From IMG/VR virus record IMGVR_UViG_3300035099_000147, positions 1 to 44,072 of that record: a stretch of 44,072 nt of DNA; one strand, given 5' to 3'. The notes beneath the pieces are model-generated. The model searched no databases, was not told the origin of the DNA, and saw only the letters and a program-made list of their open reading frames with translations. This DNA comes from a virus. Both the position numbers and the translations under genes were made by a program. Positions 1 to 44,072 of the stretch are shown here, one piece after another. The stretch's first letter is position 1; every line of letters begins with the position of its first letter.

Positions 1-3000
1 TTTGCTCTGCCTCAGTCCTTTCTATCCAATACGGAGCCTTCGTCGCACCAACAAAACCTATTATCTGACGACTGGGAGTTTCTCCTTCTTCCCTCATCCT
101 TTTAAAACTCTGGATTGAGAAAGGAAGCGGGACCATATGAATCAGGTCATCAATCCTTTGCATAAGGACGTTTTCATTCGGATCGTGAATCTCAACACCA
201 TAGAAGTCCTTGTTGTTTAGGACATCCGTGAATCTTCCAAACCAGCCAGCCATCGATGAAGTGACATACTTTGTAGGAGCGTGAGTTAAGTGAAAGAGAT
301 CTCTCATGTACGTCGGAAGGGACATCCTGCCACCTGCCGAGTCGATTTGCGGGTAAACGAGATCCTTCCAATTTTCAGGCGTTTTACCTGTAAAAGCATA
401 TTGAGTAATGCTGGCCATAGCAGCAGTTACAGCAGCGAGTCCCCATACCCATGCCATCTCCTGGGTTAGTTTTGGCATCCTTCCTTCTCTTAATGCAGCT
501 ATAAGCTCTCCAGATTGACCAGTTATCGCCTTACCGTATGCTCGGATGTTCCCCAATTTCCAAGTAACAGAGCGGACCGCCATTTGAAGAGCTGACTTAA
601 ATGTCCGATTCCACCAGAGGTTGTCAAAATTCATTTCCCCAAATCTATTCTCCACAAAGCTCCAGACATTCCTCGCAAGCTCAGGTCGAGTGATCTTGCC
701 GGCAGTCAGGTCAGCTTGCCTGGCAAGAAGCTCATTAGAATACTCCTTAAAGAAGACAGCCCTTTTGAGGGCCGGAATATAGTTTTCAAACAGAGGTTTC
801 ATCATGAATTCGCTTAGTGCAGGGATAGACCTTAATGCCGCCCCAATGTAATTATTAGAGTTTAAATTTTCCTTGAAAACATTCATGGCCTTTATTCGGT
901 AAGATTCGTTCATTCTAACAGACCCACCACCCCAAAAGAGATCCGCAATCATCTGTTTGGCTTCGGGGAATTGTTTCATAAAAGCTTCGCCACCTGTTGA
1001 TTTTATGAATTCGTCAGGATCTTTGAAAAACCTGGCAATGTCTTTACCCATTTTGAAAGTTTTGTAAGGTGTGATGGGCGCCTCGATAATATCTTTCAGA
1101 CCCTGCGCTATCAATCCCTGGTTCCAAATCTTCCTTATACCAAGGCCAATCTGTGAAGCAATCGTCTCCCAGGTGATGAAAGATAGGTGAAAAGCAGAGA
1201 ACCCGAGCTCCAGGGCGGTTGTTATGTTTTTAATGCCCATGATGCCCTTAAGCGCTGGATTCTCTCGAACGAGGTCCCGGCTCAAATAATTCTCCAGTAT
1301 TCTTCCGACATTTTCCTCAACCACCCATCTTCCAGCCTCTTTCGGTGGGTAATATTTATTTGCTATACGATCGTTTAGCGGCCTAAACCCTTCCGGTATT
1401 GCTTCGCCAAATCGGACAAACTTTCGATGTCCCATCTCTCCAAGCGTATTCCACATATCATGTGCAGTAATAAGTTTGTAGGTGTCAGCATAGTTCAATC
1501 GGGTGATCTCCAGGAGATTCGTGCTGAACGGAACGCCACCATTGGCCATTCCTTCCTTCAACGTCCAGTATTGGTGATGGAGCGGAGCCCGTGTGCCCTC
1601 AAGTGGTCTTTTAGATAAACCCTCAAAACCTTTCCTTTGGATTTCGTCCTCAAGACCTCTTGGAACAACTTTCCAGAAGTTTCTGACGTGGCCTTCAAGA
1701 TATGCAATGACAGCGGCTTTCTCTGACTTTGCAAGGATAGCATTCGCTTTTGTAATAAGTGAATCTTCAATTTCACGGTGAAGTCTTGCGTACTCCCTGA
1801 CATTTGGTGGGAGCTCATCGATCCTGTATCCTGTCTGGATCTTATCGATTAAGTCAATTTGCTCTTGAGGAGAAAGTTTGTTTAATTCATTTAAGCCCTT
1901 TTCGGTCATATATTCGACCCTTGCATTGGCCATCTCCCGCTCACCGAGTAACTTCATCATCATGTCCATATCTTTGACATCGACTCCGCTTGTCGGTGAA
2001 ACGGCCTTGCGGATCCATTCCCATGCCCCCAAAAGTCCTTTTGCTTTCGGTTTAACCTCCTCTTCATAGGCCGCTCTTCCGACTTCTTTCGCCTTCTCTA
2101 CGATCCTAAATTCGGGCGCTTTAAATGGGCCTTCTGGCATCAATGCGCCCGCCCCAGGAATTCCTCTCACCTGTCTTCTAAGGGCTTCGATCTTGGCTTC
2201 TCTTGCTCTCAATTCCCCGCTTGTAAGGGCGTTTCTTGCCCGGAGATAGGTGGCCTGGATCTCGGCATCCGTAATCTTGAGGTCAGGGAAAATCTTCGCA
2301 AGCTGTTCCCTAACCCATGCGTAAAATTGCTTAATCAGCCCTGGCTGTTCGCCGGATTCCGTGAGTTGGGCAAACTTTTCTTTTGCTGCGTTAATTCTTC
2401 CTTCTGGTGTATTAAGATCGAATCCTCTTTGGTCTGCTATGTCCTTCAATCCTTGCCGGCCATATTTCAAGTAGATCCTGTTAAAGAACGGGTCCGCATC
2501 TTTTCCGAGGAAGGCTTCTGTCGCATAATGGCTTACCGCTTCATGCTCGATTGTCCTCAATACGTCCTGTTCACTTCCAAGCATTTCCCGAATAAGGTAG
2601 ATTTTCCTTGTCATCGGGTCATAAACTCCCGATACATTATTTCTCATATTCTCATCAAGTTGCTTGCGGATTCTTTCGGGAATGTCCTCGATGCTATCGA
2701 CGATCTCAGTTTCGGGTGCGTTTTTAAGTTCTTTCAGGCGCTGGTTTGTAAACTCCTGGGCGGCTTCCCTGGAAAGAGGCTCTTTTGGAGGTTCTCCTAC
2801 TCTGGCCTCTGGTCGGACATTCTTTTGAAAATCTGAAAAACTTTGCGGAGTATATCTTTTTTCCCCTGCTTGTAGGGATCTTTTTGCTTCTGCCTTGACG
2901 TACTCTCGATAAGCTTCTGATTCTTTTAATTGCTGGGCGGTATAACCTGGTGGTTTCCAACCCGCCTTAATAGCCTTCTCCCATTTCACAATTCTCCCAT

Positions 3001-3658
3001 AAATAACAGCATCCTGGTCGGACGGGAAAACAACATCTATGGGACCAAGCTTACCAAAATTAAAGGTTCTTTTATTTCCTGGGGTTTCCTTAACTTCACC
3101 TTCCTCTGGTTTTTCAAATTCCCTTCTCCATCTTTCTTTTTGCCTATCCGTCAATGCATCGTAGTCTATGCCCTTCCTTTCGACAAACTCGCGTAAAGGG
3201 TCCGTTTCTTGCATGGGTGTAGGTTCGCTTGCGGCTGAATCCTGTTTGATCTCTTCAAAATTACCTTCCGTGTCAAGATAGCCGACCTTGACATCTTTGG
3301 GTTCCACTCCACCCAAAAGTTCCTTGGGAATGCTTTCAACGGATACTCCCTTGACGGTCATGTATTCTTCAAGGCCAGTTATTGGGGGTTGATCTCCAGC
3401 TTTAACCGCAAGAATGCGCTTAACGGGTTTAACGGAAGGTTTCTCAATTATTCCTCTTCTAAAAAGTTCATCTTGGACCTGACTAAGAATACTCTTTTGC
3501 TCTTCCTCGATTGATTTTAAGTAATCACCCACCGCGCTTTCATTGGCTTCTTGGGCCCGGAAGCCTTCGTTTCGGTATGCCTTGGCGGCTTCCCTGATCC
3601 TTTCTTGATCCAGAGGGTGGATATTAAACTTTTGGAAACAATGAGTTAAAGAAGCCAT
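1..3658 (-). CDS. Large polyvalent-type virion protein (3' end outside window)
   Basis: Open frame of about 1219 codons without a stop, running off the left edge. The start is ATG at 3658, behind AAGGAG, and overlaps the upstream stop as TGATG. The N-terminal third is charged and Pro/Glu-rich. Around residue 370 there is a zincin-like signature (IEHEAVSHYATEAFLG, an HExxxH arrangement) of the kind found in large phage polyvalent proteins. The C-terminal half is helical with aromatic motifs (WWNRTFKSALQMAVRSV) and hydrophobic stretches around 420-470. By family knowledge, such proteins are packaged and injected with phage DNA and may protect it or act on the host. The position at the end of the late block, after the internal virion proteins, fits. 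The exact activity is inference. Confidence 0.75.
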   Translation of the reverse strand, partial: MASLTHCFQKFNIHPLDQERIREAAKAYRNEGFRAQEANESAVGDYLKSIEEEQKSILSQVQDELFRRGIIEKPSVKPVKRILAVKAGDQPPITGLEEYMTVKGVSVESIPKELLGGVEPKDVKVGYLDTEGNFEEIKQDSAASEPTPMQETDPLREFVERKGIDYDALTDRQKERWRREFEKPEEGEVKETPGNKRTFNFGKLGPIDVVFPSDQDAVIYGRIVKWEKAIKAGWKPPGYTAQQLKESEAYREYVKAEAKRSLQAGEKRYTPQSFSDFQKNVRPEARVGEPPKEPLSREAAQEFTNQRLKELKNAPETEIVDSIEDIPERIRKQLDENMRNNVSGVYDPMTRKIYLIREMLGSEQDVLRTIEHEAVSHYATEAFLGKDADPFFNRIYLKYGRQGLKDIADQRGFDLNTPEGRINAAKEKFAQLTESGEQPGLIKQFYAWVREQLAKIFPDLKITDAEIQATYLRARNALTSGELRAREAKIEALRRQVRGIPGAGALMPEGPFKAPEFRIVEKAKEVGRAAYEEEVKPKAKGLLGAWEWIRKAVSPTSGVDVKDMDMMMKLLGEREMANARVEYMTEKGLNELNKLSPQEQIDLIDKIQTGYRIDELPPNVREYARLHREIEDSLITKANAILAKSEKAAVIAYLEGHVRNFWKVVPRGLEDEIQRKGFEGLSKRPLEGTRAPLHHQYWTLKEGMANGGVPFSTNLLEITRLNYADTYKLITAHDMWNTLGEMGHRKFVRFGEAIPEGFRPLNDRIANKYYPPKEAGRWVVEENVGRILENYLSRDLVRENPALKGIMGIKNITTALELGFSAFHLSFITWETIASQIGLGIRKIWNQGLIAQGLKDIIEAPITPYKTFKMGKDIARFFKDPDEFIKSTGGEAFMKQFPEAKQMIADLFWGGGSVRMNESYRIKAMNVFKENLNSNNYIGAALRSIPALSEFMMKPLFENYIPALKRAVFFKEYSNELLARQADLTAGKITRPELARNVWSFVENRFGEMNFDNLWWNRTFKSALQMAVRSVTWKLGNIRAYGKAITGQSGELIAALREGRMPKLTQEMAWVWGLAAVTAAMASITQYAFTGKTPENWKDLVYPQIDSAGGRMSLPTYMRDLFHLTHAPTKYVTSSMAGWFGRFTDVLNNKDFYGVEIHDPNENVLMQRIDDLIHMVPLPFSIQSFKRMREEGETPSRQIIGFVGATKAPYWIERTEAEQ

Positions 3659-3867
3659 CAGATCTCCTTCATAAATAAAAATGCCTTAAGAATCATCAAA
3701 ATCTCCTCATCTTCTTCCCTGATCTGTATTGTGAATGCTGGCTCTTCAAATCGGCTCTTGCTCCGTTTAAAAACTTCTACAACCAAGGCTTCCCAATACC
3801 CTAATCCCCATGCGAGAAGTTTGTTGGCATGAAAACCCAACCCTTGACCTGGCAATAAATTAAACAC
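3658..3867 (-). CDS. Small hypothetical phage protein (69 aa)
   Basis: The start is GTG at 3867, eight bases inside the preceding gene, and the stop overlaps the next ATG as TGATG, so it is coupled on both sides. The N-terminal part is rich in Gly and Leu (LLPGQGLGFHANKLLAWGLG). The C-terminal part is acidic then hydrophobic (EEDEEILMILKAFLFM). No domain is recognised. Its place just before the injected polyvalent protein suggests a virion or accessory role, but nothing in the sequence proves it. Confidence 0.6.
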   Translation of the reverse strand: MFNLLPGQGLGFHANKLLAWGLGYWEALVVEVFKRSKSRFEEPAFTIQIREEDEEILMILKAFLFMKEI

Positions 3868-4831
3868 TCGATGCTAACTCCTGAGCCAAAATTCCGGCTG
3901 CAATATCAGTAATGTTATTACCATCCTTATCCTTCAATGCTTTCTTGATTATGTTGTCTGTATCTGACGCATTTCTGATGAATAAATACCAAGTACTCCC
4001 TTCCTTAGATAGGTATTTCTTGTTTTTCGCTAGTTCAACCAGTATAGGAAGAAGATATCCAGCCTGACTGCCTGTGAATGAACCAGGTAGTACTTTACTC
4101 CAGACTCCTTGAACAATTTCGTCAACGTTAACTGATACTTGAACGCCACCTATTTGAATCTCTGACCCTACCCATCCTTTACCTCTTAAATCAGCAACAC
4201 TAATCTGTCCTAAATTATCCAGTATATCGGCCGAAATATACCTCCCTCCAGCGAGGTCGGCATTCGAGATAATACCTTCGGCAGTTATAGTAGAGTAGAT
4301 ACCAACTACAGCATTCAATACAGCATTTGTAATGTTGCCGCCCGCCGTAATCGTAGCTGCTGCTGGGAGTATGGCCTGCATTATGGCACTAGTAATCTGA
4401 CCTTGAGCAGTGATTAAACTTTCAAGATTGACTGCTCCTCCGAGACTGGCATTTGTGAAGGCTCCATTAGCCAAAATAGTGGCAACAAGATGAGCCAAAG
4501 CGTTTAAAGCAGCGTTGGTCATGCCTCCTGATGCCTGAATAGTGGCTTCGCCATATTTTCCACCAGCAAGGTTGACATTGGAAACACTACCTGAACCATT
4601 TGTATCTTTAGAAGTTGTCCCTAATCCACCTGCCTTTAACGGAGGATGGATAGCACTACTTCCGCAATACCCAACAGGAATAGAACATAAATCAGACATA
4701 GACCCATTGGTAAATCTCGAAAGCATCAATTCAGGCTTAGTGTATTGCGCTCTATCGTAAGCCCCATAAAGCCCACCCCTAAACTTTACAGGATAACTTG
4801 CATAATAATATCCACGATTAAGCAATGACAT
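3860..4831 (-). CDS. Repeat-containing tail appendage protein
   Basis: 323 aa. The ATG at 4831 follows the stop of the preceding gene after two bases; a start four codons earlier is possible. The central 200 residues hold imperfect repeats of the type 'A-x-G-x-(I/M/F)-(T/S)-N-A-x-L' (GGMTNAALNALA, GNITNAVLNAVV, GIISNADLAGG), suggesting a beta-structured fibre shaft. The C-terminal 100 residues look globular and end with EWYLF-like and KDGNNITD segments. Its place after three paralogous virion proteins suits an appendage or fibre, possibly host-contacting. Function is inferred from repeat architecture and position. Confidence 0.6.
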   Translation of the reverse strand: MSLLNRGYYYASYPVKFRGGLYGAYDRAQYTKPELMLSRFTNGSMSDLCSIPVGYCGSSAIHPPLKAGGLGTTSKDTNGSGSVSNVNLAGGKYGEATIQASGGMTNAALNALAHLVATILANGAFTNASLGGAVNLESLITAQGQITSAIMQAILPAAATITAGGNITNAVLNAVVGIYSTITAEGIISNADLAGGRYISADILDNLGQISVADLRGKGWVGSEIQIGGVQVSVNVDEIVQGVWSKVLPGSFTGSQAGYLLPILVELAKNKKYLSKEGSTWYLFIRNASDTDNIIKKALKDKDGNNITDIAAGILAQELASSV

Positions 4832-4833
4832 AA

Positions 4834-5691
4834 TTAATCCCAAGCCAAATTAAGAAATCCTGTTACCATCGTCTGATAACTTAATGAATTATGAAAAACT
4901 AAAACTCCAAGATACGCACCATCATAAATTCTTGGTAAAGAAGGTAATTCTTTTATACACTCTCTTTCACCGAGAACATATGCCTGTGGGATGGTAATAT
5001 CAATAAGTGGTTTAACCAGAACCAAAGCTGCGTAACCACTTCCCATTGCCTTGTTTAACTTCACCCACTCTACTGATCTAATTCCTGTATCTCCTTCAGC
5101 CAGAGGCAAGAATGGTCCATACCGACCAGCGCCAGTACCTGAATGCGTAATATGGTTAACTGGTGATGATGGAACCATTGAGACATTTACTGGTAGAGTT
5201 CGCCCAGATACACCGTCCTGGTTGGTATAACTTATTGTTAGCAGTGCTGCTGTCGCTCCAGCAGCAGTCGTTGTTACGAAGAATGCCCTTACTCCTTTGC
5301 CGTCAGTATATCTCGGAAGTCCAACGGAATTGGTTAAATTCTGCTGAGAAGTTGTATTCAAGTTGATGTATCTATAATAAAGCAGGTAATCACAAAGTAA
5401 AAATACATTACCAACGCCAGTAGCCCCAGAAAGAATCCAGTCCACGATGTGCTTCGTTGATGGGGATACATTACCGCCATGATACATAGCTCCTTCAGAT
5501 GAATCATTCATTTGAATAGCAGTTAAGTTTGATCCTGCATAAGTATTAGCTACAGGCTCGCCACCAAGCATACTGTAATCATACCATAAAGAAACAGTTG
5601 GAGAGGCAGCAATATACTTAGAGAAGTAAGTCTGCCATGTTTTATCACCAGTAAGAGAGCTAACTATCTGGTCATATGATTGAAACGGCAT
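4834..5691 (-). CDS. Virion protein, paralogue 3 of a tandem family
   Basis: 285 aa and clearly homologous to the products at 5881-6750 and 6762-7628. Shared blocks are WYDYSMLGGEPVAN near residue 40, the HGGNVSPSTKH block, CDYLLYYRYIN, LPRYTDGKGVRAFFV, SYTNQDG, YGPFLPLAEGDTGIRSV, LVLVKPL, and LPSLPRIYDGAYLGVLVF near the C-terminus. The start codon lies 20 bases inside the small upstream gene. The family is common in phage structural regions, but its exact place in the particle is unknown to me. A tail or surface component expressed in three versions is an inference. Confidence 0.7.
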   Translation of the reverse strand: MPFQSYDQIVSSLTGDKTWQTYFSKYIAASPTVSLWYDYSMLGGEPVANTYAGSNLTAIQMNDSSEGAMYHGGNVSPSTKHIVDWILSGATGVGNVFLLCDYLLYYRYINLNTTSQQNLTNSVGLPRYTDGKGVRAFFVTTTAAGATAALLTISYTNQDGVSGRTLPVNVSMVPSSPVNHITHSGTGAGRYGPFLPLAEGDTGIRSVEWVKLNKAMGSGYAALVLVKPLIDITIPQAYVLGERECIKELPSLPRIYDGAYLGVLVFHNSLSYQTMVTGFLNLAWD

Positions 5692-5878
5692 TTTCTTCCT
5701 TTACCTTTTGAATCTTAACCAGAAGAATTTCTATGGCTTCTTTTAGCTCCACCAAGCTTTCCTCATTAAATATTCTAAAAGTTTCTCCACCTTCTATTGA
5801 GAAGACGACTGGAAAAGCTTCCTCTGTTTTTGATGGAACTCTATATTCGACTGGCAATGTATCATTTAACAATATCAT
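5672..5878 (-). CDS. Small hypothetical protein between paralogues
   Basis: 68 aa. The start is taken as ATG at 5878, three bases after the previous stop; an overlapping GTG at 5890 is possible. Its C-terminus overlaps the next start by 20 bases. It reads as a short beta domain (EYRVPSKTEEAFPVVFSIEG) followed by an amphipathic helix (LVELKEAIEILLVKIQKVKE). It sits only between copies two and three of the triplicated family, so it may be a partner or a later insertion. No known domain is recognised. Confidence 0.6.
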   Translation of the reverse strand: MILLNDTLPVEYRVPSKTEEAFPVVFSIEGGETFRIFNEESLVELKEAIEILLVKIQKVKEENAVSII

Positions 5879-5880
5879 TT

Positions 5881-6750
5881 TTATCCCCACGCCATTTCTA
5901 AATAGCCGTAAATATTGGAGCTGGCAGCAAGAGCTGCACCCGCAAAGAACAATAATCCGATAAATGCTCCATCATAAACTTTTGGCAGAGACGGTAGTTG
6001 ATTTAAAAAGTCCCTTTCAGCAGACACGGATGCTGAGACAATTGGTATTGCACAAAGAGGTCTGGCAAGAACAAGACAAGCCACTCCTGCGCCTGATGCC
6101 GCTGATAATTGAACCGATTGAACACTTCGTATTCCATAATCTCCACTTGCAAGAGGTAAAAATGGACCATAGTTATTTGCAGCCGTTCCACTATGAGTAA
6201 TGTGCCCGACAATAGCTGAAGCAGTGCAGGCAACTGTTACTGGCAACGTTTCACCAGATGTTCCTCCTTGGTTTGTATAAGACATGCTCAAGTTATGAGC
6301 AGTACCACCTGTCGCTGTTGTGACAACCAGAAATGCTCTAACACCCTTTCCGTCCGTGTATCTCGGCAATCCTGCAGAATTTGTGAGCGTCTGCAATGTG
6401 TTTACATTCATATTTATTCCAGGATAAAAGAGAAGAAAATCGCATATAAGCCATACTCCTGGAACTGCTGTTGAAACTGCTGACCAAACCCCACCATTTA
6501 CAATATGCTTTGTATCAGTGCTCACATTCCCGCCGTGCCACATTGCACCGGTCGAAGCATCTGTTAACTGAGTAGATGTAAGAGCTGTGCCAGTATAAGG
6601 ATTTGCTATTGGATAACCGCCGAGGATACTCATATCATACCATCGGCCTGCTGTATAAGCGGAGCCACCTGTTATTTTATTCCAATCTATTCTCCAGAAC
6701 TTCCCGCCAGTCATTTCATTAACCAAATCATCTATTGATGAAAAGCCCAT
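5881..6750 (-). CDS. Virion protein, paralogue 2 of a tandem family
   Basis: 289 aa. It shares the whole length of the family: GRWYDMSILGGYPIAN near residue 35, MWHGGNVSTDTKHIV, LICDFLLFYPGIN, LPRYTDGKGVRAFLV, MSYTNQGGTSG, HSGTAANNYGPFLPLASGD, YGIRSVQSVQL and LPSLPKVYDGAFIGLLFF. A good Shine-Dalgarno (GGAGG) lies before ATG 6750. It is followed by the small gene at 5672-5878 and then paralogue 3. A structural role is likely; whether it is surface-exposed is inference. Confidence 0.7.
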   Translation of the reverse strand: MGFSSIDDLVNEMTGGKFWRIDWNKITGGSAYTAGRWYDMSILGGYPIANPYTGTALTSTQLTDASTGAMWHGGNVSTDTKHIVNGGVWSAVSTAVPGVWLICDFLLFYPGINMNVNTLQTLTNSAGLPRYTDGKGVRAFLVVTTATGGTAHNLSMSYTNQGGTSGETLPVTVACTASAIVGHITHSGTAANNYGPFLPLASGDYGIRSVQSVQLSAASGAGVACLVLARPLCAIPIVSASVSAERDFLNQLPSLPKVYDGAFIGLLFFAGAALAASSNIYGYLEMAWG

Positions 6751-6761
6751 TGTATCCTCCT

Positions 6762-7628
6762 TTAATTCCAGACAAAACTTAATTTACCAATAAATCTTGA
6801 AGCAGCGGCAATTGCTGCACCAGCAAACATTAAAACTCCCAAGAATGCTTCATCTTTTATTTCTGGTAATCTAACACAGTCGATTAGTTGATGCTGCTCA
6901 ACGGAGCTGTAATAGTAAAGGAAAGGTAACGAAGCCAAAGGTTTACATAAAACTAAACTGCCATATCCAGCACCCATGCCAGCATCAAACGTTATACTCT
7001 CAACTTTTCTTATCCCAGTATCTCCCTCAGCTAATGGAATAAAAGGTCCATATTGAGATGCTAAAGTGCCCGCAGGTAAAACTTGTGTAACGATTGACGA
7101 TGGAGTGATTTGTAACGTGTAAGGAGTCGTTTTTCCCTCTACTCCATCCTGATTTGTGTATTGCATTGTCATACCAATTTGCGATGCACCTGCCTCAATT
7201 TGACATACAAGAAATGCTTTAACTCCTGCTCCGTCTGTGTATCTTGGTAAGGTAACAGTATTATCCAATACTTGCTCATTTGTTGAATCAAGGTCGATAA
7301 AAGGATAAAATACTAAGTAGTCGCACAGGATAAAGTAAGAAGGATACCCTGTCGAAGAGGTGCTATCCATTCTTGCCAGAAGTAGATGTTTCTTTTTTGG
7401 ACTTACATTTGTCCCATGCCACAATCCCCCAACACTCTTATACCATAATTTTGTGGCTGCCAATGCGGTTCCAACATATGGATTGCTACCATAATGACCA
7501 CCAAGCATACTTCCATCATACCAGCGACCAGCGGTCGCGGCAGTTCCACCAAAGTTCTTATGGAAGTAACAATCCCAGTATCGACCTTCGTCAATGGATT
7601 TGACAATATCCCGAACAGTTAAGGCCAT
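6762..7628 (-). CDS. Virion protein, paralogue 1 of a tandem family
   Basis: 288 aa. The ATG at 7628 overlaps the previous stop as TAATG, which favours this start over an in-frame one nine codons earlier. It is the most divergent of the three copies but keeps GRWYDGSMLGGHYGSN, LWHGTNVSPKKKH, CDYLVFYPFID, LPRYTDGAGVKAFLV, YTNQDGVEG, YGPFIPLAEGDTGIRKV, LVLCKPL and KDEAFLGVLMF. Being first in transcription order, it may be the ancestral copy; that is a guess. Confidence 0.7.
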   Translation of the reverse strand: MALTVRDIVKSIDEGRYWDCYFHKNFGGTAATAGRWYDGSMLGGHYGSNPYVGTALAATKLWYKSVGGLWHGTNVSPKKKHLLLARMDSTSSTGYPSYFILCDYLVFYPFIDLDSTNEQVLDNTVTLPRYTDGAGVKAFLVCQIEAGASQIGMTMQYTNQDGVEGKTTPYTLQITPSSIVTQVLPAGTLASQYGPFIPLAEGDTGIRKVESITFDAGMGAGYGSLVLCKPLASLPFLYYYSSVEQHQLIDCVRLPEIKDEAFLGVLMFAGAAIAAASRFIGKLSFVWN

Positions 7629-7765
7629 TATTTCATGGTTCCTTTTCCAGCACAAATTGCTGACATACTGGCAATCACAGGAGCATCAGTGTGCTCACAA
7701 GTCCTAACTATTGTTCCATCCTCTAAAATCTGAACTTCTTTGCTGCAAACACTACATTCATACAT
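7628..7765 (-). CDS. 45-aa Cys-rich miniprotein
   Basis: Short gene supported by GGAGG before ATG 7765, by starting one base after the upstream stop, and by its stop overlapping the next start (TAATG). Cysteines at positions 4 and 7 (CSVC), a CEH at about 24-26 and a Cys near 38 could bind one zinc ion. Such zinc-knuckle miniproteins are common between phage tail genes. Role unknown. Confidence 0.6.
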   Translation of the reverse strand: MYECSVCSKEVQILEDGTIVRTCEHTDAPVIASMSAICAGKGTMK

Positions 7766-7766
7766 G

Positions 7767-8180
7767 TTAATCCTCCTGAACTACTAATGCACCGACGGCA
7801 AACTGTGGCTGAATTAAGTTACTGACATTCAAGCTTGCATTCAATGCTCCTGAGTAGAGAATTTGTCCTGCACCTGTCGAAGCTGTCCCAATAGAGACAT
7901 GAGTAATCGTATTTGTCCCACCTGTGCATTGGGGAAACTGAACTAATGCAGCATTAGACGCTTGATTCCCAGAAATAGTCCACCCAGAAGCATCTTTTGT
8001 CACTGCAACACGAGCATAGCTTGTGTAGGTGGCTTCACTGGTTGTTTGATCTCCTGCTTCTCCTGGGTCGGCTGTGTGCAGTGCGAGATACAAATTAGCT
8101 TGAGTGCGCCAACTTGGATCATAAGTGTTCAGAAACATGACTTTAATCACATCGTTTTCGGCAGTATTACCTTTGCTCAT
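7767..8180 (-). CDS. Phage tail-fibre-like protein
   Basis: 137 aa. The N-terminal half has the recognisable pattern of a phage tail-fibre/virion family: LYLALHTADPGEAG, then EATYTSYARVAVT, then a beta-rich C-terminal half with small residues. A ribosome binding site (GGAGG) precedes ATG 8180. The protein sits between the internal virion proteins and the paralogue cluster, so it is probably part of the tail tip or an appendage. Family assignment rests on the 'LHTADP...YARV' pattern. Confidence 0.6.
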   Translation of the reverse strand: MSKGNTAENDVIKVMFLNTYDPSWRTQANLYLALHTADPGEAGDQTTSEATYTSYARVAVTKDASGWTISGNQASNAALVQFPQCTGGTNTITHVSIGTASTGAGQILYSGALNASLNVSNLIQPQFAVGALVVQED

Positions 8181-8201
8181 ACTTTACCTCCTCCCTTAAA
8201 T

Positions 8202-8618
8202 TTATTCTTCCGGTTCAGCTTCGACCGATTCTATCCTTCCCTGAAGGTCTCGGTGAATGTTGAATTTCCACTTGCCAGGCAACCTCACCGGACGTTCAAC
8301 GCCCACAAACATTGTGCTCATCTTTTCAAAATGTTCTTTCAATACTGTTGCCAGGCTCCCGACCATCGAATCCTTATCCTGAGTTACTTTCTCCAAAATG
8401 GCAAGAAGCATTTGAGGATCCTTAGAGGTTAGGTTCTTTTCAAGAAGAACTGACAGTTTCTCGATGGCCGCTGTCTGTTTCGTCAAAGTCTCCAATCGTT
8501 TTTCATCCAATGTCTTTTCTTTAGGTTTAATTACGGAAAAGGATTTTTTGTAGGACTCTTCTGTGATCTTCTTGTCCTTCAAAAGCTCCTGTATCTTGCT
8601 TTCAGATATGATTTTCAT
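8202..8618 (-). CDS. Coiled-coil hypothetical protein
   Basis: 138 aa. ATG 8618 overlaps the stop of the 897-aa gene (ATGA), which decides the start against an earlier in-frame ATG. It is almost wholly helical and charged, with heptad-like spacing over residues 10-100 (KKSFSVIKPKEKTLDEKRLE, KQTAAIEKLSVLLEKN). The C-terminal 30 residues (VRLPGKWKFNIHRDLQGRIE) look like a small beta unit. Coupling to the internal virion gene suggests a chaperone or partner of that protein; this is inference. Confidence 0.6.
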   Translation of the reverse strand: MKIISESKIQELLKDKKITEESYKKSFSVIKPKEKTLDEKRLETLTKQTAAIEKLSVLLEKNLTSKDPQMLLAILEKVTQDKDSMVGSLATVLKEHFEKMSTMFVGVERPVRLPGKWKFNIHRDLQGRIESVEAEPEE

Positions 8619-11308
8619 GATCTCACACAGTCCCAAAAATCCCTGAAAGTCTTCAATCTATCTGTTATCTCAGTGTACGCTTCTTTCGCATTTTGTTTAA
8701 TGGTAACTTCTTTCCCCGTCTTCTCCCTGATGCCTTTTGCGTCAACAATGAGGTCATCCGGGATATATTTTAAGGGGTCGGCTTGGAAGTCTGCCAGTGA
8801 ATCTTTCATCTGTGGAGTTTCGGGCATCGCCTGTTTTTCAGCTTTGGCAGCTTCAACGGATCTCCTTATTGCTTCGATCTCTCCAGGGGACAACTTTTCC
8901 CCAAGAGCATTCACACCGGATCTAAGGCGAATCTCTCCATCCGAAATGGTACGATCAAGTTGTTGTACTCTATCTTCTTGAGTGAAAAGACCTGGCAGGG
9001 CTTCTGGTTTGGTAATAGTTTCAGCTTTGACTTCTTTGATATCGCCATTGGGAAGACCGATAGAAACCTTTCCTTCTTCTTCGTTGATTTCTGCGACAAT
9101 TCCATTAACCGGTTTTCCCTGTTCGGTGACTCCCTTGACTTCTTCTCCAATGCTTAACCTTGGTTGAACTCTCTCCATCTCGGCTTTTCTTGCGGCCTCC
9201 ATCAATGGGGTTCCCTCAAGGGTGGGCGCATCTCCTTCTTTCGCACCGGCCATTTCAAGACCGACCTTCATGCCTGGAAGGAGCTGTTCTCCTGGGCGGG
9301 TTGGGGATGGGGCAGGTAACGGCGGTATCTTTACTTTTGGGGTGAGGAAAGAGCGGATTTCTGCTTCGATTGCTGCAAAATCTGGAGGAGCGCCTTCAGG
9401 CGTGAGATTTTTTGTAGCCTCTTCAATCGCTGAATTGATTTCAGCGTCGGTGTAGTTTTCACGAAGTTCCTCCTTCAGACCCATTATTTCATCATCAATA
9501 TGATTTGTCAACTCTGGATTCGTTAACTCAGGGTCACGGTCTAAGATTTCAGCGTACTCCCTATCATAACGTTCGCTTTCCGCTTTCTTTGTTTCAATGG
9601 ACTCTTCTGCCTCTAAACGAGCTTGAGTATAAATTTCTTGTTCCCTTTTACCGAGCTTTTGCCCTCTTATACCCTTCGCAAGAGCTCTTAATGTTTCCTT
9701 CCGTTCAAACTTATTTTTTGAGATGAATTCTGGATAGGTAGATGGTTCACCTACCCAATCAAGATTTGTACCTTCTCCAACCCTCCCACTGGGTATAGGA
9801 ATCCTTCTCCCTGGTTGTCCCGCCTCTACCGCAAAATATAGATCGACAATTTCTTTATGTAAGGCTCTTAAGTCTTCGTTCTCAGGAAACCTTTTGTTAA
9901 TTGCTTCGTTAAACTCTTTCGCCAACTTATCTTTATAGGTTCCTGGTATAAAACCTGTTTTAAATGGCTTGGGAGCTACGGTAGCCTTTAATTTCCATGG
10001 GTATGGTTCTCCAGGTGGTGATCCCTCAATCTCACCTGATTCAGCCATACCTTCCAGGATCGCATTTGCTCGTTTTGTACCCAATCCTGTCCATCTTTTA
10101 ATCAAATCTATGCTTAACCCGCCAATATCCGCAGCATTTTCCCTAACCGTGGCCATTTGTCTGTCTGTAGCAGGCGCTGTGGTCACACCAGGTGCTTTCG
10201 GTGCCGGGGTAGGGGTAGGAGTAGGGGTAGGGGGAATTATAGGCTCAGAAGGCATCCTGGTGGGTCTGGGGGCATAAGGAACAGGTGGATATTGGGGTGG
10301 TGGGAATTCTCTCCCTTCCCTCACCCATTCCGGTGGAGGAGGAGGGGTTCCCGTGGGTGTCCATGTCAATCCCCCAGGAGGGCCAACGGGTGGTGGCTCA
10401 TATGGTCCCCCTCGTTCGACCCTAAAATAATCTCCTGGTTCGAATCGTTGGGTTCTTGGATTCCATACCATTTCGGTTACTGTCCCACCACGTTCATACG
10501 GAGCAACAGGATAAGGCAGGTCTTCTGGTCGTGGCCAGCCAGGAGTTCCCATCTGATACCGGCTTTCGGGTATTGGTGGAATTTGCCTTATTTCTTCCTC
10601 TCCAGCACGTGGAATTGGAATTGGCCTTTCGCCAGGTCTTCCCTTGCCCATAGCTCCGAGACCAGCTCCGATAACTCCTGGAGCTATCGCTGCTTCAAGA
10701 GACCGTTTAAGGTCTTTTGTTTGAGCATAAGTTTCTCCAAAAGCTTGTGTGCTGAAAGTACCAGATAGAATAGCAGCCCTCGCCAGCCTTCCCAACGGTT
10801 CTATCCCTCTGAAGATACCACCAATAACGGCTTCTTCACCGAGTTGTACTGGAGAAGGTTTTTTGCCAGCCGCCAGTTCTTCTGCCGCTCTTTCTCCGGC
10901 GAACGTAAGCCCTGTTCCAATAATTCCAGCCGGTGCAACCGCCATCAAGGGTGCGTATTTCGCAAAAGCCCCAGGAAGACCAGCAACGCCTCTAACAATC
11001 TGCCCAGGGACCCCGAGCTCCCCGACCCTTTTCTCTTCCTCTTCGGTAGGCGTTAAAAGCTCAGAAGCAAATGTCCCAGGAGCGGCAAGGCCTGTTCTTT
11101 CGAGGATCCCTCTCGATGGGATCTCATACATCCTCATCGCTCCGGCAAGCCCTTCCTTCAGTCCTGTTTTGGCGGCTTCCAAATATGAAGGCTTTTTTTC
11201 TTCTGGACCGAGACCAAGAGGATCATACCCTGTGGATACTCCCTCTGTCCCCGGAGTGGGTATTCCTTCTGTCCCTGGTTGGTCTAATCCAAGGGGATCA
11301 TACGCCAT
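8615..11308 (-). CDS. Large internal virion protein, probable DNA-ejection component
   Basis: 897 aa. ATG 11308 overlaps the upstream stop (TAATG). The first 30 residues repeat 'YDPLGL' and 'GTEG(I/V)(P/S)T'. Residues 95-230 contain Gly/Ala-rich hydrophobic segments (YAPLMAVAPAGIIGTGLTFA, LEAAIAPGVIGAGLGAMGKG) typical of membrane-inserting phage ejection proteins. Residues 230-370 are proline-rich. The remainder is charged and helical, including a short KOW-like beta unit near 730-770 (VNGIVAEINEEEGKVSIGLP). Length, segment order and position after the tail genes match podovirus internal core proteins. No lytic transglycosylase motif is visible. Confidence 0.6.
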   Translation of the reverse strand: MAYDPLGLDQPGTEGIPTPGTEGVSTGYDPLGLGPEEKKPSYLEAAKTGLKEGLAGAMRMYEIPSRGILERTGLAAPGTFASELLTPTEEEEKRVGELGVPGQIVRGVAGLPGAFAKYAPLMAVAPAGIIGTGLTFAGERAAEELAAGKKPSPVQLGEEAVIGGIFRGIEPLGRLARAAILSGTFSTQAFGETYAQTKDLKRSLEAAIAPGVIGAGLGAMGKGRPGERPIPIPRAGEEEIRQIPPIPESRYQMGTPGWPRPEDLPYPVAPYERGGTVTEMVWNPRTQRFEPGDYFRVERGGPYEPPPVGPPGGLTWTPTGTPPPPPEWVREGREFPPPQYPPVPYAPRPTRMPSEPIIPPTPTPTPTPAPKAPGVTTAPATDRQMATVRENAADIGGLSIDLIKRWTGLGTKRANAILEGMAESGEIEGSPPGEPYPWKLKATVAPKPFKTGFIPGTYKDKLAKEFNEAINKRFPENEDLRALHKEIVDLYFAVEAGQPGRRIPIPSGRVGEGTNLDWVGEPSTYPEFISKNKFERKETLRALAKGIRGQKLGKREQEIYTQARLEAEESIETKKAESERYDREYAEILDRDPELTNPELTNHIDDEIMGLKEELRENYTDAEINSAIEEATKNLTPEGAPPDFAAIEAEIRSFLTPKVKIPPLPAPSPTRPGEQLLPGMKVGLEMAGAKEGDAPTLEGTPLMEAARKAEMERVQPRLSIGEEVKGVTEQGKPVNGIVAEINEEEGKVSIGLPNGDIKEVKAETITKPEALPGLFTQEDRVQQLDRTISDGEIRLRSGVNALGEKLSPGEIEAIRRSVEAAKAEKQAMPETPQMKDSLADFQADPLKYIPDDLIVDAKGIREKTGKEVTIKQNAKEAYTEITDRLKTFRDFWDCVRS

Positions 11309-12957
11309 TAGATTCTCCCGGCAGCCTTTGCCCTCTTGATATAGTTTTCAATATCTTTATCCTTCATCCCGGCCTTTTTGAGATCTGCCCTCAATGATTT
11401 CTCCGTCCATCGTTTTTCTTTGTAGGTATCTGGCAATTTGTCGTACTGTTCTTGAGAAATATATCCGAGATCTTTCATAACCGTGATATAATCAGCGGCT
11501 TCTTTTTGTAAATCAAAAGGCAAACCGGTCATCGCTGCCCGTTCACTTCCTTTTTGGAGAAAAGTTTCTAACCCTTTAAGAATTTGGTCTTTTGGACCAG
11601 CTGCGATCTTCGCAGCTTCCAAATTTCCTGCAACCTGATCACGAATGCCCTGAATATGGGCTATGTTCGTCTCCCTTATACCCGCAAGATGAGCGGCAGG
11701 TATTTCCCTGTAATACTGAGCTTGGGCAAGTTTTTCTTGAGCTGAAGCAAGTTTTTCTTGAGCCGAAGGAGTCCCAATGCCATATTCTAAGGATTTCCCA
11801 TATATGTCCGCAGCGCCTTTTGTAGCTAAGGCTTCTCTTTCGCTGGCGGCTTTTTGTGCTGCATTCGGGTCTCTCATGTACTCTGAGGCATATTCGTAAC
11901 TACCGGGTTGAGGTCCACGGGCCATTTCATAAAATTCTTGTGCTGCCCTTTCTGCGGGATGGGCTTCATAATAACTTTTCTGGTATCCTGGGATTAGTTT
12001 GGGATGGGCCTCGGCATATCCAGAAGTTTCCCATCTTCTTCGAGCTGCAAGTTCTTGTTCCTCTGGAGTGGTTGCCGGCGCCATCGGCCTTGCTTCACGG
12101 AGGATCCTCTGCCTGGCCATTTCATCTCCACGGATATCTTCGGGGCCTAACTTGTATCTTATTCCTTCCCCGTAGTCCTTCCATCCTTCTTCTCCCGTGG
12201 GAGGAGGAGTGGTCGGAGTGGTCGTGCTCGGAGTAATAGCAGGGCGATGCCATGGGCGAGGGCCGGTATAGGGTGCTGCCACCCCACCTGGAGGAATAGT
12301 TTGTCCATATGGAATTGGCAAATTCGGGGAGCCTTCTGGGCCGGTTGATTTCGTTGGAATGGGTTTGTAGGGAACGGGTCCGAAGGGTTGCGCCTCTGCC
12401 GTCCAGGGTGGATACCATTCTTCACCACCACGTCCCGAAAACATTCTTTGCCAGATATTGGGCTGTTCGACCTGGGGATTGTATTTTATCCCTGGAAGAA
12501 AGTCTGGAGAAGATTCACCTGCGGTATAAGTTATCCCCCGAGTCGGGCTGCTGCCATAAGGAATAATTTCCCCCGGAACGGCAGGTTTAAATCTTTCTGG
12601 TCCTTCTTCACCTACGGTATATTCTTTTCCAGGCTCAACTGGGCCTCCACCCTGTCTTGGAATCGGCTTCCCTGTAACAAACTGCATAATAATTTCTAAG
12701 ACCTTGGAGAAAGTATCTGGATGGACCGCCTGATATAACTTATCTTCAACTCCCGCTGTTGGCGTTGGCTTAGTCACACCTGGCGTTGGATTTACACCAG
12801 GAGATCCGGGAGTGGGAATCCCCGTCTGTGCATACGGCATCAAAATATTTGAAGCCCTCTCCCTGGCCATCATTGTCAAGTCATCCGTGGGTGGAGAGTT
12901 CATTGGCATAGCTGACTGTCTATCCGTTTGTCCTGGGATTGGTCTATATGTTGGCAT
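11308..12957 (-). CDS. Proline-rich internal virion protein
   Basis: 549 aa. The N-terminal 270 residues are low-complexity and rich in Pro, Gly and Thr (GIPTPGSPGVNPTPGVTKPT). The C-terminal 280 residues are charged and helical, with an Ala/Glu/Gln-rich coiled coil (EKLASAQEKLAQAQYYREIP). The C-terminus (KAGMKDKDIENYIKRAKAAG) ends on the start of the 897-aa gene. A disordered N-terminus plus helical C-terminus is usual for phage ejection or core proteins. The specific role is inferred from the neighbours. Confidence 0.55.
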   Translation of the reverse strand: MPTYRPIPGQTDRQSAMPMNSPPTDDLTMMARERASNILMPYAQTGIPTPGSPGVNPTPGVTKPTPTAGVEDKLYQAVHPDTFSKVLEIIMQFVTGKPIPRQGGGPVEPGKEYTVGEEGPERFKPAVPGEIIPYGSSPTRGITYTAGESSPDFLPGIKYNPQVEQPNIWQRMFSGRGGEEWYPPWTAEAQPFGPVPYKPIPTKSTGPEGSPNLPIPYGQTIPPGGVAAPYTGPRPWHRPAITPSTTTPTTPPPTGEEGWKDYGEGIRYKLGPEDIRGDEMARQRILREARPMAPATTPEEQELAARRRWETSGYAEAHPKLIPGYQKSYYEAHPAERAAQEFYEMARGPQPGSYEYASEYMRDPNAAQKAASEREALATKGAADIYGKSLEYGIGTPSAQEKLASAQEKLAQAQYYREIPAAHLAGIRETNIAHIQGIRDQVAGNLEAAKIAAGPKDQILKGLETFLQKGSERAAMTGLPFDLQKEAADYITVMKDLGYISQEQYDKLPDTYKEKRWTEKSLRADLKKAGMKDKDIENYIKRAKAAGRI

Positions 12958-12968
12958 AGCCTTCTCCT

Positions 12969-14363
12969 TTAAGTTCCCGTCGTTGTCGTTGATTTTGATG
13001 TTGTTGTTGATGTTGATGTGCTTGAACTGTATGAGTATGATGCTGAATCAGAAGAACCAATACTAACAGAAGCGTGAACTGCGGCCAGCGCGCCAGCAGC
13101 AACCTGGGCAGCGATTTCTCCTTGTGCCTTTTGTGCTTCCATCAAAAGTGAATTCAACATCTCGTATTGTTTTATTTCAACTTCCTTATCCTTAATCATG
13201 ATGTTTGCGTTCGCAACGGCTTGTTCTATCCTCGCCTTAATTATCTCCAGTGCAACATCGATTTTCTTTACATCGAAGTTAACTTGAGTGTTGAAAACTG
13301 TGGTTTCTGCCTCATAGCCCGTTGCAACGGCGTTTACCCTTTCAGATTCGGCTCTCATCTTTGCGGCATAAGCATTCACACTGGCTTCATACATCCTGAT
13401 CAGGCCAATATTGTACTCAATTTTTGCCTTGCATTTTTCAATAATAATTCTTGCTCTCTCTCCGAATCCTCTAACTCGTGCATCATAGCTCCTAATTTGG
13501 CTGTCAATAATTGCCTTCGACCCTTCAAGGACTCTCGTGGCAACTTGGTTTGTCCATTGAATCAACATCCCCTCAATTGAAATCCCTTGAGCGATAATAA
13601 AATGACTGTTCTGCAAGGCCAACTCGAAAGATTTAATAGCCACCTCCCGGCTCATATCAAGACGTTTATCGGTGAATTTAGTATCGGTATCATCGAGGGT
13701 CGCCGTAAGTCCACCATTTGGGAATGGAAAGCCCCCTCTCGCCCAATTCGCCGCTTTTCTATCTTTTTCATCTTCAAGCTCGATCAATGACCTTTCGTAT
13801 TCTCTTTTAAAGATGGCATCCTCAACCTGTGGGGTTAAGCCAATAGACCCATTTTGAAGGTCTGAGAGAAGTTTCGATTTCAATGCGCTTAGAAGAGAAG
13901 AGACATAACCTTGGGCTCCAATGTCGACATCCGAAGGCCCCACCATTTCGGGAAAAGTTCCTGGAATCGGTTCCAATGTTGCATCAATAAGAGTCGGCTG
14001 ACTTGGCGTTACAGGAACATCTATTCTAAAAAGATTAAAATCAATAGTCGGAGCGACTCTGTCTGTAAGACCGGAAGTATCAATCACTTCCGTATCAATG
14101 GCTATCGCCCTATTTATCATTTTAAGTTCAAGGCCAATCCTGCTCAACGCCTGGATCGCTGTCATGGCCATATTAAAACCATTGACCGCAAATTTTTGCA
14201 TATCGGTAAATCTCGACTCAACGAGCTGTGGAGCTTTTTCAAAAAGATCCCAACGATGTGAAATTGGTTCTGATTCTCCTGGTAACTGCATGAAAACCAC
14301 ATAAGCCGGAGAAAGGAAAATAGATTTTAAGAATTTTAAAAAGAATTTTAAAAACCGTCCCAT
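12969..14363 (-). CDS. Helical virion structural protein with Ser/Thr tail
   Basis: 464 aa. It starts with a basic hydrophobic segment (GRFLKFFLKFLKSIFLSPAY) that could be a membrane helix. Residues 180-425 are long alpha-helices with heptads, including the motif WARGGFPFPNG near 210. The last 40 residues are almost only Ser, Thr, Tyr and Gly (SYSYSSSTSTSTTTSKSTTT). It is the first of three large proteins of the probable ejection set. I do not recognise a named family; structural or DNA-delivery function is inference. Confidence 0.55.
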   Translation of the reverse strand: MGRFLKFFLKFLKSIFLSPAYVVFMQLPGESEPISHRWDLFEKAPQLVESRFTDMQKFAVNGFNMAMTAIQALSRIGLELKMINRAIAIDTEVIDTSGLTDRVAPTIDFNLFRIDVPVTPSQPTLIDATLEPIPGTFPEMVGPSDVDIGAQGYVSSLLSALKSKLLSDLQNGSIGLTPQVEDAIFKREYERSLIELEDEKDRKAANWARGGFPFPNGGLTATLDDTDTKFTDKRLDMSREVAIKSFELALQNSHFIIAQGISIEGMLIQWTNQVATRVLEGSKAIIDSQIRSYDARVRGFGERARIIIEKCKAKIEYNIGLIRMYEASVNAYAAKMRAESERVNAVATGYEAETTVFNTQVNFDVKKIDVALEIIKARIEQAVANANIMIKDKEVEIKQYEMLNSLLMEAQKAQGEIAAQVAAGALAAVHASVSIGSSDSASYSYSSSTSTSTTTSKSTTTTGT

Positions 14364-14376
14364 AATTCCTCCTACT

Positions 14377-14838
14377 TCATTTCAATCCATTATCGGTGAT
14401 CGTCTTAATTCCAAAGTCTTGTTTTCTTCCATTGGGGATTTCGATCTTCATCTCGTTCAATACCTGCGTCAGAAATTTCTCTGATTTCTCCGTTATAATA
14501 CCACATTTTTGACAAGTCCATGCTGAATGATACTTGCCACCCTCGGAATCCTTGCAGGAAGGACAGAGGGAGACAAGGATAACGGTATTCTTCTCATTGC
14601 AATTTGGGCAATCCTTTCTGGGAATAGTAAATTCCCCCTTATCATTTACCATTTCGGCAGGGGAAGGTAAATGGTTCACCTCTCTGGAACTCATGGTCTG
14701 AATAGGGATGCCAAGAAGCGGGGCAGTTTCATTGTAAAGTGTTGTAATATTATTCTCTTCTGGCAATCCCTTTAATTGTCGGATTAATCGACCAGCCTTT
14801 AAGACTATATGAGTAATTCTATCTTGGCATTCCATCAT
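14377..14838 (-). CDS. Zinc-ribbon protein
   Basis: 153 aa. Three CxxC pairs lie in the second half (CPNC near 77, CPSC near 92, CQKC near 110), enough for one zinc ribbon plus a further site. The N-terminal half is helical. It lies between the Cys-rich structural gene and the helical virion gene, with 13-18 base gaps. It may be an assembly factor or minor virion protein. The cysteine pattern is plain; the job is unknown. Confidence 0.55.
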   Translation of the reverse strand: MMECQDRITHIVLKAGRLIRQLKGLPEENNITTLYNETAPLLGIPIQTMSSREVNHLPSPAEMVNDKGEFTIPRKDCPNCNEKNTVILVSLCPSCKDSEGGKYHSAWTCQKCGIITEKSEKFLTQVLNEMKIEIPNGRKQDFGIKTITDNGLK

Positions 14839-14856
14839 AAGAAAATACCTTATCTC

Positions 14857-16761
14857 TTAGGGACCTCCTGGAGGACAGCAACCATCCCACCAAGCATCAA
14901 GGCATCCATCACAAAATGGGGTTGTTCCATGGTGAAAAGTGCATGGATAGTCACATAGCACTCCATGGGTCATCTCTTCGAAACAAAAATCTTCGTTAGG
15001 GTCTTTTGGTGAAACGTTTGTTGCAGTCGTAAAACTAAGTAATCCTTCACTCAAAATAACCTCTCCGGTTAGACAACTTTTTTTATCACGATAAATGTAC
15101 CACCAATATTTGTAATATGGGTCATACTCCGTTGGACAATGTAAGGCAGAATCTAATACCCACCTCCACTTATAATACTCACCACCATAAGTAAGCCTGA
15201 TGGTAATACTTGCAATGGAATTACAGCAATCCCTCAATTCAATTACTGGCTGATTATCATCACAACTTCCCGTATCGGGTGCTTGATATAAAGCTGTAAG
15301 CCCATCCCCCGATGGAGTAAGTGTTCCTATACCAACCAAATTCCATATATATGGTAAACAACCTCCAAACGCTTGTAATGTTTGTGAACTGCCCCAAAGC
15401 ATGGCCAGAGACGTATATCTTATTTCAAGTTCAGGTGCCTTTTTACAGCAATGGAGATGTGTTTGATAGGTCGTTTTGCATCTATCTTCAACGGTAATAG
15501 TAATTTCTTGACAACCAATTGGGTCTGGAGGAGTATATACCAGAGATTCTTTGAAATTTCCGCCTTCCTCAATGGTTCCTACGCCTTCAATAGTTCTTAA
15601 TCTATCAATGGTTTCCAAACCATTAAGTTTCCATATATAAGGAAGACATGATCCGTCTCCAGGAGGTTTCTCCTGTCCTTCGTCATATGATTGATCTTCT
15701 GGTCTTGCACGGAAAGAAGTTGTTTCTTGTAACGCATCGTGGGGAAGTTCTGGTGGAACTTCGCACCAATTCCAGTATTCTTTGCATCTTTCATAAATTT
15801 CGCAATCACCACGATTCCCACAACCTTTCTTCCATTTTTCGATAGTTGCCCTGTCGGCAAACATAACAATTTCTCTATTATTAGGGCCTTTTTCGCAACA
15901 ATCCACTTTCACGATGGTTTCGACCTGACAAAGCTCATTTCCACCAGACTGAATGAATAATTTCAAGAGAAGGTATCCTAAACCAGTTCTTGAAAAGGTA
16001 ATATCAGTTGGGGGATAGGCTCCCCACTCCGTATAGGCTTTCCATAAAAAATAAGTACCTTGCGCATCATGATCAAATTTTAGAATTTCGGCTTGCCCAG
16101 AATCATAAAAACTATAGATGAGGTGATCTTCAGGATCAGGTGGAACGGGGGGAGTACTGTCTGGATGACCTTGAAAGTAAGGAACAGCTTCACCCAGATA
16201 AAGGCGCTTTGAGGCATCATAAGTATAGGGATGACATGTAGGTGACGCCAGTTTTTTTGTTTCACAAACAGTCGACAAAAGAGAAGAGCAATTACTGCAA
16301 TTTTTTAAATCAAGACGATAATAGGTTTTCAGATAATCCATGCCTTCTACTTCAATATTACCATCTGGGTCTTTAATTACCCACGCATCGCCTTCCTTTG
16401 TAAATGTCTCCTGACCTGAAGCATACCACTTCATTGGGGGGATAACGGTAGGAAGATTAAATAGTGTAATGGAGCATTCAGGCTTTACTTCGGCGAAAGA
16501 AGATTGCGATGTATCAATTTCGACATAATCTATCCCATAAACACATTTTACTCTAATTATTGTTCCATCCACAAAGTTTCTCTGGCCCTCTCCCTGTGGT
16601 TGTTGGTTTAACTGAAGAGCATTCTTTACCGAAAAAAGAAGAGCCTTTGCCTCACCAATGAAGGCTTGAGCATAGACCTCATTCCCGATGATTCTCCAAG
16701 AAACAGGAGCTCTCCTGTGCTCAAATCTCCACTTATTTAGTTTTTCATCGGAAGTTTTCAT
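14857..16761 (-). CDS. Cysteine-rich multi-domain structural protein
   Basis: 634 aa with about 31 cysteines, several as CC pairs, including one near 300 (VDCCEK), one near 455 (HCCKK) and one at the C-terminus (DGCCPPGGP). The N-terminal 170 residues look like a globular beta domain. Residues 370-540 contain two repeats that begin 'CLPYIW-L-G', each followed by a beta-sandwich-like block and a 'CC' or 'DCC' strand, suggesting Ig-like domains. The start overlaps the preceding stop by four bases. It is probably a tail or surface protein. So many Cys in an intracellularly made virion protein is unusual. Confidence 0.6.
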   Translation of the reverse strand: MKTSDEKLNKWRFEHRRAPVSWRIIGNEVYAQAFIGEAKALLFSVKNALQLNQQPQGEGQRNFVDGTIIRVKCVYGIDYVEIDTSQSSFAEVKPECSITLFNLPTVIPPMKWYASGQETFTKEGDAWVIKDPDGNIEVEGMDYLKTYYRLDLKNCSNCSSLLSTVCETKKLASPTCHPYTYDASKRLYLGEAVPYFQGHPDSTPPVPPDPEDHLIYSFYDSGQAEILKFDHDAQGTYFLWKAYTEWGAYPPTDITFSRTGLGYLLLKLFIQSGGNELCQVETIVKVDCCEKGPNNREIVMFADRATIEKWKKGCGNRGDCEIYERCKEYWNWCEVPPELPHDALQETTSFRARPEDQSYDEGQEKPPGDGSCLPYIWKLNGLETIDRLRTIEGVGTIEEGGNFKESLVYTPPDPIGCQEITITVEDRCKTTYQTHLHCCKKAPELEIRYTSLAMLWGSSQTLQAFGGCLPYIWNLVGIGTLTPSGDGLTALYQAPDTGSCDDNQPVIELRDCCNSIASITIRLTYGGEYYKWRWVLDSALHCPTEYDPYYKYWWYIYRDKKSCLTGEVILSEGLLSFTTATNVSPKDPNEDFCFEEMTHGVLCDYPCTFHHGTTPFCDGCLDAWWDGCCPPGGP

Positions 16762-17723
16762 CTTGTCCTTCCCTTGAGTATATCCCCAAGGATCCTAAGC
16801 GACTCTATGGAAAAATCACATCCACCCATGTTGTGAAGTTTCCATGTAAAAAATCTTGCCTCAATTCCTCTGCCGAGCTTTCCCCGGTCTTCTTTTAATG
16901 CTTGACCGGTCTTGCTAAATATAACAGTAGGGAGGTCTATGGTTTCATCGGCCTTTACATCAAGGGCCATGCCATCGGTGGATCTATAAGCCAGCCAGGC
17001 TTCTCTTGGCTTGGCAATCGCACCGTTTTTTGCAATATCATAAACGCCCGATCCGATTTCGGCTTGAATAAGCTCGCCGAGGTCATCATTCCCGTCCAAA
17101 ACGAAAACTCCTTGTTCGTTGGTCCCCAAGAAAAGACCGTTAAAAAGGAACAGGGAATTGAAATTAAAATTGACATAGTGAGATACGGCGTAGTTGAGAA
17201 GGTGCATGACGATAGCCTTCCGATTATATGTTTCGCCCATCGGGATAACATCGCCATGTCCATTCCCAAAAATTATGGGCAAGATCCCATATCCTTGCCC
17301 AAGCGAATCCGGATTCGTATTCCCAAAACTTGTCAGCAAAGGGAAGATCATCGCCCCACTGCCAACAACCCCGGATAATCCACGACCTCCTGATAAAAGA
17401 ATCGGTAACTTTCCAGCACCAGATCCAAGAACAGGCGCAAACAGGTGAGCGGAAGAAGTTAGAAGGGGAAGGCGAGCCGAAGCATGACCGATCACTCCAG
17501 GATTCCCTTGGGCGCTGGAGGTCAATCTGTGGAGGATACCCACACCAAAATTGGTAGGGGACTGACCCTGGCCAGAAGAAAGAAGGAGAGGTAAGTAAGC
17601 CTCTGCGGTTAAGCCCCTTCTGCCGGAGCCTGTCAAAAGAGGCAGGTGCGGATTTCCGAAGTTACCTCCAGATGCACCGCTACTTTGAAGTCCCGGGAGC
17701 AAGGGGAATCCAATATTTGCCAT
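16758..17723 (-). CDS. Tail/virion protein with LPLL repeats
   Basis: 321 aa in two parts. Residues 1-165 consist of about seven imperfect repeats of 25 residues with the core 'LPLLTSSG' (LPLLTGSGRRG, LPLLLSSGQG, LPILLSGGRG, FPLLTSFGN). Residues 170-321 are a separate globular domain containing ALDVKADETIDLP and a 'GRGIEARFFTWKLHNMGGCDF' type segment, a pattern seen in phage structural proteins near the tail. It overlaps the start of the Cys-rich gene by four bases. Function beyond 'structural' is not clear. Confidence 0.6.
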   Translation of the reverse strand: MANIGFPLLPGLQSSGASGGNFGNPHLPLLTGSGRRGLTAEAYLPLLLSSGQGQSPTNFGVGILHRLTSSAQGNPGVIGHASARLPLLTSSAHLFAPVLGSGAGKLPILLSGGRGLSGVVGSGAMIFPLLTSFGNTNPDSLGQGYGILPIIFGNGHGDVIPMGETYNRKAIVMHLLNYAVSHYVNFNFNSLFLFNGLFLGTNEQGVFVLDGNDDLGELIQAEIGSGVYDIAKNGAIAKPREAWLAYRSTDGMALDVKADETIDLPTVIFSKTGQALKEDRGKLGRGIEARFFTWKLHNMGGCDFSIESLRILGDILKGRTR

Positions 17724-17733
17724 CAGTGCCCCT

Positions 17734-18519
17734 TTATGCTGTCTTCGGCAAAGTCAGGGTATAATTGTCAATCGTGGTCGTTGCCGATATTGTCAAGGTC
17801 GTATTCGACATATCGAGGTCTGATCCAGACGTTGAGATGAGTCCTTGGATCCTCAAATCTGTCGTGGATAAGACTCCACTGTCCGAGGGCAGCACAAATC
17901 GGAAGTATGATGCAACTCCCGTTGCTAAATTGACACCTGACCAGACATCCGATGGTTTTGAGATGATACCGTTGGAGGCAGGACCGAAATAAAGAGTGTT
18001 CACTCTTGTCGCAGCTTGTTTTGCTGTCACGGTCGCCGTGGTTGTCCCACCACCATCTGCAAGGGTCAAATCCAGGCCATCAATCAATCCCTGCACCCAC
18101 AGGACAGCAGGACCCGTTGCATCTTGATCAGCAATCGCCACGAGCTGAGCGATGTCATTCAACATCCTCGCAACTTTGATCGCCACCTTCGTATCGGTAG
18201 TGTCCGGAGGGTTCGCAATCGTATAGGTGTAGGTTGTTGGACCTACTCCATCCACGGTTACATTTATCTTAACCGTGTTCCCATTCGTTGCGTTCGGAAT
18301 GGTGATCTTATAAACCCTCGGCGTGGAACGGTCGGTTGCATCCACAGACCCACTCGCCTTTGTGACACGGCACAATTTCGTGCCAGTAGGAGCCTCATCG
18401 GCGGTCGTTGGAGCGGTTGCCCCACCCCAAATATCCAAAACGCAGTCTTCCAAAGCCTTCCTGAGAGCTCTCTCCCCCATCATGTAATTCACTAACCCTG
18501 TTGACAATACGAGACTCAT
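17734..18519 (-). CDS. Beta-rich virion structural protein
   Basis: 261 aa. The N-terminal 100 residues begin with a helix (MGERALRKALEDCVLDIW). They are followed by beta-strand-rich segments rich in Thr, Ala and Gly (NGNTVKINVTVDGVGPTTYT), with two or three domain-sized blocks. The start overlaps the stop of the membrane-protein gene by four bases. The composition fits a decoration, tail-spike or minor capsid protein. No specific family recognised. Confidence 0.55.
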   Translation of the reverse strand: MSLVLSTGLVNYMMGERALRKALEDCVLDIWGGATAPTTADEAPTGTKLCRVTKASGSVDATDRSTPRVYKITIPNATNGNTVKINVTVDGVGPTTYTYTIANPPDTTDTKVAIKVARMLNDIAQLVAIADQDATGPAVLWVQGLIDGLDLTLADGGGTTTATVTAKQAATRVNTLYFGPASNGIISKPSDVWSGVNLATGVASYFRFVLPSDSGVLSTTDLRIQGLISTSGSDLDMSNTTLTISATTTIDNYTLTLPKTA

Positions 18520-18830
18520 AAAAGTATCCTCCTTTTATAGAATTTAGTGAAACAGACCCTACACTTTTGCACAGCATTCCAGATGCAGGCAAATAGGAAA
18601 AGCGCTGTAGGTATGACAAGGATCGCCCAATGCATGAAAATTGCAGCAATGATTATTGCCACGTTACCTATCAGCTTTGCCCAAAACATATTTAGTATCT
18701 TAGCAACTGGATTAAGCTCCTTTGCGCCCATCTTAAGTAATTTCTGTGTGAGCATATAGTCAATCCAGTTAAAGCACGTCATAAGAATACTGAAAATAAT
18801 GAGCCACATCGAAATTACCATATTTTCCAC
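18516..18830 (-). CDS. DUF5658-like small membrane protein
   Basis: 104 aa with three likely membrane helices (residues 5-25, 50-68, 70-88). The motif D-x3-T-x3-L-x2-G-x2-E-x-NP (DYMLTQKLLKMGAKELNP) is that of DUF5658 integral membrane proteins. The C-terminus is basic. In a phage late operon, a small multi-helix membrane protein may serve as a holin. No endolysin was found next to it, so that role is only a possibility. Confidence 0.6.
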   Translation of the reverse strand: MENMVISMWLIIFSILMTCFNWIDYMLTQKLLKMGAKELNPVAKILNMFWAKLIGNVAIIIAAIFMHWAILVIPTALFLFACIWNAVQKCRVCFTKFYKRRILL

Positions 18831-18831
18831 C

Positions 18832-19017
18832 TTACGTTGGTATTTTATCGGGAGCTTGGGATTCTTCGTCCGCCCCTTGTTCTTTCCCTAATTTATTTAA
18901 TTCTCCCAAAATCATAGATTTAAGGGATAGGAGAGCAAACTGGCTCAACCGATTACCAAATTCTTCTTGTAGAAACTGGTCTAAAATCTGAGTTATCTTC
19001 TTCTTTACCTCTTCCAT
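18832..19017 (-). CDS. Small helical hypothetical protein (61 aa)
   Basis: Charged and helical throughout (KKKITQILDQFLQEEFGNRL), with a short acidic and proline tail. It starts at ATG 19017 after GGGGGTG and ends one base before the next gene's start. Its pairing with the DUF5658-like membrane gene could indicate a lysis accessory or fibre-assembly helper; no evidence decides between these. Confidence 0.55.
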   Translation of the reverse strand: MEEVKKKITQILDQFLQEEFGNRLSQFALLSLKSMILGELNKLGKEQGADEESQAPDKIPT

Positions 19018-19047
19018 TTACACCCCCGCAATAGTCTTAATCTGATC

Positions 19048-20265
19048 CTAGGGATTTGCTATTGTCGTAACCGTTCCCGAACTCCCACGGTATTTTAAGG
19101 CTCCTCCATCAACATATAAAACACCGCCTCCTGTCGGATTACTGGTTGGAACTGTTGTAGCGTTCGCTATACCAATAACTTTAACTCCATCACCAAATTG
19201 GTCCGTTGTCCCGATGCCGAAGTTGCCGCTGTTTTGAGGGACTATATAACTATTTCCATCGGCTGTCAGATGCACTGCGCTGATTTGAGCAGAATTATAT
19301 AAGTCAAGAACCCCAAGACCATAAGCATTTAATTGCGACACCTTACCAATGATTATTGGAAAGGTGGGGTCAACAGTTCTATAACCATATATTTGCAATG
19401 GTATCTGTGTCCCACTTGTGTCTGCCCGTATATCTAACTTCGCCCCTGGTCCCGTCGTCCCGATACCGACGTTGCCGGTTTTTTGAATATAAACATTCCC
19501 TGTTACATCATTACCGGATAAATAACCTAATCTGATATTTCCATTACCAACAGCTTGCAATCCCACTGCTGAACCTCCTCCGCCTCCGCTATCTTGTGCG
19601 AGCATAACAGGATTGGAACCATACACATGTAATTTAGCCAGTGGCGCCGTTGTCCCGATGCCGACGTTGCCGCTATTATCTATTACCAATTTTCCGTTAC
19701 TAATATCAACTTGGTTTGTTCCTGAACCGCCAGTATTTTGAATAGCGAAAGACGAATTCCCACTATTATTTTGAAAATAAATCAATGGAGTATCGCCACC
19801 AGCTCTCACAGCAATTTGACCAACTACATCCAACTTCGTCCCTGGTTCCGTTGTCCCGATGCCGACGTTACCACCCATTATTGAGAGTGAGCCAGCCCCT
19901 GAACGATAAAGACCAAGTGTCGGCTCACTCGCAAATGCCAAACTCGGAGCACTTGACAAACCATCGGGGAGGAGGAGTTGACCAGAAGAAAGTGTAAGAG
20001 GACCTGTAAAGGTAGGGGCTGCGAGGTTAGCCTTTAGAATCAACTGATCATAAACAGCATTTTTAGATGGCGCTATGGTAGTAACTCCATTCCAAGAAGC
20101 GTCGAATGCAATATCGCTTATCAAAGAACCATGAGTTACTTTTTTTAGTGCTGGCACACCGCCAGGGTTATTTACAAACAAAATTAAATCATCTGCACTG
20201 GGAGCTGTATCTTCTGCTAAACTGACAATGTAATCAACTAATTTTTGGGTAATTAAGTTAGCCAT
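19048..20265 (-). CDS. Tail fibre with GIGTT repeats
   Basis: 405 aa. After an N-terminal attachment-like region there is an 'ISDIAFDASWNGVTTIAPSKNAVYDQL' type block and a trimerising 'AAPTFTG' motif near residue 82. Then come four copies of G-N-(V/F)-G-IGTT (near 135, 203, 271, 357), each followed by KLD/KLH-type strands in three cases. This is the usual architecture of phage tail fibres and bacterial surface fibres. There is no chaperone peptidase motif at the C-terminus. Host contact is likely by analogy. The matching DNA repeats could drive domain swapping. Confidence 0.8.
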   Translation of the reverse strand: MANLITQKLVDYIVSLAEDTAPSADDLILFVNNPGGVPALKKVTHGSLISDIAFDASWNGVTTIAPSKNAVYDQLILKANLAAPTFTGPLTLSSGQLLLPDGLSSAPSLAFASEPTLGLYRSGAGSLSIMGGNVGIGTTEPGTKLDVVGQIAVRAGGDTPLIYFQNNSGNSSFAIQNTGGSGTNQVDISNGKLVIDNSGNVGIGTTAPLAKLHVYGSNPVMLAQDSGGGGGSAVGLQAVGNGNIRLGYLSGNDVTGNVYIQKTGNVGIGTTGPGAKLDIRADTSGTQIPLQIYGYRTVDPTFPIIIGKVSQLNAYGLGVLDLYNSAQISAVHLTADGNSYIVPQNSGNFGIGTTDQFGDGVKVIGIANATTVPTSNPTGGGVLYVDGGALKYRGSSGTVTTIANP

Positions 20266-20283
20266 ATCTTTACTCCTTACTCA

Positions 20284-21366
20284 TTATTGAATTAAAATTG
20301 CCCCATCGTCATTGGTGAGGTAGGTAATGCCATCATCCGCAAGTAATGCAATTTCTGTAATTTCTGCTTTGCCTTCCCCTATTAAAGATGTTAACCTTCC
20401 GCTTCCTTCCTTCCCGGCAATTTCTGCCGGCGCCTGTCCCACGAAGATATATTGACGATAACCATTCTCCCATCTTATGATGGATGAACCTTCTTGAATA
20501 TCTTTTACAGCGTAATACTTGCTCGTGAGATCCCTGACATAACCGCCTGGGAATCCCATATAAATTCCAATTTTGGTCGAAAAAACAACGCTCTCTCCTC
20601 CAACTTGTGGTGTCATTTTCCCTATATTCATCCTCGAAGTTTTCACCGCACTACCAGGAATAGCAGGAACATCAAGAAGCTTCTTATAGCTCGCTTCGGC
20701 TAAACTCGGATCCAGATTTGAAAGAAAAGCACATTTTCCGCCACCGCTAACATACATCCCGCTTGGTCCTCCTGGCCCGTTTACGCCAAGCATCATTGTT
20801 ATTGGTCCGCCAAGCATTATAAAATCCCTCTTGAGATCCATCTCGAATGGATTCCCGGCAACAGACCTTAAAATCATTCCGCCCTGCGCTGCATAGAGAC
20901 GAGAATCGAAGTATTCTAAGAGTTCTCCACCGACCATGACTTGTCTCAGTGGTCTTACATTGGTCGGAAAACCATGAGCAACAGAATCCTTGATGTATCC
21001 AACTCTTCGCCTGTTTGAGAAAAATACTCTATCACCTACCTTGACAAAACTCATCTTCATAGGCCCAACGCCCTGAAGAATCGTTGTCGTAGTCCAATCG
21101 GGATTGATCTGAATTAAATCATCATTTAAAACAACAAAGCACAATCTATCTTCGTCCGACCAACCGCTATGGGCACGGCCACTCAGGAGAGCCCGTAATA
21201 CCCCTTTCCTTCTCCTGGCCATGAGTTCGGTGTCAATATCCACGTTATTTGCCGATCTAACATAACCAGGGGGAATCCGGAGGTCATCTTCTGTAACATT
21301 ATCAATCCCTTTGATCTGTTTAATCTCGATCAAAGGCGTTAGGGTTTTTTGGATCAGCCTCGGCAT
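20284..21366 (-). CDS. Beta-propeller-like tail hub/nozzle protein
   Basis: 360 aa. Beta-rich, with repeated blade-like strands such as VFFSNRRRVGYI, LYAAQGGMILRSVAG, VVFSTKIGIYMG and YFDSR-type turns. It begins with a conserved-looking 'GIDNVTEDDLRIP-GYVRSANNVDID' segment like that of podovirus stabilisation/nozzle proteins, where an N-terminal 'NV..d..g.l..R.G' segment precedes a propeller. It lies between adaptor and fibre genes, which fits. Its stop overlaps nothing; its start codon abuts the upstream stop. Nozzle identity is inference. Confidence 0.55.
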   Translation of the reverse strand: MPRLIQKTLTPLIEIKQIKGIDNVTEDDLRIPPGYVRSANNVDIDTELMARRRKGVLRALLSGRAHSGWSDEDRLCFVVLNDDLIQINPDWTTTTILQGVGPMKMSFVKVGDRVFFSNRRRVGYIKDSVAHGFPTNVRPLRQVMVGGELLEYFDSRLYAAQGGMILRSVAGNPFEMDLKRDFIMLGGPITMMLGVNGPGGPSGMYVSGGGKCAFLSNLDPSLAEASYKKLLDVPAIPGSAVKTSRMNIGKMTPQVGGESVVFSTKIGIYMGFPGGYVRDLTSKYYAVKDIQEGSSIIRWENGYRQYIFVGQAPAEIAGKEGSGRLTSLIGEGKAEITEIALLADDGITYLTNDDGAILIQ

Positions 21367-22490
21367 TACTTCACCTTCTTATAGATAAAATCACCCTCCG
21401 GTCCCAAGTCGGGATCTTTGAGGGATGGACGCCCGTAAGCAAAATCACCTTCCGGCAAGGTGGCGGTTATTACATTCAATAATTGATATTGAAATTCATC
21501 CGGAATAGGTTTTGCCTTCTCAATCAAATTAAACACCCACCCTCCACGGAGGGTATGTCCATGTTGAGCTGCCTGGACGATTAGATTGTGAATCTGAGAA
21601 AGACTTACTGATCCCATTGAGTGACCATGAACCAAAACCTGGACTACAAGGATCGGAGAAAGAGCAATATTATCAATTCCGTGGATATGAGCCAAACCCT
21701 GAACTACAAGATTATGAATTTGAGAAAGAGTAACCCCATTGAGGGAGTGTGAATGATTCATAGCCTGGACAATAAGCTGGTGGATCTGTGTCAGTGTAGG
21801 CGAATCAAGAGAATGAGCGTGAGAAAGAGCCTGGACTGCCAATTGATGAATCTGGCTGAGGACAACATTGTCGATAGAATTGGCGTGAGCCATATTCGCT
21901 ACCGCAAGGTTATGGACTTGCGTGAGAGCAACGGCTCCAAGACTATCCGCATGAGCTAAATCTGTGACCGTTAGGGTAATTGGTCCTGTATAGTTAACCT
22001 CAATATAAACCCTTGAAACGTAATCTGCATAGTTATCATCTGGAGTGCTGGTACGATAACCAAAATTACAAAGTCGATAATTACCAACACCATTGACCTG
22101 ATCAACAGTCCAGGCTGACCCCGATCTTGGGTTTGTTGTCCATGTCATAACTTGTTCTACAAAACTTGATGTCCAGTTTCCAAATAAATCACAACAGACA
22201 TATCCATATGTAGGGTCATAAATTTCAATGATAGCTCCTAAATCGCCATTGTATCCGTCTGGTAGTATTTTTCCTCTGAGATATATCTTAACATTGGTGA
22301 TTGTTGAGCCTGCGGGTACAGTAAAAGCATCGAAAGTGAATATATCAAATACATTATCAGTATTTGACCAATTATAGTCAGAATCATTGGTAGATGGATA
22401 TTCGTCCACATTTTCGTAATTATTTGCACTACCTACAGCATTAAAAGCTACACTATAGTTTCCTGTAGGGACTCTTTGTTGTGAAGACAT
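21366..22490 (-). CDS. Tail protein with histidine-repeat domain
   Basis: 374 aa. Residues 1-170 form a beta-sandwich-like domain (TVPAGSTITNVKIYLRGKIL). Residues 172-315 hold six to seven repeats of about 21 residues with the pattern 'L-x-V-x2-(L/M)-x-H-x-H-S-(L/I)-x2-(V)-x-LSQIH'. Each repeat supplies an HxH pair plus another His. The C-terminus contains two PEGDF segments. HxH repeats bind metal in other phage fibres (for example iron in T4 and T5-like tips), so a metal-stabilised trimer is plausible. Stop and next start share a base. Confidence 0.65.
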   Translation of the reverse strand: MSSQQRVPTGNYSVAFNAVGSANNYENVDEYPSTNDSDYNWSNTDNVFDIFTFDAFTVPAGSTITNVKIYLRGKILPDGYNGDLGAIIEIYDPTYGYVCCDLFGNWTSSFVEQVMTWTTNPRSGSAWTVDQVNGVGNYRLCNFGYRTSTPDDNYADYVSRVYIEVNYTGPITLTVTDLAHADSLGAVALTQVHNLAVANMAHANSIDNVVLSQIHQLAVQALSHAHSLDSPTLTQIHQLIVQAMNHSHSLNGVTLSQIHNLVVQGLAHIHGIDNIALSPILVVQVLVHGHSMGSVSLSQIHNLIVQAAQHGHTLRGGWVFNLIEKAKPIPDEFQYQLLNVITATLPEGDFAYGRPSLKDPDLGPEGDFIYKKVK

Positions 22491-22515
22491 ATTAGTATCC
22501 TATCCCCAACTCATA

Positions 22516-22893
22516 TTATGTCGGATCAGCAATTTCATCTTTGAATGCTGGAACGGTTACTGTATTCCCTTGGGTCAATGCCTGCGAAGTGCAGGTAGTT
22601 ACGAGGAGCAGGGCAGAATTGACCGAATCAGCGATAGCAACATGCGTTGCTGTTCCACTCGTATCTACTGGGATCCCGGATTGCTGATTGACCGTAATTT
22701 TCCGACCGCTTGTATCCCCAGCCGCTGGCCCTGTGAAATCGGTAGAGCTTATTGTCTTGATAGCCAGCTTATAGGTGGTGATCGCCTCCGTATAAGTAGT
22801 GGGCTGTGCACTGCAAACACAGAGCCGAGTCCCGTTATTCTTTAGATAATTTAAGGCCTGGTCCAAAACAATACTATTTATTGATTTCGCCAT
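22516..22893 (-). CDS. Small beta-rich virion protein
   Basis: 125 aa behind GGAGGAGTAAA. It opens with 'ALNYLKNNGTRLCVCSAQPT', followed by a beta-rich part (GRKITVNQQSGIPVDTSGTA, THVAIAD) and a C-terminal strand TQGNTVTVPAF. Similar short proteins are frequent between the connector and tail genes of phages and are thought to be structural. Family name not known to me. Confidence 0.6.
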   Translation of the reverse strand: MAKSINSIVLDQALNYLKNNGTRLCVCSAQPTTYTEAITTYKLAIKTISSTDFTGPAAGDTSGRKITVNQQSGIPVDTSGTATHVAIADSVNSALLLVTTCTSQALTQGNTVTVPAFKDEIADPT

Positions 22894-22905
22894 TTTACTC
22901 CTCCA

Positions 22906-23832
22906 CTAAATTGCTCCAGGATGAGGCTTCATGGTTTGCGTTGTTCTCCTCAGCCAATCCCTTTCGTTTCTTGCCTGGTTCTTCCGATACTCAAAAATAT
23001 CCCTATGCTCCTTCGATTTGTTCACATCGAGACATTGAGAATCCTGCTTCATATAGGCTTCCCTTAGAATCCCATGGGTAAGATAGGGGTGATAATCCGA
23101 TCGGATCTCGGGAGAGACGGTATCGATTGTACCGATAACTAACTGATTCAAGGGAAGCCTGGAAACCGTCAGTCTCATCGTGTCAACAACCTTTTGGATG
23201 ATGCCTCCCGAAGCCACTACTTCGTCGGCAACCGTTTCGCTTACCGTGAACGAGGAAACAGAAGCGGAAGTTACGGTGAAAGTTTTTGGAACATCCGTAG
23301 TTCCGTTAAGTGTCGTACCAGAGATCACTACCTGATCGGTGGCCTTTAGAAGGGTGGAGAAATCTCCCTCACCTGTACCAATGGTATGGGTTATTGTCCC
23401 ACCAAGCGCAGTGAAAGTTATTGCCCCAGACCAATATCCCAACGATGGATCCGGATAATAAACTGTTCGGAAAACATTCAGCCCATAATCGGGAACCATC
23501 CAGAGAACATTCCCCGTGATTCTTCTCCAATTTGAAACATTGTCATCAAGCCATGTATCGTCTTTAGGGAACACGAGAGACCCATGGTCGAGGTATCCCT
23601 TATGAATCTCGGTGATCCTGGAATCCATCGCATAGGTATGCTTATTTGCTAAGATGGGAATGTCGCAGATAGCTGAAGTAGTCCAATCACGAAGGCACCC
23701 TGTTTCCCGGCACCATTCGTTAAGAACCATGTTGAGATGCCTTAAAAGGTCTTCATCATCCCAAAGGTAGGGCTTAACCGTGTCGTCAAGATAGTCTCTT
23801 CTTGCAGACCAAAGAATGTCTTTGACCAGCAT
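22906..23832 (-). CDS. Head-to-tail adaptor protein with Ig-like insertion
   Basis: 308 aa. The first 125 residues look like a podovirus adaptor: KDILWSARRDYLDDTVKPYLW, DEDLLRHLNMVLNEWCRE, and YAMDSRITEIHKGYLD. Residues 135-215 are a beta-rich, Thr/Ser/Gly block resembling an inserted Ig-like domain. The C-terminal 90 residues return to the adaptor type (MRLTVSRLPLN, HPYLTHGILREAYMKQD, EHRDIFEYRKN). Its place between capsid and nozzle-like genes supports this. Confidence 0.65.
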   Translation of the reverse strand: MLVKDILWSARRDYLDDTVKPYLWDDEDLLRHLNMVLNEWCRETGCLRDWTTSAICDIPILANKHTYAMDSRITEIHKGYLDHGSLVFPKDDTWLDDNVSNWRRITGNVLWMVPDYGLNVFRTVYYPDPSLGYWSGAITFTALGGTITHTIGTGEGDFSTLLKATDQVVISGTTLNGTTDVPKTFTVTSASVSSFTVSETVADEVVASGGIIQKVVDTMRLTVSRLPLNQLVIGTIDTVSPEIRSDYHPYLTHGILREAYMKQDSQCLDVNKSKEHRDIFEYRKNQARNERDWLRRTTQTMKPHPGAI

Positions 23833-23844
23833 AAAACCTCCTAT

Positions 23845-23867
23845 GCGGGGTTTAACCTGAACCCCGC
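23845..23867 (-). other. Stem-loop between structural genes
   Basis: Perfect 8-bp stem (GCGGGGTT / AACCCCGC) with a 7-nt loop in the 49-base gap between the adaptor gene and its upstream neighbour. There is no U-run after it on the minus strand, so it may be an RNA processing or stability element rather than an intrinsic terminator. Confidence 0.5.
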
Positions 23868-23881
23868 GAAGGAGGGAAATA

Positions 23882-24490
23882 TTATGCGCTTACGATACCA
23901 AAAGCATCAACTGCACCTGCACCTGTATTGATAAAAGTAATACGGGCAGTCTTCGCCGTGGCCAAAGTTGCCGTGCCTTTTACTGTGACTCCACTTCCAC
24001 CAGTCAAGGTAGCTGTCTGGCTAGTGGAATTAAAAATTAATAGGTCAAACCATGACCCTACTGTTGCATTGAAACTGGCCAAAGCTTGGATGGCCGCAGC
24101 GGTAGGATATTGAATGGCAAAACCGCCCGTTTTCGTACCTGTTGCATAAAGATAGCCAGCATAAGCCTGTGCCGCAGTCAACGTGATTGTTGACGTACCA
24201 GTTGAAGTATCATTCAAGAGGTTCTTGGGTTGCAAGTATGTGCCCAGTGCATTAAATTTGCACGAAGTTGTGCTTCCCTGGTTGACATAAACAACCCCCG
24301 TGTCAGACGCTACGTAGAGGCACCCAACGGCATAACCTGCTACTCCATCGGGCTTATTGGCCGTAGTTCCTCCACAAATAACCGCTTGTCCGTATTGATT
24401 ATCAATAAGAACTACTACATTACGATTGTTCCGAAATATATCCCCGAACATCGTTAAAACTGATACTGACCATTGTTCTCTTCTTGCCAT
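23882..24490 (-). CDS. Beta-rich head/surface protein
   Basis: 202 aa. The N-terminal helix (REQWSVSVLTMFGDIFRNN) is followed by 'GVAGYAVGCLYVASDTGVVY' and a beta-rich C-terminal half with Thr/Ala/Gly strands (TGTSTITLTAAQAYAGYLYA). The segment 'GYAVGCLYVASDTG..Y.N.G' is common in phage structural proteins next to the capsid gene. It probably decorates the head or joins head and tail. RBS GGAGAG precedes ATG 24490. Confidence 0.6.
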   Translation of the reverse strand: MARREQWSVSVLTMFGDIFRNNRNVVVLIDNQYGQAVICGGTTANKPDGVAGYAVGCLYVASDTGVVYVNQGSTTSCKFNALGTYLQPKNLLNDTSTGTSTITLTAAQAYAGYLYATGTKTGGFAIQYPTAAAIQALASFNATVGSWFDLLIFNSTSQTATLTGGSGVTVKGTATLATAKTARITFINTGAGAVDAFGIVSA

Positions 24491-24551
24491 GATAATTCTC
24501 TCCTTTCCCGCCTTTTTTACGAGTTAGCCCTCTCGAAAAAAGGAGATCAAA

Positions 24552-24573
24552 GACGGGGTCCGAAGACCCCGTC
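24552..24573 (-). terminator. Strong GC stem-loop, probable terminator
   Basis: Perfect 9-bp stem GACGGGGTC/GACCCCGTC. On the minus strand the loop is UUCG, the very stable tetraloop. It is followed on the minus strand by TTTGATCTCC and, ten bases later, TTTTTT. It sits just after the stop of 24580-25074 and would reduce read-through into downstream late genes. Confidence 0.6.
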
Positions 24574-24579
24574 AAGGGT

Positions 24580-25074
24580 TTAATGCCATGCCGTTGGTGG
24601 CAGATCCTGGAATTCGTAGAACGCACAAAGAACCGAGACACCAAAGATTGCCACTGCAACATCCGTGTCTGTCCCAAAAGTGATGTCCAATGTATCGGTA
24701 GCGTTGTACGTCTTGCCGCCAGTCAGCATATTAACATCGGTGTTGAGGGTCATCTTGGTGCTTCCGACAGTCCCGTTTATTGAGAATGAAGCCAACCAGC
24801 CAGCCGCTGCATCTCCATCACCAATCGTAATGGTTGCCGCAGCTCCCTCTGCCTTGTAGAGCTTAACTGCTACCGAGAAAATATGAGTGAGCGCCGGGAT
24901 ATTCCACATCTGGATGACATCCGAAGCGCTCCCGTTAATCGTCCCAAGAGCTGCTTTCATCGCGGCCATATCCACGATGAAATTCATAATTCCGATAGTA
25001 CCCTGTCCCTCTGGATACTTTGGACGAGCTCCCGCAAACTGAGCTAATGCTGTTGCATTTAGTGTTGCAGCCAT
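24580..25074 (-). CDS. Capsid-associated (decoration-like) protein
   Basis: 164 aa. It lies directly downstream of the major capsid gene with its own GGAGG. The N-terminus is ATLNATALAQFAGARPKYPE, then mixed helix and strand, then a beta-rich C-terminal half (TITIGDGDAAAGWLASFSI, ATDTLDITFGTDTDVAVAIF). Size, composition and position suit a head decoration or major accessory virion protein. It carries terminators on both sides, suggesting a separately tuned mRNA. Confidence 0.6.
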   Translation of the reverse strand: MAATLNATALAQFAGARPKYPEGQGTIGIMNFIVDMAAMKAALGTINGSASDVIQMWNIPALTHIFSVAVKLYKAEGAAATITIGDGDAAAGWLASFSINGTVGSTKMTLNTDVNMLTGGKTYNATDTLDITFGTDTDVAVAIFGVSVLCAFYEFQDLPPTAWH

Positions 25075-25104
25075 GATTTACCTCCTTATCAAAAGAGTTG
25101 CAGC

Positions 25105-25122
25105 GTTCACTATTTAGTGAAC
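25105..25122 (-). other. Stem-loop after the capsid gene
   Basis: Perfect 7-bp stem GTTCACT/AGTGAAC with a 4-nt loop, seven bases after the capsid stop codon. No U-tract follows on the minus strand. It may stabilise the capsid mRNA 3' end or weaken read-through. Confidence 0.45.
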
Positions 25123-25129
25123 ACTTGGT

Positions 25130-26062
25130 TTATGTGATCGTCGGAGCTGCATAGAGGCAGCCGAGGGCCGAATCCTTGATGACCTCACGACCGAAAACGT
25201 GCAGAGACTTGATGAACTTCCCGAAAGTCGTTTCCGGCTTGTCGATATAGTCTGTCTCTGTAAACTGATCGGCGAAGGTCAATCCGAGAGGATGGCCAAA
25301 CAGGCAATAGAAGCAAAGCTGATTCGTTGTGGGATCGATCCTCGATGGAAGCAGGTTCGATGCATACAACGTAAAATTCAGCAATCTTCCAAGCCTACCG
25401 CTTCTCAAGGCAGATGTTGCATCTCCCATCATGGACGCATCCTTGATGTCGGATGTCTTAAGAAGCATCGCCATAACCCTGGGCATGATAAAGAATTTTG
25501 AAGCGTCATCGGGAATGTTGGCCTCTCCGAGGACCGCTTCGGCCATGGCCAGGTATTTGATGATGTTGGCTGTGGTCACCTGGGCAGGAGCGTTCACTGC
25601 GCCGAGGTTATAAAGACCACTTACCCTACCAGCGGTCGCTCCCTGGTTGAGAGAATAGACCTTGCTGGTTGTATATTGGATGGCCGGATTGTATCCACCA
25701 TATCCCAACACATAGGCCAGGACATCGGTGTCGATTGCCACTTTCTCGTTCTCTGTGGCATCCTCTGCCCACTGGCTCATGAGGGCAATGTCGCTCTGAT
25801 ACTTGTCGATGTCATCGATCCCAAAATAGAAATAGGTATTCTGATCGATGAGCAACTGGACTCTTGGAGATTCGATCCTGTCCGGGGGCTTAAGAACTCC
25901 ACCCTTCTGGTACACGTTCAAGTAAACCGGAGCGGTGCCGCGTGTTCTAATCCAGACCTTGTCTCCAAGACCTTTAATTTCGCCTTCATAATTCGTGTTG
26001 CTTATGTGCGTTAAAACCGTGGCGTCATAGAACTTCTCCACAAGTTTTGAACTCCAGACTTC
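25130..26062 (-). CDS. Major capsid protein, exon 2
   Basis: 310 codons plus stop. Read alone it has no good start: the frame is open back to the intron stop TAG. Exon 2 begins GAAGTCTGG (E-V-W-S-S-K-L), which joined to exon 1 gives FIPEVWSSKL, the normal N-terminal region of HK97-fold capsid proteins of this type. Further features are the N-arm and E-loop-like region (GDKVWIRTRGTAPVYLNVYQ), YFGIDDIDKYQSD, a central helix region (ITTANIIKYLAMAEAVLGEA) and a C-terminal segment FGREVIKDSALGCLYA. The spliced product would be 332 aa. Scaffold upstream and decoration-like gene downstream agree. Identity is strong by position and sequence type. Confidence 0.85.
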   Translation of the reverse strand, partial: EVWSSKLVEKFYDATVLTHISNTNYEGEIKGLGDKVWIRTRGTAPVYLNVYQKGGVLKPPDRIESPRVQLLIDQNTYFYFGIDDIDKYQSDIALMSQWAEDATENEKVAIDTDVLAYVLGYGGYNPAIQYTTSKVYSLNQGATAGRVSGLYNLGAVNAPAQVTTANIIKYLAMAEAVLGEANIPDDASKFFIMPRVMAMLLKTSDIKDASMMGDATSALRSGRLGRLLNFTLYASNLLPSRIDPTTNQLCFYCLFGHPLGLTFADQFTETDYIDKPETTFGKFIKSLHVFGREVIKDSALGCLYAAPTIT

Positions 26063-26587
26063 CTATGCAGATATTTCTGCACTGGACTGTCGCATCATCC
26101 GCTGAATTTCAGCCGATGCTCTCTCGCTCAGCCTCTGCGGGTCTTTCTTCATGGCTTTCAGTTCTTCACAAGCGAAGCGTCGTACCTCTTCGGTGACCAG
26201 CCTCCCATATTGATTACCGCCCTTAATGTGATCTATCCACCAGATGGCAAATCGGGCCTGCTCCTTTTTGATAATCAAATGGTTTGTGAGATTCTGAAGG
26301 AATGGTCGAAGGTGCGCTCTACCTGTTAACTGCCAGGTATAGGCTGGAGCCCAAGTGCCGTTTTGGGCAAATCGCTTTCTGAACCGAACCGAGTCAAAAT
26401 GTCCGCCGAAGTTCGCGCTTAGCATACTCAAAACAATTTCCCCGGCTTTCCCAGAAAGAGTCATTCTAAAACGCGGTCTACAGTAGAATTCTTTCTGCCC
26501 GTTAACTTGTTGGTGCGCTACCTGCATATCAATACAACCCTCACCATCGATCAATCCTGCCAAGTATTTCCAGCTCAGTCGCTTCAT
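26063..26587 (-). CDS. LAGLIDADG homing endonuclease in the capsid intron
   Basis: 174 aa with one LAGLIDADG motif near the N-terminus (YLAGLIDGEGCI), so it probably acts as a homodimer; I do not see a second motif. It would cut intronless capsid genes near the junction and promote intron homing. It may also help splicing as a maturase. ATG 26587 is behind AGGAGG, but this Shine-Dalgarno lies in a small hairpin (AGGA...TCCT), which could lower translation. Its stop codon TAG is the last three bases of the intron. The gene overlaps the probable P7 and 3' hairpin of the ribozyme. Confidence 0.85.
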   Translation of the reverse strand: MKRLSWKYLAGLIDGEGCIDMQVAHQQVNGQKEFYCRPRFRMTLSGKAGEIVLSMLSANFGGHFDSVRFRKRFAQNGTWAPAYTWQLTGRAHLRPFLQNLTNHLIIKKEQARFAIWWIDHIKGGNQYGRLVTEEVRRFACEELKAMKKDPQRLSERASAEIQRMMRQSSAEISA

Positions 26588-26699
26588 AGGATTTCCTCCT
26601 GAACTGCGCGTCTGGATTTTTTAAAGTTCCCTCTGGTTCTACTCAGTATCATAGTTCCAGTTATTCAGAGAGAGTTTTATATCCCCAAAGTTAAAGGTT
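26063..26699 (-). mobile_element. Group I intron in the major capsid gene
   Basis: 637 nt between exon 1, ending TATCCCT, and exon 2, starting GAAGTC. A guide sequence GGGGATA (26680-26686) pairs with TATCCCT (26700-26706), six Watson-Crick pairs plus the U.G at the 5' splice site, forming P1 with a 13-nt loop. The intron ends in G (position 26063), as group I introns do. GACTG (26576-26580) can pair with CAGTC (26085-26089) as P7, and a perfect stem TGCAGA/TCTGCA (26066-26081) lies just before the 3' end. GGGAAC...AATCC upstream resembles the P4/P5 core. It encodes the LAGLIDADG protein. Splicing restores the capsid frame exactly. Confidence 0.85.
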
Positions 26700-26765
26700 A
26701 GGGATAAACGCACTTGATCCCGCTGCTGAATAATCCGGGTAGCCCGGTGCTCTTCCGAATGCCAT
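26700..26765 (-). CDS. Major capsid protein, exon 1
   Basis: 22 codons starting with ATG 26765 behind GGAGGTAATT, 12 bases after the scaffold stop. The product MAFGRAPGYPDYSAAGSSAF then Ile-Pro is a typical start of such capsid proteins. Without splicing it would end after 24 residues at TAA inside the intron. Coordinates are the expected splice boundary after T at 26700. Confidence 0.8.
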
Positions 26766-26777
26766 AATTACCTCCTT

Positions 26778-27839
26778 TTATCCTGTCCCCTGTCTGGAAA
26801 GCGCATGAAGCCTTGCATATTCCTTGTCGTACTGTTCTTTGGAGCCTCTATACTGGCCCCTCGAATAGGCACTGGCAAGGGCAACGAGCGCCTGCCTTGC
26901 TTCCTGGGGAGATATTTGACCTTGTTTTATTGGTTGATTTGGTGCTCCTGGGCTTGAAGACCTTGGTGCCGCCACTCTATTCTTTAACTTATCTGTGTCC
27001 ATGTTGATTTTGTCTCTATCTTCCGTGGCTACATGTCTCTTCTTGCCCTTAAAAAGATCAAAGGCTCTTATTACAGCCCTTGAATCAAGCCTTTTAAATG
27101 CATCCTGAATAAATGCATACCTCTCGATCCCTGTGAAATCATCCGGTTCCGCAAGATAAATCTGGAATTCTGGAGTTTTCCACATAACTTCCCAATCAGG
27201 GTATGCATCGAGGAGCTCCTTGTCAAATCTCTCTTTGGCGGTAAGTGCCAGCTTGCTATCAAACTTTGTTGCTACTTCTGTAATGGCTTGCTTGGCTTCT
27301 TCACGCCCAAGCTCAAAAGTCCTTTCGTTGATTTTCACTATCTTATCAACGATGTCTGGAGCCAAATCCTGTTTCAGTGCCTCAATGTCTTCCTTGATGG
27401 CCTCTGAGAGAACAACTTTTTTTGGCTCAACAGCCTTTGGTTTCTCTTTCAAGGCAAGGATTTCTTGCTGAAGGATTCCAATTTGCTCCTGTAAGAAGTT
27501 ATTTTGTCGTTGCAATTCTGCCGGTTCCTTATCGTATTTCCCCCGAAGCGTTTGAAGAGATTGCTCAAGTTTCCGAATCTTTTCCTTGAGAGAATCAACG
27601 GTCTCTTCGGCATCTGTATCCGGCGGGAGAGAATCTTCGGCTTTCTTTTTAGCCTCAGCTTCCCTTTCTTCTTCGGTAAGAGCGGCTAACCTGTCAGCTT
27701 CCTTTTGCTCCGCTTCAATCTGTTCAGGAGTCAGAGAAGATAACCTCTCTTTTTCCTTCACATGTGCCTCAAGAAACTTGTCTGTGTTCTCAATTCTCTT
27801 CTTCAACGCCTCTGGATATACTGTGTATTTATCTCCCAT
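26778..27839 (-). CDS. Capsid assembly scaffold protein
   Basis: 353 aa. The start is taken at ATG 27839 because AAGGAGG lies at the right distance; an ATG eight codons upstream is weaker. It is very rich in Glu, Lys and Gln. Residues 20-150 are coiled coil (QLEKEL-type heptads such as VDSLKEKIRKLEQSLQTLRG, QNNFLQEQIGILQQEILALK). The middle is helical, and the C-terminus is basic (AYSRGQYRGSKEQYDKEYAR), as in scaffolds that bind the capsid shell. It is directly upstream of the capsid gene. It should be absent from mature particles. Confidence 0.75.
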   Translation of the reverse strand: MGDKYTVYPEALKKRIENTDKFLEAHVKEKERLSSLTPEQIEAEQKEADRLAALTEEEREAEAKKKAEDSLPPDTDAEETVDSLKEKIRKLEQSLQTLRGKYDKEPAELQRQNNFLQEQIGILQQEILALKEKPKAVEPKKVVLSEAIKEDIEALKQDLAPDIVDKIVKINERTFELGREEAKQAITEVATKFDSKLALTAKERFDKELLDAYPDWEVMWKTPEFQIYLAEPDDFTGIERYAFIQDAFKRLDSRAVIRAFDLFKGKKRHVATEDRDKINMDTDKLKNRVAAPRSSSPGAPNQPIKQGQISPQEARQALVALASAYSRGQYRGSKEQYDKEYARLHALSRQGTG

Positions 27840-27931
27840 GGTTTCCTCCTTGGCGCCGCTCATGGTTTTCCCACGCGGTCTGCTTTATATATTTTCACCG
27901 CCGTCTTTTGCGGTCTGGTGAATCTTTGTTA

Positions 27932-27990
27932 AACCCCAAAAAAAAGCCTGTACCGCCGTGCACGGTACAGGCTTTTTTTAGTATATTTGG
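27932..27990 (-). terminator. Strong bidirectional intrinsic terminator
   Basis: A perfect GC stem GCCTGTACCG / CGGTACAGGC is extended by an A-run before it (27938-27945) and a T-run after it (27973-27979), so it works on either strand. Outer bases CCCCAAA and TTTGGGG can extend it. It separates the portal and small-gene unit from the scaffold-capsid unit on the minus strand. A promoter for the scaffold should lie between it and 27839, but I cannot name one. Confidence 0.85.
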
Positions 27991-28019
27991 GGACCTCGTG
28001 GCCAACGAGGTTTTGTTCC

Positions 28020-28241
28020 CTATTTTTTAAGAAGTTGGTCTAAATTCTGTCTTGCCTCCACGCATTGCCTAACGAGGTCTGCGAGCTCTGCTACCCTACC
28101 CGCATTAAATACTGTATTTTCGTGCAGCGCTTTCTCTGCTATGTCAAGGCTTGCTCTAAACCATTCAAATATCTTCACTCCCCTTGGGTCGTTTTCAAGG
28201 CTGACGATAGCTCTAAGAATTTCTTCATCCGGTCGCTGCAA
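28020..28241 (-). CDS. Small helical protein after the portal unit
   Basis: 73 aa, wholly helical (EILRAIVSLENDPRGVKIFE, VAELADLVRQCVEARQNLDQ). Phage genomes often have such a short helical protein between portal and scaffold genes; its function is unknown to me. It is the last gene before the terminator at 27932-27990. Confidence 0.6.
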   Translation of the reverse strand: MQRPDEEILRAIVSLENDPRGVKIFEWFRASLDIAEKALHENTVFNAGRVAELADLVRQCVEARQNLDQLLKK

Positions 28242-28259
28242 TTTACGCCTCTTCCCAAT

Positions 28260-28409
28260 CTACTGCCCATCGAAAGTCCCATCCGAATAAATAGTGAGAA
28301 CTTTCATGGCCATCCTTGCTCCTTCAAAATCCACAAGGACAGTCTGCCCTTCCTTAAGTGGAATGGGTTCATTCCCGGGCATAAGATCCATGTGGACAAA
28401 ATCGATCAT
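28260..28409 (-). CDS. 49-aa hypothetical protein
   Basis: ATG 28409 overlaps the previous stop (ATGA) and the frame ends with TAG at 28260. The product begins MIDFVHMDLMPGNEPIPLKE and continues as a short beta barrel-like sequence (GQTVLVDFEGARMAMKVLTI). Coupling and the coding look support a real gene. No known family. Confidence 0.55.
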   Translation of the reverse strand: MIDFVHMDLMPGNEPIPLKEGQTVLVDFEGARMAMKVLTIYSDGTFDGQ

Positions 28410-28849
28410 CTATATCCCCAGGCAATGATGTCCGCATCCGGTAGGTAATACAGAGTTACCTTTACAATCAAAGGAGTAGCTCCTGGTTCACCGGAGGGCG
28501 TAATCCTGATTTTTTCTTGTTCGATGAGGGGGACATATACCGCATCACCTGGATACATCCTGACCGTAGTAGCATTCTTGGCGATACCGGTCCATATCCC
28601 GCTCGCTGGCGTGATAAGATCTCCGTCTCTATCTATAATCCCCAATGAAAAAGTGATGGCATTTGTGCAGTTATTTGCGACTACCTTGAAGCCCGACATC
28701 AACCCTTGATGGACGCCTGTATTGTTTGAGATCTTCGGAGAATCAACGGGGTTTGATCCACCACCTGTCGGACAAGTGATCTGAATGTACCCCAATTTAC
28801 CCGCATAAGGGTCAGCGCCTGATGGACCTATTGGAACTGTTCGAGCCAT
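28406..28849 (-). CDS. Beta-rich virion protein next to the portal
   Basis: 147 aa. The start at ATG 28849 is fixed by GGAGGATAAA and by lying two bases after the portal stop; a longer in-frame start inside the portal gene is rejected. It begins MARTVPIGPSGADPYAGKLG and is rich in strands (ITFSLGIIDRDGDLITPASG, VYVPLIEQEKIRITPSGEPG). It may be a head fibre or decoration protein; inferred only from position and composition. Confidence 0.6.
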   Translation of the reverse strand: MARTVPIGPSGADPYAGKLGYIQITCPTGGGSNPVDSPKISNNTGVHQGLMSGFKVVANNCTNAITFSLGIIDRDGDLITPASGIWTGIAKNATTVRMYPGDAVYVPLIEQEKIRITPSGEPGATPLIVKVTLYYLPDADIIAWGYR

Positions 28850-28850
28850 T

Positions 28851-30941
28851 TTATCCTCCTGCCGGCGAAGCGGTGTTAGTATCAACGCCCTGAGTCCTAT
28901 TCCCAGCTTGATCAATCGGGGTGGACCCTGGTGCCGGAGCCATTGCTCCCATTCCTGGGACGGGTTTAAGAAATTCTTTGTCTGGAACCAATTTCCTTCC
29001 TTCAAGATTTAAGCTTTTAGCAGCTTCTTGAAGAGCATAAACCGCTCCTTGCTCTCCCATAAGTTGCTGGAAGATTGGAGAGCTCCCAACAAGCCTCAAG
29101 AAATCGTTAAGCCTCAGCGCCTGGGTCTGTTTTGAAAGCAACCAGGAGCTGCCTCTTGCCCTGATCTTCACGTCACCGATATACTCCAGGGCATCGTCGA
29201 GTTCGTAATTCTCATAATAAAGAGCTTCGATTGCTGGAGCGATAACCTTCTCGTCAAACACGCTCGCAACGTCCTTAATCCCCCTGTCCTGCATTCCGGC
29301 GAACATGGAAAACCCGGAGGCCGTATTCCCTGCCCCCCCAATATTTCGATCTCCGTGTGTGAATCCTGCTATCCCCGAATGTTCGTCACATATCTTTGAG
29401 GCTTTGTCATAGGCCATGATGAGTTCTTGTGTGTGCATTTGAGGCTGGAAAAACTGCATGAAGGGCTGGGTTTGGGATGAAAAGGTCTGTCTAACAAACT
29501 TCCAAATTTTCCATGGCCACATCATGCTATCATCTTGGCCGGGGGCAAGTGATTCCTTATCGAGACCAACCTGGGGACCAGAGGCGATTCCCACATTGTT
29601 CTGGAGGGCTCTTACCACGGAATTAGCAAGGGTTTGTCCGTCCTTCATTGTCTCGGGGAGGCCCCTACCCCAAAACGCTCCCTTTTCCTCAATATAGGAT
29701 GCCTTATAATAAGGCTTGAGACCGAGAGGGTTTTCATTAAGCTGGATTTTGAGAATCCACCGGTCGATCATCCACACGACAACGGGATAATCAAAATCTG
29801 GGTCAAGAGATTTGCCCATAAACCTAAATGTTTTGTCATCTTCGAGCGGCGCTCCTGACCACTCCATGATGAATCTTCCGGGAATTGTGTCATGATATTC
29901 AATCGCATCGATTGTCTGCCAATCATAATAATAGGCTGTTTCTCTTCCTTCTGCCTCGGCTCTTCGGATCTCATCTGTATCCCAAGTCCATTGATGGAGT
30001 CCCTTGGACTGAAAGTTTTCCAGAATTTCTCTTATGGCCACTTCATCAAACCCATCGAGACCGATCATCTCCTGAAGGTCTTTTCTCTGGTAGCGGAGGA
30101 TCTCAATAAGGCCACCTTTATTTATGTCTGTTACTCCGGCAAGGGGGTAAATATCAAAGGCAGACGGAGAGTCCCACTCTGGTCTTATTTCTTCCTTTAC
30201 GACCCTTCTGGCTCTCCCTGGCCTGTTAGGGTCTTCTTTCAATTCAAACACTTTTTTCTTTCTATAAATGGGGCCCTTCAAAAATCCGGCCTTGAGATCC
30301 ACAAGATCAGCCAAGCATTCGTTGACAGCTTTATAAAACCCACCTTCAACAAGCTGATCTTGAATCTTGTTTTCCATGTTGGCAGCCTTTTCCATCGCTA
30401 CTTCCATCTGGACTGCCTTGAATTCTTTTTTGAACTTTGGGAGAGCTTGAGTCATGATCGACTGAAGCATTTCGGGGGGAGCATCCTTAACCTTCGCCAA
30501 GAAGTTTTCGAGCTCTGCCATAAAGGTTAATTCTGCGACTGATTCCATCTCTGGAGTTAGCTTTGGAATTGGTGTCGGTTCAATTGTCCAGGATTTTTCT
30601 CCAGGGTGGTTGTAGATCTCATGGAGCATAGCAAGGGCGATTCTACATTTTACATCGGTTATCATCATGAAGAGCTCTGAACCAAGCTCCTTGATTTGAG
30701 CCAATTTTACAGGATCGTACTCTCCTCTTTTTTGGAGGAGATTCTGGATCATCTTCTCCTGGACGACTCGCTTTTCATCCCTGGCCTTCTCAAAAGCCGA
30801 CCAAATATGTCCTCGCAAATCATTCTTTATCGAATCAACGGAAGCTGCCGCACTCGCTTGTTCGGTTTCTACCTTCGCCTGTGCAGCTTTTTTCTCTTCT
30901 GCTTCAATTTGCTCGTTGGTGGTTACCGGAGGTTGAATCAT
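28851..30941 (-). CDS. Portal protein
   Basis: 696 aa. The portal dodecamer forms the DNA gate at the unique capsid vertex and binds the terminase. Recognisable segments are RPEWDSPSAFDIYPLAGVTD near 255, a clip/stem-like region (YYKASYIEEKGAFWGRGLPE near 420), and a C-terminal helical region (DGQTLANSVVRALQNNVGIA; ASKICDEHSGIAGFTHGDRN). The length matches podovirus portals with a long barrel. The first 45 residues are charged and disordered. The last 30 are Pro/Gly-rich. It is downstream of terminase and upstream of scaffold, as usual. Confidence 0.8.
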   Translation of the reverse strand: MIQPPVTTNEQIEAEEKKAAQAKVETEQASAAASVDSIKNDLRGHIWSAFEKARDEKRVVQEKMIQNLLQKRGEYDPVKLAQIKELGSELFMMITDVKCRIALAMLHEIYNHPGEKSWTIEPTPIPKLTPEMESVAELTFMAELENFLAKVKDAPPEMLQSIMTQALPKFKKEFKAVQMEVAMEKAANMENKIQDQLVEGGFYKAVNECLADLVDLKAGFLKGPIYRKKKVFELKEDPNRPGRARRVVKEEIRPEWDSPSAFDIYPLAGVTDINKGGLIEILRYQRKDLQEMIGLDGFDEVAIREILENFQSKGLHQWTWDTDEIRRAEAEGRETAYYYDWQTIDAIEYHDTIPGRFIMEWSGAPLEDDKTFRFMGKSLDPDFDYPVVVWMIDRWILKIQLNENPLGLKPYYKASYIEEKGAFWGRGLPETMKDGQTLANSVVRALQNNVGIASGPQVGLDKESLAPGQDDSMMWPWKIWKFVRQTFSSQTQPFMQFFQPQMHTQELIMAYDKASKICDEHSGIAGFTHGDRNIGGAGNTASGFSMFAGMQDRGIKDVASVFDEKVIAPAIEALYYENYELDDALEYIGDVKIRARGSSWLLSKQTQALRLNDFLRLVGSSPIFQQLMGEQGAVYALQEAAKSLNLEGRKLVPDKEFLKPVPGMGAMAPAPGSTPIDQAGNRTQGVDTNTASPAGG

Positions 30942-30952
30942 TTTGCCCCCAT

Positions 30953-30980
30953 AAAGGAAAAGCGGTCAATAAGACCGCTT
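30953..30980 (-). terminator. Intrinsic terminator before the portal gene
   Basis: A perfect 8-bp stem AAGCGGTC/GACCGCTT with a 5-nt loop is followed on the minus strand by TTTTCCTTT. The stop codon of 30979-31638 lies at its base. It divides the terminase unit from the portal unit. Its imperfect T-run suggests partial termination. Confidence 0.65.
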
Positions 30981-31638
30981 ATGTCCAAGCCCCAGGCGGG
31001 ATGCCTTTCTCTACCACCCGATTCTTCGTGCTTTGTGGGATGGCAGAGGTTTCAAATGCTCCCAAAACATACCTCAGGGCATTCATCGCAAAAAATCTTT
31101 CTTGTGGTTCTTTCTTGAGATCCAATTCTCTAATCTCCCTTAATTGAGAATATATAGCGAAATCTTTTGGAATTGTCAACCCCTTAATTTCACGAATCCA
31201 CTTTGTGATGTTATTGTGGCCGTGGATAAAACCATCATACCCCTCTGCGTAAGGTGCAGGTTTGACCTTCACGTCCTGTAAATTTCTGTCCGTTTTCATA
31301 AAGAGACTGAGGGCTAATTTATAATTATCATACCGTGCCGACAAGTCTGTGAATATTTCAAAACAACCGAAGATCCCCATGTCGTTGAACATCTTTTCAA
31401 ACAATGAGCTCAAACTTAGCGCCTTAAATTCCCTGATAATAATGAGGGGATGCTCTCCTGTCATCAGCTTTTTGGCTTCCTGTGCCACGAGAATATAGTA
31501 TCCGCCAGGATTGATTGCGAGGGGCCAGGAGAGACCGCACCTCACTCCGAGGCAAACTCTTTCTTCCGGTTCTTTTCCCTCATCCATTTGGACTTCAAGG
31601 ATAAGTCCACCTTCTATTCTACCTTTGAAATTTATCAT
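30979..31638 (-). CDS. Hypothetical protein downstream of terminase
   Basis: 219 aa. The start overlaps the preceding stop by four bases. Mixed alpha/beta: a first strand pair (GLILEVQMDEGKEPEERVCL), a Gly turn (NPGGYYILVAQEAKKLM), IFTDLSARYDNY near 98, and a C-terminal helix FFAMNALRYVLGAFE. The order of strands with a D in the middle and a final helix loosely recalls RNase H-like nucleases, but I cannot assign catalytic residues. It always follows terminase here, so a packaging or head role is likely. Unassigned. Confidence 0.55.
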   Translation of the reverse strand: MINFKGRIEGGLILEVQMDEGKEPEERVCLGVRCGLSWPLAINPGGYYILVAQEAKKLMTGEHPLIIIREFKALSLSSLFEKMFNDMGIFGCFEIFTDLSARYDNYKLALSLFMKTDRNLQDVKVKPAPYAEGYDGFIHGHNNITKWIREIKGLTIPKDFAIYSQLREIRELDLKKEPQERFFAMNALRYVLGAFETSAIPQSTKNRVVEKGIPPGAWT

Positions 31639-31904
31639 GACGTTGTCGCCAGTATTGTCGCCCCGGCAATACTAATAGATACCTCGGTATCAATCTTCTC
31701 TGCAATTTCATCTGGTGTCATTCCTTTGTCTGCCATTTCCCTTATCTGCTCAGATAAATTTCTCATCCACCGAGAACGACCATTCAAATCTTCAAAGAGC
31801 GTGGTACGAAAAAGAAAGTTTTTGTTTTGCCATTTCCACGTAACACCGCTTAATATTCTAAAATTATTCAGAATGTTGTACTCGCTCCAATCATTCTTTT
31901 TCAT
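31635..31904 (-). CDS. Small hypothetical protein coupled to terminase
   Basis: 89 aa. ATG 31904 overlaps the terminase stop (ATGA), which sets the start rather than an in-frame ATG 15 codons earlier. The first half is beta-like and aromatic (DWSEYNILNNFRILSGVTWK). The second half holds an HTH-like helix pair (RWMRNLSEQIREMADKGMTP, DEIAEKIDTEVSI). The C-terminus is hydrophobic. It could bind DNA near the terminase; inference only. Confidence 0.55.
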   Translation of the reverse strand: MKKNDWSEYNILNNFRILSGVTWKWQNKNFLFRTTLFEDLNGRSRWMRNLSEQIREMADKGMTPDEIAEKIDTEVSISIAGATILATTS

Positions 31905-33466
31905 AATAACTCCGGGTAAAGCAAGCCAGAAGCATGTTGTCTGGCCATGCACTCATAATTGTAGGCGTGCCGGTAGTGGTCGTCGCCGAGTTTCACGTAG
32001 ATATATCTTTTGGACCCTGTCTCTTCTTCCTCTTCCAGCTTCTTTCCGACATTGTGGAGATGGTTCGCAAACGTCCTTACTTCATCGCACTCTTTGGGGA
32101 GAATGATCTGTGCGAGCTTTATTTCCTGATGAGAAGCGTCCAGGGACTCTGTTCTATTGCAGGTGACAACCAGCTTTTCTTCGTCCCATTTATAGCTTCC
32201 TCTTTGGTGTTCGCTGTAAAAATTTAGAAATACTCTTCCCTTGAATTTCTCTGCAAGCTTTCTTGCATTTCTCATTTCTGGTTGAGCATCAATGACAGCT
32301 CTCGTGACATTAAAATTATCCATAAGAGGGTAGATTTCTTCCCAATCCTTGTAAACATTCATGTGAATAAGCTGTCCGGAATATCCTGGATGGTCTTTCC
32401 CGATTACTACATGAAGGCCCTTCCCTTGGTCAACCCCCATGAAGCAGGGCACTTTTTCGCCAGAAGACATCCCTTCATCTCCGCAAAGTGCCAACACCTC
32501 CTCAACTGACAACCTGTTTTCAGCTTCAATGTAAGGTACTCCGATCTTTAGATTGTAAAAGTCTTTCAGGTTATTCGTTGTCCTGAATTTATGAAGAATC
32601 TCGGCTGGTGAAACAAACTGAGAATAGAGCTGAGAATACTGCCTTCCGCTCCTCTCCTTCACACGGGGCTTCATTGCAACCCATTCTCCCCTGGCTGGAT
32701 TTAGGGCTCTACCGCACTTTCGGCAGGCACGGATCACCTTGTTTTTGGTCTCCACAAGGCATTTCGGAAAGTCCTTTACCAGGTCGTTCCATTGACCGCA
32801 TCCGCACTTTAGGAGCCAGTATTTCTGGTCAGAAAGCAAAAAATGTCTATGGATTCCGTAGTCGGGGAGAGTAGGATTTGAGAGCATCATCTTTTCTCTG
32901 TAAACAGAGTGAGACATCCTTTCATCGGCCATGTCCACGGCGGTCTGAGCTGCCTCGTCCAATTCGTCATAAACGATGAAGTCGCCAGGAACTGATTTAA
33001 GGCCTACCCTGCTTTTCATCCCTCGGAGATAGAGAAAGCAGTTCCAGATTCGCTTGATATTTGTTGCATCGGTGTCTCTCACCCACTCACCGATCGTATC
33101 AGGATTTTCGTTAATCAAAGGATCGATTCTTGATTTTGTGAAGTCACTGACATCTGTCCTGGACGGGAAAAGATAAAGGATCCCACGGAAGCCACGATAC
33201 CTTCCGTTGTAAACCACCCTCAGCATGGCTCTGGTGGTGAGACCCATTTGGGCAGATTTCATGTCAACCTGGAACGGATGATTGTCTTCGTAGGGTTCTT
33301 TTAGATATTCATGTTTGTCAAAACTGAAGGGGAATCCATCGACCATGATTGGCTTCTGGACCCAATCTGAAAATTTGATGATAGAACGAGTGTCCTCACG
33401 CTCGTACTGGCGAGATAGCGGTTGAAGAATTGAATCTAACAGGTCTATCCTTGCATTCACATTCAC
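31901..33466 (-). CDS. terL: Terminase large subunit (GpA-like)
   Basis: 521 aa. The motor packages DNA through the portal and cuts it. The ATPase part has a Walker A-like KSAQMGLTT at 70-78 and a Walker B FIVYDELDE at 163-171. A zinc-ribbon-like pair CGCG (221-224) and CRKCG (248-252) is typical of the lambda GpA group. The nuclease part has acidic residues in GVDQGKG (D346) and VIDAQPE (D393) and a DDHYRHAYNY motif at the C-terminus. The start is GTG 33466, overlapping the stop of the Gly/Arg-rich gene as GTGA. Confidence 0.85.
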   Translation of the reverse strand: MNVNARIDLLDSILQPLSRQYEREDTRSIIKFSDWVQKPIMVDGFPFSFDKHEYLKEPYEDNHPFQVDMKSAQMGLTTRAMLRVVYNGRYRGFRGILYLFPSRTDVSDFTKSRIDPLINENPDTIGEWVRDTDATNIKRIWNCFLYLRGMKSRVGLKSVPGDFIVYDELDEAAQTAVDMADERMSHSVYREKMMLSNPTLPDYGIHRHFLLSDQKYWLLKCGCGQWNDLVKDFPKCLVETKNKVIRACRKCGRALNPARGEWVAMKPRVKERSGRQYSQLYSQFVSPAEILHKFRTTNNLKDFYNLKIGVPYIEAENRLSVEEVLALCGDEGMSSGEKVPCFMGVDQGKGLHVVIGKDHPGYSGQLIHMNVYKDWEEIYPLMDNFNVTRAVIDAQPEMRNARKLAEKFKGRVFLNFYSEHQRGSYKWDEEKLVVTCNRTESLDASHQEIKLAQIILPKECDEVRTFANHLHNVGKKLEEEEETGSKRYIYVKLGDDHYRHAYNYECMARQHASGLLYPELL

Positions 33467-33663
33467 TCAGGCTTCGCTGGATTTGCTTTGCTGCCACCAA
33501 TAGGCCCTCTTCCTCTTCCCATGCCTCTTCCCATGCCTCTTCCCATGCCTAATCCTTTCTCACCAATAGGCACACCAATAGGTCCTCTTCCTCTCCCTAT
33601 ACCTAATCCTCGACCTTTTCACTTACTTCTAATCTTTCCTCCTGGACAATTCGTTACTTTCAT
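33463..33663 (-). pseudogene. Gly/Arg-rich small gene with in-frame TGA
   Basis: ATG 33663 has a strong GGAGGA ribosome binding site. The frame reads 14 codons (MKVTNCPGGKIRSK), then TGA at 33619-33621. It continues in the same frame for 51 codons, rich in Gly, Arg and Met (KGRGLGIGRGRGPIG, GMGRGMGRGMGRGRGPIGG), ending SKANPAKPE and TGA. That last stop overlaps the GTG start of terminase as GTGA. The tail resembles the SPAKPL ends of the next two genes. It may be broken by one substitution, read through, or a sequence error. If translated whole, the protein is 66 aa, basic and nucleic-acid-binding in look. Confidence 0.55.
33513..33548. repeat. Three tandem 12-bp units
   Basis: CTCTTCCCATGC repeated three times without gaps. 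It encodes the repeated Met-Gly-Arg-Gly block of the Gly/Arg-rich frame on the minus strand. Slippage at such a repeat could change protein length without changing frame. Confidence 0.8.
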
Positions 33664-33753
33664 TGGAGTCCTCCTGAATGAATTTTGCCGGGAGGTTTAA
33701 CGTCTCACCCGGCATCGACATTTTTCCGTTCAACGGCGATCTGCCTGGAAAAA

Positions 33754-33999
33754 TCAAAGTGGTTTGGCGGGGCTATTATGCTCGTATTTCCCGTGTGCCG
33801 ATTTTGCAGGAGAATGTCTCTCTGCATATTTCTGTCTTACCTTTTCCCAATACTTTGCCCCTGCAACAGCTTCTGGGTCATACCCAGATCCAGACCTCGC
33901 AACGCCCTTTTTGATCGATTCAAACTTTTCGGGAGACATGATCGCACCTGGTTTCTGCTTCTCCCGCCACTTCAATATTTTCTTGGGTATTTTTGACAT
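33754..33999 (-). CDS. Small basic protein with SPAKPL tail
   Basis: 81 aa. ATG 33999 is chosen for the AAGGAGG ahead of it. The first part is basic and helical (KIPKKILKWREKQKPGAIMS). The middle (KKGVARSGSGYDPEAVAGAK) looks like a DNA or virion contact. The C-terminus contains 'HSPAKSAHGKYEHNSPAKPL', a doubled form of a tail shared with the two neighbours at 34013-34183 and 33463-33663. Codons differ between the copies, so the peptide and not the DNA is conserved. Function unknown. Confidence 0.6.
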   Translation of the reverse strand: MSKIPKKILKWREKQKPGAIMSPEKFESIKKGVARSGSGYDPEAVAGAKYWEKVRQKYAERHSPAKSAHGKYEHNSPAKPL

Positions 34000-34012
34000 G
34001 GGAACAACCTCC

Positions 34013-34183
34013 TTACAGCGGTTTGGCAGGACTGTGGTGAGATTTATCTTTCCCCTTCCTTGGTCCTTTCCAGCCATGAGCATAGGCCCTGGCAACCTCT
34101 TCAAAGTTATCACGCTTTTTTTCAGAGGCAAAATGTCTAATCTCTCCAGAACTCATCTTTAATGCTTTCTTGCCAATCTTCAT
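34013..34183 (-). CDS. Small basic protein with SPAKPL tail
   Basis: 56 aa. ATG 34183 follows AGGAGGAG; this start is preferred to one 24 codons upstream inside the Cys-cluster gene. It begins MKIGKKALKMSSGEIRHFAS, is strongly basic, and ends KSHHSPAKPL. With the next gene it forms a pair of small proteins sharing only the C-terminal tag. It might be a tag for packaging into the head or for partner binding; I do not recognise the family. Confidence 0.6.
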   Translation of the reverse strand: MKIGKKALKMSSGEIRHFASEKKRDNFEEVARAYAHGWKGPRKGKDKSHHSPAKPL

Positions 34184-34200
34184 AAAATTTCTCCTCCTCT

Positions 34201-34470
34201 TCAATAATTGATCACAAGGCTTCTGTATCCTGGCTTTCGCTTCGCATACGGACAATCATTTGGAAGTAAACCTGCTTCCAGTGTTTGCTCCACACTTAAA
34301 CAGAGAACCTCGCCCGTGATCGTGCCAGTATGTTTCCCATATATTTTACACGTTGCTTTTCCATTGTCAAGATAAAATTGGGGGCAGTGCTCATCGAGGG
34401 CAATCCATAAATTCCCAAATGGGCGTTTCAGGAGGCAACACCGGCCACATCTTTCACAGAGGTCTTCCAC
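34201..34470 (-). CDS. YkgJ-type cysteine cluster protein
   Basis: 89 aa with GTG start at 34470 behind GAGAGGG. The Cys pattern CERCGRCC near 5-12, CPQF near 29, CKIYGKH near 41, C near 57 and CPYA near 73 is that of the YkgJ/putative zinc- or iron-chelating cluster family. In phages these are small proteins of unknown role, possibly metal-binding. It is set in the run of small genes upstream of terminase. Confidence 0.65.
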   Translation of the reverse strand: MEDLCERCGRCCLLKRPFGNLWIALDEHCPQFYLDNGKATCKIYGKHTGTITGEVLCLSVEQTLEAGLLPNDCPYAKRKPGYRSLVINY

Positions 34471-34479
34471 TATCCCTCT

Positions 34480-34734
34480 CTATAATGGCTTGGAGTTCTG
34501 GTCTTTGACATAGTCATAAACATTTTTGATCCGCTCGGCCAAAAACTTTCCTGGCGAATGAGTTTCAAGGAGTTCCCGGTAAAGTTCTTCGGGCACATCC
34601 AGGTAGTGATAAATGCCTCCCTTTATAAATCTGACGGAGAGAATGCCCACCATAGAGCCTTTCTTAATATCACCACTGCGGTAAGCAACGGCCTCCACAT
34701 TCGACGAATCTACTTTATGCCAGATCATCGTCAT
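34480..34734 (-). CDS. KTSC domain protein
   Basis: 84 aa. The KTSC pattern is plain: V-D-SSNVEAVAY, LSVRFIKGGIYHYLDVPEEL, and an HSPGKFLAERIKNVYDY end. The domain is found in lysyl-tRNA synthetase-related proteins and, alone, in many phages, where its role is unknown. ATG 34734 overlaps the previous stop (ATGA). The C-terminal NSKPL faintly resembles the neighbouring SPAKPL tails. Confidence 0.8.
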   Translation of the reverse strand: MTMIWHKVDSSNVEAVAYRSGDIKKGSMVGILSVRFIKGGIYHYLDVPEELYRELLETHSPGKFLAERIKNVYDYVKDQNSKPL

Positions 34735-34991
34735 CCCTCCTTATTGGGTATCAGCTCATCTGGAATCTTCGGGATAAGTTCACCGACCATAAATCCTGGA
34801 TGCCGCCCGCACCAGATGTCAGGCCTCGTTTTAGGGAAGAATGAATTGACTCCGATCTGTGGCTTCTTGTCGAGAAGGGTTTGATAAGGTATAAGAATGG
34901 GATAGGGATGGTCTGCCCTGCATTCTCCGTCAGGGCCAGGCTCTATCGGGTTCCAATAAGGACAATTTGCGCACACGGGTCTCTCGCTCAT
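34731..34991 (-). CDS. Small Cys/His-rich protein
   Basis: 86 aa with ATG 34991 behind GGAGG; an in-frame ATG 33 codons earlier has no ribosome binding site and its extension is only basic low complexity. Cys at 7 and 10 (CANCPYW), CRADHP near 24-29 and WCGRHP near 60 could bind zinc. The middle is proline-rich. The stop is coupled to the KTSC gene. Function unknown. Confidence 0.6.
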   Translation of the reverse strand: MSERPVCANCPYWNPIEPGPDGECRADHPYPILIPYQTLLDKKPQIGVNSFFPKTRPDIWCGRHPGFMVGELIPKIPDELIPNKEG

Positions 34992-35040
34992 TTTTGCTTC
35001 CTCCTTTTTTTTATTTTGAATTTCTTTCCTTCTTTTCACT

Positions 35041-35157
35041 TCACCCATTTGTAGACTCATCATCAATCTTCGTATCAGCCTTTGTATCAACCTTCACATC
35101 GTGGGTGACATCCTGGACTTCGAGAACAATGTCAGCCTTCTCATCTGATTCGATCAT
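35041..35157 (-). CDS. 38-aa acidic miniprotein
   Basis: The start overlaps the previous stop (ATGA at 35154-35157), giving a frame of 38 codons rich in Asp, Lys and Val (ESDEKADIVLEVQDVTHDVK, then KADTKIDDESTNG). It shows a repeat of the kind VDTKADTKIDDE. It has no recognised domain. The overlap is the main reason to accept it. Confidence 0.45.
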   Translation of the reverse strand: MIESDEKADIVLEVQDVTHDVKVDTKADTKIDDESTNG

Positions 35158-35432
35158 TCTTTTTCTCCTTCTTTCTGTATTGGGTTTATGATCAACTCTT
35201 CGATACCGTAGTCAACCAAAATCTTGTTGAGATATTTAACGATTTCATCTCGGTCAATATCTCCCCAATTTGACCTATTTAAAATTGAATCCCTATAACC
35301 CATCAAGCATTTTAACCTCAAGTTTGGGTCCTGTGCGAAATCTTGTCCCCTCCATTTCTTCCCAATACCATCAAGGAATTCTATCTCGGCTTGTGTTGAC
35401 CAATGCCTTCTCCATTCATTACCATTCTTCAT
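35154..35432 (-). CDS. Hypothetical protein (92 aa)
   Basis: Starts four bases inside the preceding gene. Mixed helix with aromatic residues (EWRRHWSTQAEIEFLDGIGK) and a C-terminal helix region (DEIVKYLNKILVDYGIEELI), ending in a charged tail. Lies in the small-gene run between probable small terminase and large terminase. No known family. Confidence 0.55.
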   Translation of the reverse strand: MKNGNEWRRHWSTQAEIEFLDGIGKKWRGQDFAQDPNLRLKCLMGYRDSILNRSNWGDIDRDEIVKYLNKILVDYGIEELIINPIQKEGEKE

Positions 35433-35659
35433 TCCATCTTCTCCGCTGATATGTATGCACCCTGAGGAGGGCAGTGGGGATCAATGATAACTCTCATCCC
35501 AAAGATCTCAAATACATTTGTATGTTTCTTCCCATCTCTTCTATTGAGTTCACGAACGAGCTGATCATGGGCAATGTTTGAGAGATAGAGATATTTGGCC
35601 TTCAATCCATTTTTCTCAAAATTGCGTTTCATGTTGTCCAAAAGGTTCAAGATGGTCAT
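35429..35659 (-). CDS. Hypothetical protein (76 aa)
   Basis: Start and stop overlap both neighbours by four bases. N-terminal helix (LLDNMKRNFEKNGLKAKYLY), then a short beta part (VFEIFGMRVIIDPHCPPQGA) with one Cys and a His. This 'G-M-R-(V)-I-x-D' ending is common among small phage proteins, with no known function. Confidence 0.55.
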   Translation of the reverse strand: MTILNLLDNMKRNFEKNGLKAKYLYLSNIAHDQLVRELNRRDGKKHTNVFEIFGMRVIIDPHCPPQGAYISAEKME

Positions 35660-36237
35660 TTCGTTATCTCAACCGAGGCCCGTAAAGCCTTGAGGGCCTT
35701 CAGTCTATGGAAGATCGTAACTCCAAGATCAATCTTCTTTTCGCATTTATTACAGATGATGGGCTCACCACAATCAGGACACTTGCTGGCACTTGAGATT
35801 ACTTCAAGCACTTCCTTCTGAAAATCCTGTGACACTCGGTAATCCGCAAGGACTTTCATTATCTCAACCTGGAATGAGAGCTGCATCCGAATCTCTTTGA
35901 TCGTGTCGAGCGCCATGCTCCGGGCATCCTTGCCTTCAGGTTTGACCGTCTTCGGCTCCTTGCCCTGTATCCACAGCACAAGGTCGTCAAGAATTTCATT
36001 CGACCGCTTATTGATTTGCGAGAGCTGGTCCACCACGTCAAGCTCCCGCCTTACGATCTCATGGGCTGTCTCAAGGGTCGTCTGCTTCACGATGGAGAGA
36101 TTTAGTTTCTTTCTGGCGCCCCTGATTGCCCTTTCTGATACACCAAGGGCTTTCGCAATCTCTTTGTCTTTCTTGCCTTCCTTGACCATGTCCCACATTT
36201 GCACACGATCAAATTTTTGCCCAGGATGGATAGCCAT
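35656..36237 (-). CDS. Probable terminase small subunit
   Basis: 193 aa. Residues 10-50 form a helix-turn-helix (KEGKKDKEIAKALGVSERAI, then RGARKKL) like those used to recognise packaging sites. Residues 55-150 are helical, suited to oligomer rings. The C-terminal part has a zinc-ribbon-like CPDC (near 155) and CNKC (near 165). It lies upstream of the large subunit, separated by small genes. A transcriptional regulator is the alternative reading. Confidence 0.55.
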   Translation of the reverse strand: MAIHPGQKFDRVQMWDMVKEGKKDKEIAKALGVSERAIRGARKKLNLSIVKQTTLETAHEIVRRELDVVDQLSQINKRSNEILDDLVLWIQGKEPKTVKPEGKDARSMALDTIKEIRMQLSFQVEIMKVLADYRVSQDFQKEVLEVISSASKCPDCGEPIICNKCEKKIDLGVTIFHRLKALKALRASVEITK

Positions 36238-36242
36238 GGTTC

Positions 36243-36501
36243 TTACTCATTTCTTGCAATCGAAGCATTTGCCCAAAAGACAACTTCATCCAGCTTTGTT
36301 AAGGCCATGGATTGCTCTTCTGAATATGGGCACATGGCTAAGATTAAACTCGCAAACGATTTTGCCGTGGCCAGGATTAGCTCGTATCTCTCCCACTGAC
36401 CGCTGATCTTCCTTCGGCGGGTGATAGGTAAAATTCTTGTCCAGTGTCTCTTCGTCGAACATGTATGGTCCATATTTTCTTGCAACGTTACCCCATGTCA
36501 T
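36243..36501 (-). pseudogene. Frame-broken Acb2/Tad1-type hairpin protein
   Basis: ATG 36501 has a GGAG site. The first frame reads MTWGNVARKYGPYMFDEETL and on to FTYHPPKEDQ. The family's remaining part, GQWERYELILATAKSFASLI then ALTKLDEVVFWANASIARNE, is in the +1 frame, ending at TAA 36243. Dropping one base near 36402 (GAT CAG C GGT CAG) joins the halves. 'FTYHPP..ERYE.I...K..A......P.S.E.SLALT.LE.AV.WANA.IARNE' is a widespread phage family that, to my knowledge, is assigned to the Acb2/Tad1 domain, which binds cyclic nucleotides and blocks CBASS or Thoeris. Unshifted, the product would be 71 aa. Error, mutation or programmed shift cannot be told apart. Confidence 0.65.
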
Positions 36502-36502
36502 A

Positions 36503-36823
36503 TCATTTCTCCTTTCTTTTAAACACCTCAACCACCATTTTTGCCAGGACAGCAAGGCTGCCAAGCCCCGATAGAGTCTGCCCGATCACTTCAGCCCATT
36601 TTTTAATCTCAACATACCAATCAATTCTTTTAACATAAGGGATGGTGAGGGATAAAAACTTTTCCGACTCCTTCGTAATTTTTATTCTAACAGGCAATAA
36701 TCCAGCCATAGCCCATACCAATAACCCGACAGCTAAAATTATAATCGGCAACTTCCAGCTTCTCATATTCTCAAGCGCAAAGGCCGTCAATTTAATAATC
36801 AAACTACACAGCTTTCTCAGCAT
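36503..36823 (-). CDS. Two-helix small membrane protein, first late gene
   Basis: 106 aa. ATG 36823 is preferred; an in-frame TTG lies three codons earlier. A long hydrophobic segment at residues 23-45 (IIILAVGLLVWAMAGLLPV) and a second near 78-98 (GQTLSGLGSLAVLAKMVVEV) flank a charged part. The C-terminus is basic (FKRKEK). Size and topology allow a holin, but no endolysin is adjacent. Alternative: a membrane-bound anti-defence or superinfection factor. It starts the leftward block. The stop TGA is two bases before the next start. Confidence 0.55.
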   Translation of the reverse strand: MLRKLCSLIIKLTAFALENMRSWKLPIIILAVGLLVWAMAGLLPVRIKITKESEKFLSLTIPYVKRIDWYVEIKKWAEVIGQTLSGLGSLAVLAKMVVEVFKRKEK

Positions 36824-36832
36824 TATTCTCAA

Positions 36833-36861
36833 GATTTACACAATCAAAAATATAAAGTCAA
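36833..36861 (-). promoter_or_regulatory. Possible sigma-70-type promoter for the late block
   Basis: On the minus strand TTGACT and TAAATC are 17 bases apart. The -35 is good and the -10 weak. The transcript would begin only a few bases before ATG 36823. No other candidate was seen upstream. Weak call. Confidence 0.25.
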
Positions 36862-37553
36862 GAAAAATCGACATCCACCTGAAAAAAAATTGGCTGACAC
36901 CCTAAATTTTAAGACGTTTCACGTGGAACATCCTAAATATTTCCAATACATGACACGTCACGGAGGGGGGAGGGAACCAATCGCAGAGGGGTCGCCCCGC
37001 CGAAGGGGTCGTTGACGACATGGGCGTATGGGTAGGCCGCCCCGCCCGCCCGCAGTTCACATAATTTTTCACACACGCCCGCCCGCCCGCAAGCCAATGA
37101 AATCATTTAAGAAACCTCGCCCGCCTAAAGTTAACATTATATACATTATCAGACCCTCGAAGGCCAGGAACAACCCCGAACCGATCACCCAAGAACAGAG
37201 AGCCAGAACTTTTAAACCTTCACAAACTCCACGCACTCAACTCCCCCCGCCCCCCGATCTCCCAGCCTGCAGGCCGAACCAACAGGACGACAACCCGACA
37301 GTATGCGAGTCACTTTCCCCTTTGACCCTTCCGCAGACAAACCCCCTCACCCCTCTTTACGTATCCAGACCGCGCCCGCTCCTTTGAATAGAGTAAATAC
37401 TCTTTACCCGGAGGACAGGACACCCGCCCCTTACACTTATCCCCCCTTTATCCCCCCTTTTCTCTTCCCCTCCCTCTTATGGTAAGCGACAGAGAAGGAC
37501 TTCCGAAGGGAAAGAAGGGAAGGATAATAAGAAGGCAGGGAGTTTACAAAAAA
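36862..37553. other. Gene-free control region, C-rich
   Basis: About 700 bases with no convincing gene. It holds the parS-like site at 36915-36930, two GGGGTCG copies flanking a CCCC..GGGG stem near 36985-37010, two CCGCCCGCCCGC-type blocks at about 37037-37055 and 37077-37091, a small palindrome AGAGTA-AA-TACTCT at 37390-37403, and long runs poor in G on the plus strand (37100-37480). A frame at 37028-37387 exists but lacks a ribosome binding site. Could include a replication or packaging site; unproven. Confidence 0.5.
36915..36930 (+). promoter_or_regulatory. parS-like centromere site
   Basis: CGTTTCACGTGGAACA differs at one base from the parS form TGTTTCACGTGGAACA and at two from TGTTTCACGTGAAACA. 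ParB binds parS and spreads along DNA. The two halves are nearly palindromic around CACGTG. Flanking CCTAAAT occurs on both sides. No ParA or ParB gene is in this window. Confidence 0.6.
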
Positions 37554-37667
37554 TTGTCACTTTGTTATAAAATTTTTATCTTTTGTAGAATCAAGTAGTT
37601 AAGTGATTTATCAACATTTCCACAGGACGTAAATTGTCAGTCTGTTGTGAAATGCGACAGATGACAA
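37554..37667 (+). promoter_or_regulatory. Three TTGTCA-type activator half-sites
   Basis: TTGTCACTTTGT at 37554, TTGTCAGTCTGT at 37634 and, inverted, ACAGATGACAA at 37657. The last two face each other as a dyad over 34 bases. They lie about 45-155 bases upstream of the sigma-54 -24 element, the usual distance for enhancer-binding-protein sites. Which activator binds is unknown. Confidence 0.5.
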
Positions 37668-37708
37668 AGTTTGCGCTATTGAAATCATTGAGGAATTTTG
37701 TTTAAGTC

Positions 37709-37724
37709 TGGCACGCAGCTTGCT
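37709..37724 (+). promoter_or_regulatory. Sigma-54 promoter of the early operon
   Basis: TGGCACGCAGCTTGCT matches the consensus TGGCACG-N4-TTGCW fully, with GG at 37710-37711 and GC at 37722-37723, ten bases between. Transcription would start near 37735, rightward into the MoxR operon. Such promoters need host RpoN and an ATP-driven activator. The surrounding DNA is AT-rich. Confidence 0.85.
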
Positions 37725-37734
37725 TATTAAAGGT

Positions 37735-37868
37735 AAAAACAATGAAGGGGTTGGCTGGATACCCGATAACCAGCCCGTGCGGAGATTAACCCACTCTGCA
37801 TCCCACGATACGGAGTGACACTTGACGGGTTAACCCACTCCAAAGCCAACAGAAAGGAAGGGAAGATA
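37735..37868 (+). promoter_or_regulatory. Structured 5' leader of the early operon
   Basis: Between the sigma-54 start and ATG 37869. GTTGGCT (37750-37756) pairs with AGCCAAC (37844-37850), closing the leader. Inside is GGCTGG/CCAGCC (37753-37758, 37770-37775), a competing stem, and two exact copies of TTAACCCACTC (37786-37796 and 37830-37840). It may be a riboregulator or protein-binding operator. No known riboswitch class is recognised. AAAGGAAGGGAAG precedes the start. Confidence 0.5.
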
Positions 37869-38876
37869 ATGAAACCATCTCTTTTAAAGGAATGCCTAAA
37901 AACAGCAATTAGAGAGAAGGATAACCTATTAATTATCTCATCCCCAGGAGTGGGAAAGACCGCAATCACGATTCAGGCCGCAGAGGAAGAAAAGGCCGAC
38001 TTAATTATAAGTCACCCTGTAGTAAGCGACCCAACAGATTATAAAGGTTTTCCCTGGGTTTTCACCGACAAGGAAGGGAACCCAAAGGCAACCTTTATAC
38101 CTTTTGACGATCTGGAAAAACTAATAAAAGCCACAAGGCGAACTGTTTATTTGCTTGACGACCTCGGACAAGCCCCCGCAGGAGTGCAAGCCCCCGCCAT
38201 GCAGTTAATCCACGGAGGCAGGATAAACGGCCACCGAGTAAGTCCGGAAGTGGTTTTTTTCGCTTGTTCAAACAGACGACAAGACCTTGCAGGAGTAAGC
38301 GGAATTTTAGAACCAGTTAAGTCAAGGTTTAAAATAATTCACCTCGACGCCGACCTTGATGATTTTTGTAAATATGCACTTGAAAATAACTTTTCCTTCG
38401 AAGTGATAGCTTTTAATAGATGGAAAGGAAACGCCCTTTTAGACTTCAAACCAACGAAAGACATGGTAAATAGCCCTTGCCCTCGGACTTGGGAGCACGT
38501 AAGCCAAATTTTACAACATAAATACCCGCCCGAAGCGGAACTTGAACTAATAAGCGGAAGCATAGGAGAAGGCATGGCCATTGAATTCATGGCCTTTCTC
38601 AAAATAGCCCGGTCCTTGCCCGATCCCGACTTAATAGTTTTAAGACCCGACGAAGTTAATGTACCAAAAGACCCCTCAACTCTTTATGCCCTTTGCGGAG
38701 CATTGACACAAAGAGCAAGTGAGCAAACTTTTTCTAACATTGTGAAATACGCTAACCGACTCCCTTCGGACTTCAGCGTTATGTTGATAGTGGACACAAT
38801 CACCAAAAAGAAAAACCTGGTTAAAACAAGGGAATTCATTGAGTGGAATTTAAAACACCAAGATGTTTTAGTATAA
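37869..38876 (+). CDS. MoxR-type AAA+ ATPase
   Basis: 335 aa. ATG 37869 is chosen for the ribosome binding site; a start 18 codons earlier would lie in the leader structure. Walker A SPGVGKT at 25-31, Walker B VYLLDD at 93-98, a GQAPAGVQAPAMQLIHGGRI helix-turn as in MoxR/dynein-type AAA+, sensor 1 ACSNRR near 132-137, and SRF arginine finger region near 151. MoxR proteins act as chaperone-like motors with VWA partners; the VWA partner is two genes downstream. Probably unfolds or activates a target early in infection; the target is unknown. Confidence 0.85.
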   Translation: MKPSLLKECLKTAIREKDNLLIISSPGVGKTAITIQAAEEEKADLIISHPVVSDPTDYKGFPWVFTDKEGNPKATFIPFDDLEKLIKATRRTVYLLDDLGQAPAGVQAPAMQLIHGGRINGHRVSPEVVFFACSNRRQDLAGVSGILEPVKSRFKIIHLDADLDDFCKYALENNFSFEVIAFNRWKGNALLDFKPTKDMVNSPCPRTWEHVSQILQHKYPPEAELELISGSIGEGMAIEFMAFLKIARSLPDPDLIVLRPDEVNVPKDPSTLYALCGALTQRASEQTFSNIVKYANRLPSDFSVMLIVDTITKKKNLVKTREFIEWNLKHQDVLV

Positions 38877-38907
38877 CACAGGCCACAGGCCAGAAAGGAA
38901 GGAAACC

Positions 38908-39753
38908 ATGAGTATTAAAATCACAGAAAAGGCGATGTTAGTTACTTTAAAAATAGGCCAATACACAGGGAAGAAACAGGACAAGAAGGCAGAGCAAACC
39001 ATTGATAACACCTTCCAGACCCACGACGCAGGGACTTATCGAAAGTTTGTTATAGGCAAAGGCCACCTTGACGAAATCACCAAATTGACCAACGAAATAC
39101 GAACCTATCATTACACGAATACTTTACCCTGGACGGACGAAGGGAAACGCCTTTTACCTTGTGACAACTACCAGGCATATACCGACCAAATAAGAAGATA
39201 CAAGACTCTCTTTAACGAGAAGGCAGATAGTTTTAAAGCGATATACCCCGATCTCATCAAAGAAGCCCAGAGCAAATTAAACGGACTTTTTAACCCGCAG
39301 GACTACGCTGATCCCAACACGATAAGGGAAAAGTTTTATATGGAATTAACTTTTGACCCGATCCCGGAAGAAGGAGATATAAGGGTTAATATTCAACAGG
39401 ACGAACTTGACCAATTAAACAAAGACCTTGAAACCAGAAAAAACAACGCAATAGCCCAAGCCATGAAAGACCTTTATCTCCGACTCCACGACTGCATAAA
39501 ACACGCCCAGGAACGCTTAAGCGATCCAAAGGCCATATTTAGGGACAGTTTGATTGATAACATTATTGACCTTGTGAAGATATTGCCAGCCCTTAATGTT
39601 ACCAACGATCCCACCCTTGAAAAGTTGAGAGAAGAAGTAAGCGAAAAATTAACGAAGTATCAACCCGACACCTTGAGAGAATACCCGACAGCAAGACAGG
39701 AAACCGCAAACAACGCCAGCGAAATTTTAAAGAAAATGGAAGGACTTTATTGA
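38908..39753 (+). CDS. DUF3150-like protein
   Basis: 281 aa. Begins MSIKITEKAMLVTLKIGQYT, followed by GKKQDKKAEQ; the pattern of a short N-terminal strand, 'G..K.D', a 'K..L(..)I......R..Y...T.PW....R.LP' stretch (IRTYHYTNTLPWTDEGKRLL) and long helices matches DUF3150, a phage family found between MoxR ATPases and VWA proteins. The rest is coiled coil (QQDELDQLNKDLETRKNNAI). GGAAGG precedes the ATG. It may be an adaptor or substrate of the ATPase. No catalytic motif. Confidence 0.7.
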   Translation: MSIKITEKAMLVTLKIGQYTGKKQDKKAEQTIDNTFQTHDAGTYRKFVIGKGHLDEITKLTNEIRTYHYTNTLPWTDEGKRLLPCDNYQAYTDQIRRYKTLFNEKADSFKAIYPDLIKEAQSKLNGLFNPQDYADPNTIREKFYMELTFDPIPEEGDIRVNIQQDELDQLNKDLETRKNNAIAQAMKDLYLRLHDCIKHAQERLSDPKAIFRDSLIDNIIDLVKILPALNVTNDPTLEKLREEVSEKLTKYQPDTLREYPTARQETANNASEILKKMEGLY

Positions 39754-39754
39754 T

Positions 39755-40960
39755 ATGGAAAAACTAACGGCCCAGAAAAAAATTGAAAAAGCAAAAGTAT
39801 CGCTTTATCTTGACCAGCCTTTTTTTGCTTCAATCCTTTTCAGATTTGAAATGATTGAAGATAGCGCAGGGATAAAGACCCGAACGATGGCCACCGATGG
39901 GAAAGTAATTTATTTTTACCCGCCCTTTGTTAATTCGATCACCCTGGAAGAAGTTAAAGGAGTGTTAGCCCACGAAGTAACCCACGTTATTTTATTACAT
40001 CCCTTTAGGCGACAAGGCAGAGAGCTCAAAAAATTTAATATAGCTTGCGATTATGCCGTTAACCCAATAATAAAAGACGCAGGTTTTAAACTTTGTGAAG
40101 GCCACCTTGACGACCCGCAATATCACAACATGGAAGCGGAGACAATTTATAACAAACTGCCACACGACCCCCAGGGACAGACACAGCCAGGCCAGGGACA
40201 GCCCCAGGGAAAGCCACAGGGACAAGGCCAGGGACAGCCCGAACCTTGCCCCGATCCTGGAAATATGGGAGGAGTGATTGACTACCCAGGAACGCCCGAC
40301 CAAACTAAACAGGCCGAACTCGAACAAAAAATGTATAACGTCCAAACTGCCCAAATATCAAAAAAACAAGGCCACCTCCCGGGAAGTTTTGAAAGATTAA
40401 TAGAGGAATTGACCGAACCAAGAATAAATTGGAAGGAAAAACTTGCAGAGTTTATTGACAACCGATCCAGAAACGACTTTACATGGACGATCCCAAACCG
40501 AAGATATTTAGGCCAGGGATTTTATCTTCCATCATTATTAAGCCCCGAATTAGGAGAAATAATTTGCTTAATTGACGCAAGTGGAAGCATAAGCCCCCAG
40601 GACTTAACCGACCTTGTAAGCGAAATTAAAGGTATCCTTGAATTATACGAAGGAACAGAACTTAAAATAATCTTTTTTGACACGAAGGCCACCGATCCCT
40701 TTACGATCCAGAACGACACCGACATTAAAAATTTAAAACTTTCAAACCTCGGAGGAGGAACAAACTATAAACCGCCTTTTGAAAAAATCGAAAAGGAAGG
40801 ACTTGACCCAAAGGCAATCATAATATTGACCGATGGACAATGCAATAACTTTCCAAAGACACCTGATCAGCCCGCCCTATGGATAATCAAAGGGAAAGAA
40901 GATTATAAAAGATTCAAGCCCCCATTCGGTCAGACCCTTTTAATGGACGATCAGGCCTAA
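39755..40960 (+). CDS. Metallopeptidase-VWA fusion protein
   Basis: 401 aa, two bases after the DUF3150-like gene. Residues 60-135 form a zinc peptidase-like domain with HEVTH (73-77) and a following NIACDYAVNPII segment with an acidic residue. Residues 138-165 are a Gln/Gly/Pro-rich linker (QGQTQPGQGQPQGKPQGQGQ). Residues 215-401 are a VWA-like (DUF2201 type) domain with a full MIDAS: DASGS (D274, S276, S278), T336 in GGGTNY and D360 in ILTDG. VWA proteins bind targets through the metal and work with MoxR ATPases. Peptidase activity is likely but unproven. Confidence 0.85.
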   Translation: MEKLTAQKKIEKAKVSLYLDQPFFASILFRFEMIEDSAGIKTRTMATDGKVIYFYPPFVNSITLEEVKGVLAHEVTHVILLHPFRRQGRELKKFNIACDYAVNPIIKDAGFKLCEGHLDDPQYHNMEAETIYNKLPHDPQGQTQPGQGQPQGKPQGQGQGQPEPCPDPGNMGGVIDYPGTPDQTKQAELEQKMYNVQTAQISKKQGHLPGSFERLIEELTEPRINWKEKLAEFIDNRSRNDFTWTIPNRRYLGQGFYLPSLLSPELGEIICLIDASGSISPQDLTDLVSEIKGILELYEGTELKIIFFDTKATDPFTIQNDTDIKNLKLSNLGGGTNYKPPFEKIEKEGLDPKAIIILTDGQCNNFPKTPDQPALWIIKGKEDYKRFKPPFGQTLLMDDQA

Positions 40961-40998
40961 ACACAGACCAGGCCAACCTGGAGAAAGGATTAGAAACA

Positions 40999-41232
40999 AT
41001 GAAAACCGTAACCGAGTTATTGATCGACTTGACAGACCGGGTTAACCCGATCAACAGAACAGCCACAGCTCATCTTGAAGGATTAGAAATCAACGTCCAA
41101 GTTATTGACGCCCGCCAGGTATGGAACAGAACACAAGTTTTAATCACGCCCTTGAATGGAAAAGGCCAGAAATGGATTGACAGCGACAGACTCCAAAGAA
41201 GGCCAGACCAAGAAGGAACTGAAAAGAAATGA
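40999..41232 (+). CDS. Hypothetical early protein (77 aa)
   Basis: GGAGAAAGG lies before ATG 40999. Beta-strand-rich (TATAHLEGLEINVQVIDARQ, VWNRTQVLITPLNGKGQKWI), like a small SH3-type fold, with a charged C-terminus. Its stop overlaps the next ATG (ATGA). Probable accessory of the MoxR operon; no family recognised. Confidence 0.6.
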   Translation: MKTVTELLIDLTDRVNPINRTATAHLEGLEINVQVIDARQVWNRTQVLITPLNGKGQKWIDSDRLQRRPDQEGTEKK

Positions 41233-41336
41233 AAATCTTAAAAGGTTTTATACAAGGCTTTATAGCTATCATCCTCGAACCGCTTGCAGTATCTTTAATC
41301 ATTGTGATCTTGCAAGGACTCATCAAATTACTTTGA
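41229..41336 (+). CDS. 35-aa single-span membrane peptide
   Basis: Begins MKILKGFIQGFIAIILEPLA and is hydrophobic almost throughout (AVSLIIVILQGLIKLL). Overlap with the preceding stop (ATGA) and the downstream gene nine bases away support it. A small membrane peptide in an early operon could be host-directed. Too short for homology. Confidence 0.55.
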   Translation: MKILKGFIQGFIAIILEPLAVSLIIVILQGLIKLL

Positions 41337-41344
41337 GGAAGGTC

Positions 41345-41623
41345 ATGCACTACGAATTTTTAATTTTATCAGCGACCCCTATCATATTTTTATGGATAAT
41401 CACCTTTTTGACCCTGGAATTAGGACCCCGCAGGAACAGGGAGACACCCCCGACCCAGGAACGACCCGACCCGACTCAAAGACCCTACGGAACGACCCGA
41501 CCCGACTCCCGAAGCCCCGCAGACCACCGACTCGACACAGGAACAGGCAAGCACGCAGACCAGGCCAGATATGCAAACGCAGATATGCAAACGCAAATAT
41601 GCAAACTAACTAACAAAAATTGA
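41345..41623 (+). CDS. Small membrane protein with low-complexity tail
   Basis: 92 aa, ATG 41345 behind GAGGAAGG. One membrane helix at residues 5-27 (FLILSATPIIFLWIITFLTL). The rest is basic/proline/Asp-rich low complexity, generated by two DNA repeat sets: a 20-bp duplicated block and three 14-bp units. This tail may exist only because the DNA repeats are needed there. Function unknown. Confidence 0.5.
   Translation: MHYEFLILSATPIIFLWIITFLTLELGPRRNRETPPTQERPDPTQRPYGTTRPDSRSPADHRLDTGTGKHADQARYANADMQTQICKLTNKN
41458..41508. repeat. 20-bp direct repeat, two copies
   Basis: GGAACGACCCGACCCGACTC at 41458-41477 and again at 41489-41508, 31 bases apart, in the tail of the small membrane gene. 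Confidence 0.8.
41569..41610. repeat. Three tandem 14-bp iteron-like units
   Basis: ATATGCAAACGCAG, ATATGCAAACGCAA and ATATGCAAACTAAC stand head to tail, the third changed in its last five bases. Spacing of 14 bp is less than 1.5 helical turns. Could be replication iterons or operator sites, ending just before the gene at 41642. Confidence 0.65.
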
Positions 41624-41641
41624 GGGAAGGAGAGAAAGGCG

Positions 41642-41968
41642 ATGAGAGAATATAAGCTAACAATCAAACCCGCTATAAAAGACCAAGATGAAGACAATAT
41701 GATGGAAAAAGACTTATGCATTAGGCCATTGAGTGAATGCGTAGAATGTATGGAGTGCTGGCATGAAAAGAAAAGTGGTGAAGAAGATGGCTTGTTGCTT
41801 GATTTTATTAGAAGTCATAGTGCGTATAAGGATGTAAAAAGTTTGAGCGATGTGAGCGAAGGCGATATGAAAATCTTCAGAAATATGTTAAAAAAGGATG
41901 TTAAAAAATATGGTGTAGAAGATGTTGAACGGCAGATAAGAAATAAGATGAGTTACTATAAGATATAG
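41642..41968 (+). CDS. Hypothetical protein (108 aa)
   Basis: GGAAGGAGAG stands before ATG 41642. Four Cys near 27-42 (CIRPLSECVECMECWHEK) could hold a metal. The C-terminal half is charged and helical (DMKIFRNMLKKDVKKYGVED). Base composition is more AT-rich than the MoxR genes, so it may have a different origin. No known family. Confidence 0.55.
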   Translation: MREYKLTIKPAIKDQDEDNMMEKDLCIRPLSECVECMECWHEKKSGEEDGLLLDFIRSHSAYKDVKSLSDVSEGDMKIFRNMLKKDVKKYGVEDVERQIRNKMSYYKI

Positions 41969-41993
41969 AAAAGATTTAGAAAGGTGGTGAAGA

Positions 41994-42524
41994 ATGATGA
42001 TAAAGTTATTGATAAACGAGATACTCCAATCCCGCCGATCTGGCTTAGAAAGTCCCCAGGAAATGCGCCAAGAGTTAATAGATTGCTCAGACATAATGCT
42101 TAAAATCTTCTTGGAATCGACAAACGACAAGGAAAAAATCGAAAGATTTCTGCTGGTTAAGGAAATACATAACGCTATATTGAGCAAAATGTCGCAAGAT
42201 GACCCCTGTATCAACCCTTGGGATGGGGAGATCTCTGCTCCTGAGCGATCCTGTGAAGCTACAGATATGAAAACGGAGGTGAGTTGTATGAAAATGGTCT
42301 ATTGGTCAGGTTTAGAGGAAGAAATGGCCTTTGCTCAAAGGGCTGCCAAGCACTTTGCAGAGCATCCTGAACACTCCAGCTTTGGCGATCTGAAGCCAGG
42401 GACATTCCTGGCCTTGCGGTGGGGAATTGGAGATGACTGCGTTGTGATCTTGAAACTCGACGAGCATTTTGAGCCAACAAATTACCAGCAGTTAATTAGG
42501 AAATTCCAAAGAGATACACCTTAA
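41994..42524 (+). CDS. Hypothetical protein (176 aa), possibly two starts
   Basis: ATG 41994 follows AGGTGGTGAAG. The N-terminal half is helical (LESPQEMRQELIDCSDIMLK). At 42288 an internal ATG in the same frame has a strong GGAGGTGAG site, so a shorter protein of about 78 aa (from MKMVYWSGLEEEMAFAQRAA) may also be made. The C-terminal half looks like a separate small domain (FLALRWGIGDDCVVILKLDE). It is the last rightward gene; converging genes follow. Confidence 0.55.
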   Translation: MMIKLLINEILQSRRSGLESPQEMRQELIDCSDIMLKIFLESTNDKEKIERFLLVKEIHNAILSKMSQDDPCINPWDGEISAPERSCEATDMKTEVSCMKMVYWSGLEEEMAFAQRAAKHFAEHPEHSSFGDLKPGTFLALRWGIGDDCVVILKLDEHFEPTNYQQLIRKFQRDTP

Positions 42525-42529
42525 GAGTG

Positions 42530-42778
42530 TCATTTCTCCGGCCACCTGAAGATATGCAAACCCAGGGCTTCAAGTATCTCCATGCCCTTCTTTTGGTGGA
42601 CGGAGAACTTCCCGTTCCTTTTCCTAAAGAAACAAAACCAGACTGTTTCTCTGGCAAACGGGGTATTGGTCTTGTGCATGACGATGGGATTTCCGAGTCG
42701 ACTTATAACCTCATATCCCTCGCTGTAAACTTTCCCTATGAAACGGACCCAATCGGGCGACTCCTTTGCTCTCTTCAT
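42530..42778 (-). CDS. Hypothetical protein (82 aa)
   Basis: ATG 42778 lies two bases after the stop of the next gene in transcription order. Basic, with aromatic residues (PDWVRFIGKVYSEGYEVISR, VWFCFFRKRNGKFSV), ending in IFRWPEK. Converges with the plus-strand gene ending at 42524. No known domain. Confidence 0.5.
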   Translation of the reverse strand: MKRAKESPDWVRFIGKVYSEGYEVISRLGNPIVMHKTNTPFARETVWFCFFRKRNGKFSVHQKKGMEILEALGLHIFRWPEK

Positions 42779-42779
42779 T

Positions 42780-43067
42780 TTAATAAATTATTTTAGGACC
42801 CTCTTTTAAATTCTTCCGGTGGATTATGATTCCAGAATTTTTAAGGCTCTTAAGAATACCTCCTCCTGACTCTTTTAGAAATTCGTCCCAGGTTTGTTGA
42901 TAAACTAACCGACTTGAACTGTACCAAAGAACCTGATTTGTCTTTGGATATGCCAAAATTGTGCCATTTTCCACCGATGCATTAACCCAAACCCAACCTA
43001 TCTCATTATCAACATCGTAAAAAATTGTGATACCAAATAGAAGCAAAACTATCAATATTTTTTTCAT
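42780..43067 (-). CDS. Secreted or membrane-anchored small protein
   Basis: 95 aa. Starts MKKILIVLLLFGITIFY, a typical signal peptide or signal anchor; ATG 43067 is taken over a GTG two codons upstream. The mature part is beta-rich (IGWVWVNASVENGTILAYPK) then basic. It may act in the periplasm or at the envelope, for example in superinfection exclusion. Inference only. Confidence 0.55.
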   Translation of the reverse strand: MKKILIVLLLFGITIFYDVDNEIGWVWVNASVENGTILAYPKTNQVLWYSSSRLVYQQTWDEFLKESGGGILKSLKNSGIIIHRKNLKEGPKIIY

Positions 43068-43095
43068 GTCCACATCACCTCACTTTATAGGACAT

Positions 43096-43320
43096 TCAAT
43101 CATAACTACCTTCAAAGGTATTTTCATCACACTCATTACAATTGTTTGCACCTTCAACTGAAAATCTGATTTCTTTTACCTCACCAATCGGACAAGATAT
43201 TAATATACCAGAACAAATGAAAGATAAAACCCATTGTCCTTCCATCCAAGCATAAAATAAATGATTAGCATCATAATTAATGCCATTCTTTTTTTCAACT
43301 GTAAATCCTGGTCTCTTCAT
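43096..43320 (-). CDS. Small Cys-containing protein
   Basis: 74 aa. ATG 43320 is behind AAAGGAG, chosen over a GTG 14 codons upstream inside a structured leader. Beta-rich (AWMEGQWVLSFICSGILISC), ending CNECDENTFEGSYD. Four Cys could form disulfides or a metal site. No known family. Confidence 0.55.
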   Translation of the reverse strand: MKRPGFTVEKKNGINYDANHLFYAWMEGQWVLSFICSGILISCPIGEVKEIRFSVEGANNCNECDENTFEGSYD

Positions 43321-43333
43321 ATCTTCTCCTTTC

Positions 43334-43423
43334 AATAAGGCAAGTCGGGCAGGATTCTCCACTGGTATCGTTGTTCCTGCATTTAATGACGGAGAATGGC
43401 TTTCGCCTCCGACCTGCCTTATT
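43334..43423 (-). other. Structured leader upstream of 43096-43320
   Basis: A 15-bp inverted repeat (AATAAGGCAAGTCGG at 43334 and CCGACCTGCCTTATT at 43409; one mismatch) encloses a second perfect 7-bp pair (ATTCTCC at 43354, GGAGAAT at 43391). The RNA stem ends right before the ribosome binding site. A related element with GCAGGTCG/CGACCTGC lies at 43812-43929. May control translation. Confidence 0.5.
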
Positions 43424-43562
43424 CTTCTAATCTTTCTACTTCGATGTCAGGAACAGCATAATCTACCCATAATTTCCACGCCTGAGTTATAGCTTCTGAT
43501 TCTGAATTAGATTCCACATCAAAGAAAACTTGATTTACTTGATCAAAATAAATTCTAAACAT
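43419..43562 (-). CDS. 47-aa hypothetical protein
   Basis: ATG 43562; frame of 47 codons, MFRIYFDQVNQVFFDVESNS onward, with a helical WKLWVDYAVPDIEVERLEE end. Coding look and tight spacing with neighbours support it. The ribosome binding site is poor. Function unknown. Confidence 0.45.
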   Translation of the reverse strand: MFRIYFDQVNQVFFDVESNSESEAITQAWKLWVDYAVPDIEVERLEE

Positions 43563-43571
43563 ACTGACCCA

Positions 43572-43793
43572 CTAAACAGGTATTATTGTTTTAAATCCAT
43601 CTTGTTTTGCACAAGATTTATGAACAACTTTATAATATCCTTCAGCTTCTATTAAATATTTTCTATTTCCCCAGAATCTTCTTGAACAAATCCAACAAAA
43701 TTTATTAGATTTGGCAATACTTTTTGTGACATTGCAATCTATTGTATGCACTTGACAACCATGTCTATCTTCTGGACAATTACAATTTCGCAT
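43572..43793 (-). CDS. Zinc-binding small protein
   Basis: 73 aa. ATG 43793 behind GGAGGTAAGTTG and coupled to the upstream stop as TGATG. Cys/His pattern: CNC near 4-6, H near 11, C near 13, H and C near 16-20, then CWIC (near 33-36) and HKSC (near 58-61), enough for two zinc sites. It resembles DNA/RNA-binding zinc fingers. Part of the right-end minus-strand cluster. Confidence 0.55.
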   Translation of the reverse strand: MRNCNCPEDRHGCQVHTIDCNVTKSIAKSNKFCWICSRRFWGNRKYLIEAEGYYKVVHKSCAKQDGFKTIIPV

Positions 43794-43909
43794 CAACTTA
43801 CCTCCAATAAAGCAGGTCGGGCATCCAGACGTAACGGATACTGGATGAAGTGCCTAAGCCATTCGGGTATCATGTCTTTCCCCTGTGCTTCCGTTCCTTC
43901 TCTTGCCAC
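43793..43909 (-). CDS. 38-aa miniprotein with GTG start
   Basis: Frame from GTG 43909 to TGA, VAREGTEAQGKDMIPEWLRH onward, ending RLDARPALLEVS. The stop overlaps the next ATG as TGATG. A stop lies just upstream, so GTG is the likely start. Its DNA also forms part of a stem-loop region (GCAGGTCG/CGACCTGC). Coding is moderately supported. Confidence 0.4.
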   Translation of the reverse strand: MAREGTEAQGKDMIPEWLRHFIQYPLRLDARPALLEVS

Positions 43910-43935
43910 TTTCGCAGCCCACGACCTGCCTCACT

Positions 43936-44072
43936 TCATTTTATCGTGAAATATCCCTGAGACACTGTTGTTGTTGGGACTGTGCATACTTTAAGCTGGT
44001 TGCAATTACTACAACCAGCCACCCACCATGCCCAAACGTAACCACACTTAGGGCATACCCAGCCTCCGTAAT
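43936..44072 (-). CDS. Zinc-ribbon protein, start outside window
   Basis: Only the last 45 codons are present. CPKC and CSNC 15 residues apart form a zinc ribbon, preceded by YGGWV and followed by a short tail (LKVCTVPTTTVSQGYFTIK). Such zinc-ribbon miniproteins are frequent in phages. If the genome is circular, this reading frame would run on from the gene at 1-3658 in phase. Confidence 0.55.
   Translation of the reverse strand, partial: YGGWVCPKCGYVWAWWVAGCSNCNQLKVCTVPTTTVSQGYFTIK

Follow-up and report, generated by a model that had tools for sequence, protein, structure and literature searches.

A viral DNA of 44,072 nucleotides (IMG/VR record IMGVR_UViG_3300035099_000147; "the window" denotes this whole stretch, which was analysed at full length) carries, between two divergent gene modules, what is very probably a sigma-54 promoter (37709-37724, + strand). 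The account favoured here, with moderate confidence, is that it serves a rightward, early-side operon and depends on a host activator of the PilR type. The sequences support the promoter match, its conservation and substitution pattern, the spacing of the activator box, the corresponding box regulon in genomes of the host group and the lack of a phage activator gene; we infer the identity of the activator, the part played by IHF, the early timing and the dependence of the infection on the promoter.

A probable sigma-54 promoter between divergent modules

The 16-bp site, TGGCACGCAGCTTGCT, is the sole match without mismatches to TGGCACN5TTGCW in the window, against 0.039 such matches expected on both strands from a first-order model (0.00014 per 300-bp gap on one strand). 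Its -24 (TGGCAC) and -12 (TTGCT) elements follow TGGCAY-N5-TTGCW with the invariant GG and GC at the right distance. The first-pass annotation had claimed both the full-consensus match and the GG-to-GC spacing, and was right on both, as on the coordinates. Given this spacing, transcription is predicted to start at about 37735, with a hairpin-containing leader (37735-37868, + strand; folding z -1.9).

The gap with the promoter is flanked by a leftward structural module (terminase, portal, capsid; terminase large subunit at 31901-33466, - strand, phrog_675) and a rightward operon encoding a MoxR-like ATPase (37869-38876, phrog_1297), a DUF3150-like protein (38908-39753, 27% identity to a DUF3150 protein of Synechococcus phage MinM2) and a VWA/DUF2201 protein (39755-40960, phrog_1314), all on the + strand. 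The ATPase and VWA genes also adjoin in Schitoviridae phages (e.g., Erwinia phage S6 and Alteromonas phage PT15-A5). A phage early operon had been claimed at this place; its early timing is something that we infer from the opposition to the structural genes and from the gene content behind the homologous promoter in another phage (L025). There the promoter is followed by genes whose products are a PurZ-like adenylosuccinate synthetase, an exonuclease, a helicase/primase-like protein and Sak4. The PurZ-like protein of that phage, of the 2-aminooxy type and encoded within the sigma-54-headed operon (L267, 8849-10063), hints at a 2-aminoadenine (Z) genome. Scans of viral contigs for close relatives, with the ATPase and VWA proteins as queries, found nothing. 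An alignment search with the ATPase returned 69 loci; in the nearest (L089), the ATPase gene is not preceded by a sigma-54 site. None of 35 terminase-relative records contains the VWA family.

Conservation of the regulatory block

The promoter belongs to a conserved block (37541-37724, + strand), slightly larger than the unit first proposed (37554-37724), which is present. In a three-way alignment the block is 87% identical to L277, a 60-kb phage, and 69% identical to L025 (E 1e-11), where it lies on the minus strand and where the alignment stops at the -12 box. The L025 terminase is 54-56% identical to that of the window. L277 was recovered by two pattern scans built on different elements, and its sample also yielded a record (L004) with a terminase that matches the window's at 100% identity over 364 aa. 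As the block is 87% identical in L277, yet no relative of the window terminase was found in the L277 record, it is a module moving between phages. The genes downstream differ among the three phages.

Conservation of the -24/-12 core in related phages had been named as a check on the promoter, and the core is indeed kept in L277 and L025. Within the 16 bp, the substitutions relative to the window are at positions 6, 8, 9, 11 and 16 in L277 (P 0.005) and at 6, 8 and 11 in L025 (P 0.06), and all eight fall where sigma-54 tolerates them. The invariant stretches of the alignment are TTATCnACATTTCnACAG, CGTAAATTGTCA, TGAAATCATTnAGGAnTT and the sigma-54 core. Judged from these alignments, the conserved block with its promoter is no chance match. 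No match to the 184-bp block exists in 291 genomes of the order Desulfobacterales, and INPHARED has only short ones; the 17-mer GAAATCATTRAGGAATT, searched alone, gave 97 stretches, nearly all unrelated. Three further hits of an element-plus-sigma-54 scan (L276, L278, and L279) apparently lie inside coding sequence and were taken as chance.

Another invariant element is TTATCAACATTTCCACAG (37608-37625, + strand), which consists of two DnaA-box-like 9-mers, TTATCAACA and ATTTCCACA, and could be part of an origin or a site for some other regulator. Two copies of GTTATCAACAG stand beside the sigma-54 site of L034, a terminase relative (7230-7275, - strand). Both observations would suit a block maintained for a different purpose, e.g., as a replication origin, and bearing only a chance likeness to sigma-54 promoters. 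This explanation is nevertheless most improbable, given the substitution pattern within the site, its recurrence in relatives, the end of the homology at the -12 box and the existence of other phages with box and sigma-54 site (see below).

The window also contains dispersed, hairpin-rich intergenic elements of about 90 bp (37745-37831, + strand, and 43324-43417), which recur in L277 (1653-1739, 8137-8230, and 8585-8614) and L178 (842-898); those of the window and L277 are 93% identical and border different genes. One of them (43324-43425, - strand) folds far better than shuffled sequences (z -4.6). No Rfam family was matched, the hairpin-rich elements included. A long C-rich and probably non-coding region with repeated CCCGCCCGC and C runs on the + strand lies between the divergent modules (36850-37540).

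Host group and sigma-54 sites in related phages

A search of a collection of species genomes with the terminase alignment gave 12 loci, 11 of them in MAGs labelled Desulfobacterales, Desulfobacteraceae, Desulfarculales or Deltaproteobacteria; the remaining one, in Omnitrophota (L264), was left out of the host inference. From these matches, the virus probably infects bacteria of the sulfate-reducer type (Desulfobacterota). The rpoN gene (Sigma54_DBD) is present in 10 of the 12 genomes, which is evidence at the level of the likely host group.

Five sites conforming to TGGCAYN5TTGCW occur in 37 related phage records, against none for the reversed control. Three of them (L013, L025, and L034) are located upstream of the terminase module and directed away from it, those of L025 and L034 in clear non-coding gaps; the orientation of the L013 site is less clear because the open reading frames overlap on both strands. 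Since the L013 and L034 sites have no activator box, the sigma-54 feature is broader than the box. Overall, the initial sigma-54 reading is supported, at the sequence level, by the conservation and substitution pattern, the recurrence on the early side, the presence of rpoN in the likely host group and an activator box that matches a host regulon.

Candidate activator boxes and neighbouring elements

Three TTGTCA half-sites stand within 114 bp (compared with 34 copies in 44 kb, both strands), namely at 37554-37559 and 37634-37639 on the + strand and, as the minus-strand copy TGACAA, at 37662-37667. All three homologues share an identical copy at 37634, whereas the one at 37554 reads TTGTTA in L277 and L025, and the third is TGACAA in L277 and absent from L025. 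The half-sites that had been placed at enhancer distance, and whose conservation had been put forward as a test, are positioned as described, but just one of the three has good support as an activator box and is invariant.

This copy constitutes the right half of box B, GGACGTAAATTGTCA (37625-37639, + strand), a candidate PilR-type dyad that matches TGAC-N5-TTGTCA at 9 of 10 bases, with the mismatch in its left half. Box B spans about -110 to -96, its end 69 bp upstream of the -24 box, and would thereby be an activator site at enhancer distance, within the 62-74 bp before -24 that this analysis derived as the PilR-type spacing from host pilin promoters. For uniform bases, simple arithmetic puts the chance of so close a match at those 13 positions at about 4e-4; scoring with a position weight matrix (PWM) over the whole region gives P of only 0.02-0.04, so a single copy of box B is no proof. 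The L025 box has three mismatches. A possible second box, box A, TTTACAAAAAATTGTCA (37543-37559, + strand), has a PWM score of 9.9, and its L025 counterpart, GTTGACAAACTTTGTTAC, scores 15-18. The third half-site belongs to a weak box, TGACAAAGTTTGCGC (37662-37676, + strand), not conserved in L025. Closer to the promoter, at about -55 to -38, an IHF-like element, TGAAATCATTGAGGAATT (37680-37697, + strand), is conserved in the three phages; its fit to the IHF consensus is only fair, and matches to WATCARNNNNTTR with one or two mismatches overlap it.

Box A overlaps the -35 element of a sigma-70-like promoter read from the sequence, TTTACA-N17-TATAAA (37543-37571, + strand), the L025 version of which is TTGACA-N17-TATAAA. 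An arrangement of two promoters, sigma-70-like and sigma-54, is possible. Early phage promoters usually rely on the housekeeping polymerase and hence fire at once, so the operon might be started mainly from the sigma-70-like site, with the sigma-54 site as a second, conditional start or a relic. However, the -35 element is not kept in L277 despite the 87% identical block and the intact sigma-54 core, and the -10 element, TATAAA, lacks the T at its last position and was not listed by a consensus scan; a leading role for the housekeeping polymerase is accordingly improbable.

Similar promoters in Desulfobacterota and in other phages

When 395 Desulfobacterota genomes were first scanned for the phage box TAAATTGTCA followed by a sigma-54 site at a distance of 55-85 bp, three matches emerged, two of them before type IV pilin genes (FTLIELMIVV), one near a PAS/histidine kinase gene. 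Both pilin matches are full dyads (GGTGACC-TAAAT-TGTCACC and AGTGACA-TAAAT-TGTCACT). The composite TGACN5TTGTCA plus sigma-54 site has 24 matches in 17 of the 395 genomes, with none for the reversed control and 0.14 expected by chance (an estimate for uniform bases). Twelve precede pilin genes, three PilB-like ATPase genes, one a PilZ protein gene and three genes of the lytic-transglycosylase type (SLT domain), and in 20 of the 21 host matches that could be parsed the gap from dyad to -24 is 62-74 bp. At these loci (L294-L317), TGACN5TTGTCA at that distance before sigma-54 sites makes a sharp regulon motif, which offers a ready definition of the PilR regulon for Desulfobacterota. A less selected sample of 30 loci, picked by pilin protein similarity, included 22 with a sigma-54 site; nine of these pilin promoters have TTGTCA or TGACAA 45-130 bp upstream of it, where shuffled sequences predict 1.07. 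The strict patterns of box plus sigma-54 site are absent from the scanned genomes that bear relatives (G039, G040, G045, and G050).

The pattern, as read from these genomes, is what the PilR regulon should look like. In P. aeruginosa, pilA is activated by PilR with sigma-54, and in Geobacter PilR sites are predicted before pilus, flagellar and cell-wall genes (PMC6058289). A comparison of the half-sites with motifs of bacterial enhancer-binding proteins in candidate hosts, as the first-pass annotation had advised, thus leads to the promoters of host type IV pili, and the tie that it had drawn to nitrogen, motility or stress narrows, by these box matches, to a PilR-type pilus regulon.

The sigma-54 promoter could be real and yet answer to a different NtrC-family protein of the host (of the nitrogen, envelope, flagellar or phage-shock type); its resemblance to pilin promoters would then come from a motif common to several activators. 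Box B is imperfect, some host matches precede non-pilus genes (a glutamine-synthetase-like ORF in L290, a TRAP-transporter-like ORF in L291, and lytic transglycosylases), and Desulfovibrio is rich in NtrC-family activators (PMC4641369). Against this, 15 of the 24 strict dyad matches concern pilin or PilB-like genes, the non-pilus matches L289-L291 lack the TGAC left half, and the half-sites of the flagellar FlrA-type repeat, yGTCA-N6-TGACr (PMC4641369), stand in the opposite order, by which that repeat was ruled out. The E. coli pspA promoter contains no TTGTCA box. Another activator is, on this evidence, rather unlikely.

A scan of viral contigs for GTAAATTGTCA-N62..80-sigma-54, for which about one chance match is estimated if the collection holds about 60 Gb, also recovered three phages (L280, L281, and L282). 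Features that the search did not demand are a second, perfect dyad in L281, TGACAAAAATTGTCA, and a second copy of AAATTGTCA in L282. The sites of L281 and L282 are opposite the terminase genes and that of L280 precedes a Sak4-helicase cluster, i.e., all three are on the early side; the terminases fall in other PHROG families (phrog_2, phrog_38). No protein with a Sigma54_activat domain (PF00158) was found in any of eight phage records, which may be incomplete, while the control was positive; the activator should therefore come from the host.

Proposed mechanism and relation to known systems

In the PilR-type reading, the RpoN holoenzyme would wait as a closed complex at 37709-37724, and a host NtrC-family activator of the type that governs type IV pili would bind the dyad at 37625-37639 and possibly also the second box at 37543-37559. 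A bend at the IHF-like element would carry the activator to the polymerase, ATP hydrolysis would then open the promoter, and the expression of the early genes would track the state of the host pilus regulator. A bolder and only tentative extension is that several lineages (the window/L277/L025 type, L280, L281, and L282) have placed an early operon under a copied host PilR/sigma-54 pilin promoter and thereby restrict infection to cells set for type IV pili, which are perhaps the entry route of the phages.

Since sigma-54 promoters depend on activators and the phage records yielded no gene for one, infection appears to be conditional on the state of the host. If the activator is PilR, expression of the phage genes would be tied to piliation in bacteria that matter to the sulfur and carbon cycles, and the outcome of infection would have a link to host state that can be tested. 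No report of a phage early promoter controlled by PilR or sigma-54 was found in the open-access full-text literature. Phage promoters that co-opt host regulators are known, such as those of Pho-box genes in cyanophages and those with CtrA/GcrA sites in Caulobacter phages. The dependence on a host signalling regulator is shared with them; the differences are that the polymerase form is here sigma-54 and that the predicted regulator governs type IV pili.

The pilA promoters of P. aeruginosa and Geobacter likewise combine a sigma-54 core with an upstream box for an NtrC-family protein (PMC6058289). Compared with them, and with the Desulfobacterota box TGAC-N5-TTGTCA at 62-74 bp before -24, the window copy precedes phage genes, has one left-half mismatch and is a predicted PilR site. 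The orp promoters of D. vulgaris also occupy a divergent gap in which both sigma-54 and sigma-70 elements are present, and their activator box is separated from the promoter by an IHF site at about -43; the element of the window is placed alike but only predicted, and the orp genes differ in forming a host operon with DVU2106 as activator (PMC3897727). In Salmonella, the Gifsy-1 prophage is similarly tied to a host sigma-54 regulon, that of RtcR and RpoN; there, however, prophage genes make the signal for a host operon (PMC9879122), whereas in the window a phage promoter appears to use the host activator.
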